A stretch of 38,895 bases of DNA from Desulfobulbaceae bacterium (GTDB lineage: Bacteria > Desulfobacterota > Desulfobulbia > Desulfobulbales > SURF-16), in the NCBI GenBank assembly GCA_027859235.1, contig JAQIBE010000093.1, positions 1-38,895 on the forward strand, written 5' to 3'. The translations under genes were made by a program, and so were the position numbers. Positions 1 through 38,895 of the stretch are shown here, piece after piece. The notes under the pieces were generated by a model. It did no database searches, had not been told where the DNA came from, and was given only the letters and a program-made list of their open reading frames with translations. How positions within the stretch are numbered: the stretch's first letter is position 1; each line of letters opens with the position of its first letter.

Positions 1-8
1 TATACATG

Positions 9-92
9 GGCTGATTCTCCTTTTTTTGCAGCATAATGACTGCGTTTATCGTTGAGCATGATGTATATCATAGCTCGTTGAGAGAATCAGCC
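9..92. other. Foldable inverted-repeat element (three-way-junction-like)
   Basis: An 11-base inverted repeat at 9-19 and 82-92 (GGCTGATTCTC / GAGAATCAGCC) encloses two further hairpins. One is GCAG/CTGC at 28-31 and 40-43. The other is GAGCATGAT/ATCAT-A-GCTC at 54-62 and 67-76, with a 4-nt loop and one bulged A. Together they could fold as a closed stem with two arms. No T-tract follows, so this is not a simple terminator. It may be a structured RNA, or the end of a small mobile repeat. The left edge of the window prevents a decision. Confidence 0.4.
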
Positions 93-370
93 TTCTCATT
101 TTACCTTACCTGTTCAAGAACAAGGAGCGGTGAAAATAAAAAGCACCCCATGGGTATTTCCTTACGGGCACGCAGCATATTAGTCATATGCGAGAATTTT
201 TCTTTTTACAGTGACGCAGTAATTGGGCAGGTAAGCGAGTTTACGCGACTCCGAAAGAGCAGTTTTTCAAGGTGCCCAAATATAAGAATGGATTGCTCTT
301 GCTATACGTACCATGATGATACACCTAACTCACCCAGGTCATAATTAGGTAAATGTTTCCGCCACGAGGA
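93..370. other. Region without recognisable gene
   Basis: A 102-codon open frame crosses this stretch on the plus strand (36-344), but its product shows no domain, its start has no ribosome-binding site, and it runs through the inverted-repeat element. I see no promoter, RNA gene or gene remnant that I can defend. Confidence 0.4.
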
Positions 371-859
371 TTAATGTGCCGTCTCATCCTGCAATAGACC
401 ATGGGCCTTGCCTATGCGGTACACAAGCTCCATGAACCCTTTGGGTAATGGCACATCACGCTCCTCAATAAGCACACCAAGCGCCTTTGCCTGCGCAAGA
501 ACAGTAGCAGCGGCATCATCAATCTCCTCCTGAAAATTACATAAATAATGAATGCGCAAGGCATCGGTTAAGGGGATCCTGAAATCCCCAAAATTAACAC
601 CGATCTGCTGCAATTCAGTGGTGATCAGACCACTATTATCCTGCACAAATTGTTGCATTTTCTCATCTGGATTTGGAGTGCCGAACAACTCGTTCATAAC
701 CGCCGCAGCTATCATGCCATAAAACATTTTTTCCTGATCAGGATATTTCGCAACCAGGAACTCCCGCATCTTCTTGAAGAAGACCATACGAATAACATCA
801 ACACCTTCACGCAGGCTTGGGATAAACTCTCGATCTATTTTCACGTCTGTCATTGTCAT
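371..859 (-). CDS. Hypothetical helical protein, 162 aa
   Basis: I do not recognise this family. The product is acidic and apparently all-helical, with no signal peptide, membrane segment, Cys motif or repeat, so a soluble cytoplasmic protein is likely. The start at 859 is chosen because GAGGTG lies a few bases upstream; a second Met two codons in is less well placed. It lies 86 bases downstream of the LytM-like gene on the same strand, so the two may share a transcript. A TTGACT -35-like hexamer sits in the gap, but its -10 partner is poor. Nothing in the neighbourhood suggests a function. That it is a real gene is inferred from the ribosome-binding site and the absence of a better frame on either strand. 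Confidence 0.6.
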   Translation of the reverse strand: MTMTDVKIDREFIPSLREGVDVIRMVFFKKMREFLVAKYPDQEKMFYGMIAAAVMNELFGTPNPDEKMQQFVQDNSGLITTELQQIGVNFGDFRIPLTDALRIHYLCNFQEEIDDAAATVLAQAKALGVLIEERDVPLPKGFMELVYRIGKAHGLLQDETAH

Positions 860-945
860 GCCATCACCTCTGCAATGCTTTAAAAAAAGTGAAAATGCCC
901 GACTTCGAAGGGAAAGTCAAGTTTGACCGATTGCAAAAGATGAAC

Positions 946-1467
946 CTAAAAAGAAGGTTGAACAAAATGAGCAAAGGGCTGGTCATGCACACCCTGCCAA
1001 TCCAAAACCGATATGGAGCGCCAATCACCTGCAAGTACGGATAAATGGAGGTGGGATGGCACATTGCTGACCGCATAATTTATGAATCCAACCGCATCAC
1101 CGCAGACAAGGTGCTGACCAGGGGTTACCCGGGGTTCAAGATGGGAAAGGAGAACTAACACATCCGGCTGCGTATCGGGGTTGAGCCATACCGTCTTATC
1201 AAGGAAATCCGCACAAATGGCCACAACCGTTCCAGACACAGGAGAGATAATGCGAAATCCACGCATAACATCATAAAGACCAGAAGACGTTTCAAATTGC
1301 ACCAGATCAATCCCTTCATGGGGCTCTGGCCGCTTCTGCCAGACAGAAGGCCACCAGACCGCGTCATCACCCAGCCCCATGCCATCCGTGATGACAAAAG
1401 GTGAAGCAACTGGATCGATCACCCCATTCGCCTCGAGCAATAAGATGCAATATTCATCAAAGTTCAT
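946..1467 (-). CDS. LytM/M23 metallopeptidase-like protein without signal peptide
   Basis: The product (173 aa) carries the zinc-site pattern of LytM/M23 endopeptidases: HxxxD near residues 49-53 (HEGID), a His at about 108 (SHLEP) and HxH near 138-140 (SHLHLSV). A stretch resembling the usual AxxxGxV core lies between (SPVSGTVVAI). Family members cut peptidoglycan cross-bridges and are normally exported. Here I see no signal peptide, lipobox or membrane segment, so either export is unusual or the domain acts on something in the cytoplasm. The start at 1467 is preferred over an upstream Met at 1491 because GAGGG lies 7 bases before it. The fold assignment rests on motifs only; the overall sequence is divergent from well-known LytM proteins. 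Confidence 0.65.
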   Translation of the reverse strand: MNFDEYCILLLEANGVIDPVASPFVITDGMGLGDDAVWWPSVWQKRPEPHEGIDLVQFETSSGLYDVMRGFRIISPVSGTVVAICADFLDKTVWLNPDTQPDVLVLLSHLEPRVTPGQHLVCGDAVGFINYAVSNVPSHLHLSVLAGDWRSISVLDWQGVHDQPFAHFVQPSF

Positions 1468-1507
1468 AACCATACCCTCAGATAAAACCACGCTACTAAC
1501 AAATACC

Positions 1508-1536
1508 TTGATCTATTCATATAAGTTTATTATGAT
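1508..1536 (+). promoter_or_regulatory. Sigma-70-type promoter for the PilZ gene
   Basis: TTGATC at 1508-1513 and TATGAT at 1531-1536 are separated by 17 bases in an AT-rich intergenic stretch, about 100 bases before the PilZ start codon. It also lies in the divergent gap upstream of the LytM-like gene. Confidence 0.5.
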
Positions 1537-1635
1537 ATTCTGTTACAATCTTAAGCCGTTACATGTCTGTACTGACAAAAACAAGAAACAATCACCACAT
1601 GACTCAATTGCCAATTCATCCTTAAAGGATTTCCC

Positions 1636-2016
1636 ATGCTTGCTGCACCAACACTTGAGCAAAAAGACAGAAGGCAACATCAACGTTTTAAGGTTAAACA
1701 AAACACCATGGCCTTGAGCACAAGTACATTTGGAGAAATTATCAACATTTCAGAAGGTGGACTGCGCCTGAAATGCTTACTCCACAGTGATGAGCCGTTT
1801 GCAACTGCCTTTGACATTGGTTTATTATCAAATGAGAGAGATTATTATTTAGATAACCTCCCCTGCAAGGTCGTGTCAATAAAGGACTCCTCCCCTCTGC
1901 AGGCATCCTGGTCAACCTTTATTCGTGAGGCAGGCATTATGTTCGTTAACCTCACTGGCGACCAACAGGCCAAACTATCTCTCTTCTTAAAACAAAACAC
2001 CATCACTGAAGCCTAA
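1636..2016 (+). CDS. PilZ-domain protein (c-di-GMP receptor type)
   Basis: This 126-aa protein is essentially a single PilZ domain. Both parts of the c-di-GMP-binding signature are present: RxxxR at residues 13-17 (RQHQR) and N-x-S-x-x-G at 37-42 (NISEGG). Proteins with both motifs usually bind cyclic di-GMP and pass the signal to motility, adhesion or secretion partners. With no other domain fused, it should act through a partner protein. The start at 1636 has AAGGA six bases upstream. It stands as a single gene with its own promoter at 1508-1536. No diguanylate cyclase or phosphodiesterase lies nearby, so the pathway it serves cannot be told from context. Confidence 0.85.
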   Translation: MLAAPTLEQKDRRQHQRFKVKQNTMALSTSTFGEIINISEGGLRLKCLLHSDEPFATAFDIGLLSNERDYYLDNLPCKVVSIKDSSPLQASWSTFIREAGIMFVNLTGDQQAKLSLFLKQNTITEA

Positions 2017-2065
2017 CCCAAGACTTACCCTGCCCCTATTCCTCTATTATAAAATCATCCATCTG

Positions 2066-2094
2066 TTGATTTCTACAGCTTTATCATGTATAAT
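2066..2094 (+). promoter_or_regulatory. Strong sigma-70-type promoter for the zinc-ribbon gene
   Basis: TTGATT at 2066-2071 and a perfect TATAAT at 2089-2094 are spaced by 17 bases, about 100 bases upstream of the start at 2192. The leader in between contains a small hairpin, AGCATC/GATGCT at 2140-2157. Confidence 0.65.
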
Positions 2095-2191
2095 CCCCTT
2101 TTTTTATAAGCTAGTTGTAAATACCTTTTAGAATAGTTCAGCATCCCCTTTGATGCTTTGAAAAATAGATTTTTGTTACCCGAGGTGACAC

Positions 2192-2851
2192 ATGATTACT
2201 GCTGATGACTGTATTCGCTACTGTGCAATGGAGTTCTACTGCCCCCATTGCGAAACAAAACTTTCCCCCTGTGAAGTTCCACCATTTCATATCGGTGATG
2301 GTCTTGGCTGGGGAACAGAAGTATTTTTTGTCTGCCTCAATGACGAATGTCCGCCATTTGTAAAGGGCTGGGCCCATATCGAAGCACAATTTGGTCATGT
2401 CGGTTCCTATCGCTATATGCGTCTGCCCAACGAGACCAAGGGTGACACGATGATGGTCGGCAACAAAATGGCCTTCACCGGATCTATCCTTGATCCGGAT
2501 GCTATTTTAGCGGCAAACACCCGTCACCAACAGGAAAGAGCATGGGTGGAGGAATTTGACCAATCAGTTATTGATAAAAATACCGCACCGGCACTGGGTG
2601 TTCTTGTTGATGCCAAAGCCAATAAAAATCATCGCAAGGCCGCATGCGACATCCTCCTGAAGATAGGAGATATTTCCTCCTATGATGCGGCTGCTAGTCT
2701 TACCGACTTAAACCCAGAGACCGAGAACAAGGTTAATATTCTCAAAAAAGAACTGCTCAAGAAGAATTTCATGCGGGAATGCCCGGATTGTGCGGAAATT
2801 GTCAAAGCAAAAGCTAGTGTATGTAAACATTGTAAAAAGACTTTGGCGTAA
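2192..2851 (+). CDS. Double zinc-ribbon protein, function unknown
   Basis: The 219-aa product has two metal-binding regions. The N-terminal one has CPHC near residue 17 followed by further Cys residues (CLNDEC near 48). The C-terminal one is a compact zinc ribbon, CPDC at about 199 and CKHC at about 212. Between them is a soluble helical region (roughly 110-190) that could pack like short HEAT-type helices. No catalytic motif or membrane segment is visible. The start at 2192 is supported by GAGGTGA three bases upstream. It has its own promoter and no operon partner. I do not recognise a named family; binding of a nucleic acid or protein through the ribbons is only a guess. Confidence 0.75.
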   Translation: MITADDCIRYCAMEFYCPHCETKLSPCEVPPFHIGDGLGWGTEVFFVCLNDECPPFVKGWAHIEAQFGHVGSYRYMRLPNETKGDTMMVGNKMAFTGSILDPDAILAANTRHQQERAWVEEFDQSVIDKNTAPALGVLVDAKANKNHRKAACDILLKIGDISSYDAAASLTDLNPETENKVNILKKELLKKNFMRECPDCAEIVKAKASVCKHCKKTLA

Positions 2852-2862
2852 CACGGATAAAC

Positions 2863-2880
2863 GAGACTTCAGTCTCATTT
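2863..2880 (+). terminator. Possible weak terminator after the zinc-ribbon gene
   Basis: GAGAC at 2863-2867 and GTCTC at 2872-2876 form a 5-bp hairpin with loop TTCA, followed by ATTTT. It lies 12 bases after the stop codon. The stem is short, so termination may be partial. Confidence 0.35.
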
Positions 2881-2885
2881 TACCC

Positions 2886-2914
2886 TTGCGTTCAAATTAG
2901 CTATCGACTATAAA
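2886..2914 (+). promoter_or_regulatory. Promoter of tRNA-His
   Basis: TTGCGT at 2886-2891 and TATAAA at 2909-2914 with a 17-base spacer lie about 30 bases before the tRNA 5' end, as expected for a stable RNA gene. Confidence 0.6.
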
Positions 2915-2945
2915 CGATGGTTCCTGATCGAATTGGTCAAGATAT

Positions 2946-3023
2946 GGTGGGCGTAGCTCAGCTGGTGGTAGCTCCTGGTTGTGGTCCAGGTGGTCGTGGG
3001 TTCGAGTCCCATCGCTCACCCCA
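2946..3023 (+). tRNA. tRNA-His (GTG)
   Basis: A full cloverleaf is visible. The acceptor stem GTGGGCG (2947-2953) pairs with CGCTCAC (3013-3019). The extra G-1 at 2946 faces C73 at 3020, the histidine identity pair. The anticodon stem CCTGG/CCAGG holds loop TTGTGGT with anticodon GTG at 2981-2983. The T-arm GTGGGTTCGAGTCCCAT is standard. The CCA end is encoded at 3021-3023. Confidence 0.96.
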
Positions 3024-3034
3024 TTTACATATTC

Positions 3035-3068
3035 AAAGGGTTCAAGTTTCTACTTGAACCCTTTTTTT
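3035..3068 (+). terminator. Rho-independent terminator of tRNA-His
   Basis: A 13-bp perfect stem (3035-3047 with 3052-3064), loop TTCT, runs into a T-tract to 3068. It lies only 18 bases before the start codon of the next small gene, so that gene would depend on read-through or be regulated by attenuation. Confidence 0.9.
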
Positions 3069-3085
3069 ATTTATGGAGCACAAGA

Positions 3086-3289
3086 ATGACATATCCGGAC
3101 AATGAGGATTTCCCACAACTCATACTCCATTGCATATTCTGTAATGAACAAGCTGAACTTTATGGCCGCTGAGCTAATGCAAGAGTCACCTGCACGGCAT
3201 GCGGGATGGAGACGAAGGCTTCATTGTCTCAAGAACAGATTGCAGCATGGCAGGATGATGTCTGCAGAGAGTTACACAGAAAAACATAA
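3086..3289 (+). CDS. Lar-like zinc-ribbon protein with in-frame UGA (candidate selenoprotein or nonsense-interrupted gene)
   Basis: A GGAG site seven bases upstream of ATG 3086 opens a frame that reads 28 codons, meets TGA at 3170-3172, and continues in the same frame to TAA at 3287-3289 (67 residues with the UGA decoded). The parts on both sides belong together. CIFC at residues 16-19 and CTACG at 36-40 make a zinc ribbon, followed by an EQIAAW segment near 50-55. This layout resembles the Lar/restriction-alleviation type of ribbon (CPFC...CxxCG...AIxAW). The UGA is codon 29, between the two Cys pairs. A SECIS-like hairpin follows at 3189-3205. Either Sec is inserted here, or a CGA-to-TGA change has broken the gene. 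The convergent neighbour has a very likely Sec codon, so the host probably has Sec machinery. Confidence 0.55.
3189..3205 (+). promoter_or_regulatory. SECIS-like hairpin after UGA 3170-3172
   Basis: CCTGCA at 3189-3194 pairs with TGCGGG at 3200-3205 (six pairs, one G-U) around loop CGGCA. The loop has GG at positions 2-3 and starts 22 bases after the UGA. This fits the loose bacterial SECIS pattern as I remember it (a G in the first two loop bases, about 16-37 bases from UGA). The pattern is permissive, so chance is possible. Confidence 0.4.
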
Positions 3290-3290
3290 A

Positions 3291-3325
3291 AAAAGCCCAA
3301 CCTATAAAAGGTTGGGCTTTTTTTA
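3291..3325. terminator. Bidirectional terminator between the two UGA-containing genes
   Basis: AAAAGCCCAACC at 3291-3302 pairs with GGTTGGGCTTTT at 3310-3321 around a 7-nt loop, with a T-tract on the plus strand and an A-tract before the stem that gives a T-tract on the minus strand. It serves both convergent genes. Confidence 0.9.
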
Positions 3326-3348
3326 TTACTTACACAGTTGTGGAGCAA

Positions 3349-3690
3349 TTATCCGCAGGAGCCGCCTGAACAGCCACCGCTTGAACAGCCACCACCACCA
3401 CCACTACTCAGTGGAACCTTAGAAGAAATAGAGAAACCGGAGCGTGGCCCAGCATCCATAAAATCAACTGTAATTTCAAGAGTTTGAGCAACTAGTCCCT
3501 TGTCCACAAGAAATTTTAAACCATCTTTCTCTGTAATTTCATCGTTGTCTTTTGGCTCATCCAGAGCCAATCCCAGTGAAGGGCCGGATCAACCGCCCTG
3601 CATTAAGGATATCCGGATATCAGAATCAATTTTATTCTGCTCCAGATAAGATTTCAAATTCTCCATGGCGCTATCAGTAACAATCAGCAT
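3349..3690 (-). CDS. HesB/IscA-like selenoprotein (UGA-decoded Sec34)
   Basis: From ATG at 3690 (GGAGGT eight bases upstream) the frame reads 33 codons, a TGA at 3591-3589, then 79 more codons to TAA at 3349. That gives 113 residues with Sec at position 34. The context is MQGG-U-SGPSLGLAL, which aligns with the first conserved Cys of the A-type Fe-S carrier signature (GGCSG). HesB-like proteins with Sec at this site are a known bacterial selenoprotein family. The tail is Gly/Cys-rich (CSSGGCSGGSCG), probably metal-binding or redox-active. A 7-bp SECIS-like hairpin follows the UGA. Standard gene calling would truncate the gene to the last 73 residues. Its role is likely Fe-S or sulfur handling, but the substrate is unknown. 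Confidence 0.88.
3552..3570 (-). promoter_or_regulatory. SECIS-like element of the HesB-like selenoprotein gene
   Basis: Read on the minus strand, TTGGCTC (3570-3564) and GAGCCAA (3558-3552) form a perfect 7-bp stem around loop TGGAT, with GG at loop positions 2-3. The loop begins 25 bases after the UGA (3591-3589), within the range accepted for bacterial SECIS elements. The hairpin is itself coding sequence. Confidence 0.75.
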
Positions 3691-3718
3691 GAATATTTAC
3701 CTCCAAGTAAACTTCAAA

Positions 3719-3746
3719 TTAATATAAATAAAAATAAGACTTTCAA
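3719..3746 (-). promoter_or_regulatory. Candidate promoter of the HesB-like selenoprotein gene
   Basis: On the minus strand, TTGAAA (3746-3741) and TATTAA (3724-3719) are 16 bases apart, about 30 bases before the start codon. A TTCAAA/TTTGAA inverted repeat (3742-3747, 3760-3765) overlaps the -35 and could be an operator. The region is very AT-rich, so both calls are tentative. Confidence 0.4.
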
Positions 3747-3908
3747 ATAGTTAAAAACTTTTGAATTGAAAAAAACAGGTTACTATTCTACCATAGAACG
3801 TGAATCCGCCTGTTTAATTTAATAAAATAAGCAACCTCTGCCAATAAGTCAACTCCCATGAACAAAAGAAATTTTATGGGCGTAAAGCTACCTCCCGTTT
3901 ATAATAGT

Positions 3909-3937
3909 TTGTGATTCATACATTGATTTTCTATACT
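3909..3937 (+). promoter_or_regulatory. Candidate promoter of the phosphofructokinase gene
   Basis: TTGTGA at 3909-3914 and TATACT at 3932-3937 have a 17-base spacer, about 55 bases before the start codon. The rest of the intergenic stretch 3747-3908 is AT-rich with no other recognisable feature. Confidence 0.45.
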
Positions 3938-3992
3938 CTTCTTAACAGAACTCACTACAATTTCTATTCTACTTTTATCTATAGGCACAATT

Positions 3993-5102
3993 ATGAAAAA
4001 AATCGTTATTTCCACAGGGGGCGGTGATGCTCCGGGGCTCAATGCTGTTATCTATGCCGTTGTCATGGCATCCCATGCGCGGGGCTGGGAAGTATACGGG
4101 AGCCGCAGCGGCTATCTGGGCCTCTTGGACCTTGATGAACTTGTGCGTCTCACCCCTGATAAGGTCGCAGATATTACATCAACGGGCGGCACGATCATCG
4201 GCTCCACCAATAAGGGTAACCCCTTTGCCATGCCAATCGAGAACCTTGCCGGGGAAGTGGAGATCCATGATGTTTCTGACCGGGTTATGAAAAACTTCAA
4301 CCGCATGGGGTTCGCTTGCCATATTGCCATTGGCGGAGACGGCAGCCTTGAGATTGCCCATCGGTTTGCCGTAGAGAAGGGCATGAATGTCATTGGTGTA
4401 CCCAAAACCATTGATAATGATCTTGAGGCAACCCAGTCCACCTTCGGCTTTGACACCGCTGTTTCCACCGCCACCGAGGCCATTGACAAACTTCACTCCA
4501 CTGCAAAATCCCACGACCGGGTCATGGTTGTTGAGGTCATGGGACGGGATTCCGGCTGGATCGCTGTAAACTCCGGAATCTCAGGCGGAGCAGACATCAT
4601 TCTCATTCCGGAGATCCCCTTTGATATGGATGAGATCTGTAAAAAGCTGGACGATAATGAGTTACACAATAAAGATTACGCCATTGTCGTGGTTGCCGAG
4701 GGAGCCAGTGCCAAGGACGCCGAAGTTATTACCAAGGGTGCGGGTGAGGTTGGCCGGGCCGAGAAGGTACTTGGAGGCGTCGGCACCTGGGTCGCCCAGG
4801 AAATCAGCAAACGCACCAAAAAAGATACCAGGGCCCTCGTTCTCGGTCATCTGCAACGGGGTGGGTCACCGACAACCTGTGATCGACTTCTCGCACTGCG
4901 GTTCGGGGCCACTGCTGTACGCCTCGCTGAGAACCAACAATACGACCACATGGTGGCCCTGGCTGGTGATGAGATGATAGCCGTTCCCCTTGAACGGGCC
5001 ATCAGCAAACGCAAAAAAGTGCCGCGGGATGGCGACCGGGTACGGACGGCCTTAGAGATAGGCATCTGTATGGGAGTGAGCCAAGAGGAACTGCCTTTTT
5101 AG
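3993..5102 (+). CDS. pfkA: 6-phosphofructokinase, group III type
   Basis: The enzyme phosphorylates fructose 6-phosphate to the 1,6-bisphosphate, the committed step of glycolysis. At 369 aa it is longer than E. coli PfkA (320) and has the group III look. The N-terminal loop is GGGDAPGLNAVI (residues 9-20), GGDGS lies at 114-118, the catalytic PKTIDND at 137-143, and MGRDSGWIA near 185. The donor-specificity positions are mixed. Gly in GGDGS points to ATP, while Lys in PKTIDND is the residue found in pyrophosphate enzymes; enzymes with this pair are often ATP-dependent, but some use pyrophosphate. It stands alone with its own promoter. The ribosome-binding site (AGG, 8 bases away) is weak. It faces the HNH/folC/uvrD group, and I see no clear terminator in the 113-base convergent gap. 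Confidence 0.93.
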   Translation: MKKIVISTGGGDAPGLNAVIYAVVMASHARGWEVYGSRSGYLGLLDLDELVRLTPDKVADITSTGGTIIGSTNKGNPFAMPIENLAGEVEIHDVSDRVMKNFNRMGFACHIAIGGDGSLEIAHRFAVEKGMNVIGVPKTIDNDLEATQSTFGFDTAVSTATEAIDKLHSTAKSHDRVMVVEVMGRDSGWIAVNSGISGGADIILIPEIPFDMDEICKKLDDNELHNKDYAIVVVAEGASAKDAEVITKGAGEVGRAEKVLGGVGTWVAQEISKRTKKDTRALVLGHLQRGGSPTTCDRLLALRFGATAVRLAENQQYDHMVALAGDEMIAVPLERAISKRKKVPRDGDRVRTALEIGICMGVSQEELPF

Positions 5103-5215
5103 AATTTAAAACCACAAGAACCAGCATGGGGCGTGAAACCGCGTAGCCAGGATATGTGTAAATAGAGATTTAACCCTATCAGATCTGCCGCTGAAATAAG
5201 GGATACACTCCCACC

Positions 5216-5533
5216 TCAGCCGTTATCCTCTTCGTTACCACTCACACGCTCCAGAAAATCTTCCCACTCAATGGGCAGCATATTGCTCTTCCTGGTGTTG
5301 CACTCCTTGCAACAGGCGACAATATTCCCCTTGGACGAACTGCCACCACGGGCGACCGGGAGGAGGTGATCCATGGTGAGCTTCTTAGCGGGAAAATGTT
5401 CTCCACAGTAGTAACAAATTCCTGTGGAGAGTTTTGTTTTCCACCACTGGCTCTTACGTAATTTCCGCGCCTTATCGCGCTCCTGACGGATCACCGCTTC
5501 ATCCACGCCGTCAAAAAAGAAACTGTCATTCAT
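5216..5533 (-). CDS. Small HNH endonuclease-family protein
   Basis: The 105-aa protein has a zinc-bound HNH (McrA-like) fold. CYYC lies near residue 40, the metal/catalytic DH in TMDHLLPVARGG near 54, and the second pair CCKEC near 75, followed by NTRKSN. HNH domains cut nucleic acid through a bba-metal site. A free-standing copy this small may be a structure-specific nuclease or only a nucleic-acid binder. Its start overlaps the folC stop by four bases (ATGA), so it is the last gene of a folC transcript and translationally coupled. No restriction-modification, toxin or phage gene is nearby. The N-terminal 35 residues are charged and helical. Confidence 0.85.
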   Translation of the reverse strand: MNDSFFFDGVDEAVIRQERDKARKLRKSQWWKTKLSTGICYYCGEHFPAKKLTMDHLLPVARGGSSSKGNIVACCKECNTRKSNMLPIEWEDFLERVSGNEEDNG

Positions 5534-6819
5534 GGGACAAGCTCCCCCACAAGATGGACTCGGCTGGCGCCCACCAGATATAAAGAACCGGCCACCAGGA
5601 TAAGGTCATCGGCATCCGCTCTGGCCTGCACCTGAGCCAGAGCCCTTTCCACCGTATCAACCAGGATAACCTCCCCCTGAAACTCCGGATCAAGGTGCGC
5701 CTGTAACGCTACAGGTGATGCGGCCCGCTCAGAATCAGGCTTGGTTAAAATAAGCACATCACAGCGCCCAGCAATGGTATTGAGCGTTGTGCCGATATCT
5801 TTATCCGCCATGGCACCCCAAATACAGATTAAGCGCTTAAAGTCGTATTCATCAAGGCTTGCCAAGAGACTCTCCATGCCCGCAGGATTATGCGCCCCGT
5901 CCAGCAGGTAATGCAGTTTTTCACCCTCTTTCTGCTGAACATCTATGGATTCCAGTCGCCCGGGCCAATGAACTTTTTTGAGATACCGCCCAACCACCTG
6001 GTCAGATACCTGAAAACCATGGGGTGCAAGGAGTTCAATGGCGGCAAGGGCCAGGCCGCTGTTCCCCTGCTGATAGGCCCCTCTCATACCGCACTGCAGC
6101 TGGTCGATGGTGCGTGACGTCCCCCTGTATTGCCACTGGCCTTCCCCAGTGGAAGGACAGCTAAAATCACGCCCCAACAGATACATGGGGACGTTGAGTT
6201 CCTGACATTTGGTCTCAACCACCTGCAGACTGTCATCAGACGCAACGCCGGTCACCAATGGGATTTGGTCTTTGATTATTCCAGCCTTTTCACCAGCCAC
6301 CTGTCGCAAGGTATCACCCAGATAGGCCTCATGGTCCATGGACACATTGGTGATGACAGAGACCAGGGGGGTAATGACATTGGTGGCATCAAGGCGGCCG
6401 CCGAGGCCAACCTCAAAGATGGCCATATCCACCTTTTCTTCGGCAAACCACAGCATGGCCAGCGCCGTGGTGAATTCAAAATAGGTGATGGGATCTCCGC
6501 CGAGCACCCGCCTGATGCGGCTGCCGATCTCAGCAAACTTCTCTTCCGAAATATAGTCATGGCCGATGCGGAAACGTTCCCGCACTGAACTCAAATGGGG
6601 GGAGGTAAAAAGCCCGACCCGGTACCCTGCCCCGGCAAGGATGGTGAGGATATTCATGGAAACGGAGCCCTTGCCATTGGTTCCCCCCACATGCACACAG
6701 GACAGCCCCAACTGAGGGTTGCCCACCTTGGCGAGAAAACTGTTCATGGAATCAAGGCCGAGCTTGATCTTATGAAATTGCAGGTCGTCGAGGTATTGCC
6801 AGGTCTCTTTATAATTCAT
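5530..6819 (-). CDS. folC: Bifunctional dihydrofolate/folylpolyglutamate synthase
   Basis: FolC joins L-glutamate to dihydropteroate and then extends the glutamate tail of folates, using ATP in the cytosol. The 429-aa length is normal. The P-loop GTNGKGSV is at about residues 46-53. FTSPHLSSVRERF (about 74-86) is the folate-binding segment, TYFEFTTALA follows, and GLGGRLDATN (about 138-147) is the Mur-ligase-type motif. DGAHNPAG near 308 is the C-terminal glutamate-binding site. The start at 6819 has AAGGG two bases upstream. It lies 46 bases after the uvrD/pcrA stop and overlaps the HNH gene, suggesting a uvrD-folC-HNH transcript. Confidence 0.95.
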   Translation of the reverse strand: MNYKETWQYLDDLQFHKIKLGLDSMNSFLAKVGNPQLGLSCVHVGGTNGKGSVSMNILTILAGAGYRVGLFTSPHLSSVRERFRIGHDYISEEKFAEIGSRIRRVLGGDPITYFEFTTALAMLWFAEEKVDMAIFEVGLGGRLDATNVITPLVSVITNVSMDHEAYLGDTLRQVAGEKAGIIKDQIPLVTGVASDDSLQVVETKCQELNVPMYLLGRDFSCPSTGEGQWQYRGTSRTIDQLQCGMRGAYQQGNSGLALAAIELLAPHGFQVSDQVVGRYLKKVHWPGRLESIDVQQKEGEKLHYLLDGAHNPAGMESLLASLDEYDFKRLICIWGAMADKDIGTTLNTIAGRCDVLILTKPDSERAASPVALQAHLDPEFQGEVILVDTVERALAQVQARADADDLILVAGSLYLVGASRVHLVGELVP

Positions 6820-6865
6820 ACCCTTACATCCACAGGTTGCAGCCCCAAGCTGAAATTACAAAAAA

Positions 6866-9127
6866 TCATGCTGTTACGAGCTCCAGTTTGGCATAATCCA
6901 GATGCAGTTTTTTCAACCCATGCCGGTGAAAGAAGATCTCCACGGTTTTGGGCGGAACTGTCTTAATGACCTTGCCCTTGCCAAAAAAATTATGCTGAAC
7001 CACGGCACCCGTGGTGAAAGCTGCAAGGGACTTTTCCGCATTACCAATATCTCTTTCCACCGGTTTTGAAAATTTTGGCACCGGCGGCACATACATGCCA
7101 TAATCCACTCCGCCATCCAGGAGTGAGATGGAAATATCCTCGACAAACTCACTGGTGACGGAAGACTGCATCATGCGATCGTGACCAATGGTCATGCGTG
7201 GAGCTATCATAAAGAGATGATCCTTAGCCCGGGTTGCGGCAACGTAGAGCAGGCGGCGCTCCTCTTCACGTTCCGCCGGCAGTTGCGCCTGACCGGAGGG
7301 GAATTTACCCTCCACCAGATTGAGCAGAAACACCTTCTGCCACTCTAACCCCTTTGACGAGTGGACCGTGGACAGGATCAGCTTTTCATCGCCAAGATCA
7401 CCTTTGGATGCATCTGCCGGTGGATCTAGCACCGCATCGTCAATAAATTTCTGCAATGATTCATAACCACCAAGGAGATCGCGGAGCTGATCGAGATCTC
7501 GGCTGCGGGAGGGATAATCATCCGCATAAATGCGTTCAAAAATTGGCTGATAATAATCAAGGACACAGGCCAGTTTGCCGCCCGGGTTTGTAATACGCTG
7601 CAGATCACCAAGGGCTGTAACCAGTTTAGCAAGCCCCGCCTTACTCGTATTGCCGGCCTTATAATTGGCGAGGATATGGATCGGATCGTCCCCGTCACCC
7701 AAGGTGGCCAGCATCTTCTCCGCTGTTTTGGGGCCAACCTTGTCAAGATGGAGGAGAATGCGATTCCAGGAAAGACGATCAGCCGGGTTACATTGAATCT
7801 TTAGATAGGCCAGAACATCCTTAATATGGGCCGATTCCGTTAATTTCATCCCCCCCCGTTTTTCAAAGGGGATCCCCTGGTTGGCAAGTTCCAGCTCAAG
7901 CTTATAGGAGTGAAAACCAGAGCGGAAAAGCACCGCCATTTCCGTAAGCGGTACCCCCTCTTTCTGAAACTTAATGATCTTCTCAACCACATACCGGGCC
8001 TGACCGTTTTCGTCACGGGGCTTATGGAGAACCGGTTTATCCTCAGACTCAATCTGGGAGAACAGGGTCTTGGCATATTTTTCCGCAGCGCCGCCAATAA
8101 TGGCATTCGTTGCCTCTAGAATCGGCTGCACAGACCGATAATTCTCCTCGAGGCGGACAATTTTGGTGGAGGGAAAGATATCAGGAAACTCCATGATATT
8201 TTGAAAATCTGCGCCGCGAAAGCTATAGATGGACTGGGCATCATCACCCACCACCATGACATTGGTATGACCGCCGCCAATGAGTTTGACAATCTCCGCC
8301 TGCATGCGATTGGTATCCTGATACTCATCCACCATGACGTACTGGAAGCGAGCGGCCACCTCTGCGCGGACTTCAGGGACATCCCGCAGGACATTTCTGA
8401 AATTCACCAGCAGGTCATCGTAATCCATGAGGGCATGATCCTTCTTGAACTCCTGATAATGTTTACGAATCAGACAGAGATCATCCCGAAACTCAATGAG
8501 GTGAAAATAACGGTCCTCAACATACTCTTCAAAATCAAGATTCTTGTTTACGGCCCCGGAGATCATGTTGATCACGGCGCGCTTGGACGGAAAACGCCGC
8601 CCAGCCCCGCCAATCTCCAGGGAGGATTTCAGTAAATTGACAATGCCTTGCGCATCCCCCTGATCAAGGATGGAGAAATGGGAGGGGTAGCCGAGATGAT
8701 GGCCGTACCTGCGGAGCAGGAGATTGGCAACCCCGTGAAAGGTTCCCCCCGTGACCTGCTGGCAGGACTCCTCCATGAGGAGTGAGGCCCGGCTTAACAT
8801 CTCCTGGGACGCCTTACGGGTAAAGGTCAGGAGTAAAATGGAATCAGGGGCAACGCCCTGTTCCACCAGATAGGCCATGCGATGGACCAGGGTGCGGGTC
8901 TTGCCCGTGCCGGCACCGGCAATAACAAGAATAGGCCCCCGGGTTGTCGTAACCGCTTCGAGCTGGGCCGCATTTAAACCAGCAACAGCCCGGGATTCAC
9001 TTTGGACCTTCAGAGGCGTTGGTTCTGAAAAAAGGGATTGTTGTTTCATGGGGACAAGATGTACCATAAAAAAACCATTTTTTGAAGGGAGATCAGCAGC
9101 CGAGCCCGCAGGTTGTTGTTGACCCAT
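6866..9127 (-). CDS. UvrD/PcrA-family superfamily 1A DNA helicase
   Basis: This 3'-5' DNA helicase acts in nucleotide-excision and mismatch repair and clears proteins from replication forks. All SF1A motifs are present: the Q-motif region GLNAAQLEAV, Walker A AGAGTGKT near residue 72, Walker B/II DEYQDTN, III GDDAQSIYSFRGA, V TVHSSKGLEW and VI LLYVAATRAKDHL. The C-terminus has the PcrA-type tudor-like end (VQHNFFGKGKVIKT), which contacts RNA polymerase in PcrA/UvrD. The start is uncertain. The first Met (9127) lies inside a divergent promoter and lacks a ribosome-binding site; Met codons at 9067 or 9049 would keep every motif. The length of 753 aa from the first Met is slightly above the usual 720-740, which favours a later start. 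Confidence 0.93.
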   Translation of the reverse strand: MGQQQPAGSAADLPSKNGFFMVHLVPMKQQSLFSEPTPLKVQSESRAVAGLNAAQLEAVTTTRGPILVIAGAGTGKTRTLVHRMAYLVEQGVAPDSILLLTFTRKASQEMLSRASLLMEESCQQVTGGTFHGVANLLLRRYGHHLGYPSHFSILDQGDAQGIVNLLKSSLEIGGAGRRFPSKRAVINMISGAVNKNLDFEEYVEDRYFHLIEFRDDLCLIRKHYQEFKKDHALMDYDDLLVNFRNVLRDVPEVRAEVAARFQYVMVDEYQDTNRMQAEIVKLIGGGHTNVMVVGDDAQSIYSFRGADFQNIMEFPDIFPSTKIVRLEENYRSVQPILEATNAIIGGAAEKYAKTLFSQIESEDKPVLHKPRDENGQARYVVEKIIKFQKEGVPLTEMAVLFRSGFHSYKLELELANQGIPFEKRGGMKLTESAHIKDVLAYLKIQCNPADRLSWNRILLHLDKVGPKTAEKMLATLGDGDDPIHILANYKAGNTSKAGLAKLVTALGDLQRITNPGGKLACVLDYYQPIFERIYADDYPSRSRDLDQLRDLLGGYESLQKFIDDAVLDPPADASKGDLGDEKLILSTVHSSKGLEWQKVFLLNLVEGKFPSGQAQLPAEREEERRLLYVAATRAKDHLFMIAPRMTIGHDRMMQSSVTSEFVEDISISLLDGGVDYGMYVPPVPKFSKPVERDIGNAEKSLAAFTTGAVVQHNFFGKGKVIKTVPPKTVEIFFHRHGLKKLHLDYAKLELVTA

Positions 9128-9147
9128 TTTTTATGGCAGGGTATAAT
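9119..9147 (+). promoter_or_regulatory. Strong sigma-70-type promoter facing the small gene at 9270
   Basis: TTGACC at 9119-9124 and a perfect TATAAT at 9142-9147 are spaced by 17 bases. The predicted transcript has a leader of about 115 bases in which I see no riboswitch. The promoter overlaps the first codons of the longest helicase reading. Confidence 0.65.
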
Positions 9148-9269
9148 ATCAGGCCAAATCGAAACATAAACTGTAGACGGCTCACTGCCCAAAGTGGAAC
9201 AAACACCTCCCTGAGTCCCTAAAAACCTGCAGACTAATTCCCTTGAATAATTATAGAGGTTTCCCTGAT

Positions 9270-9653
9270 ATGCACACTCTTTTCTCTGACGCTGTCTGCG
9301 ATAAAATTTTTCCACCAAGCAAATCCAATGAATTCTTCGAGGCACTCTTCGGTGATGCCAGTGAAGGGGCCTACGATATTCAATTACGTTATGAAGGCCA
9401 TGACGAGTCTGCCGGAAAATTACATTTCGTCCTCAACCTGCTGGAGCGTCCAGGCTGTTGTCTGGTGTGCAATCTGACCTTCGGTTTGCCCGAAGTCTTC
9501 ACCCGTCACCCACTCCTGAACATCAAGGGTGTGGCCCAGGAGGTGGATACACTTCTTGGCGACACCGGCTCCACCACGGGCTGGGCCCTTGCTTCGACAC
9601 GATCAACCTCAAAGTCGTTGCATCAGATCCCGCTTATTATTGATCTCCAGTAA
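9270..9653 (+). CDS. Conserved Desulfobacterota protein, often misnamed pancreas/duodenum homeobox protein 1
   Basis: The 127-aa protein matches, from memory, a small family that is common in Desulfobacterota and carries an obviously wrong vertebrate name. Features I recall are FFEALFGDASEGAYDI near residue 23, LERPGCCLVCNLTFGLP in the middle with a Cys-x-x-Cys-like cluster, RHPLLNIKG, and a C-terminal LHQIPLII. No homeodomain exists. It lacks a signal peptide and membrane segments. The Cys cluster could hold metal, but the function is unknown. The start at 9270 is chosen because the family begins about there and GAGG lies ten bases upstream; an earlier in-frame TTG has no support. It is a single gene with a strong promoter. 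Confidence 0.8.
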   Translation: MHTLFSDAVCDKIFPPSKSNEFFEALFGDASEGAYDIQLRYEGHDESAGKLHFVLNLLERPGCCLVCNLTFGLPEVFTRHPLLNIKGVAQEVDTLLGDTGSTTGWALASTRSTSKSLHQIPLIIDLQ

Positions 9654-9670
9654 AATGGGCGGCCAGCCGC

Positions 9671-9701
9671 ATAAGGGGCTTTCCATGGGGAATCCCCTTA
9701 T
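9671..9701. terminator. Hairpin between convergent genes
   Basis: ATAAGGGG at 9671-9678 pairs with CCCCTTAT at 9694-9701, and an inner TTCC/GGAA extends the stem. It sits between the stop codons of two convergent genes. No T-tract follows on either strand, so termination is inferred from position only. Confidence 0.45.
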
Positions 9702-9712
9702 CTGCACAAGCG

Positions 9713-10477
9713 TTAAGCAGAGATCTGGGCAAACCCGCGTCCCACCTGTTCTGGACTATGGGCATCTGAACCGAGCACCATGCGTAATCCCCTCAGCCCT
9801 GCCATATCCACAATACGCCGGCACGGAAAGGGTTCCCCCCGCAGCGCAAGGCCTGAACTATTCAGTTCAAGGGCCATATCCCGGACTGCCATAACATCCA
9901 GGATCTCACCAATCTGCCGCCAGTGACTCTCCTGACAGGTCACCTTTGCTGCATGGCGCAAGCCTGCATCCAGATGGCAGACCACATCCGCATCAATAAC
10001 CTGCACCGCCTGGAGCAGCCCCCGGTAATAACCGGTAAGAAGGAGATCAGGACCATATTCCGCTATGCGTTCAATATTGACAGGGTTACGGCTCAGCATA
10101 TTGATATGCTGCTCACCCGCAATGGGCATATAATGGTATGACAACCCCACCCTGGCCCAGTTCCATTCATGGATAAAGGTCTGCGTTTCCTCGATACAGG
10201 CCGGATTAAAACCAATCTCCACCCCTGTTTCCACATGGATACGATCACGATATTTCCTCTGCAGACGAAGTCCTTCATCCCGGTACAAGAGAAAATCAGC
10301 CTCAGTCAGCCAGGTTGTCGCAAAATAGGCAATACCCGTTTCAAAATGTTCCAGAAAAACAAGATGGGTTAAGCCTTCTGCCAGAGCAACACGCACATAA
10401 TCTTCCATCTCACCAGTGGCATGATGACAGAGTCTGGTGTGCACATGCCCGTCAGAGTAACGATTCAGTTCAGCCAT
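9713..10477 (-). CDS. PHP-domain phosphoesterase (histidinol-phosphatase-like)
   Basis: This is a metal-dependent PHP hydrolase of about 254 aa. It has DGHVHTRLC at residues 8-16 (first metal His pair), LEHFE near 42, ETGVEIGFN in the first third, HLDAG near 170 and the C-terminal SDAHSPEQVG. The pattern is that of HisJ/HisK histidinol-phosphatases, though substrate assignment within PHP proteins is unreliable. The start at 10477 (MAELNRYSDG) is chosen for the GGAG nine bases upstream. Longer reading would give a His/Met/Pro-poor artefact out of frame with the nikO tail. It overlaps the nikO stop by eight bases, so it is translated with the nickel importer. No his gene is present, which argues against a simple role in histidine synthesis. 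Confidence 0.85.
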   Translation of the reverse strand: MAELNRYSDGHVHTRLCHHATGEMEDYVRVALAEGLTHLVFLEHFETGIAYFATTWLTEADFLLYRDEGLRLQRKYRDRIHVETGVEIGFNPACIEETQTFIHEWNWARVGLSYHYMPIAGEQHINMLSRNPVNIERIAEYGPDLLLTGYYRGLLQAVQVIDADVVCHLDAGLRHAAKVTCQESHWRQIGEILDVMAVRDMALELNSSGLALRGEPFPCRRIVDMAGLRGLRMVLGSDAHSPEQVGRGFAQISA

Positions 10478-11204
10478 GGTCATGCTCTCCATGATCATGG
10501 GGATGATCACCATAGGGGTGGGCATGGGGATGGGTATGCAGGCAGGCGGTTTCACTGCGGTGCAGATGACCATGCTCCAGGCTGTAGATCAGGGAGGTGG
10601 TTGCACTGAGAAAATCCCAGTCATGGGAGATAATCACCATGGGGATATCGAGCTCAGCGATGATCGTTACCAGACGCTTACGCGTTATAGGATCCAGATT
10701 ATTCGTGGGTTCATCCAGAAGCAGGAAACAAGGTTCCATCACCAGAATTGTGGCCAGCGCCACCATTTTCTTCTCGCCACCGGAGAGATGATGGGTGAGG
10801 CGATTTTCAAAACCTGCAAGCCCCAAACGCGCCAGTATCCTTTCACCTTTCCGCCGGGAAATCTCGGGACTGTCACCCAGATTCAAGGGACCAAAGGCCA
10901 CATCTTCAATCACCGTGGGGGAAAAGAGCTGATCGTCCGCGTCCTGAAACAGGAAGCCGACATGACGGCGCAGATAACACCAATCCGCACGGGACTGGAT
11001 GACTCTATCGTCAAGCATCACCCTGCCTTTTTCAGGATGATACAACCCCATAATGAGCTGCAGCAGGGTTGTCTTGCCGCTGCCATTCTGACCGATGAGA
11101 CCAATTCTGCCAGCCCCTATTGCAAAATCAAGATCCTTAAACAGGGGGGGACGGGCAGGATGACCAAAGACTATGTTCCGCAGACGCAGACATGAGGGTT
11201 TCAT
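10470..11204 (-). CDS. nikO: ECF-type nickel/cobalt transporter ATPase with His-rich tail
   Basis: This ABC ATPase energises the membrane complex of a group I ECF metal importer. Walker A GQNGSGKTT lies near residue 38, the Q-loop FQDADDQLF (typical of CbiO/EcfA) near 86, the signature LSGGEKK near 140, Walker B CFLLLDEPTNNLDP near 160 and the switch His ISHDWD near 194. The last 30 residues are packed with His (HTHPHAHPYGDHPHDHG...), a likely metal store or buffer. It overlaps nikQ by four bases (ATGA) and has GGTGG upstream. Nickel rather than cobalt is inferred from the adjacent nikR and its operator; sequence alone does not separate NikO from CbiO. Confidence 0.92.
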   Translation of the reverse strand: MKPSCLRLRNIVFGHPARPPLFKDLDFAIGAGRIGLIGQNGSGKTTLLQLIMGLYHPEKGRVMLDDRVIQSRADWCYLRRHVGFLFQDADDQLFSPTVIEDVAFGPLNLGDSPEISRRKGERILARLGLAGFENRLTHHLSGGEKKMVALATILVMEPCFLLLDEPTNNLDPITRKRLVTIIAELDIPMVIISHDWDFLSATTSLIYSLEHGHLHRSETACLHTHPHAHPYGDHPHDHGEHDHG

Positions 11205-11962
11205 AAAGCACCACCACTATACTCAAGCACAAGAACGATGAATGTGGAGCAGAGGGCACCTGCCAAAATCAACCAATCCGCAGGACGTACATCCCGGGAA
11301 TGCAATGAAATAAACTCACCGGAAAAGCCGCGCAGGAGCATGGCCTGCTGCACCCGTCTCGCCCGCTGCCACCCCTTCACCAGGGTCATACCAAGGAGAT
11401 TTCCGTAGGTTCTATAGGTGTGGCTGGACGTGGTTGGCTTGAAACTTCTAAATAACGCGGCGCGTTTAAGGCGTTTATACTCAGCATGAATCACAAAGAT
11501 ATATCTATAGGAAAAGAGGAGGAGGAGACAGAGTTTCGGCGGAACCTTTAAACGTTGTAGACCATGGCCCAAATCAGCCACCGAAGATGTGGCAATGAGG
11601 GTTATAAACATCAGGACAAGCGTATTGGTTTTAACGGTAATCAGGAGTGCCATATCAATGCCTTCCCGGGATATGGACAGAAACCCCAAATGGGTGATGG
11701 CTGTACCAGGCACGGTGACCGGCAGGGTCAACCAGCAGACCAGGGTAAAGATATTCACTAGGAATAAGCGTTTGTACAGACTCCCAAGGGGTATCTGGGC
11801 CAGCAACAGCCCAACACAGGCCAGGACAAGACCCGCCAGGACAGGCTGCATGTGCTGACAGGACGCTACAGCAAAACAGAAGCACAGGGCCCCTATGAGC
11901 TTGATATGGGGGCTGGCCCCATGCAAGATTGAACTCCCCTCAGCCCATTGCTCGAAATTCAT
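11201..11962 (-). CDS. nikQ: ECF-type nickel transporter membrane protein
   Basis: This 253-aa integral membrane protein is the T component (EcfT/CbiQ family) that couples the ATPase to the substrate-binding NikM. Several hydrophobic segments cover roughly residues 25-125 and a last one lies near 230-248. The coupling region holds FRSFKPTTSS and a following ARRVQQAMLLRGF, the A-R-G-type motifs that dock onto the ATPase. It lies three bases after nikL and overlaps nikO by four. The ribosome-binding site is weak, so translation probably depends on coupling to nikL. Confidence 0.9.
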   Translation of the reverse strand: MNFEQWAEGSSILHGASPHIKLIGALCFCFAVASCQHMQPVLAGLVLACVGLLLAQIPLGSLYKRLFLVNIFTLVCWLTLPVTVPGTAITHLGFLSISREGIDMALLITVKTNTLVLMFITLIATSSVADLGHGLQRLKVPPKLCLLLLFSYRYIFVIHAEYKRLKRAALFRSFKPTTSSHTYRTYGNLLGMTLVKGWQRARRVQQAMLLRGFSGEFISLHSRDVRPADWLILAGALCSTFIVLVLEYSGGAL

Positions 11963-11965
11963 GAT

Positions 11966-12535
11966 CTATTTGCCGTCTCTGCGAAAGCGCATGTAACTGG
12001 CAAGCCCTGCAAGTCCAAGGAAATAACCCAGGCCGCCCATGATATCGGCAAGGGACACGGAATCCTGTTTGAGTTCAGCTAATTGGTGTTTGATGGGACC
12101 AAGCTCAGCAGCCAGCTCTGCACGGATCATAAGCTGCAGCGCTGAATCCTGGACAGGAAGCGTTACCTTCTTCTGGGGTGACCCGGTAGAGATATAGGGC
12201 TCAGGGGGTCGGCCAAGCTCTTCAGTATCAATACGCCATTTCCCCTGGTGGCCCTCCCCGCAGGACACAAGGATATCAAACCCTATATGTTGCTCCGGAA
12301 CAGGGAAATCAAGCATGCCTTTTTCATCCGTACGCCCAACAATCACCGGAGACATGCCGGTCAGCACAGTAAGCTGACAACCCTTTGCTGGTCTCCCACC
12401 GCTGAACTTTGATTCGGTCTTCACCATGGCTTGATCAACATAACCAAAAACCGTGATCTTATGGGCCAAACACTCCGTGCCAAACAGCAGCACCAGAAGC
12501 AAAACAAGTGAGAACATACCTAAACGATTAATCAT
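11966..12535 (-). CDS. nikL: Nickel importer auxiliary component (NikL-like)
   Basis: The 189-aa protein has a signal peptide ending near residue 24 (ECLA), so the mature protein starts with His (HKITVFGYV). It then has a beta-rich extracytoplasmic domain like a carboxypeptidase regulatory fold (GRTDEKGMLDFPVP) and a C-terminal membrane helix (about 163-182) followed by positive charges. This matches the NikL/CbiL-type extra subunit of NikM(L)QO importers, where the exposed N-terminal His is thought to help deliver metal. It overlaps nikM by eight bases and has AGGA seven bases before its start. Confidence 0.82.
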   Translation of the reverse strand: MINRLGMFSLVLLLVLLFGTECLAHKITVFGYVDQAMVKTESKFSGGRPAKGCQLTVLTGMSPVIVGRTDEKGMLDFPVPEQHIGFDILVSCGEGHQGKWRIDTEELGRPPEPYISTGSPQKKVTLPVQDSALQLMIRAELAAELGPIKHQLAELKQDSVSLADIMGGLGYFLGLAGLASYMRFRRDGK

Positions 12536-13130
12536 GGGTCAGTCCTAAGATCTCAGGTTGAACCTTGGCAAGAAAGGAAACAATGAACATGGTCATCACC
12601 CCCTCAACAACCATCACAGGCAGATGAGCGACAAAAACAACCCGTGCCGTACCGATGAAGTCCTGATGGGTCGTCACCAGGGTTGCACATAATAATAAGG
12701 CCGCACAGGCCACCGATAAAAAGCCGGCACCGAAACCTGCCGCCTTACGCCATTTTGGTCTGCGGAGCAGGGGCCGAAAACAGCAGGAACCAAGCAGGCC
12801 GCCGCCGCCGATAATCACCACATTCACCCCAAGGACCGTAAGCCCGCCGTACTGAAAGAAGACTGCCTGGAGGATGAGGGCCACAAGAATAGCAGGAATG
12901 CAGGCCCAGCCGAGGATAAGTGCCATCAACCCATTTAAGAGGAGGTGCACCGAACCGGGGCCGATGGGCACATGGACCAGGGAGGCCACAAAAAATGTGG
13001 CCGACAGCATGGCGGTGGTCATGAGATGATCCTCATCAATCTTCTTTAACCCGACAATGGTTCCGGCCACGGTAAGCGCACCGCCGGCCAGGAGAACCGG
13101 CATGGAAACTATCCCTTCAGATAAATGCAT
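12528..13130 (-). CDS. nikM: Nickel/cobalt-binding S component
   Basis: This 200-aa protein is the substrate-specific subunit of the ECF metal importer. It begins MHLSEG, the NikM/CbiM signature in which the N-terminal amino group and His2 bind the metal. A later His-bearing loop (HVPIGPGSVHLLLNG, about residues 53-67) supplies the rest of the site. Six or so hydrophobic segments span the sequence. The start at 13130 has GGTGG five bases upstream, and the functional need for Met-His at the N-terminus fixes it. It is the first gene of nikM-L-Q-O-PHP, 48 bases after nikR. Confidence 0.94.
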   Translation of the reverse strand: MHLSEGIVSMPVLLAGGALTVAGTIVGLKKIDEDHLMTTAMLSATFFVASLVHVPIGPGSVHLLLNGLMALILGWACIPAILVALILQAVFFQYGGLTVLGVNVVIIGGGGLLGSCCFRPLLRRPKWRKAAGFGAGFLSVACAALLLCATLVTTHQDFIGTARVVFVAHLPVMVVEGVMTMFIVSFLAKVQPEILGLTHD

Positions 13131-13178
13131 TTTTTACCACCTGTAATGAACTATTCTTCACCATCGCAATCATCTTCC

Positions 13179-13589
13179 CTAGTGGAGATGCTCCCCTGTT
13201 GAACTCATGGCAAGCCGGCAATTACGGACACCACGGAGGGAGTTTAAACCATCGAAAAGCCGGCCCACATCGCAGGCCTTGCCCTTGACAATGATGACCT
13301 CCATGCAGTTATGATGATCCATGTGCACATGGGTGGTGGAAACGATCTGATGAAACAGACCATGCTGGAGTTCTGTGATTTTTTCCTGGAGATTGGGCTG
13401 ATGATGATCGAACACAAGGGTGATGACACCCATGACATCCTTATCATCGGCCCACTCATTCTCCACAAAGGAATTGCGGATGAGGTCGCGGATGGCCTCG
13501 GAGCGGTTCTTGTAATTCTTATCAAGAATAACCTGATCGAAATCTGCAAGAAGATCTTCTTCCAGAGAGATGGAAAATCTCTTAAGCAT
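13179..13589 (-). CDS. nikR: Nickel-responsive repressor
   Basis: NikR is a tetrameric ribbon-helix-helix regulator that binds its operator when loaded with Ni(II). The N-terminal RHH segment (RFSISLEEDLLADFDQ, then NRSEAIRDLIR) is intact. The high-affinity nickel ligands fall at His76, His87, His89 and Cys95, the same numbers as in E. coli NikR. At 136 aa it has normal length. It is the first gene of the nickel group and is followed 48 bases later by nikM. An operator-like inverted repeat overlaps its promoter, so it probably represses itself and the importer genes behind it. Confidence 0.97.
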   Translation of the reverse strand: MLKRFSISLEEDLLADFDQVILDKNYKNRSEAIRDLIRNSFVENEWADDKDVMGVITLVFDHHQPNLQEKITELQHGLFHQIVSTTHVHMDHHNCMEVIIVKGKACDVGRLFDGLNSLRGVRNCRLAMSSTGEHLH

Positions 13590-13593
13590 GACG

Positions 13594-13621
13594 GTAACAC
13601 CTTTTGGTTAAAAAGTGTTAT
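13594..13621. promoter_or_regulatory. Candidate NikR operator
   Basis: GTAACAC at 13594-13600 and GTGTTAT at 13615-13621 form a 7-base inverted repeat (one mismatch) with a 14-base spacer. It starts five bases before the nikR start codon and touches the -10 of its promoter. This spacing suits a NikR tetramer; the exact consensus for this phylum I recall only roughly. Confidence 0.6.
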
Positions 13622-13649
13622 TAATAGGCGATTTATGTTTTGGATGCAA
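13621..13649 (-). promoter_or_regulatory. Promoter of nikR and the nickel operon
   Basis: On the minus strand TTGCAT (13649-13644) and TATTAA (13626-13621) are 17 bases apart, with the operator half-site immediately downstream of the -10. Bound NikR would block polymerase. Confidence 0.55.
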
Positions 13650-13663
13650 GGAGATTCTTATGG

Positions 13664-13698
13664 GTGAGGCGTGAGGCGTTAGACGTGAAAGGTTAAGA
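13664..13698. repeat. Degenerate 7-base tandem repeat
   Basis: Five consecutive heptamers read GTGAGGC, GTGAGGC, GTTAGAC, GTGAAAG, GTTAAGA. They lie between the nikR promoter and the ftsK stop. The first two are identical and the others share GTNA at their start. Confidence 0.55.
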
Positions 13699-13738
13699 GA
13701 ACGAAGCCACACCTTGCTCCTCACCCCCTACCCGCCTC

Positions 13739-15856
13739 TCAGTCATACTCACCGCGCACCAGCACCTTCCTAGGTTTTGCACCATCAGCAGGGCCGACAA
13801 GTCCTTCCCGCTCCATGGTTTCAATGATACGGGCCGCCCGATTATAACCAATGCGTAACCGCCGTTGTACGCCGGAGATCGAGGCCGTACCGAGCTCACA
13901 GACAATGGCCACCGCTTCATCGTATTTTTCGTCGTACTCCGCATCACTGTCGCCAACCCCTGAACTGGTTTCCCGCTCCACCGATTTAATAACCTCTTCA
14001 TCGTAGGCAACAGGTCCCTGTCTTTTAAGAAAATCAACAATACGTTCAGTTTCCTTTTCTGTAATATACGCCCCGTGGATGCGCTGCAGGGAGGCTGTGC
14101 CCGGGGGCAGAAAGAGCATATCACCTAGACCGAGGAGGTTCTCCGCCCCTGAGATATCAAGAATGGTTCTTGAGTCAATCTTGGAGGAGACCTTAAACGA
14201 CATGCGGGTGGGAAAATTGGCCTTGATCAACCCTGTCAGCACATCCACAGATGGGCGCTGGGTGGCGAGAATGAGGTGCATTCCTGCGGCGCGTGCCATC
14301 TGGGCAAGACGGGCAACCGAACCTTCCACCTCCTTTGAAGCGACCATCATGAGATCGGCAAGCTCATCAATAATAATGACAATGAGAGGCAGTTTCTCCT
14401 CTGAACTTTCATTAAAACTGACAAAACTCTTCACCCGATTCTCTTCCATGAGAGAGTAACGCCGCTCCATCTCTTTTACGGCCCACTGCAGGGCGCGACT
14501 GGCCATCTGCGGCTCCACCACCACAGGGTGCAGGAGATGGGGGATCCCTTCATAACAGGTCAGCTCAACCCTTTTGGGATCCACCATAAGCAGCCGCACC
14601 TCCTCAGGTTTGGCCTTCAGGAGAATGGAACAGATGATCGTATTGATGCCGACAGACTTTCCCGCACCAGTGGTTCCGGCAATGAGCAGATGAGGCATCT
14701 TGGCAAGATCTGCTGTCACTGGATTACCAATGACATCCATGCCGAGTCCCAGGGTGAGTTTTGACTTACCTTTTTGAAAGAGGCTGGTGCCGAGAATTTC
14801 GCGGATATACACATTTTGGCGCACAGGATTCGGCACCTCAATTCCAAGTGCGGCCTTACCAGGCACAGAGCCGACCACACGCACCGAGGGCGCTTTCAAA
14901 CCGAGGGCAAGGTCATCGGCAAGGGCCATCACCTTATTGATCTTCACACCCGGTGCCGGTTCAAATTCATAGGTGGTAATCACAGGACCCGGCATGATGC
15001 CCGTAATCTTGCCATTGACGCCAAAGTCATACAACTTTGAACTGAGGAGCTCACTCACCGAAAGATAATAATCCTTGTCCAAGGTAATATCTGCATGGGC
15101 AGGCTTATCAAGTAAGGATAAATTGGGCAGCTGATACTCTCCAGGCTGCACAGGAACCGGTTCAAAACCCTTTTCAACGTCCTCCAGGGCAAGACGAACT
15201 GGTTGTTTTACATCTGGCAGAGAAGCAGAGGCGGGAGATCGCATAACCCTCCCTTCCTTCTTCTGTTCAGCAATTACAACTCCATCTTTTTTACGTTGTT
15301 TACGCCAGAGATGAACCCGCTTACCGCCATCAACAAGTAATTTACCACTTTGATAGGGGGAGAGATGAAACAGGGCCATGCAGGAGAGTAAAAACACCGC
15401 TGAAAAGAAAAGCACCATCCCTGGGCCGCCAAAATAGGCGGATGTTACAGCAAACATCTTCGTGCCAAGAACACCGGCAAGGGGATAAGATCTATCAAAT
15501 AAAGAGAGATCATGGATGCCCAGCCCACCAAGAAGTGAGGCATTGGCGATGACAATACCGGAACAGCCAAGAGACATCAGAGGCAGACGATAGGAACTTG
15601 CAACAGGGAAAAATGAGACAAAAGATAAAAAGAAGAGCAGGAACGGCAGCCAAAACGCCGAAAGACCCAGAAAACTCATCAAACAGGCCGCAATGACATG
15701 GCCCACCATTCCACCCCAATTGGATATTTCTCCAGACGAGTCAGGGGGAATAAAACTCACCAGACACAGGACAAGAAACAGACCTGCGACAACACCAAGG
15801 ACAGCCAGAATTTCTAAACTCAAATGTGGACGTGTTTCATCTTCTGCTTTCGCCAT
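13739..15856 (-). CDS. ftsK: DNA translocase FtsK
   Basis: FtsK is a septum-anchored hexameric motor that pumps DNA toward dif during chromosome segregation. The N-terminal part (about residues 15-165) has four to five hydrophobic segments. A short linker follows, then an alpha/beta motor with Walker A GTTGAGKSVG near 395 and Walker B IVIIIDELADLMM near 490. A C-terminal winged helix (gamma, about 640-700; SISGVQRRLRIGYNRAARII) reads KOPS-type polar sequences. At 705 aa it resembles SpoIIIE/short FtsK forms without a long linker. AAGGGA lies just before the start. It follows nusB by 39 bases and is last in that transcript; the nickel genes behind it have their own promoter. Confidence 0.95.
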   Translation of the reverse strand: MAKAEDETRPHLSLEILAVLGVVAGLFLVLCLVSFIPPDSSGEISNWGGMVGHVIAACLMSFLGLSAFWLPFLLFFLSFVSFFPVASSYRLPLMSLGCSGIVIANASLLGGLGIHDLSLFDRSYPLAGVLGTKMFAVTSAYFGGPGMVLFFSAVFLLSCMALFHLSPYQSGKLLVDGGKRVHLWRKQRKKDGVVIAEQKKEGRVMRSPASASLPDVKQPVRLALEDVEKGFEPVPVQPGEYQLPNLSLLDKPAHADITLDKDYYLSVSELLSSKLYDFGVNGKITGIMPGPVITTYEFEPAPGVKINKVMALADDLALGLKAPSVRVVGSVPGKAALGIEVPNPVRQNVYIREILGTSLFQKGKSKLTLGLGMDVIGNPVTADLAKMPHLLIAGTTGAGKSVGINTIICSILLKAKPEEVRLLMVDPKRVELTCYEGIPHLLHPVVVEPQMASRALQWAVKEMERRYSLMEENRVKSFVSFNESSEEKLPLIVIIIDELADLMMVASKEVEGSVARLAQMARAAGMHLILATQRPSVDVLTGLIKANFPTRMSFKVSSKIDSRTILDISGAENLLGLGDMLFLPPGTASLQRIHGAYITEKETERIVDFLKRQGPVAYDEEVIKSVERETSSGVGDSDAEYDEKYDEAVAIVCELGTASISGVQRRLRIGYNRAARIIETMEREGLVGPADGAKPRKVLVRGEYD

Positions 15857-15895
15857 AGTCCCTTACTCATCAGCTATATATGGATGATAACTACA

Positions 15896-16303
15896 TTACG
15901 CGGACGGTTTGTTTTTAACGCAATAACTATCTAAAATACCATTAATAAAGGCGGGTCCTTCATCGGTACTGAACCGTTTGGCAATCTCAATAATTTCATT
16001 AAGAGAAACCGCCGGGGGAATTTCCGGACAATAGAGGAATTCATAAAAGGCGATCCGCAGCAGATTACGGTCAACCACTGCCATGCGCGAGATCTTCCAA
16101 TTTTCAGAATGGGCTTCGATTAATCCGTCCAGCTCATCACGATGCTCTCTCACCCCATCCACAAGAATGGTGGCAAACTCCACGGCCTTTTTAGGGGCCT
16201 GAAAATTCACTCGAATACCTTCAATATCAGCATTGCCAGTTTGATCCAGCTGATATAAACATTGTAAGGCCAGTTCTCTGGCCTGCCTCCGCGGTCCGTT
16301 CAT
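15896..16303 (-). CDS. nusB: Transcription antitermination factor NusB
   Basis: NusB pairs with NusE (S10) on boxA RNA to prevent early termination in rRNA operons. The 135-aa all-helical protein starts RRQARELALQCLYQLD (the RNA-binding N-terminus) and has the expected later segments (DRNLLRIAFYEFL, SLNEIIEIAKRFSTDEGPAFINGILD). nusB commonly follows ribH, as here. A strong terminator stands between ribH and nusB, however, so nusB-ftsK is either separately promoted or fed by read-through. I found no convincing promoter in 16304-16400. Confidence 0.95.
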   Translation of the reverse strand: MNGPRRQARELALQCLYQLDQTGNADIEGIRVNFQAPKKAVEFATILVDGVREHRDELDGLIEAHSENWKISRMAVVDRNLLRIAFYEFLYCPEIPPAVSLNEIIEIAKRFSTDEGPAFINGILDSYCVKNKPSA

Positions 16304-16399
16304 ACTCTTATTCTCGCATCATCATTCGGATTAATTAATATTCAACTCAAAAAAGAGATTTCACTAAAACTAAACGTGTAACAATAAAGATTCCCAGAC

Positions 16400-16433
16400 A
16401 AAAAATGGGAAGAAAAGCTAACTTTTCTTCCCA
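16400..16433 (-). terminator. Rho-independent terminator of the rib operon
   Basis: A 12-bp perfect stem (16406-16417 with 16422-16433), loop of four bases, followed on the minus strand by six T. It lies 47 bases after the ribH stop. Confidence 0.92.
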
Positions 16434-16479
16434 CAGTATGCCTGTTTTTTTCTATAAATCAAGGAGCCGAGATTAAGAT

Positions 16480-16944
16480 TTAGAAATTTTCCAGCAAACT
16501 CACCATTTCAATGGCAGCAGAGGCACAATCAGAACCTTTATTTCCAGCCTTGGTTCCTGCCCGCTCAATCGCCTGCTCAATGGTATCGGTGGTCAAGATA
16601 CCAAAAATAATCGGCAGATCTGCATCCATACTGGCCATGGCAATACCCTTGGCAGCTTCACCAGCAACAAAATCAAAATGCGGCGTGGCACCACGGATGA
16701 CAGCACCGAGACAGATCACTGCGTCATACCGTTTTGACCGCGCCATTTTTTGGGCAATGAGAGGAATTTCATAGGCCCCGGGAACACGAACAACTTCGAT
16801 ATCATCATCACTTGCACCGGAGCGAATCAAGGTATCAATGGCCCCTTCAACGAGACGTTCTGCAATAAAAGAATTAAAACGTGCAACAAGAATACCGAAT
16901 TTCTTTCCTTCAGCTGACAGGTTCCCTTCTATATATTTTGCCAT
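16480..16944 (-). CDS. ribH: 6,7-dimethyl-8-ribityllumazine synthase
   Basis: RibH condenses the ribitylamino-uracil with 3,4-dihydroxy-2-butanone 4-phosphate, the step before riboflavin synthase, usually as a 60-mer shell. Expected motifs are present: [16 protein letters not shown] (about 22-37), [13 protein letters not shown] (about 56-68), [22 protein letters not shown] (active-site loop with the catalytic His, about 81-102, shown in part) and GILTTDT near 116. It has 154 aa, the standard size. GGAG lies upstream of the start. It is the last rib gene before the terminator, 90 bases after ribBA. Confidence 0.97.
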
Positions 16945-17034
16945 TTTCCCACTCCAAATTTTCGATCTTAATTAATAACTGTTCAGCCTGACGATACGAC
17001 ACTCAGGCACGTGTCAAGTCACCGCAAACAGGTT

Positions 17035-18252
17035 TCAGGAGGACTCATCTTCAAAATCCAGCAAATGCCCCATTTTATCGCGTTTACACTGGAGATAACC
17101 GATATTATCCGCATGGGGCTTAGACTCAATGGGTACACGTTCAACCACTTCAATGCCATACCCCTCAAGGCCAATAATCTTCTTGGGGTTATTGGTCATA
17201 AGACGCATCTTGCGCACGCCGAGATCACGGAGAATCTGGGCGCCAATTCCATAATCACGCAGATCAGACTTAAACCCGAGCTTATGATTGGCTTCAACCG
17301 TATCAAGTCCTTCATCCTGGAGGGCGTACGCCTGCATTTTATTGGCAAGACCAATACCACGACCTTCCTGACGCATATACAGGACGATACCATTTCCTTC
17401 ACGGCCAACCTGCTGCATGGCAGCATGGAGCTGGCTTCCACAGTCACAACGCATGGAGCCAAACACATCACCGGTGAGACATTCCGAGTGAACCCGAACA
17501 AGTACCGGCTCATCAGGATTAATCTCGCCCTTCACCATGGCCACATGCTCATGGCTATCCACATCATTGCTGTACACAACAGTGGTAAAATCTCCACCGA
17601 ACCGGGTGGGCATTTTCACCTCAGCTGCACGATGAACCAGGGTGTCTTTTTGCATACGGTAGGCAACCAGATCAGCAATGGTACAGATCTTCAGACCATG
17701 CTTTTTAGCATAAATCTCAAGATCCGGCATCCGTGCCATGGTGCCGTCTTCCTTCATAATCTCACAGATCACACCGGCAGGAGCCAAACCCGCGAGGCGA
17801 CACATATCCACCGAACCTTCTGTCTGCCCGAGACGGACAAGCACGCCGCCCGGACGGGCGCGAAGAGGGAAAACATGCCCCGGGCTCGTCAGATCCGATG
17901 GTTTCACATCAGGACTGGAGGCCACCTGAATGGTCCTGGCCCGATCTGCAGCAGAAATACCCGTGGTCACACCGGAAGAGGCCTCAATGGTTACGGTAAA
18001 AGCCGTTTCAAAGGGGCAGGTATTATTTTGCACCATCATGGGGAGCTGCATCTGCTCCAGATGTTCCGAGGTCAGGGTCAGACAGATGAGACCACGTCCA
18101 TGGGTTGCCATGAAATTGATATCATCGGCAGTACATTTTTCAGCTGCCATGAAGAGATCGCCTTCATTTTCACGATCTTCATCATCAACCAGAATGACCT
18201 GCTTTCCCGCTCTAATATCTTCGAATGCTTCTTCTATCGTGCAAACAGGCAT
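17035..18252 (-). CDS. ribBA: Bifunctional 3,4-dihydroxy-2-butanone 4-phosphate synthase/GTP cyclohydrolase II
   Basis: This enzyme supplies both precursors of riboflavin. The N-terminal half makes dihydroxybutanone phosphate from ribulose 5-phosphate (acidic motif [11 protein letters not shown] near 24-34; [22 protein letters not shown]). The C-terminal half opens GTP, with [19 protein letters not shown] near 250-268 holding the three zinc Cys and [12 protein letters not shown] near 293. Both active sites look intact. The start at 18252 ([10 protein letters not shown]) is preferred over a GTG nine bases earlier because AGGTGG stands five bases upstream. The 133-base gap to ribE contains octamer repeats and no FMN riboswitch. 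Confidence 0.97.
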
Positions 18253-18345
18253 GTAAACCACCTTTTTTTTAGGTTAAGAGCGTTTTAGGCTGGATGCTGT
18301 CAGGTATGAGGACTTTCTCTATAATAATAGTTAAAGCACGTAAAC

Positions 18346-18377
18346 CCTAATAGCCTAAACACCTAATACGCTAAATA
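18346..18377. repeat. Degenerate 8-base tandem repeat
   Basis: Four octamers run in register: CCTAATAG, CCTAAACA, CCTAATAC, GCTAAATA. The segment AGCCTAAA (18352-18359) is also the inverse of TTTAGGCT at 18284-18291, so the gap between ribE and ribBA can form a stem-loop of about 75 bases. Confidence 0.5.
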
Positions 18378-18385
18378 ACAAAATT

Positions 18386-19039
18386 TTATTTTAGAAAACC
18401 ATTTTCAGCGAGGAATGCAGGATTAATCCTGCTTGAAGCGGGGACTTCATTTCCGGCCAAAAGGAGTTTCTCAACATATTTTCCAATTAAATCAACTTCA
18501 ATATTAACCTCACTGCCACTACTCAACCCACCGAGGGAGGTCACCTCTAAGGTATGGGGTATGATAGATACACTAAATGTTGCGGTACCACAATGGTTGA
18601 CCGTCAGACTTATACCATCAATGGTGATGGAACCTTTCTCAATAATGTACTTCCCTAACCCCTTGGGGATGGAAAAGGTGAAACGGACAAAATCACCGTC
18701 AGGGGTACGGGAAAGCACCTTGGCAACGCCGTCCACATGACCGGAAACCAGATGGCCGCCGAGGCGGTCACTCAGCTGCAGGGCACGTTCGAGATTCAAA
18801 GAAGAACCGGCAGACTTAGCGCCAAGAGTGGTGCGTGACAGACTTTCAGGGGACACATCCACCTCAAAGCGCCTCTGAGAAATATCTTTAGCGGTTAAAC
18901 ACACGCCGTTACAGGCGATGGACTCCCCTTCTTCAGGGTTCGTCAGATCAAAATCCGTCTCCAGAACAAAGATCATCCCGCCGCCACTTGGGCGTTTTTC
19001 CACTAACCTGCCTTGACCTTGAATAATTCCTGTAAACAT
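18386..19039 (-). CDS. ribE: Riboflavin synthase, alpha chain
   Basis: The enzyme dismutates two lumazine molecules into riboflavin and the pyrimidine that RibH reuses. Two lumazine-binding repeats are visible. The first begins MFTGIIQGQG and carries SIACNGVCLT near 45; the second has LVSGHVDGVAKV and SITIDGISLTVN near 140. The start at 19039 is taken from the invariant family beginning MFTGI. An upstream in-frame Met at 19072 would add 11 residues and is unlikely. It lies 39 bases after ribD and before ribBA, the usual ribDEBAH order. Confidence 0.96.
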   Translation of the reverse strand: MFTGIIQGQGRLVEKRPSGGGMIFVLETDFDLTNPEEGESIACNGVCLTAKDISQRRFEVDVSPESLSRTTLGAKSAGSSLNLERALQLSDRLGGHLVSGHVDGVAKVLSRTPDGDFVRFTFSIPKGLGKYIIEKGSITIDGISLTVNHCGTATFSVSIIPHTLEVTSLGGLSSGSEVNIEVDLIGKYVEKLLLAGNEVPASSRINPAFLAENGFLK

Positions 19040-19078
19040 TGTTTTCCGGCTATCCTTGACAAGCAATGACATTATCTC

Positions 19079-20203
19079 TTATTTCGAACTAAAAAGTCCC
19101 TCAACCAACACATCATCACCGAACCGCTTCACGCGACTCAGCTTAAATCGTTTTCCCTGCTGCACATCTGTTATGCCGAGATCGCCGACCACCGGAATAG
19201 ACTCCTGACCCAAAAAAAGAGGGGCCATAAAAAGAGACACCTGGTCCACCAGCCCTGCATGGAGAAAAGAGGTATGAACCGCACTGCCCCCTTCAACTAA
19301 AACAGAATTAAGCTGTAACTCGCCCAGTTTCTTTAGGACATGACCCAGGTCAAGCTGACCATTTTTCAGGGGAACTTCATAAATAGTCGCCCCGCCGGCG
19401 AGCAAGACACCACGTCTCTCCTGATCAACACCGCTTCCACAAAAAATCAACGTCGGTGCCTCGGATTGAAGAGTAAGCATCTTCGCCTTAGGGGTCAAGC
19501 GTAAATGGGTATCGAGAATCACACGAACCGGATCATGACCTTTTTGATGATCCAGTCTGGTAGTGAGGGAGGGATCATCATTCAAGGCCGTATCAACACC
19601 GATTAAAATGGCATCAACCTGGTCCCGCATGCGATGCACCTCTTTGCGTGAGTCAACACCTGTGATCCACCCACAACGGCCGTCAGGGGCCGCCAGTTTA
19701 CCATCAAGGGAGCATCCGGCCTTCATGATAACCCAGGGCAAGCCAGTGGAAATATGCTTTATAAACGGACGATTTATGGCGCGGCATTCGTCCTCCAAGA
19801 CCAGGCCCGCCACATCTATATCCTGTTCAGCAAGGAAGCGTAAGCCACTGCCGGCAACCAGGGGATTTGGATCAACCATACCCACCACCACCCGGCTAAT
19901 ACCACTCTCGATAATACGCTGGGTACAGGGAGGTGTACGGCCGGTATGATTGCATGGCTCCAGGGTGACATAAATCGTCGCATTTCTGGCCCGATCACCA
20001 GCATCACGCAACGCATGAACCTCAGCATGGGGGGTTCCGGCCTTTCTGTGGAACCCCTTACCGACAACAATGCCGTCGGCAACGACAACCGCGCCCACAA
20101 GGGGATTAGGTGAAGTACGCCCTACCCCCTTCCTCGCCTCTTGCAGGGCCAGGCGCATGAAGGTCTCATCTTCTTTATTCGGTTGTTGCATCACCTTCGG
20201 CAC
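19079..20203 (-). CDS. ribD: Bifunctional riboflavin deaminase/reductase
   Basis: RibD deaminates the GTP cyclohydrolase II product and reduces its ribosyl chain with NADPH. The N-terminal deaminase has the zinc site HAEVHAL near residue 51 and [11 protein letters not shown] near 76-86. The C-terminal reductase (about 150-374) contains [24 protein letters not shown] and [13 protein letters not shown]. The length of 374 aa is typical. The start is a GTG at 20203 with AAAGGA eight bases upstream, so it overlaps nrdR by 29 bases. An ATG at 20191 has no properly spaced ribosome-binding site. Confidence 0.95.
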
Positions 20204-20648
20204 CTAAGAGATCCTTTAACTCTTCCATAAATTCATTGAGATCTTTAAACTGCCGGTACACCGAGGCAAAGCGGACGTAGGCCACATCATCAAGGTTACG
20301 CAGTCCATCCATCACCCGTGCCCCGACAAGTTTCACCGGAATTTCCCGCTCCCCCATGTCCTGCAGTTGCCGTTCGAGATTATCAACAAACTCTTCGATC
20401 TCCACCATGGAAACCGAGCGTTTCTCACAGGCCTTACGAAGTCCGGCAACAACCTTGTCGCGATCCCATGCCTCCCGCCGACCATCCTTCTTAATCAACA
20501 TGGGCATGGTCAGTTCCAAGCGTTCATAGGTGGTAAACCGGCGTTCACACCCCTCACATTTCCGCCGCCTGCGTGTTGTGGTGGATTCCTTATTCAAACG
20601 TGAATCAACAACCTTATTCTCAAGATGACCGCAGTATGGACACTTCAT
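20175..20648 (-). CDS. nrdR: Transcriptional repressor NrdR
   Basis: NrdR represses ribonucleotide reductase operons by binding NrdR boxes, sensing ATP/dATP through its ATP-cone. The zinc ribbon CPYC (residues 3-6) and CEGC near 31-34, with basic RRRRK before it, is complete. The ATP-cone runs from about 49 to 139 ([11 protein letters not shown]-type start [15 protein letters not shown]). The start at 20648 gives the family's usual MKCPYC opening and has GAGGG five bases upstream. It sits between the dCMP deaminase gene and ribD, a common bacterial order that puts it with nucleotide genes. Confidence 0.97.
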
Positions 20649-20659
20649 GCACACCCTCT

Positions 20660-21115
20660 TTACTCTGTAATTTGAACGACCTCTATACCCGCCTCAGTCA
20701 GCATTTCATCAGCCAGGAGATCCGTATACCCTTCACCATAATAAATCTTGATGATTCCAGCGTTAATCAGCATCTTACTGCAGATTGAACAGGGCATATT
20801 GGTGCAGTACAAGGTGCAGCCCTGGATGGAAACACCATGGGTTGACGCCTGAATAATGGCATTTTGTTCGGCATGCAGACCTCGGCACAGCTCATGCCGT
20901 TCCCCTGAGGGAACTTGCAGCTTATCACGCAGACAGCCAACCGCATCACAATGGGTGATTCCTGCAGGAACACCGTTATACCCCGTTGAGATAACCCGTT
21001 TATCACGCACCAGTATCGCTCCCACCTTCCGGCGGGTACAGGTGGATCGTTCAGCAACGAGCTTGGTGATATTTAAGAAATATTCCTGCCAGGAGGGTCT
21101 ATCGTCGGAAGCCAT
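20660..21115 (-). CDS. Deoxycytidylate deaminase (ComEB-like)
   Basis: This zinc enzyme turns dCMP into dUMP for dTMP synthesis. The catalytic HAEQNAI motif is near residue 75 and the second zinc motif PCSIC is near 107. [11 protein letters not shown] near 26 and GYNGVPAG near 46 are typical. It has 151 aa, standard length. The start at 21115 follows glyA by 80 bases; nrdR starts 12 bases after its stop. The glyA-dCMP deaminase-nrdR order links one-carbon supply and deoxynucleotide control. Confidence 0.95.
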
Positions 21116-21195
21116 ATTTTCTCTTAAAATTAAAAAAACGATTCAGGGTAAAGGGGAAGAGCTGACTCCTTATCTAATCATCAGCGCCTGGAAAA

Positions 21196-22452
21196 TTATG
21201 AGAATTCCTTTTGCAGCTCGGGATAGAGTGGAAATTTCTCACATAATGAACGAACCTCTGCCCGGATACGGGCGAGGGTCTCAGGATCATCACGACGTTC
21301 AACCGCTTCATTAATCCACGCAGCAATGGTTCTCATTTCAGCCTCTTTCAGACCGCGGGTCGTCACCGCAGGAGTCCCGATACGAATACCGCCGGTCACA
21401 AAGCGTGACTGGGTATCAAAGGGTACCGCGTTTTTATTCACCGTAAGTCCTGCTTCTTCCAAGGCCTCTTCAGCGTCTTTGCCGGTGAGCCCCTTATTGT
21501 TGAGGTCAACCAGCACCAGATGGTTATCTGAGCCACCGGAGACAAGACGAAAGCCGAATTCCATCAGCTTTTCCGCCAGGGCCTTGGTATTTGCCACAAC
21601 CTGAGTCTGATACGCCTTGTATTCATCAGTCATGGCCTCTTTAAAGGCAACCGCCTTGGCGGCAATGACATGGACAAGGGGACCGCCCTGAATGCCCGGA
21701 AATATTTTAGAGTTGATCTTCTTGCCATACTCCTCTTCCGCCAGGATCAATCCTCCCCGCGGCCCGCGCAGGGTCTTATGAGTCGTTGTCGTAACAAAAT
21801 GGGCATGACCGACAGGAGAGGGATGGACACCAGCAGCCACAAGACCCGCGATATGGGCCATATCCACCATGAGTAGACATCCCACCTTATCGGCAATGGC
21901 ACGCAGAGCCGGAAAGTCAATGACCCGCGGATAGGCCGAGGCGCCAGCCACGATGAGCTTAGGCTGCTCCTGCACCGCCAGAGCCTCAAGGGCATCATAG
22001 TCAATCATTTCCGTTTCCTTATTCAAACCATAGGAAACAAAATTATATAATTCGCCAGAAAAACTGACCGAGGCCCCATGGGTCAAATGACCGCCATGGG
22101 CCAAATCCATCCCCAGCACCTTGTCCCCTAGCTGCAGACAGGCAAAATAGACCGCCATATTGGCCTGACTACCCGAATGGGGCTGCACATTGGCATAGGG
22201 CGCCTTAAACAGCTCCTTCGCCCGATTTATGGCCAGGGATTCAACCGTGTCGGCATTATCACATCCACCGTAGTACCGCTTGCCAGGATAGCCTTCCGCG
22301 TATTTATTGGTGAAAATTGAGCCCTGCGCTTCAAGAACAGCAGGGGAAACAATATTTTCAGAGGCAATAAGCTCAAGCTGGTAGGTTTGACGCTCAAGCT
22401 CTGAACCGATAGCCTTATATATTTCAGGATCATTATTTTTTAATGATGACAT
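21196..22452 (-). CDS. glyA: Serine hydroxymethyltransferase
   Basis: GlyA is a PLP enzyme that moves the serine hydroxymethyl group to tetrahydrofolate, giving glycine and methylene-THF. The PLP-lysine motif [15 protein letters not shown] is present near residue 225. [18 protein letters not shown] near 33-50 and [13 protein letters not shown] near 54-66 are the substrate-site signatures. The start at 22452 ([11 protein letters not shown]) gives 418 aa, matching the family; a longer frame upstream adds 30 hydrophobic residues through the intergenic hairpin and is rejected. It lies 121 bases after rpiB. Confidence 0.97.
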
Positions 22453-22519
22453 GGATAAACCTAAATATTTTAAAAAGAATGTAAAGAGCAGTGACAACGG
22501 CGATGTAAAAGAGGTCAAG

Positions 22520-22554
22520 AATAGAAGGGAGCGGAGCTGCACCTTCTATTTTTT
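22520..22554 (+). terminator. Terminator-like hairpin pointing against the operon
   Basis: AATAGAAGG at 22520-22528 pairs with CCTTCTATT at 22542-22550, followed on the plus strand by six T. On the minus strand, where all nearby genes lie, the bases after the hairpin are CTTGACC. It would thus stop antisense transcription rather than the operon. Confidence 0.5.
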
Positions 22555-22573
22555 ATCTTCTGTATATTCTGCC

Positions 22574-22999
22574 CTAGGAAAACATCTCAATACGGGTCAA
22601 ATGACGACCGGCAGCAAATTCCGTGGCCAGCCACACCCGCACCATCTCAGCAGCAAGGCCAGGCCCGATCACCCGCGCCCCCATACAGAGAACATTGGCA
22701 TCATTATGCTCACGACTCATTGCCGCTGTGAACAGCTCGTGACATAGGGCTGCACGAATTTCTGGGTGACGGTTCGCTGCCATGGACATGCCAATCCCTG
22801 TACCACAGAGCAAGATTCCCCGGTCGCAGGAGCCATCTATGATTTTTCCACAAACGGCATTTGCATAATCAGGATAGTTCACTGATTCCAGAGAATGACA
22901 ACCCGCATCGGTCACAGCATGACCGAGTTCAGCAAGCAGCAGCTTAATCTCTTCTTTCAGATCATAGGCACCGTGATCACAGCCAAGTGCAATATTCAT
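22574..22999 (-). CDS. rpiB: Ribose-5-phosphate isomerase B
   Basis: RpiB interconverts ribose 5-phosphate and ribulose 5-phosphate; the latter also feeds RibBA in the same gene run. The 141-aa protein starts MNIALGCDHGAYDLKEEIK, with the phosphate/substrate loop DHGA, and has the catalytic Cys in GILLCGTGIGMSMAANR near 66. SREHNDANVL near 95 is also conserved. The related allose isomerase has the same fold, but RpiB between fabF and glyA is the common arrangement. Confidence 0.95.
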   Translation of the reverse strand: MNIALGCDHGAYDLKEEIKLLLAELGHAVTDAGCHSLESVNYPDYANAVCGKIIDGSCDRGILLCGTGIGMSMAANRHPEIRAALCHELFTAAMSREHNDANVLCMGARVIGPGLAAEMVRVWLATEFAAGRHLTRIEMFS

Positions 23000-23085
23000 A
23001 ACTGGTCCTCAAATCGCTTCATGGGATACGTCCAAACGGCTTGAAACCACAGCCCTGATCTTCATGAACCAACAGGTTCTATTAA

Positions 23086-24327
23086 TTAACCGATATATTG
23101 TTTCATAATGATGACCGCATTCGTTCCGCCAAAGCCAAAGGAGTTTGACATCGCCGCACGAATCTTCATTTCCCGCGCCCCTTCCGGAATATAATCAAGA
23201 TCACATTCAGGGTCTGGGTGGGTCAGATTCGCCGTGGGCGGAGCCACTTGCTGATGGAGTGACAGAGCAGTAAAACAGGCCTCAATCCCCCCAGCACCAC
23301 CCAGCATATGTCCTGTCATGGATTTGGTTGAGCTGATGGCAAGTTTTCGGGCATGATCACCATATACCCCTTTAATCGCACGGGTTTCCACCACATCGTT
23401 GAGGGGGGTTGATGTCCCGTGGGCATTGATATAATCAATATCCTCAGGATTCATCCCGGCATCATCTAAGGCCATTTGCATACAGCGAATGGCCCCGTTG
23501 CCGTCTGCAGGTGGGGCGGCAATATGATACCCGTCACCAGATAGGCCGTAACCGGCCATTTCAGCATAAATCTTAGCACCCCTGGCCTTGGCATGTTCCA
23601 GCTCTTCCAGAATGAGGATACCGCCGCCCTCGGCAATAATAAAGCCATCACGGTCTTTATCAAAGGGGCGGGATGCGGTTTCAGGGTTATCATTATTGCG
23701 CGACAACGCCTTCATGGCATTAAAGCCGCCCACGGCAAGATCGCAAATCACCGACTCAGAACCGCCGGTAAAGGCCACATCGCAAACGCCACTGGCAATG
23801 GAGCGATACGCCTCGCCCACGGCATGGGTTCCGGCGGCACAGGCTGTGGTGGTGGCCATATTGGGCCCGCGTGTTTTATGGAAGATGGAAATTTGCCCGG
23901 CACCCATATTAGGGATGACCATGGGTATGAAAAACGGCGTGATACGCTTAGGACCGCGCTCCATACACACTGTATGGTATTTCTCGATGGTGGGCAGTCC
24001 GCCTAAACCACAGCCGACAATGGAGCCAACTCGAACGCTGTTCTCCTCGGTGATGACAAAGCCTGAATCCTTAATGGCCATATCAGCGGCACCAAGGGCA
24101 TATTGAACAAAGAGGTCAAGATGCTTTGCCGCTTTTTTGTCCACATAATCTTCGATATTAAAATCGGTTACTTCCGCAGCAATTTTAACCTGATGTGCAC
24201 TGGCATCAAAACGGGTAATCGGCCCAACGCCTGATTTTCCAGCACAAAGACCATCCCAGGTTTTCTGCACTCCAGTCCCAACAGGTGTCACTAAACCAAT
24301 TCCTGTAACCACGACTCGCCGACTCAT
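23086..24327 (-). CDS. fabF: 3-oxoacyl-[acyl-carrier-protein] synthase II
   Basis: FabF elongates acyl-ACP with malonyl-ACP. The catalytic triad is intact: Cys in TTACAAGTHAVGEAYR near residue 162, His in INAHGTSTPLND near 303, and His in STKSMTGHMLGGAGG near 340. NSFGFGGTNAVI near 398 is the C-terminal Gly-rich motif. The 413-aa length is normal. It is separated from acpP by 206 bases with a terminator-like hairpin between, so expression may drop after acpP. Confidence 0.97.
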   Translation of the reverse strand: MSRRVVVTGIGLVTPVGTGVQKTWDGLCAGKSGVGPITRFDASAHQVKIAAEVTDFNIEDYVDKKAAKHLDLFVQYALGAADMAIKDSGFVITEENSVRVGSIVGCGLGGLPTIEKYHTVCMERGPKRITPFFIPMVIPNMGAGQISIFHKTRGPNMATTTACAAGTHAVGEAYRSIASGVCDVAFTGGSESVICDLAVGGFNAMKALSRNNDNPETASRPFDKDRDGFIIAEGGGILILEELEHAKARGAKIYAEMAGYGLSGDGYHIAAPPADGNGAIRCMQMALDDAGMNPEDIDYINAHGTSTPLNDVVETRAIKGVYGDHARKLAISSTKSMTGHMLGGAGGIEACFTALSLHQQVAPPTANLTHPDPECDLDYIPEGAREMKIRAAMSNSFGFGGTNAVIIMKQYIG

Positions 24328-24419
24328 ATTCCATCCTCAACAAAAATAAATGGTTTAAGAAATTGCCTTCTCATGCAATCCCACATAACCCAAGAAAACA
24401 AAGCACCTTAAATGGCAGA

Positions 24420-24459
24420 AAACGCCTTCCCGAATCATCGTAATGACACGGGTAAGGCG
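24420..24459 (-). terminator. Terminator-like hairpin after acpP
   Basis: Read on the minus strand, the arms CGCCTT-A-CCCG (24459-24449) and CGGGAAGGCG (24432-24423) form a 10-bp stem with one bulge and a 16-base loop, followed by TTTCT. The U-tract is short, so partial termination is more likely than a full stop. Confidence 0.45.
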
Positions 24460-24533
24460 TAGACTAAAAAAAAGACCTGCGCGGTTTTATTCGGAACACA
24501 AAAACTACTCAGGTGAGTGTAAGCAAAGGGCTC

Positions 24534-24761
24534 TTACAATTTTTCGATATGATCAATAGCAGCTTTAACAGTGGTAATTTTTTCAGCTACTTCATCAGCA
24601 ATCTCAGTATCAAAGGCTTCTTCCATCGCCATAATGAGCTCAACCAGATCCAAAGAATCGGCACCAAGATCATCAACAAAAGAGGCCGAAGGAACAACCT
24701 TGGCTTTATCTACAGAAAGTTGCTCAGCAATAATATCAATCAGTTTGGCTTCTACGGACAT
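24534..24761 (-). CDS. acpP: Acyl carrier protein
   Basis: This 75-aa acidic helical protein carries growing fatty acids on a phosphopantetheine arm. The attachment Ser is in [12 protein letters not shown], at about residue 36. The size and the acidic helix II are classic. The start at 24761 has AAGGAG a few bases upstream. It lies between fabG and fabF as in most bacteria. Confidence 0.98.
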
Positions 24762-24909
24762 AATAAATTCTCCTTAAATATACTTCTAGTCATCTAGTTT
24801 AAATAATTTCGTACTTCCTTAAAACTGCATACACATTGATGTATAGCATAAGTGTCATTAAACCACCATGTGTTCGTTACTGCCGGCAAAATGATGGGCT
24901 AAAAACGAC

Positions 24910-25656
24910 TCATCCCATATACATACCACCATTTACATGAATAAACTGCCCCGTGATATATCTGGCATCATCAGAGGCCAGAAAGGCCACGGCACCGGCA
25001 ATATCTTCAGGGGAGCCCATGGTCTTCATGGGAATTTCATTCAGTATAATATCTTTTACCGCATCAGGCAGATCACGGGTCATATCCGTATCAATATAGC
25101 CGGGGGCCACACCATTGACGGTGATATTGCGTGAAGCAAGCTCTTTGGCCAGAGAACGGGTTAAACCAATCAGACCGGCCTTGGCGGCTGAGTAATTGGC
25201 CTGACCGGCGTTTCCGGCAAAACCAATCACTGAGGTAATGGAGATAATGGAGCCGGAACGCTGTTTCATCATGGGACGATTTACGGCCTTGATACAGTTA
25301 TAGGCACCCTTGAGATTGACATTCAAGACATCATCCCAATCAGACTCCTTCATCTTCATGAACAGCCCGTCACGGGTGATACCGGCATTATTCACCAAAA
25401 TATCAATACGGCCATGATCAGCGAGGATGGACTTAAAGGCCTCGGTTACCGCTGCGCTATCAGCGACATTAAATCGGTAAACACCAGCCTTACCACCAGC
25501 ACCCTCCACCTCTTTTGCCACCGCATCCGCAGCATCAGAACGGGAGACATAATTAATGATGACGGTGGCACCCAGACTGGCCAGACGTAGACAAACCGCC
25601 TTGCCGATCCCACGACTTCCACCTGTTACAACAGCAACTTTTCCAGATAAATCCAT
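24910..25656 (-). CDS. fabG: 3-oxoacyl-[acyl-carrier-protein] reductase
   Basis: FabG reduces beta-ketoacyl-ACP with NADPH. It is a 248-aa classical short-chain dehydrogenase with GGSRGIGKAV near residue 12, NNAG near 87, catalytic Ser in SIISITSVIG near 138 and YSAAKAG near 151-157. The C-terminal FLASDDARYITGQFIHVNGG is standard. It starts eight bases after the etfA stop, so it is in one transcript with the acd-etf genes, with acpP and fabF following. Confidence 0.96.
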   Translation of the reverse strand: MDLSGKVAVVTGGSRGIGKAVCLRLASLGATVIINYVSRSDAADAVAKEVEGAGGKAGVYRFNVADSAAVTEAFKSILADHGRIDILVNNAGITRDGLFMKMKESDWDDVLNVNLKGAYNCIKAVNRPMMKQRSGSIISITSVIGFAGNAGQANYSAAKAGLIGLTRSLAKELASRNITVNGVAPGYIDTDMTRDLPDAVKDIILNEIPMKTMGSPEDIAGAVAFLASDDARYITGQFIHVNGGMYMG

Positions 25657-25664
25657 CAGAGCAC

Positions 25665-26870
25665 CTAGCGATTCTTTAATTTATCAATAACTGCAGGCAG
25701 GATCTCAAACACATCACCAACCACACCATAATCAGCAACATCAAAGATCGCTGCTTTTTCATCACGGTTAATGGCAACGATGGTTTCAGACGACTTCATA
25801 CCAATCACATGCTGGATAGCCCCGGAGATTCCACAAGCAACATAGAGCTTGGAGGCCACCGTCTTACCGGTCTGGCCAACCTGATGGGGATAGGTGATCC
25901 AGTCGGCATCAACTGCGGCACGGGTCGCACCAACCGCACCGCCGAGAAGATCAGCAAGATCCTCAACCAGACGGAACCCCTCAGCATTCTCAAGACCACG
26001 GCCACCGGAGACCACCACATCCGCCTCAGAGAGGTTAACCTGTGAGCCTTCAGAGTATACCGATTTCACCACCCGACAGCGGGATACCAACCGGGCAGGA
26101 TCAACGGACTCAGAAATCACCTCGCCACTGCGGCTGGCATCAGGCTCATTGGCCTGCATGACCATGGGCCGAACGGTGGACATCTGGGGACGATGGTTGG
26201 GACACATGATGGTGGCCATGATATTGCCGCCAAAAGCGGGGCGGGTCTGATGCAGATGACCGTCATCACCGATCTCAAGATTGGTGCAATCTGCCGTCAA
26301 TCCAGTACCGAGGGTGGTGGCAACCCGGGGAATAAAGGAACGGCCGATGGCCGTGGCGCCGGCAAGAATAATCTCGGGCTTATACTTCAGGGCCAAATCT
26401 TCCAACGCATTACCATAGGCATCATCAGTGAAGTCTTTCAGGGCAGTATCTTCCACCGTATAGACAAGATCTGCACCGGAGGCGATCAGCTCAGCCGGAA
26501 CATCACCGGCGCTTTCACAGAGGAGGACTGCTGCAAGTTTTACCCCGCGTTTGGCAGCAAGGTCTGTGCCGATTCCGAGGAGTTCATGGGTCACAGGGGC
26601 GATACGGCCATTGCGATACTCCGCATAGACCCAGACCCCGGACCACGCGTCGAGATCAATACCTGCAACCTCTTCCTTTTCAATGGTAATGGCTCCAACT
26701 TCACAGTGATCGACACAGGTTCCACACAGGGTACACTCATCACCAACAACCGCCTTGCCTTCTTCCACATGAATGGCATCAAAGGGGCAGTTATCTTCAC
26801 ATAATCCACAACCTATACAAGCATCATTATCTATTATCAGCATATTTATAACCGTACGATTAGGCGCCAT
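25665..26870 (-). CDS. etfA: Electron-transfer flavoprotein alpha subunit with N-terminal 2[4Fe-4S] ferredoxin domain
   Basis: The 401-aa protein fuses a bacterial-type ferredoxin to EtfA. Two full CxxCxxCxxxC motifs lie near residues 18-29 (CIGCGLCEDNCP) and 46-57 (CTLCGTCVDHCE). The EtfA part has SGGRGLENAEGF near 285, the FAD motif GQTGKTV near 330, ISGAIQHVIGM near 345 and the ADYGVVGD end. Ferredoxin-fused EtfA is known from CarE of the Acetobacterium caffeyl-CoA reductase and from lactate dehydrogenase/ETF complexes, which bifurcate electrons with ferredoxin and NAD. It lies 31 bases after etfB and eight before fabG. The start could also be the Met at 26843; neither has a clear ribosome-binding site. 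Confidence 0.95.
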   Translation of the reverse strand: MAPNRTVINMLIIDNDACIGCGLCEDNCPFDAIHVEEGKAVVGDECTLCGTCVDHCEVGAITIEKEEVAGIDLDAWSGVWVYAEYRNGRIAPVTHELLGIGTDLAAKRGVKLAAVLLCESAGDVPAELIASGADLVYTVEDTALKDFTDDAYGNALEDLALKYKPEIILAGATAIGRSFIPRVATTLGTGLTADCTNLEIGDDGHLHQTRPAFGGNIMATIMCPNHRPQMSTVRPMVMQANEPDASRSGEVISESVDPARLVSRCRVVKSVYSEGSQVNLSEADVVVSGGRGLENAEGFRLVEDLADLLGGAVGATRAAVDADWITYPHQVGQTGKTVASKLYVACGISGAIQHVIGMKSSETIVAINRDEKAAIFDVADYGVVGDVFEILPAVIDKLKNR

Positions 26871-26900
26871 GATTCGGCACTGTCACAACTGATTCAGACA

Positions 26901-27686
26901 TCAACCAATTGAACTTTCATGAAAAATTTCAGCAAGCTTTTCAGCAATCTCATCCACACTTCCTTCAAGCATGGTGCGGTTGCCCTTTGGTTCCGGAGGC
27001 CAAACCCGCACAACCTGAGTCGGCGAACCGCCAAGCCCAAGCTGGGCTGGATCCGCACCAATATCTGCTGCAGTATAACTGGGGATATCATATGCCCGAG
27101 CCTTGCGCAGTCCACGAATGGAAGGGAAACGAGGGGTATTCACCTCCTTGACCACCGTGAGCAGAGCAGGCAAATCAACCTCCACCTCATCATAGCCGTC
27201 ATCCATCATCCGTTCCAGCACGACAACCTTATCCGTCACGGTGTTGATCTTCTTTACACAGGTCACATAGGCCATGTCCAGACGCACAGCAAGTCCTGGA
27301 CCGACCTGGGCCGTATCACCGTCAGTGGCCTGCTTGCCGCATAAGACCAGATCCACCCCGCCGGTCTTCTTAATCGCCTGAGACAGGGTATAGGTGGTGG
27401 CCAGGGTATCGGAGCCGGCAAAGGCCCGGTCCGATACCAGAATGGCATCATCAGCACCGCAGGAAATGGCCTCCTGAAGGATGGCTTTGGCCTGGGGAGG
27501 CCCCATACTGACCACGGTCACCCTTCCGCCAAATTCCTCCTTCAACCGCACGCCTTCTTCCATGGCATGACGATCATAGGGGTTGATAACAGACTTCACA
27601 CCATCCCGCGACAACGTATTCGTCTCAGGGTCGAGACGAACATCCTTGGCATCGGGAACCTGTTTTATACATACGACTATATTCAT
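26901..27686 (-). CDS. etfB: Electron-transfer flavoprotein beta subunit
   Basis: EtfB (261 aa) pairs with EtfA; in bifurcating complexes it holds the FAD that meets NADH. It has the family start VVCIKQVPDAKDVRLDP, then SVINPYDRHAMEEGVRLKE, VTVVSMGPPQAKAIL, SDRAFAGSDTLATTYTL and GKQATDGDTAQVGPGLA. These segments look like those of the bifurcating Bcd/Car/Lct group and not the mitochondrial type, judged from memory of the families. The start at 27686 (MNIVVCIKQ) has AAGGA five bases upstream. It follows acd by 32 bases. Confidence 0.95.
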   Translation of the reverse strand: MNIVVCIKQVPDAKDVRLDPETNTLSRDGVKSVINPYDRHAMEEGVRLKEEFGGRVTVVSMGPPQAKAILQEAISCGADDAILVSDRAFAGSDTLATTYTLSQAIKKTGGVDLVLCGKQATDGDTAQVGPGLAVRLDMAYVTCVKKINTVTDKVVVLERMMDDGYDEVEVDLPALLTVVKEVNTPRFPSIRGLRKARAYDIPSYTAADIGADPAQLGLGGSPTQVVRVWPPEPKGNRTMLEGSVDEIAEKLAEIFHESSIG

Positions 27687-27718
27687 GGCTTCCTTCACTC
27701 AATTTAAAAGACCAAAAC

Positions 27719-28870
27719 CTACTTGGTGTATTCTTTATTCAGCTCCTGACCAATAACATTACGCTGAATCTGATTGGTTCCCTCATAGATCTGCAGAATC
27801 TTGGCATCCCGCATCATCTTCTCAACCGGATACTCACGCATAAAACCATAGCCGGCAAGGACCTGAACCGCATCTATTGCCACCTTCATGGCAACGTCCG
27901 TGGCCTTGACCTTACACATGGCCGAGACCTTTGACATGTCTTTGGGATGCGCATCAATATGCCGTGCTGCAGCATAGAGTAACGTCCTGGCAGATTCGGT
28001 TTCAATCGCCATATCCGCAAGCATATGCTGCACGGCCTGAAAGGCAATGATGGGTTTGCCAAACTGATGCCGAACCTTGGCGTAGCTTGCCGCCTCGTCA
28101 AGGGCGGCCTGTGCAAGGCCGACACCGAGACTTGCAATACCCGGTCTCGACTTATCCAACGTCTTCATGACCGTAATAAAACCGGTACCACGCCGACCGA
28201 CTAGACGATCTTTCGGGATGCGGCAATCCTTCATGATCAGCTCTGTTGTGGCTGAACAACGAATACCCATCTTTTTTTCTTTGGGCCCGCAGGAAAAACC
28301 AGGATCATCCGCCTCAACGATGAACATAGAGGCACCACGTGCTCCCTTATGGGGATCGGTAATGGCGATAATCGTGTAGATATGGGCTTGACCACCATTG
28401 GTGATCCACTGTTTCGTGCCATTCAGAACCCACTCATCACCATCAAGCACAGCGGTGGTTTGAATACCACCGGCATCACTGCCGGCATTCGATTCGGTTA
28501 AGCCGAAGGCTGCCCGTAATTCACCCGTGGCAACCTTGGGCAAATACTTTTGTTTCAGCTCTTCAGAACCACCGATGATTATCGGATAGGCACCCAAGGC
28601 ACTGGCCGCATAGGCGGTAGCAATACCAACACAGCCGTAGCCGATCTGTTCTAACGCCAGAACAATGTCATAGCAGCCGCCACCAAGACCGCCATACTCT
28701 TCGGGGACAAACAGGGCAAAGAAATCTGATTTTGCGAGAGTTTCAACGATATCAAGGGGATACTCCTCGGTTTCGTCATAATGAACCCGTTTGGGTATGA
28801 CCATCTCTCTGGATATCTGCTTTGCCAAATCAACAATGGCCTGTTGATCTTCGCTCAGAAAATGATCCAC
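27719..28870 (-). CDS. Acyl-CoA dehydrogenase (short-chain/CarC-like)
   Basis: This FAD enzyme of 383 aa interconverts acyl-CoA and 2,3-enoyl-CoA. The FAD/substrate loop AAFGLTESNAGSDA is near residue 118, ILNGTKQWITNG-type sequence near 150, and the catalytic base Glu is in YEGTNQIQRNVIG near 363. All are normal for short-chain family members. The start is a GTG at 28870 with AGGTG five bases upstream. The order dehydrogenase-EtfB-EtfA(ferredoxin) equals CarC-D-E of caffeyl-CoA reductase. Placed between fabH and fabG it takes the position usually held by fabD. Its substrate, and whether it runs as a dehydrogenase or reductase, cannot be read from sequence. Confidence 0.93.
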   Translation of the reverse strand: MDHFLSEDQQAIVDLAKQISREMVIPKRVHYDETEEYPLDIVETLAKSDFFALFVPEEYGGLGGGCYDIVLALEQIGYGCVGIATAYAASALGAYPIIIGGSEELKQKYLPKVATGELRAAFGLTESNAGSDAGGIQTTAVLDGDEWVLNGTKQWITNGGQAHIYTIIAITDPHKGARGASMFIVEADDPGFSCGPKEKKMGIRCSATTELIMKDCRIPKDRLVGRRGTGFITVMKTLDKSRPGIASLGVGLAQAALDEAASYAKVRHQFGKPIIAFQAVQHMLADMAIETESARTLLYAAARHIDAHPKDMSKVSAMCKVKATDVAMKVAIDAVQVLAGYGFMREYPVEKMMRDAKILQIYEGTNQIQRNVIGQELNKEYTK

Positions 28871-28930
28871 ATAAGCACCTATATTGTTTAATTATTATTT
28901 AACACTGTTTCTGGGAATGATGAACCTTGA

Positions 28931-29908
28931 CTACCAACTAACCAATTGCGCACCCCAGGTAAAACCGCCGCCAAAGGCGCAGAAGAGGACATAATCCCCG
29001 GGCTGCAACCGCCCTTCACGATTTGCTTCATCCAGTGCAATAGGGATCGTTGCGGCCGATGTATTACCATACTTATCTACATTTACATAGACTTTTTCAG
29101 GGGAAAGATTGAGGGTCTCACGCAGCTTGTTAATGATGCGGATATTTGCCTGGTGGGGAATAACAAGGGTAAGCTCAGCGGCTGACACCTGGGCCTTATC
29201 AAGTACCACATACACCGCCTCCGCCATGGCCCGCACCGCATATTTAAAGACTTCCCGACCCGCCATGCGGACATAACTGCCATCGTAATCCGGATTTCGC
29301 AGATCCGTGTTCATGGACTGGGCATTTTCAATATAGAGCAACTTATACAACTCGCCATCAGAGTACAGTTTTTCCGCTAAAAGACCGCGGTCACCCGTCC
29401 CACCACCTAAAACCACAGCGCCAGCCCCATCACCAAAAATGACACAGGTATTGCGATCCTGCCAATCCACCCGGCTGGACATGGTCTCAGCACCGATGAC
29501 AAGAATCTTCAAACTTGGGTCAGCACGGATATATTTATCTGCAATAGAAAACGCATAGAGAAAACCGGAACAGGCCGCATTCACATCAAAGGCAAAACTC
29601 TTGTCGGCACCGAGATGCTTCTGCACCAAACAGGCACAGGAAGGCATGATCATGTCCCCTGTCACCGTGGCCACCAGGATCATATCAATATCCTGTATTT
29701 CTAACCCTGCATCAGCAATGGCTCTGCGACCAGCGGCAGCCGCAAGCTTGGAGGTTTCCTCACCAACACCAGCCTTGCGCCGTGTTTTTATGCCGGTGCG
29801 GGTGGTGATCCATTCATCAGAGGTGTCAACGATCTTAGCCAGATCATTATTTGACAAGATCCGCTTTGGAACAGCAGAACCGGTACCAAGGATCATCGCC
29901 TGATTCAT
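28931..29908 (-). CDS. fabH: 3-oxoacyl-[acyl-carrier-protein] synthase III
   Basis: FabH starts fatty-acid synthesis by condensing an acyl-CoA with malonyl-ACP. The triad is present: Cys in VNAACSGFLYAF near residue 112, His in VIPHQANIRI near 247 and Asn in KYGNTSAATIP near 277. It has 325 aa. Its ATG overlaps the plsX stop (TGATG), so the two are translationally coupled. Sixty bases separate it from the acyl-CoA dehydrogenase gene. Confidence 0.97.
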   Translation of the reverse strand: MNQAMILGTGSAVPKRILSNNDLAKIVDTSDEWITTRTGIKTRRKAGVGEETSKLAAAAGRRAIADAGLEIQDIDMILVATVTGDMIMPSCACLVQKHLGADKSFAFDVNAACSGFLYAFSIADKYIRADPSLKILVIGAETMSSRVDWQDRNTCVIFGDGAGAVVLGGGTGDRGLLAEKLYSDGELYKLLYIENAQSMNTDLRNPDYDGSYVRMAGREVFKYAVRAMAEAVYVVLDKAQVSAAELTLVIPHQANIRIINKLRETLNLSPEKVYVNVDKYGNTSAATIPIALDEANREGRLQPGDYVLFCAFGGGFTWGAQLVSW

Positions 29909-30915
29909 CAGTCCATCTCCTCGCTGTGATCAACTGCAGACAGCATGTCCAGAATATGATCATTGACCCGATGGGCTGAAAGCTCATCCGCTACAAAAAG
30001 TGCGTTTTTAATCGCTGTTGAGCTGGAACGGCCATGGCAAATGATCGCCGTACCATTCAACCCAAGCAGAGGGGCGCCGCCATATTCAGCGTAATCCACC
30101 CTCTTCTTAAATGTCCCAAAGGCATGACGCGCCAGAAAATAACCCACCTTAGCCTTGAAGGTTTTTGATATCTCCTCGCGAAGCATGGTCAACACCGATT
30201 CAGCCAAACCCTCAGTGAGCTTCAGGCAGACATTCCCGACAAAACCATCACAGACAATGACATCAACATCACCCTTGAAGGTATCGCATCCTTCCACGTT
30301 GCCGATGAAATTCAACCTGCTCTTTTCCAAGAGTCCATGAGTCTTTTTCACTAAGGCATTCCCCTTCCCCCCTTCTGCACCGATGGACAGGAGACCGACC
30401 CGGGGATTCTTGATATCAAACATGATCTTGGAAAAGGCGGAGGCCATAATAGCGAATTGATATAAATGAGTGGCCCGGCAATCGACATTGGCTCCAACAT
30501 CAGCCATGATTACAGGATTTTTCAAGGTTGGAAAGACACCGGCAATGGCCGGGCGTTGAATTCCCTGTAAACGTCCCATAAATTTGACAGCTGAGGCCAT
30601 TACCGCACCAGAGTTTCCGGCACTGACAACAGCATCGACTTCACCACCTTTAAACAAATCAAAGGCGCGAATCATGGAGGAGTCCTTTTTCTTACGGATG
30701 GCATCCATGGGAGAATCGTCCATGGTTACGATCTGCGCTGCGTGGACAATGCGAATACGGGAATCAGGCTGGTGCGAACCAAGGGCTTCACGGATTTCTG
30801 TTTCATCACCCACAAGGGTCACAGTAATATCACTTTCGTCAAGAGCTTGCACAGCACCGCGAACCAGTTCAGCAGCACCACCATCACTCCCCATTACATC
30901 CAGGGCAATTCGCAC
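29908..30915 (-). CDS. plsX: Phosphate acyltransferase PlsX
   Basis: PlsX turns acyl-ACP into acyl-phosphate for phospholipid synthesis by PlsY. The 335-aa protein has the typical RIALDVMGSDGGA opening, SAGNSGAVMASAVKFMGR near 98, MADVGANVDCRATHL near 137 and EYGGAPLLGLNGTAIICHGRSS near 290, shown in part. The start is a GTG at 30915 preceded by GGTGA. It is the first gene after the rpmF terminator, so a promoter should lie in 30916-31075. Confidence 0.96.
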   Translation of the reverse strand: MRIALDVMGSDGGAAELVRGAVQALDESDITVTLVGDETEIREALGSHQPDSRIRIVHAAQIVTMDDSPMDAIRKKKDSSMIRAFDLFKGGEVDAVVSAGNSGAVMASAVKFMGRLQGIQRPAIAGVFPTLKNPVIMADVGANVDCRATHLYQFAIMASAFSKIMFDIKNPRVGLLSIGAEGGKGNALVKKTHGLLEKSRLNFIGNVEGCDTFKGDVDVIVCDGFVGNVCLKLTEGLAESVLTMLREEISKTFKAKVGYFLARHAFGTFKKRVDYAEYGGAPLLGLNGTAIICHGRSSSTAIKNALFVADELSAHRVNDHILDMLSAVDHSEEMD

Positions 30916-31015
30916 GTATTCACCACATCTTCGCCGTTGATCTTGAACGAACGAACGTCAGCATTATTCAATTTAAGAAAAATCCACATTGATAAACCAG
31001 AATCCAGCCCTGATA

Positions 31016-31048
31016 TTGACAGGAAAGGTATCCTGTTCTACAGGTCAA
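31016..31048. promoter_or_regulatory. Nested inverted repeats upstream of plsX
   Basis: TTGAC at 31016-31020 and GTCAA at 31044-31048 flank two mutually exclusive hairpins: ACAGGA/TCCTGT (31019-31024, 31031-31036) and CCTGT/ACAGG (31032-31036, 31040-31044). The position at the head of the fatty-acid operon suggests an operator or a leader structure. No regulator can be named. Confidence 0.35.
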
Positions 31049-31075
31049 CATAAGGCAAAAACCAGTCCTTTAATC

Positions 31076-31111
31076 AAAAAAAAAACGGCACAGGGTTACC
31101 CTGTGCCGTTT
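31076..31111 (-). terminator. Rho-independent terminator of yceD-rpmF
   Basis: A perfect 14-bp stem (31081-31094 with 31098-31111) with loop TTA is followed on the minus strand by nine T in total, part of them within the stem. It separates rpmF from plsX, which are often co-transcribed in other bacteria. Confidence 0.92.
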
Positions 31112-31163
31112 TCACAACTACCTTATTTCATAAAGGTATTCCAATCAATGCCGACAAAAGACT

Positions 31164-31352
31164 CTATTCAAAATCTTCATCAAGCTTAATCACTGCACGG
31201 CCCTTATACGTCCCGCAACTGCCACACAGACGATGAGGCATCTTAGGCTCGCCACATTCACTGCAAGCACCAACATTGGGAGCAGTGAGGGCATCATGGG
31301 AACGACGCATGTGGGTCTTGGAATGAGATTGTCTTCTTTTAGGTAAAGCCAT
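31164..31352 (-). CDS. rpmF: 50S ribosomal protein L32
   Basis: The 62-aa basic protein begins MALPKRRQSHSKTHMRRSH as L32 does and has the zinc-ribbon form CSECGEPK...CGSCGTYKGR (four Cys), not the Cys-free form used under zinc shortage. The start at 31352 has a perfect GGAGG six bases upstream. It follows yceD by 42 bases. Confidence 0.97.
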   Translation of the reverse strand: MALPKRRQSHSKTHMRRSHDALTAPNVGACSECGEPKMPHRLCGSCGTYKGRAVIKLDEDFE

Positions 31353-31394
31353 TATATCCTCCATTGACAGGTGACACCACCTATCTCAATTAGT

Positions 31395-31919
31395 CTAGTC
31401 CTTCTTGGCGGCAACAATACTTGCAAGAGCCGCAAAAGGGGAATCAATTATTTTTTCACATATGCAGGCTTCCGACCCAACCTTCTCACCACATTGGCAT
31501 AGGCCAGGGCAACGGTCCTCACATATTTTTTTTACCGGTAACTGTAAATACAACTGTTGCTGAGCCATGTCGAGTAAATCAACCTGGGCCGAGTCTAAAA
31601 ACATGGTGTCCAGATCATCAGACTTACAAATATAATCACCGTGCTCTTTAGAAATTGGTTCAGGCACACCAACGACCAGATTCACCGAGAACTCGCCGAT
31701 AATCCTTTTCTGATAGGTATCGAGACAACGGTCACATTGCAAATTCAGCACGAGATCCATCCTGCCTGTAAGCAGTACACCTTTTGCCTGTCTCTGCAAT
31801 AGAAACGAAACCTCTGGAACCATCCCTGGTGCCTGCAAGGACTTAGGAAGCCACGAATCATCCGGCAGCGTTACAGCAAGACCACCTTCTGGTATATCGG
31901 CAAATAAAATAGACTTCAC
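31395..31919 (-). CDS. yceD: DUF177 (YceD) family protein
   Basis: YceD/DUF177 proteins sit next to rpmF in most bacteria and are linked to 23S rRNA or L32 metabolism. The 174-aa product has the family core CDRCLDTYQKRI near residue 60, a D-rich middle (KSDDLDTMFLDSAQVDLLDMA) shown in part, and the late motif PVKKICEDRCPGLCQCG with Cys residues likely to bind zinc. The start is set at a GTG (31919; family-type opening KSILFADIPEGG). The promoter at 31976-32004 would start RNA near 31969, which excludes the upstream Met at 31991. A Met at 31946 remains possible. Confidence 0.85.
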   Translation of the reverse strand: MKSILFADIPEGGLAVTLPDDSWLPKSLQAPGMVPEVSFLLQRQAKGVLLTGRMDLVLNLQCDRCLDTYQKRIIGEFSVNLVVGVPEPISKEHGDYICKSDDLDTMFLDSAQVDLLDMAQQQLYLQLPVKKICEDRCPGLCQCGEKVGSEACICEKIIDSPFAALASIVAAKKD

Positions 31920-31975
31920 AATCAACGACCAAGAGAATAGATACATAAACAACAATTTAGACAAGAAAGCGCAAC

Positions 31976-32004
31976 AACTTAAAAAAAACACCCGCTCCTG
32001 TCAA
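31976..32004 (-). promoter_or_regulatory. Promoter of yceD-rpmF
   Basis: On the minus strand a perfect TTGACA (32004-31999) and TAAGTT (31981-31976) are 17 bases apart. The transcript would begin about 50 bases before the chosen yceD start. Confidence 0.6.
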
Positions 32005-32052
32005 GATTTTTTATCAACAGCTTCGCCAATTTTGCCAAAAACCAACTCATTC

Positions 32053-32505
32053 TTAAAGCAATTGTGCCAGTCGCGCACTTGCAAGCTGTAAACGGCCACC
32101 CACCACTTTCAAAATTCGTCTGAGCATTTTCACACCGAGCGCCGGCTTCTCTCTAAAAATTATATTTGCATTCTTATTGGACAAAATCAGCAGAGCACTG
32201 TCCTCCATAGCAACCACAGAGGCAGTACGAATGATCTCCTCCGCCATGGCTATTTCCCCCACCATGGCCCCTTTCTCAAGAATCGCAATGAGAACAAATT
32301 TGCCAGGAAAAGCTGTTTCTTTTTTGACAGCAAGGCTCCCCTCAAGCACGATTCCCATAAAATCACCAGTATCACCTTGCCTCATGAGTGTCGCGTCTTT
32401 GGGAAATTTCTGCAATTCCAGGTAGGCATAAAGTTCTTCGCACTCTTCAGCAGCAAGAGCGGGGAAACTCTGGAGCAGCATATCCACAGCCACATCACGC
32501 TCCAT
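32053..32505 (-). CDS. Cyclic-nucleotide-binding-domain protein at the end of the mla operon
   Basis: The 150-aa protein is a CNB (CRP-like sensor) domain without a DNA-binding helix-turn-helix. The beta-roll shows GDTGDFMGIVLEGSLAV near residue 45 and a phosphate-binding-cassette-like stretch KGAMVGEIAMAEEIIRTASVVA near 78-99, shown in part. The usual Arg is present in IIRTASV. A C-terminal helical part follows (MLRRILKVVGGRLQLAS). It starts two bases after mlaC with GGAG in the mlaC end, so it is translated with the lipid transporter. It may tune the transporter in place of the missing MlaB; this is inference only. Confidence 0.88.
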   Translation of the reverse strand: MERDVAVDMLLQSFPALAAEECEELYAYLELQKFPKDATLMRQGDTGDFMGIVLEGSLAVKKETAFPGKFVLIAILEKGAMVGEIAMAEEIIRTASVVAMEDSALLILSNKNANIIFREKPALGVKMLRRILKVVGGRLQLASARLAQLL

Positions 32506-32507
32506 GC

Positions 32508-33137
32508 CTATTCTCCGCCCTTGCCATCTTTACCTGGATCAGCCAGATTCTCTTTGATTTTACGGACAAGGGCTTCGTATCCATCCTTTTGAATCACTTG
32601 CGCAAACTGACTTCGATAATTTCCAACCAAACTTACGTTCTCGATAACCACATCATAAACCAGCCAGATCTCATCCTTGCTGTACAGCTTATACACCACA
32701 GAAATTTGCTGACTATTCTGCCAAACAACAGAGGGAACAAGACCCTTTCCACCTCGAACAATCTCCTTGTCAAACGAAGTTCCGTCCTTTGCACTGGAGA
32801 AGTTGCGCAGCCGGTCAATATAGGTATTCTTAACCAATTCAGCAAAAAGTTCTGCGAAATCATCCTGCTCTACAGGAGTTCTCTGATTCCAATGTTTGGC
32901 TAAGGAACGTTTAGCCATCTCTCGCATATCAAATTTATCAGAAACAATACGGGAAACGCTTTCACGTTGTTTCTCCCACACCTTTTCGTCAGTCCTGTCC
33001 CCTTCATCCAGAATAGCTAAAATAGAATGCACGGTGTCCTGCATGGTCTCCGAGGGTGTTATTGCTAAACACGGGGCAACCACTGGGAAAAAAGCCAAAC
33101 AACAACTCATAACAAACAACTGTAGTGCTGGTTTCAT
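32508..33137 (-). CDS. mlaC: Periplasmic phospholipid-binding protein MlaC
   Basis: MlaC carries phospholipids across the periplasm between the MlaA-porin complex and MlaFEDB. The 209-aa protein has a signal peptide (about residues 1-25, ending PCLA) and the MlaC/Ttg2D fold: a helical stretch with FDMREMAKRSLAKHW near 73, FAELFAELVKNTYIDRL near 95, and VYKLYSKDEIWLVYDVVIENVSLVGNYR near 155-182, shown in part, the classical beta-sheet signature. It lies 18 bases after mlaA and two before the CNB gene. Confidence 0.95.
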   Translation of the reverse strand: MKPALQLFVMSCCLAFFPVVAPCLAITPSETMQDTVHSILAILDEGDRTDEKVWEKQRESVSRIVSDKFDMREMAKRSLAKHWNQRTPVEQDDFAELFAELVKNTYIDRLRNFSSAKDGTSFDKEIVRGGKGLVPSVVWQNSQQISVVYKLYSKDEIWLVYDVVIENVSLVGNYRSQFAQVIQKDGYEALVRKIKENLADPGKDGKGGE

Positions 33138-33155
33138 AATTATTCTCTTGATCTC

Positions 33156-34127
33156 TTAATAGCGCTCAGGGAAACTCACACCATAATAGACCTTGCCGGC
33201 CCGGGTATAGCGCACGAGTTTATCCTGAAAACCATCAATATTGCGGCATTGTTCATGATGGCGAGCTTTTATTTTATTATCATACCTGTCTGCATAGACA
33301 AAACCGGGACAATCTTCCTCCGGCCTGAAGCTGTCTGGCTTCGTGCGCCCGTTACTGCCAGCCTTAGGCCTGTTATTTATAAGACCTTGCCGATATTGAA
33401 CGTAGATGTCACGCATGGAGACATAGGGATCAATGGCTTCGTCTATAATGGCTTCATACTTATCGCCATGCAATGTCGCTTCATTTTCATATTTGAGCAC
33501 AAACAACTCATTAGCCAGTTCGCCCTGCCCCTTTAAGCCCCAGAACAATGGATTGAGAAAATAATCTCCGACAAGGCCGAGTGAATCCCGGGCCGATGAT
33601 GGGCCAATGACGGGCCAGCAAATATATAAACCATTACCGACACCGTACTTGCCGAGGGTCTGACCAAAATCAGCCTTCTTACGCATAATGCCGAATTCTT
33701 CCCCAGCAGGATCGCCTAAACCTCCTGCACCAAATGTGGTGTTGATTACAAACCTAGAAAGCTCTGTACCAGAGTCCCGTAACTCCCCCTGCAAGAGATG
33801 ATTGACCACACGCACCGGGGCAAGAATATTATGGAAGGCATCACTGATACATGTTCGAATATCTTCGGCAAGTATACTGGAATACACCTTCCCCACGGGC
33901 TTCACCACCCAGTAATACAGGGAATCATTAAACGTAAAGAAAACCCGGTTCACAGGCTCCAGCGGGTCAGCAATTAAGGCAACAACTTCCTCATCACCAT
34001 AGTCATCATTCAGCAACGATTCTAGATCACCCTCGAAACCATAGCTGGTTAACGGTAATAACAGAACCATAGCCATCAGCAGGAAAGTTAAAACCAGACC
34101 ACGCTCACATTTACGCCAAGGGAACAC
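33156..34127 (-). CDS. mlaA: MlaA/VacJ-family outer-membrane lipid-asymmetry protein
   Basis: MlaA removes misplaced phospholipids from the outer leaflet. The core motif DPLEPVNRVFFTFNDSLYYW, TELSRFVINTTFGAGGLGDPA (in part) and FGQTLGKYGVGNGLYICWPVIGPS (in part) are all present. E. coli MlaA is a lipoprotein, but here the signal peptide (ending TSYG) has no lipobox Cys. The C-terminus is extended by about 60 charged residues (PDSFRPEEDCPGFVYADRYD and beyond). The start is set at a GTG (34127) with AAGGAG six bases upstream; a TTG at 34151 inside mlaD is less likely. The product is about 323 aa. Confidence 0.93.
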   Translation of the reverse strand: MFPWRKCERGLVLTFLLMAMVLLLPLTSYGFEGDLESLLNDDYGDEEVVALIADPLEPVNRVFFTFNDSLYYWVVKPVGKVYSSILAEDIRTCISDAFHNILAPVRVVNHLLQGELRDSGTELSRFVINTTFGAGGLGDPAGEEFGIMRKKADFGQTLGKYGVGNGLYICWPVIGPSSARDSLGLVGDYFLNPLFWGLKGQGELANELFVLKYENEATLHGDKYEAIIDEAIDPYVSMRDIYVQYRQGLINNRPKAGSNGRTKPDSFRPEEDCPGFVYADRYDNKIKARHHEQCRNIDGFQDKLVRYTRAGKVYYGVSFPERY

Positions 34128-34137
34128 AACAGACTCC

Positions 34138-34584
34138 TTAAACCTGTCCAAAGATAAACTGACTCACCAGTTCTTCAATATCCAGTGCAGATTCAGTTTC
34201 AAACAAGACATCACCAGGAGCTAAGATCTTATCAGATCCCCCCTGACTGATCTTTATAAACTTATCACCGATAAGACCCTGGGTTTTAATTGAAGCAATG
34301 GCATCATCTGTTATGCGAATATCCTTTCTCATCAGAAAGGATACCTTTGCCCTATCATTTTTCGTTAAGCCGATGGAGGAAACCCGGCCGACAGGAACCC
34401 CAGCCATTGCAACGTCTGCTCCACTTTTTAACCCTGTAACATTATTAAACTCAGCAGAAAGGGTATAAAAGGAACCACCGCCCAAAAAAGACACTTCCCC
34501 AAACTGCGTGGTCATATAGCCAAAGCCGGCAAGACCCAGGATCATAAACATGCCCACGATGAATTCTAACTTTGCTTCTTTCAT
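34138..34584 (-). CDS. mlaD: Mla transporter MCE-domain protein MlaD
   Basis: MlaD is anchored in the inner membrane by one N-terminal helix (about residues 8-26, VGMFMILGLAGFGYM) and carries one MCE domain (about 38-115; FNNVTGLKSGADVAMAGVPVGRVSSI in part) that forms the hexameric lipid channel ring. The C-terminal helix (DIEELVSQFIF) fits the pore helix. At 148 aa it is a minimal MlaD. It lies 18 bases after mlaF. Confidence 0.95.
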   Translation of the reverse strand: MKEAKLEFIVGMFMILGLAGFGYMTTQFGEVSFLGGGSFYTLSAEFNNVTGLKSGADVAMAGVPVGRVSSIGLTKNDRAKVSFLMRKDIRITDDAIASIKTQGLIGDKFIKISQGGSDKILAPGDVLFETESALDIEELVSQFIFGQV

Positions 34585-34601
34585 ATTATTACCCGTACCC
34601 T

Positions 34602-35372
34602 CTAAGAAGAAAACTCATGGGAGCTTGAATACACCTGCCCCATGGTCTCCTGAACAAATTGCATAATATGTGGATCAGTTGAATGCTGGATATCTTCAGG
34701 CTGTTCAAATGTTGCCATTTTCCCACGACTTAAAACCACAACTCGATCCGCAAGATTGAAAACCTTGGGAATATCATGACTTACAATTATTGATGTAAAC
34801 CCATGTTGTTTTTGCGTATCAAAGAACAATTTATAAATATCCATTGTAATCTGGGGGTCAAGACCTGTGGTGGGTTCATCAAATAACACCACTGCCGGAT
34901 CAAGCATCATTGCCCTGGCAAGCCCGACCCTTTTTTTCATGCCCCCTGAGAGTTGGGCTGGAAATTTATCCCCTTCCCCCTGCAGATCAAACTGCGCAAG
35001 TCCCTCTTCCACCCGTACTTTCACTTCCTCTTCAGGAAGACGTAACCGTTCGCGAAGCGGCAGGGCGACATTATCAAACACCGTCATGGAGTCCAGTAAT
35101 GCAACCCCCTGAAAGAGGACGCCAAACTGCGCACGGACTTTATTTAATTCTTTCTTATTTATTTTTACAATATCAACGCCATCAATTAATATCTGCCCCG
35201 CATCAGGGGCCATGAGTCCGAGAAGAAGTTTAATGGCAACAGACTTCCCCTGCCCACTCCCGCCGGCGATAACGGTGGTTTGACCAGGTGCAAACGTAAC
35301 ATTAACATGATCAAGAACGGTTTGATCGCCGAACCGTTTAACCACATCGATAAATTCAAGTTCAACACTCAT
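34602..35372 (-). CDS. mlaF: Mla transporter ATPase MlaF
   Basis: MlaF powers phospholipid movement. The 256-aa ABC ATPase has Walker A GGSGQGKSVAIK near residue 37, Q-loop GVLFQGVALLDSM near 85, signature LSGGMKKRVGLARA near 137, Walker B VVLFDEPTTGLDP near 157 and switch His IVSHDIP near 191. The start at 35372 overlaps the mlaE stop by four bases (ATGA). A longer frame to 35402 would lie inside mlaE without a ribosome-binding site. Confidence 0.96.
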   Translation of the reverse strand: MSVELEFIDVVKRFGDQTVLDHVNVTFAPGQTTVIAGGSGQGKSVAIKLLLGLMAPDAGQILIDGVDIVKINKKELNKVRAQFGVLFQGVALLDSMTVFDNVALPLRERLRLPEEEVKVRVEEGLAQFDLQGEGDKFPAQLSGGMKKRVGLARAMMLDPAVVLFDEPTTGLDPQITMDIYKLFFDTQKQHGFTSIIVSHDIPKVFNLADRVVVLSRGKMATFEQPEDIQHSTDPHIMQFVQETMGQVYSSSHEFSS

Positions 35373-36205
35373 AGACACACCGCTGTAATCAAATAGTTCC
35401 ACACAAGAATAGCAATGGAAGTATAGACAACAGACTGGGTTGTCACCCGACTTACAGCTTCCGCGCCAAAACCAGCATCTTTAATCTTCTGGACAAAATA
35501 ACCACGCCCTGTACCAGTCCAGACAATTAAGAGGGCAAAGGCAAAGGACTTATAAACACCGAGCAAAATATCAGCATTATCTACTTTATTTTCAACCCCA
35601 AGCATATACGCTCCGGGGTTCACCCCAAGCAGAACAACACCTGAAAGATACCCGCCAAAAATACCAATAAGATCAAAAGCAACGGTCAACAGAGGAATTG
35701 AAATTAAGGCGGCAATGAATTTAGGACTAATCAGATAACGAAATGGGTCTATGGCCATGCATTCCAAGGCATCAACTTGTTCAGATATACGCATAATACC
35801 GAGTTCGGCACACATGGCAGAACCAGCCCGCCCTGCAACCATGAGTCCGGTGAGCACAGGGCCAAGCTCACGAATCAAGGTCAAGGAAACCAGCATACCG
35901 AGCATACCCTCAGAGGCAACCTTAGTCAGCGTATAGTACCCCTGCAGGCCAAGAACCATTCCTGTAAAAAGACCAATAAAGAGAATGAGCGGCAGTGAGT
36001 TAACACCAATCATCTGAATCTGCCGCAGCACCTCTTTAAAGCGAAAGGGGCGGGCAAAACAACCCGCTATGGCTGAGTATAAAAATCCCCCCATGCGCCC
36101 TACATCCCGCAGATGATAGATTGTCGCTCGACCAATCCTCACGACTCCATCAACAACCATACCTGCCCCCACTCTCAGCCCATCGACTTGAACGGCTAAT
36201 AACAC
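35369..36205 (-). CDS. mlaE: Mla transporter permease MlaE
   Basis: MlaE forms the membrane core of the MlaFED complex. The 278-aa protein has the family segments IGVNSLPLILFIGLFTGMVLGLQGYY (in part), LIRELGPVLTGLMVAGRAGSAMCAELG (in part), EQVDALECMAIDPFRYLISPK and at least five hydrophobic segments. The N-terminal amphipathic region precedes the first helix. The start at 36205 is GTG with only a weak ribosome-binding site; a Met at codon 16 with GGGGGC upstream is an alternative. It is the first gene of mlaEFDAC-CNB. Confidence 0.94.
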   Translation of the reverse strand: MLLAVQVDGLRVGAGMVVDGVVRIGRATIYHLRDVGRMGGFLYSAIAGCFARPFRFKEVLRQIQMIGVNSLPLILFIGLFTGMVLGLQGYYTLTKVASEGMLGMLVSLTLIRELGPVLTGLMVAGRAGSAMCAELGIMRISEQVDALECMAIDPFRYLISPKFIAALISIPLLTVAFDLIGIFGGYLSGVVLLGVNPGAYMLGVENKVDNADILLGVYKSFAFALLIVWTGTGRGYFVQKIKDAGFGAEAVSRVTTQSVVYTSIAILVWNYLITAVCL

Positions 36206-36241
36206 AGCCCGTGAAAAATTCTTATTACAAAAAACTGAATT

Positions 36242-36271
36242 ACACTACAGCCTTTCACCATGTATTGTCAA
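36242..36271 (-). promoter_or_regulatory. Promoter of the mla operon
   Basis: On the minus strand a perfect TTGACA (36271-36266) and TAGTGT (36247-36242) are 18 bases apart, about 40 bases upstream of mlaE. Confidence 0.5.
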
Positions 36272-36335
36272 GATATTCAGGTACCTCCTGACACCCCGAC
36301 ACTGTTTAAACTTCCTGATTCATCTCAAGGTATTT

Positions 36336-36364
36336 TTGCCTTTTCTGGAAAAAGTTTTTATAGA
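36336..36364 (+). promoter_or_regulatory. Promoter of the radical SAM gene
   Basis: TTGCCT at 36336-36341 and TATAGA at 36359-36364 with a 17-base spacer, about 50 bases before the start at 36414. Confidence 0.5.
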
Positions 36365-36413
36365 GAATAAGACTGATACGAACCCAGATAAAAATAACCA
36401 GACATAAACAATC

Positions 36414-38111
36414 ATGCGCATCAAACTTGTAGGCTGCAACGGCCGATTCACCCACTCAACATTAAGCCTTTTCTATCTCCGGCAATGCCTTGTCACTAAA
36501 TGTCCAGACGCTGACATCTCACTTTGCCAGCAAACCATTAATGACTCCTATTACGAGGCCTTACTGACCCTGACAGACAATGGCCCTGACATTATCTGTT
36601 TTTCTGTATACATCTGGAATCATACCCGGATTAAACGGTTTATTAATGACCTGGCTGAAGCAAGACCAGAAACACAGATAATCATAGGCGGGCCAGAGGC
36701 AGACCAGCTTCAGGATATCCCCCACCCCAGGTTGAGCCTTGCCCTAGGGGAAATTGAAGGCATTGATCCGCAATTTTATCAGGATATTGAATCAGGTTCC
36801 CTGAAAAAGCAGTATGAACCTGGAGCAAAACCTGATTTCAAAAGCCCCTATACAGAAACAGACTTCAGTGAACATCTTGCCAACAGACATATCTATTACG
36901 AATCATCCCGGGGCTGTCCCTATCAATGCTCCTACTGTTTATCTTCCACCGAAAAAAATCTGCGACACCTGCCCACCCCACAGGTCATCGAGGAACTGGC
37001 AGCAATCCTTGCCCATCGTCCCAAAATCATCCGTTTTATTGACCGTACCTTTAATGCCATACCAACACGCACCATTGAGATCTGGGAACACCTTCTGAGC
37101 CTTGATACCGAGTCCCATTTTCATTTTGAAATTTCACCAGACATCTTCACCCCGGCAATGTTTGAGCTTCTCGAAAAAGTGAAGGGGAATCGTTTTCAAT
37201 TTGAGATCGGTCTGCAGTCAACCAACCCGGTAACACTGAGAGCCGTGAACCGCAAGACCGACACCGCAGCCGCCCTGGCCAACATCAGGAAACTCGTTGA
37301 GCTTGACACCATCCATCTCCATGTCGACCTTATCCTTGGCCTGCCCCATGAGACCTACGAATCATACCGACAATCCTTTAATGCTGTCTTTGAGCTCGGC
37401 TGTCATTATATCCAGATGGGATTACTGAAATTATTACCCAACACCCCCATCACCTTCGACCATAAGGAGTTACAGGGAAGCAGCCACCCGCCCTACGAAC
37501 TCCTGCACACACCCTATCTCAGCCATGACCAGTTGAAGGAACTCTACTGGTTTGGCGAATGCGTGGAAAAGTTTCATAATACCCATTTCTTCAAACCGTT
37601 CTTCTCCTATCTGCGCGCTCAGGAAGAGAATGGTTTCGACTTTTTCATCCATCTCCTCCACCTCTGCCAACAGCATCATTTCTTTGAAAAAGCGTCCACG
37701 CAAAAACTGATGAGCCAGATGCTGGCCCTGGCCTGTGAAGACCGGGAGGACCGGACACAATGTCTCGAGCTCCTGCAATTCTCCTGGCTCTACTCTGGAA
37801 TGCGGAAATTACCAGACCATCTGCCGCCACTTGCCATGGAAGAACTCAAAGCCTCCCTCTATGCCGCCTTACCCCAAAATCTGCCGCCCCACTTCACCCA
37901 TACGGACCGCAACCTTTTTTTCAGACAGGCGGAGTTTGGGCTCTTTTCCCAGCAAACCATCCAGGCCGTGTACCCATCCAGCAAAGCCCCCCAGATAGTC
38001 TGTTTCCTACCGCCTCCAATCAAGCAGGAGACTATTTTCAAACAGGCGAGGTTAATTTTATTTGACCCGTGCAGTAAAAGAACTAGCGGGAAACCGGCAA
38101 ATATTGCTTAA
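36414..38111 (+). CDS. B12-binding-domain radical SAM protein
   Basis: The 565-aa protein has an N-terminal cobalamin-binding-like Rossmann domain (about 1-140; PDIICFSVYIWN, IIIGGPEAD) and a radical SAM core with the cluster motif Cys168-x3-Cys172-x2-Cys175 (CPYQCSYC). Further TIM-barrel segments are IRFIDRTFNAIP, FEIGLQSTNPVTLRAVNR and HVDLILGLPHETYESY. The C-terminal 170 residues resemble the DUF4080 region seen on such proteins. The classical DxHxxG cobalamin motif is absent, so B12 may bind base-off without His or not at all. The reaction is unknown. It is a single gene divergent from mla; its stop overlaps the end of a degraded receiver-domain frame on the other strand. Confidence 0.9.
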   Translation: MRIKLVGCNGRFTHSTLSLFYLRQCLVTKCPDADISLCQQTINDSYYEALLTLTDNGPDIICFSVYIWNHTRIKRFINDLAEARPETQIIIGGPEADQLQDIPHPRLSLALGEIEGIDPQFYQDIESGSLKKQYEPGAKPDFKSPYTETDFSEHLANRHIYYESSRGCPYQCSYCLSSTEKNLRHLPTPQVIEELAAILAHRPKIIRFIDRTFNAIPTRTIEIWEHLLSLDTESHFHFEISPDIFTPAMFELLEKVKGNRFQFEIGLQSTNPVTLRAVNRKTDTAAALANIRKLVELDTIHLHVDLILGLPHETYESYRQSFNAVFELGCHYIQMGLLKLLPNTPITFDHKELQGSSHPPYELLHTPYLSHDQLKELYWFGECVEKFHNTHFFKPFFSYLRAQEENGFDFFIHLLHLCQQHHFFEKASTQKLMSQMLALACEDREDRTQCLELLQFSWLYSGMRKLPDHLPPLAMEELKASLYAALPQNLPPHFTHTDRNLFFRQAEFGLFSQQTIQAVYPSSKAPQIVCFLPPPIKQETIFKQARLILFDPCSKRTSGKPANIA

Positions 38112-38200
38112 ACAAGTTCTTTAAGATCATCGAATTGATATGGTTTTACCAGGGCAGTAGCGAAACCGTAGGGCTTGCTTAGGGAATAAAAAAAACCGCC
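38108..38200 (-). pseudogene. 3' remnant of a response-regulator receiver domain
   Basis: The minus-strand frame ending at TAA 38108-38110 reads GFATALVKPYQFDDLKELV. This is the beta5-alpha5 end of a CheY-like receiver domain, with the conserved Lys-Pro pair. Upstream of about 38182 the frame runs into the T-tract of a terminator, and no start or phospho-acceptor Asp region is present. The rest of the gene has been lost. Confidence 0.55.
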
Positions 38201-38215
38201 TTCAGTGAAGAAGAC
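38188..38215 (-). terminator. Terminator-like hairpin downstream of rlpA
   Basis: On the minus strand GTCTTC (38215-38210) and GAAGGC (38203-38198) pair around a 6-nt loop, followed by GG and eight T. It lies about 135 bases after the rlpA stop. Confidence 0.5.
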
Positions 38216-38266
38216 AGGGTTAGTTACGCTTTATTTATATGTGGTCTATGGAGAGCTTCGGTGGTG

Positions 38267-38302
38267 GTGTATAGCACCTTATACACGACAGGTAATTACC
38301 TG
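38267..38302. repeat. Two adjacent palindromes
   Basis: GTGTATA at 38267-38273 and TATACAC at 38280-38286 are perfect inverse copies with a 6-base spacer. Two bases later CAGGTAATTACCTG at 38289-38302 is a perfect 14-base palindrome. They lie between the rlpA stop and the receiver-domain remnant. Confidence 0.6.
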
Positions 38303-38348
38303 AAAGAACTAGCCTTTTTTGTTCCAGTGGCTTGCCTTGTTATGTGTT

Positions 38349-38741
38349 TCAATCTACAACTTCGACCTTCACATCGATAACACCAGCACTTGTATTACCA
38401 ATACTATTGAAGGCAGAACGACTTAAGTCAATTATACGCCCCCGTACAAATGGTCCTCTGTCATTAATTCTTACTATTACGCTCTTGTCATTTTTTAGAT
38501 TTGTGACTTTAACTTTTGTTCCAAAAGGCAGCGTCTTATGCGCTGCCGTATTGGCCGATTGATCAAAGAGCTCACCACTAGCTGTTTTTCTAGATTGATA
38601 TTTCATTGCATAGAATGACGCTTTACCTGTTTCATTATAGTCTGTTCCAGAGGCATCATTCTTCGATGTTATGCCACTACAACCAAACGACAACAGTGCG
38701 AGATAAACCAGAAGAATACTATACGTAATTGCGATCCTCAT
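38349..38741 (-). CDS. rlpA: RlpA-like lipoprotein (double-psi beta-barrel)
   Basis: RlpA proteins bind or cleave peptidoglycan stripped of stem peptides. The 130-aa product has a lipoprotein signal peptide with lipobox LSFGC (lipid Cys at about residue 21). A compact double-psi beta-barrel follows: KASFYAMKYQSRKTASGELFD (in part), HKTLPFGTKVKVTNL near 68, and VRINDRGPFVRGRIIDLSRSAF (in part). It lacks the SPOR domain of E. coli RlpA, so it is only the catalytic/binding domain. The start at 38741 has GGA seven bases upstream. It is a single gene with a terminator-like hairpin at 38188-38215. Confidence 0.92.
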   Translation of the reverse strand: MRIAITYSILLVYLALLSFGCSGITSKNDASGTDYNETGKASFYAMKYQSRKTASGELFDQSANTAAHKTLPFGTKVKVTNLKNDKSVIVRINDRGPFVRGRIIDLSRSAFNSIGNTSAGVIDVKVEVVD

Positions 38742-38895
38742 AACTTTTCCGTTTATTAGTTTTTTTTACACATAACGATTTTAATAACTTGCCAGCCTAA
38801 GAATTAGCAGAAAAAGCACAGCGCCACTTCTGGTCAAGTTTATTTGCTGGTTCGGCGTTTTTTGCTGTTTGGTATATTGGTGGCTTTTTATCTTT

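Follow-up and report, generated by a model that had tools for sequence, protein, structure and literature searches.

A dual-CXXC selenoprotein gene of the G-x-U group with a covarying SECIS hairpin in a Desulfobulbaceae genome and its relatives

Does the UGA that interrupts a small open reading frame in a Desulfobulbaceae genome encode selenocysteine (Sec), or has a nonsense mutation put an end to the gene? The question comes from a 38,895-nucleotide stretch (contig JAQIBE010000093.1 of assembly GCA_027859235.1; here called the window, meaning the whole stretch), for which an earlier note, made from this one sequence, had proposed a new type of selenoprotein. We compared the frame with homologues in 258 genomes of the order, probably Desulfobulbales, and in a wider sample of 395 genomes of the phylum. 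Judged from these sequence comparisons, the frame is with high confidence a genuine selenoprotein gene, with a Sec-decoded UGA, that belongs to a dual-CXXC group with the motif G-x-U. The selenoprotein gene is real, but the group was predicted by others before, and the type is not new. Our analysis adds its wide distribution, the exchange of Sec with Cys, the covariation of its SECIS element and two conserved gene neighbourhoods.

The features of the locus are collected in Table 1. Conceptual translation of the gene gives MTYPDNEDFPQLILHCIFCNEQAELYGRUANARVTCTACGMETKASLSQEQIAAWQDDVCRELHRKT*, a zinc ribbon of the form CxxC-x9-U-x6-CxxC followed by a C-terminal helix. Both halves of the ribbon are thus in one frame with the UGA between the two CxxC pairs, just as the earlier note had read them. 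The AlphaFold2 model (mean pLDDT 86.9) has a zinc-ribbon-like fold and then a long helix, and it places residue 29 in the turn between both knuckles. Searches of the PDB by sequence and by fold (Foldseek) returned only generic zinc ribbons, for example those of RNA polymerase subunits, none of them with E ≤ 0.001.

Table 1. Features at and around the selenoprotein gene, in positions of the window
Feature	Position	Strand	Basis or remark
219-aa ORF, zinc-ribbon-like at its C-terminus	2192-2851	+	in several families conserved 5' of tRNA-His and the selenoprotein gene
tRNA-His(GTG), conserved upstream neighbour	2947-3023	+	ARAGORN/Rfam
Terminator-like hairpin separating tRNA-His from the selenoprotein gene	3035-3064	+
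GGAG Shine-Dalgarno-like site	3075-3078	+	sequence; 7 nt 5' of the ATG
Selenoprotein gene	3086-3289	+	67 aa plus stop; translation, homologue UGA column, AlphaFold2 model
UGA codon 29, predicted to be read as Sec, motif G-R-U	3170-3172	+	homologue column, invariant Gly at -2
bSECIS hairpin, 6-bp stem CCUGCA/UGCGGG	3189-3194 / 3200-3205	+	covariation, RNAalifold, wobble-G bias, MFE
Hairpin loop CGGCA, 5 nt, GG at loop positions 2-3	3195-3199	+
Stop codon of the selenoprotein gene	3287-3289	+
Terminator-like hairpin between the convergent selenoprotein genes, T-runs on both sides of the inverted repeat	3286-3326	-
HesB/IscA-like selenoprotein, convergent, UGA at codon 34	3352-3690	-	NF038090, 133.9 bits (cut-off 85)

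Without recoding, UGA means stop, and the loops of zinc ribbons are often variable; the same reading frame could therefore result from a nonsense change (CGA to TGA or similar) in such a loop, which would leave the gene dead or truncated. The homologues speak against this. Within the window's family, matches were found in 16 of 22 genomes, and all 15 sequences that span the site have TGA; no copy of the gene was detected in the same-genus genome G001. Matches occur in 98 of the 258 genomes of the order, a number that includes a few found through a Cys paralogue only and one sequence (G018) that ends before the site. UGA stands at the same column in all 92 site-spanning sequences of the order, the window included, and these come from many families; the residue at -2 is Gly in all 92, and that at -1 is Arg in 84.

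The wider sample agrees with this picture, with matches in 52 of 395 genomes (50 with TGA, two without); 20 of these matches were inspected in detail; in 18 of them the column again holds UGA, in the other two Cys. Base-by-base inspection of all these homologues, the orthologue check that the earlier note had called for, thus gave UGA at the column of codon 29 in 110 sequences, Cys in two and another residue in none, which refutes the nonsense change that the note had offered as its alternative. The two Cys forms, L212 (GKCENSKVVCKSC) and L213 (GKCDHSKVVCKSC), belong to one genus and fall inside the UGA group of the tree, on a long branch that makes their exact position unsure. Conservation extends to both sides of the UGA, with the CxxC pairs and GRU throughout and Q51 and W55 in the window's family, and the coding sequence downstream is under purifying selection (median dN/dS about 0.19, 16 pairs). 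An in-frame UGA that is either conserved or exchanged with Cys only is what is expected of a bacterial selenoprotein, and we regard a nonsense mutation as having next to no probability.

If the UGA is decoded as Sec, a bacterial SECIS (bSECIS) element should follow it. The stem of the hairpin begins 16 nt after the UGA and its loop 22 nt after it, the distance at which the earlier note had placed the loop. According to the published rule, a bSECIS has a loop of 3-9 nt, a stem of 4-16 bp, a G in the first two loop positions, a distance of 16-37 nt from the UGA and an MFE of -7.5 or below (PMC13188914). The window's hairpin has a 5-nt loop, 6 bp, G at position 2, a distance of 22 nt and an MFE of -7.8 to -10.4 kcal/mol, and so agrees with the rule throughout. 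The lower of these energies is that of a 50-nt fold, which is no more stable than its dinucleotide shuffles (z -0.09), while the hairpin alone (23 nt, -7.8 kcal/mol) reaches z -2.06 against shuffles. Since the single-sequence fold is unremarkable, the hairpin alone proves little, and the case for it rests on comparison.

That comparison used a gap-free alignment of 110 sequences, in which 93.5% of the cells of the helix are paired. Cells changed on both sides number 19, against 4.2 in shuffles (reached in 0 of 500), and the covariation score of the helix is 0.166, against 0.123 in shuffles. When the partner strand is slid by 1-3 columns, pairing falls to 26-65%, and RNAalifold found a consensus helix in the same columns independently. 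With the T of TGA numbered 0, the pair C20-G34 has become U20-A34 in L136, L138, L140 and L151, which belong to three families; in these four loci Gly gives way to Glu or Lys, and a matching change is seen at the wobble base that precedes it by two codons in the stem. Likewise, U19-A35 has become C19-G35 in 13 sequences of several families. The counts of pair changes are inflated by the kinship of the sequences, though compensated pairs recur in separate families, and some stem pairs sit in codons that are also held by protein constraint. Compensatory change has thus maintained the hairpin, as is expected of a bacterial selenoprotein gene, and the covariation that the earlier note had proposed to look for is present.

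Codon usage provides a further sign. Loop position 2 is the third base of the codon that follows the third Cys. With Met codons excluded, this wobble base is G in 97 of 106 Sec genes but in only 1 of 32 Cys paralogues at the homologous codon. Where the residue is Thr, the codon is ACG in 72 of 73 Sec genes; ACG makes up 14% of the Thr codons of the large ORFs that flank the gene, and it is used for none of 18 Thr at the homologous site of the Cys paralogue. Such a preference fits selection at the RNA level and would be consistent with the bSECIS rule. The loops of the two Cys forms, L212 and L213, contain no G. Taken together, the conserved UGA, the Cys exchange, the covariation and the codon bias lend strong support to the selenoprotein gene with a SECIS-like hairpin that had been suggested from a single sequence.

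The machinery for Sec incorporation is complete in the window's genome (G000), which encodes SelA (616 bits), SelB (363 bits, cut-off 242), SelD (374 bits) and a tRNA-Sec (63.8 bits, gathering threshold 47). Its SelD gene (L251, G000:C2:2589-3509) has an in-frame UGA of its own, like known Sec-containing SelD. In the order as a whole, SelB exceeds its cut-off in 215 of the 258 genomes; at the default E-value the same model also picks up related elongation factors, in all genomes, and only the cut-off is informative. The UGA at codon 29 would accordingly be decoded as Sec by SelB and tRNA-Sec, guided by the bSECIS 16 nt downstream.

The same genome carries, outside the window, a second tRNA with a UCA anticodon (L085, G000:C89:47090-47181, minus strand). 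ARAGORN calls it tRNA-SeC(tca); it has a long variable arm, a 7-bp acceptor stem and U73, and it lies near a recombinase-like ORF. Within the order, copies that are 86-90% identical turned up in G188, G195 and G174 and in no further genome. L085 may be a mobile opal tRNA that resembles selC* tRNA-Cys without being identical to it; selC* tRNA-Cys has a UCA anticodon and was described in deltaproteobacteria (PMC7609411).

A tRNA of this kind raises a different reading of the UGA, namely as an ordinary amino acid such as Cys, for which the anticodon, the long variable arm and U73, the Cys discriminator, are reminiscent of selC* tRNA-Cys (PMC7609411). We consider this reading very unlikely. Since close relatives of L085 occur in 4 of 258 genomes, as against about 92 with the UGA gene, the tRNA does not explain the conserved UGA; its neighbourhood is that of a recombinase-like ORF, and its acceptor stem, at 7 bp, departs from the 8/4 form. 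The genome also has a canonical tRNA-Sec, and the G signal in the loop points to recoding by SelB.

Decoding as Sec being the preferred reading, it remains to place the protein. Each of the 15 members tested is hit by the NCBIfam model NF041197 ("dual CXXC motif small (seleno)protein"), with HMM scores of 24 to 41.6 bits. The window protein shares the spacing CxxC-x9-[U/C]-x6-CxxC of the model and scores 24.1 bits; since this is below the cut-off of 40, annotation would probably miss the window gene. The one member above the cut-off is that with 41.6 bits. Because most of the tested members score below the curated model of the family, annotation would probably truncate or miss such genes more generally.

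A recent review lists two selenoproteins under NF041197, OS_HP3 with the motif RxU and hypothetical protein DW with the motif GxU (SMF39960.1) (2026; PMC13188914, Table 1). In a 2022 review, SMF39960.1 had been the accession given for OS_HP3 (PMC9312934). Hypothetical protein DW was predicted in 2025 by deep-Sep, in two Desulfosarcina strains (PMC12013277). Like the window group, in which Gly occupies -2 without exception, it falls under NF041197, has the motif G-x-U and comprises Sec and Cys homologues; it differs in the organisms named, the two Desulfosarcina strains. The named contigs that carry our gene are labelled Deltaproteobacteria, Desulfobulbaceae, Desulfobulbus or Desulfobulbales, and a contig scan with an alignment-derived pattern gave 19 named loci, all from metagenome-assembled genomes and none from Desulfosarcina. 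As the two motif entries of the review match the two groups that we found, membership of the window gene in DW is very probable, on the basis of the shared family number and motif.

The second group consists of the genes that exceed the NF041197 cut-off. In most genomes these are a separate second gene; 220 of the 258 genomes have a match over the cut-off, and in the window's genome it lies on another contig (C300). All 32 of these paralogues that we inspected have Cys at the equivalent position, with the spacing CxxC-x9-C-x6-CxxC and the motif R-x-C, and in the tree they form one clade (99/97) separate from the G-x-U group. These OS_HP3-type copies resemble the window protein in spacing and length and are homologous to it by HMM, but they differ from it in being a separate gene, in having Cys in every copy and in the C-terminus I-[IV]-Y-D. 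The window protein, with G-R-U, does not have the R-x-U motif of OS_HP3 itself.

The low NF041197 score, the motif G-R-U in place of R-x-U and the separation from the Cys-form clade of the same genomes might be taken to indicate a new selenoprotein family, Lar-like and unrelated to anything described. The probability of this is small, in our view, given that NF041197 matches every member tested, one of them above its cut-off, that the spacing of the ribbon is identical and that the review (PMC13188914) already lists a GxU selenoprotein under this model. The statement of the earlier note that no selenoprotein of this type was known does not hold, with NF041197 homologous and two selenoprotein entries under it. 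Its comparison with Lar also fails. Lar is a small two-knuckle zinc ribbon too, but PF14354 scores 16.6 bits against a cut-off of 28.6, and TIGR03655 about 18 bits, among the relatives, against 39.6; both being well below their cut-offs, we rejected membership in Lar and regard the resemblance as that of generic zinc ribbons. A search with the single protein gave no match in genome contigs or viral contigs, and tblastn gave none in phage records, so there is no sign of a phage-borne family.

Placed in the G-x-U group, the gene has gone from a guess based on one sequence to a well-supported Sec gene in roughly 140 sampled genomes of the phylum. Its covarying SECIS and the Cys exchange make it well suited to a clean test of recoding by SelB in these bacteria, and its conserved neighbourhoods offer a first handle on function. 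The four Cys residues of the two CxxC knuckles would bind a metal, presumably Zn, with Sec in the turn between the knuckles, and a reactive selenol would thus lie beside the metal site. The most likely function, though we put it at less than even odds, would be that of a small redox- or metal-responsive adaptor whose selenol reacts beside the metal site or swaps onto it. A more far-reaching and rather unlikely idea is that the G-x-U group works as a unit in its own right, in which the selenol acts at the metal site, as a ligand or as a switch, and the recurrent position before tolQ in the families f2, f6 and f7 reflects the sensing of redox or metal stress for the cell envelope. If true, this would be an unusual use of Sec, in a zinc ribbon instead of a thioredoxin-type or metalloenzyme active site.

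Two settings of the gene recur. In some loci of the families f1 (the window's), f3, f9 and f11 it follows tRNA-His, as in the window and in L090, L096, L097, L131, L138, L143 and L159, with the 219-aa zinc-ribbon-tailed ORF further upstream; in the window, this ORF has no match in NCBIfam and matches Pfam Zn_ribbon_3 only below the cut-off. A hairpin similar to that between the tRNA and the gene was seen in all eight loci checked, that is, in the window and in seven other loci of four families. In the window, hardly any space is left for a promoter after this hairpin, so transcription of the tRNA may run on through it into the gene.

In loci of f2, f6 and f7 (for example L148 and L166), the gene is found directly before tolQ, which is followed, where assembled and by reading of the clustered sequences, by tolR, tolA, tolB and pal. 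The f2 and f7 loci also have FabZ- and FabG-like genes directly ahead of it, the FabZ-like gene next to it; the check with family models in this tol/fab neighbourhood covered TolQ and the FabZ-like protein only. That the gene occurs in two different settings speaks against a single fixed operon partner. In many of the f2 and f7 loci, an acyl-carrier-protein-like ORF is seen further upstream.

On its other side, the gene in the window converges with that of a HesB/IscA-like selenoprotein (NF038090, TIGR01911). This neighbour also has a UGA, within the Sec motif GGUSGP, and a similar hairpin with a 5-nt loop, UGGAU, which bears out the likeness between the two hairpins that the earlier note had pointed out, but it belongs to an unrelated protein family. 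Its product ends in a Gly/Cys-rich tail, CSSGGCSGGSCG.
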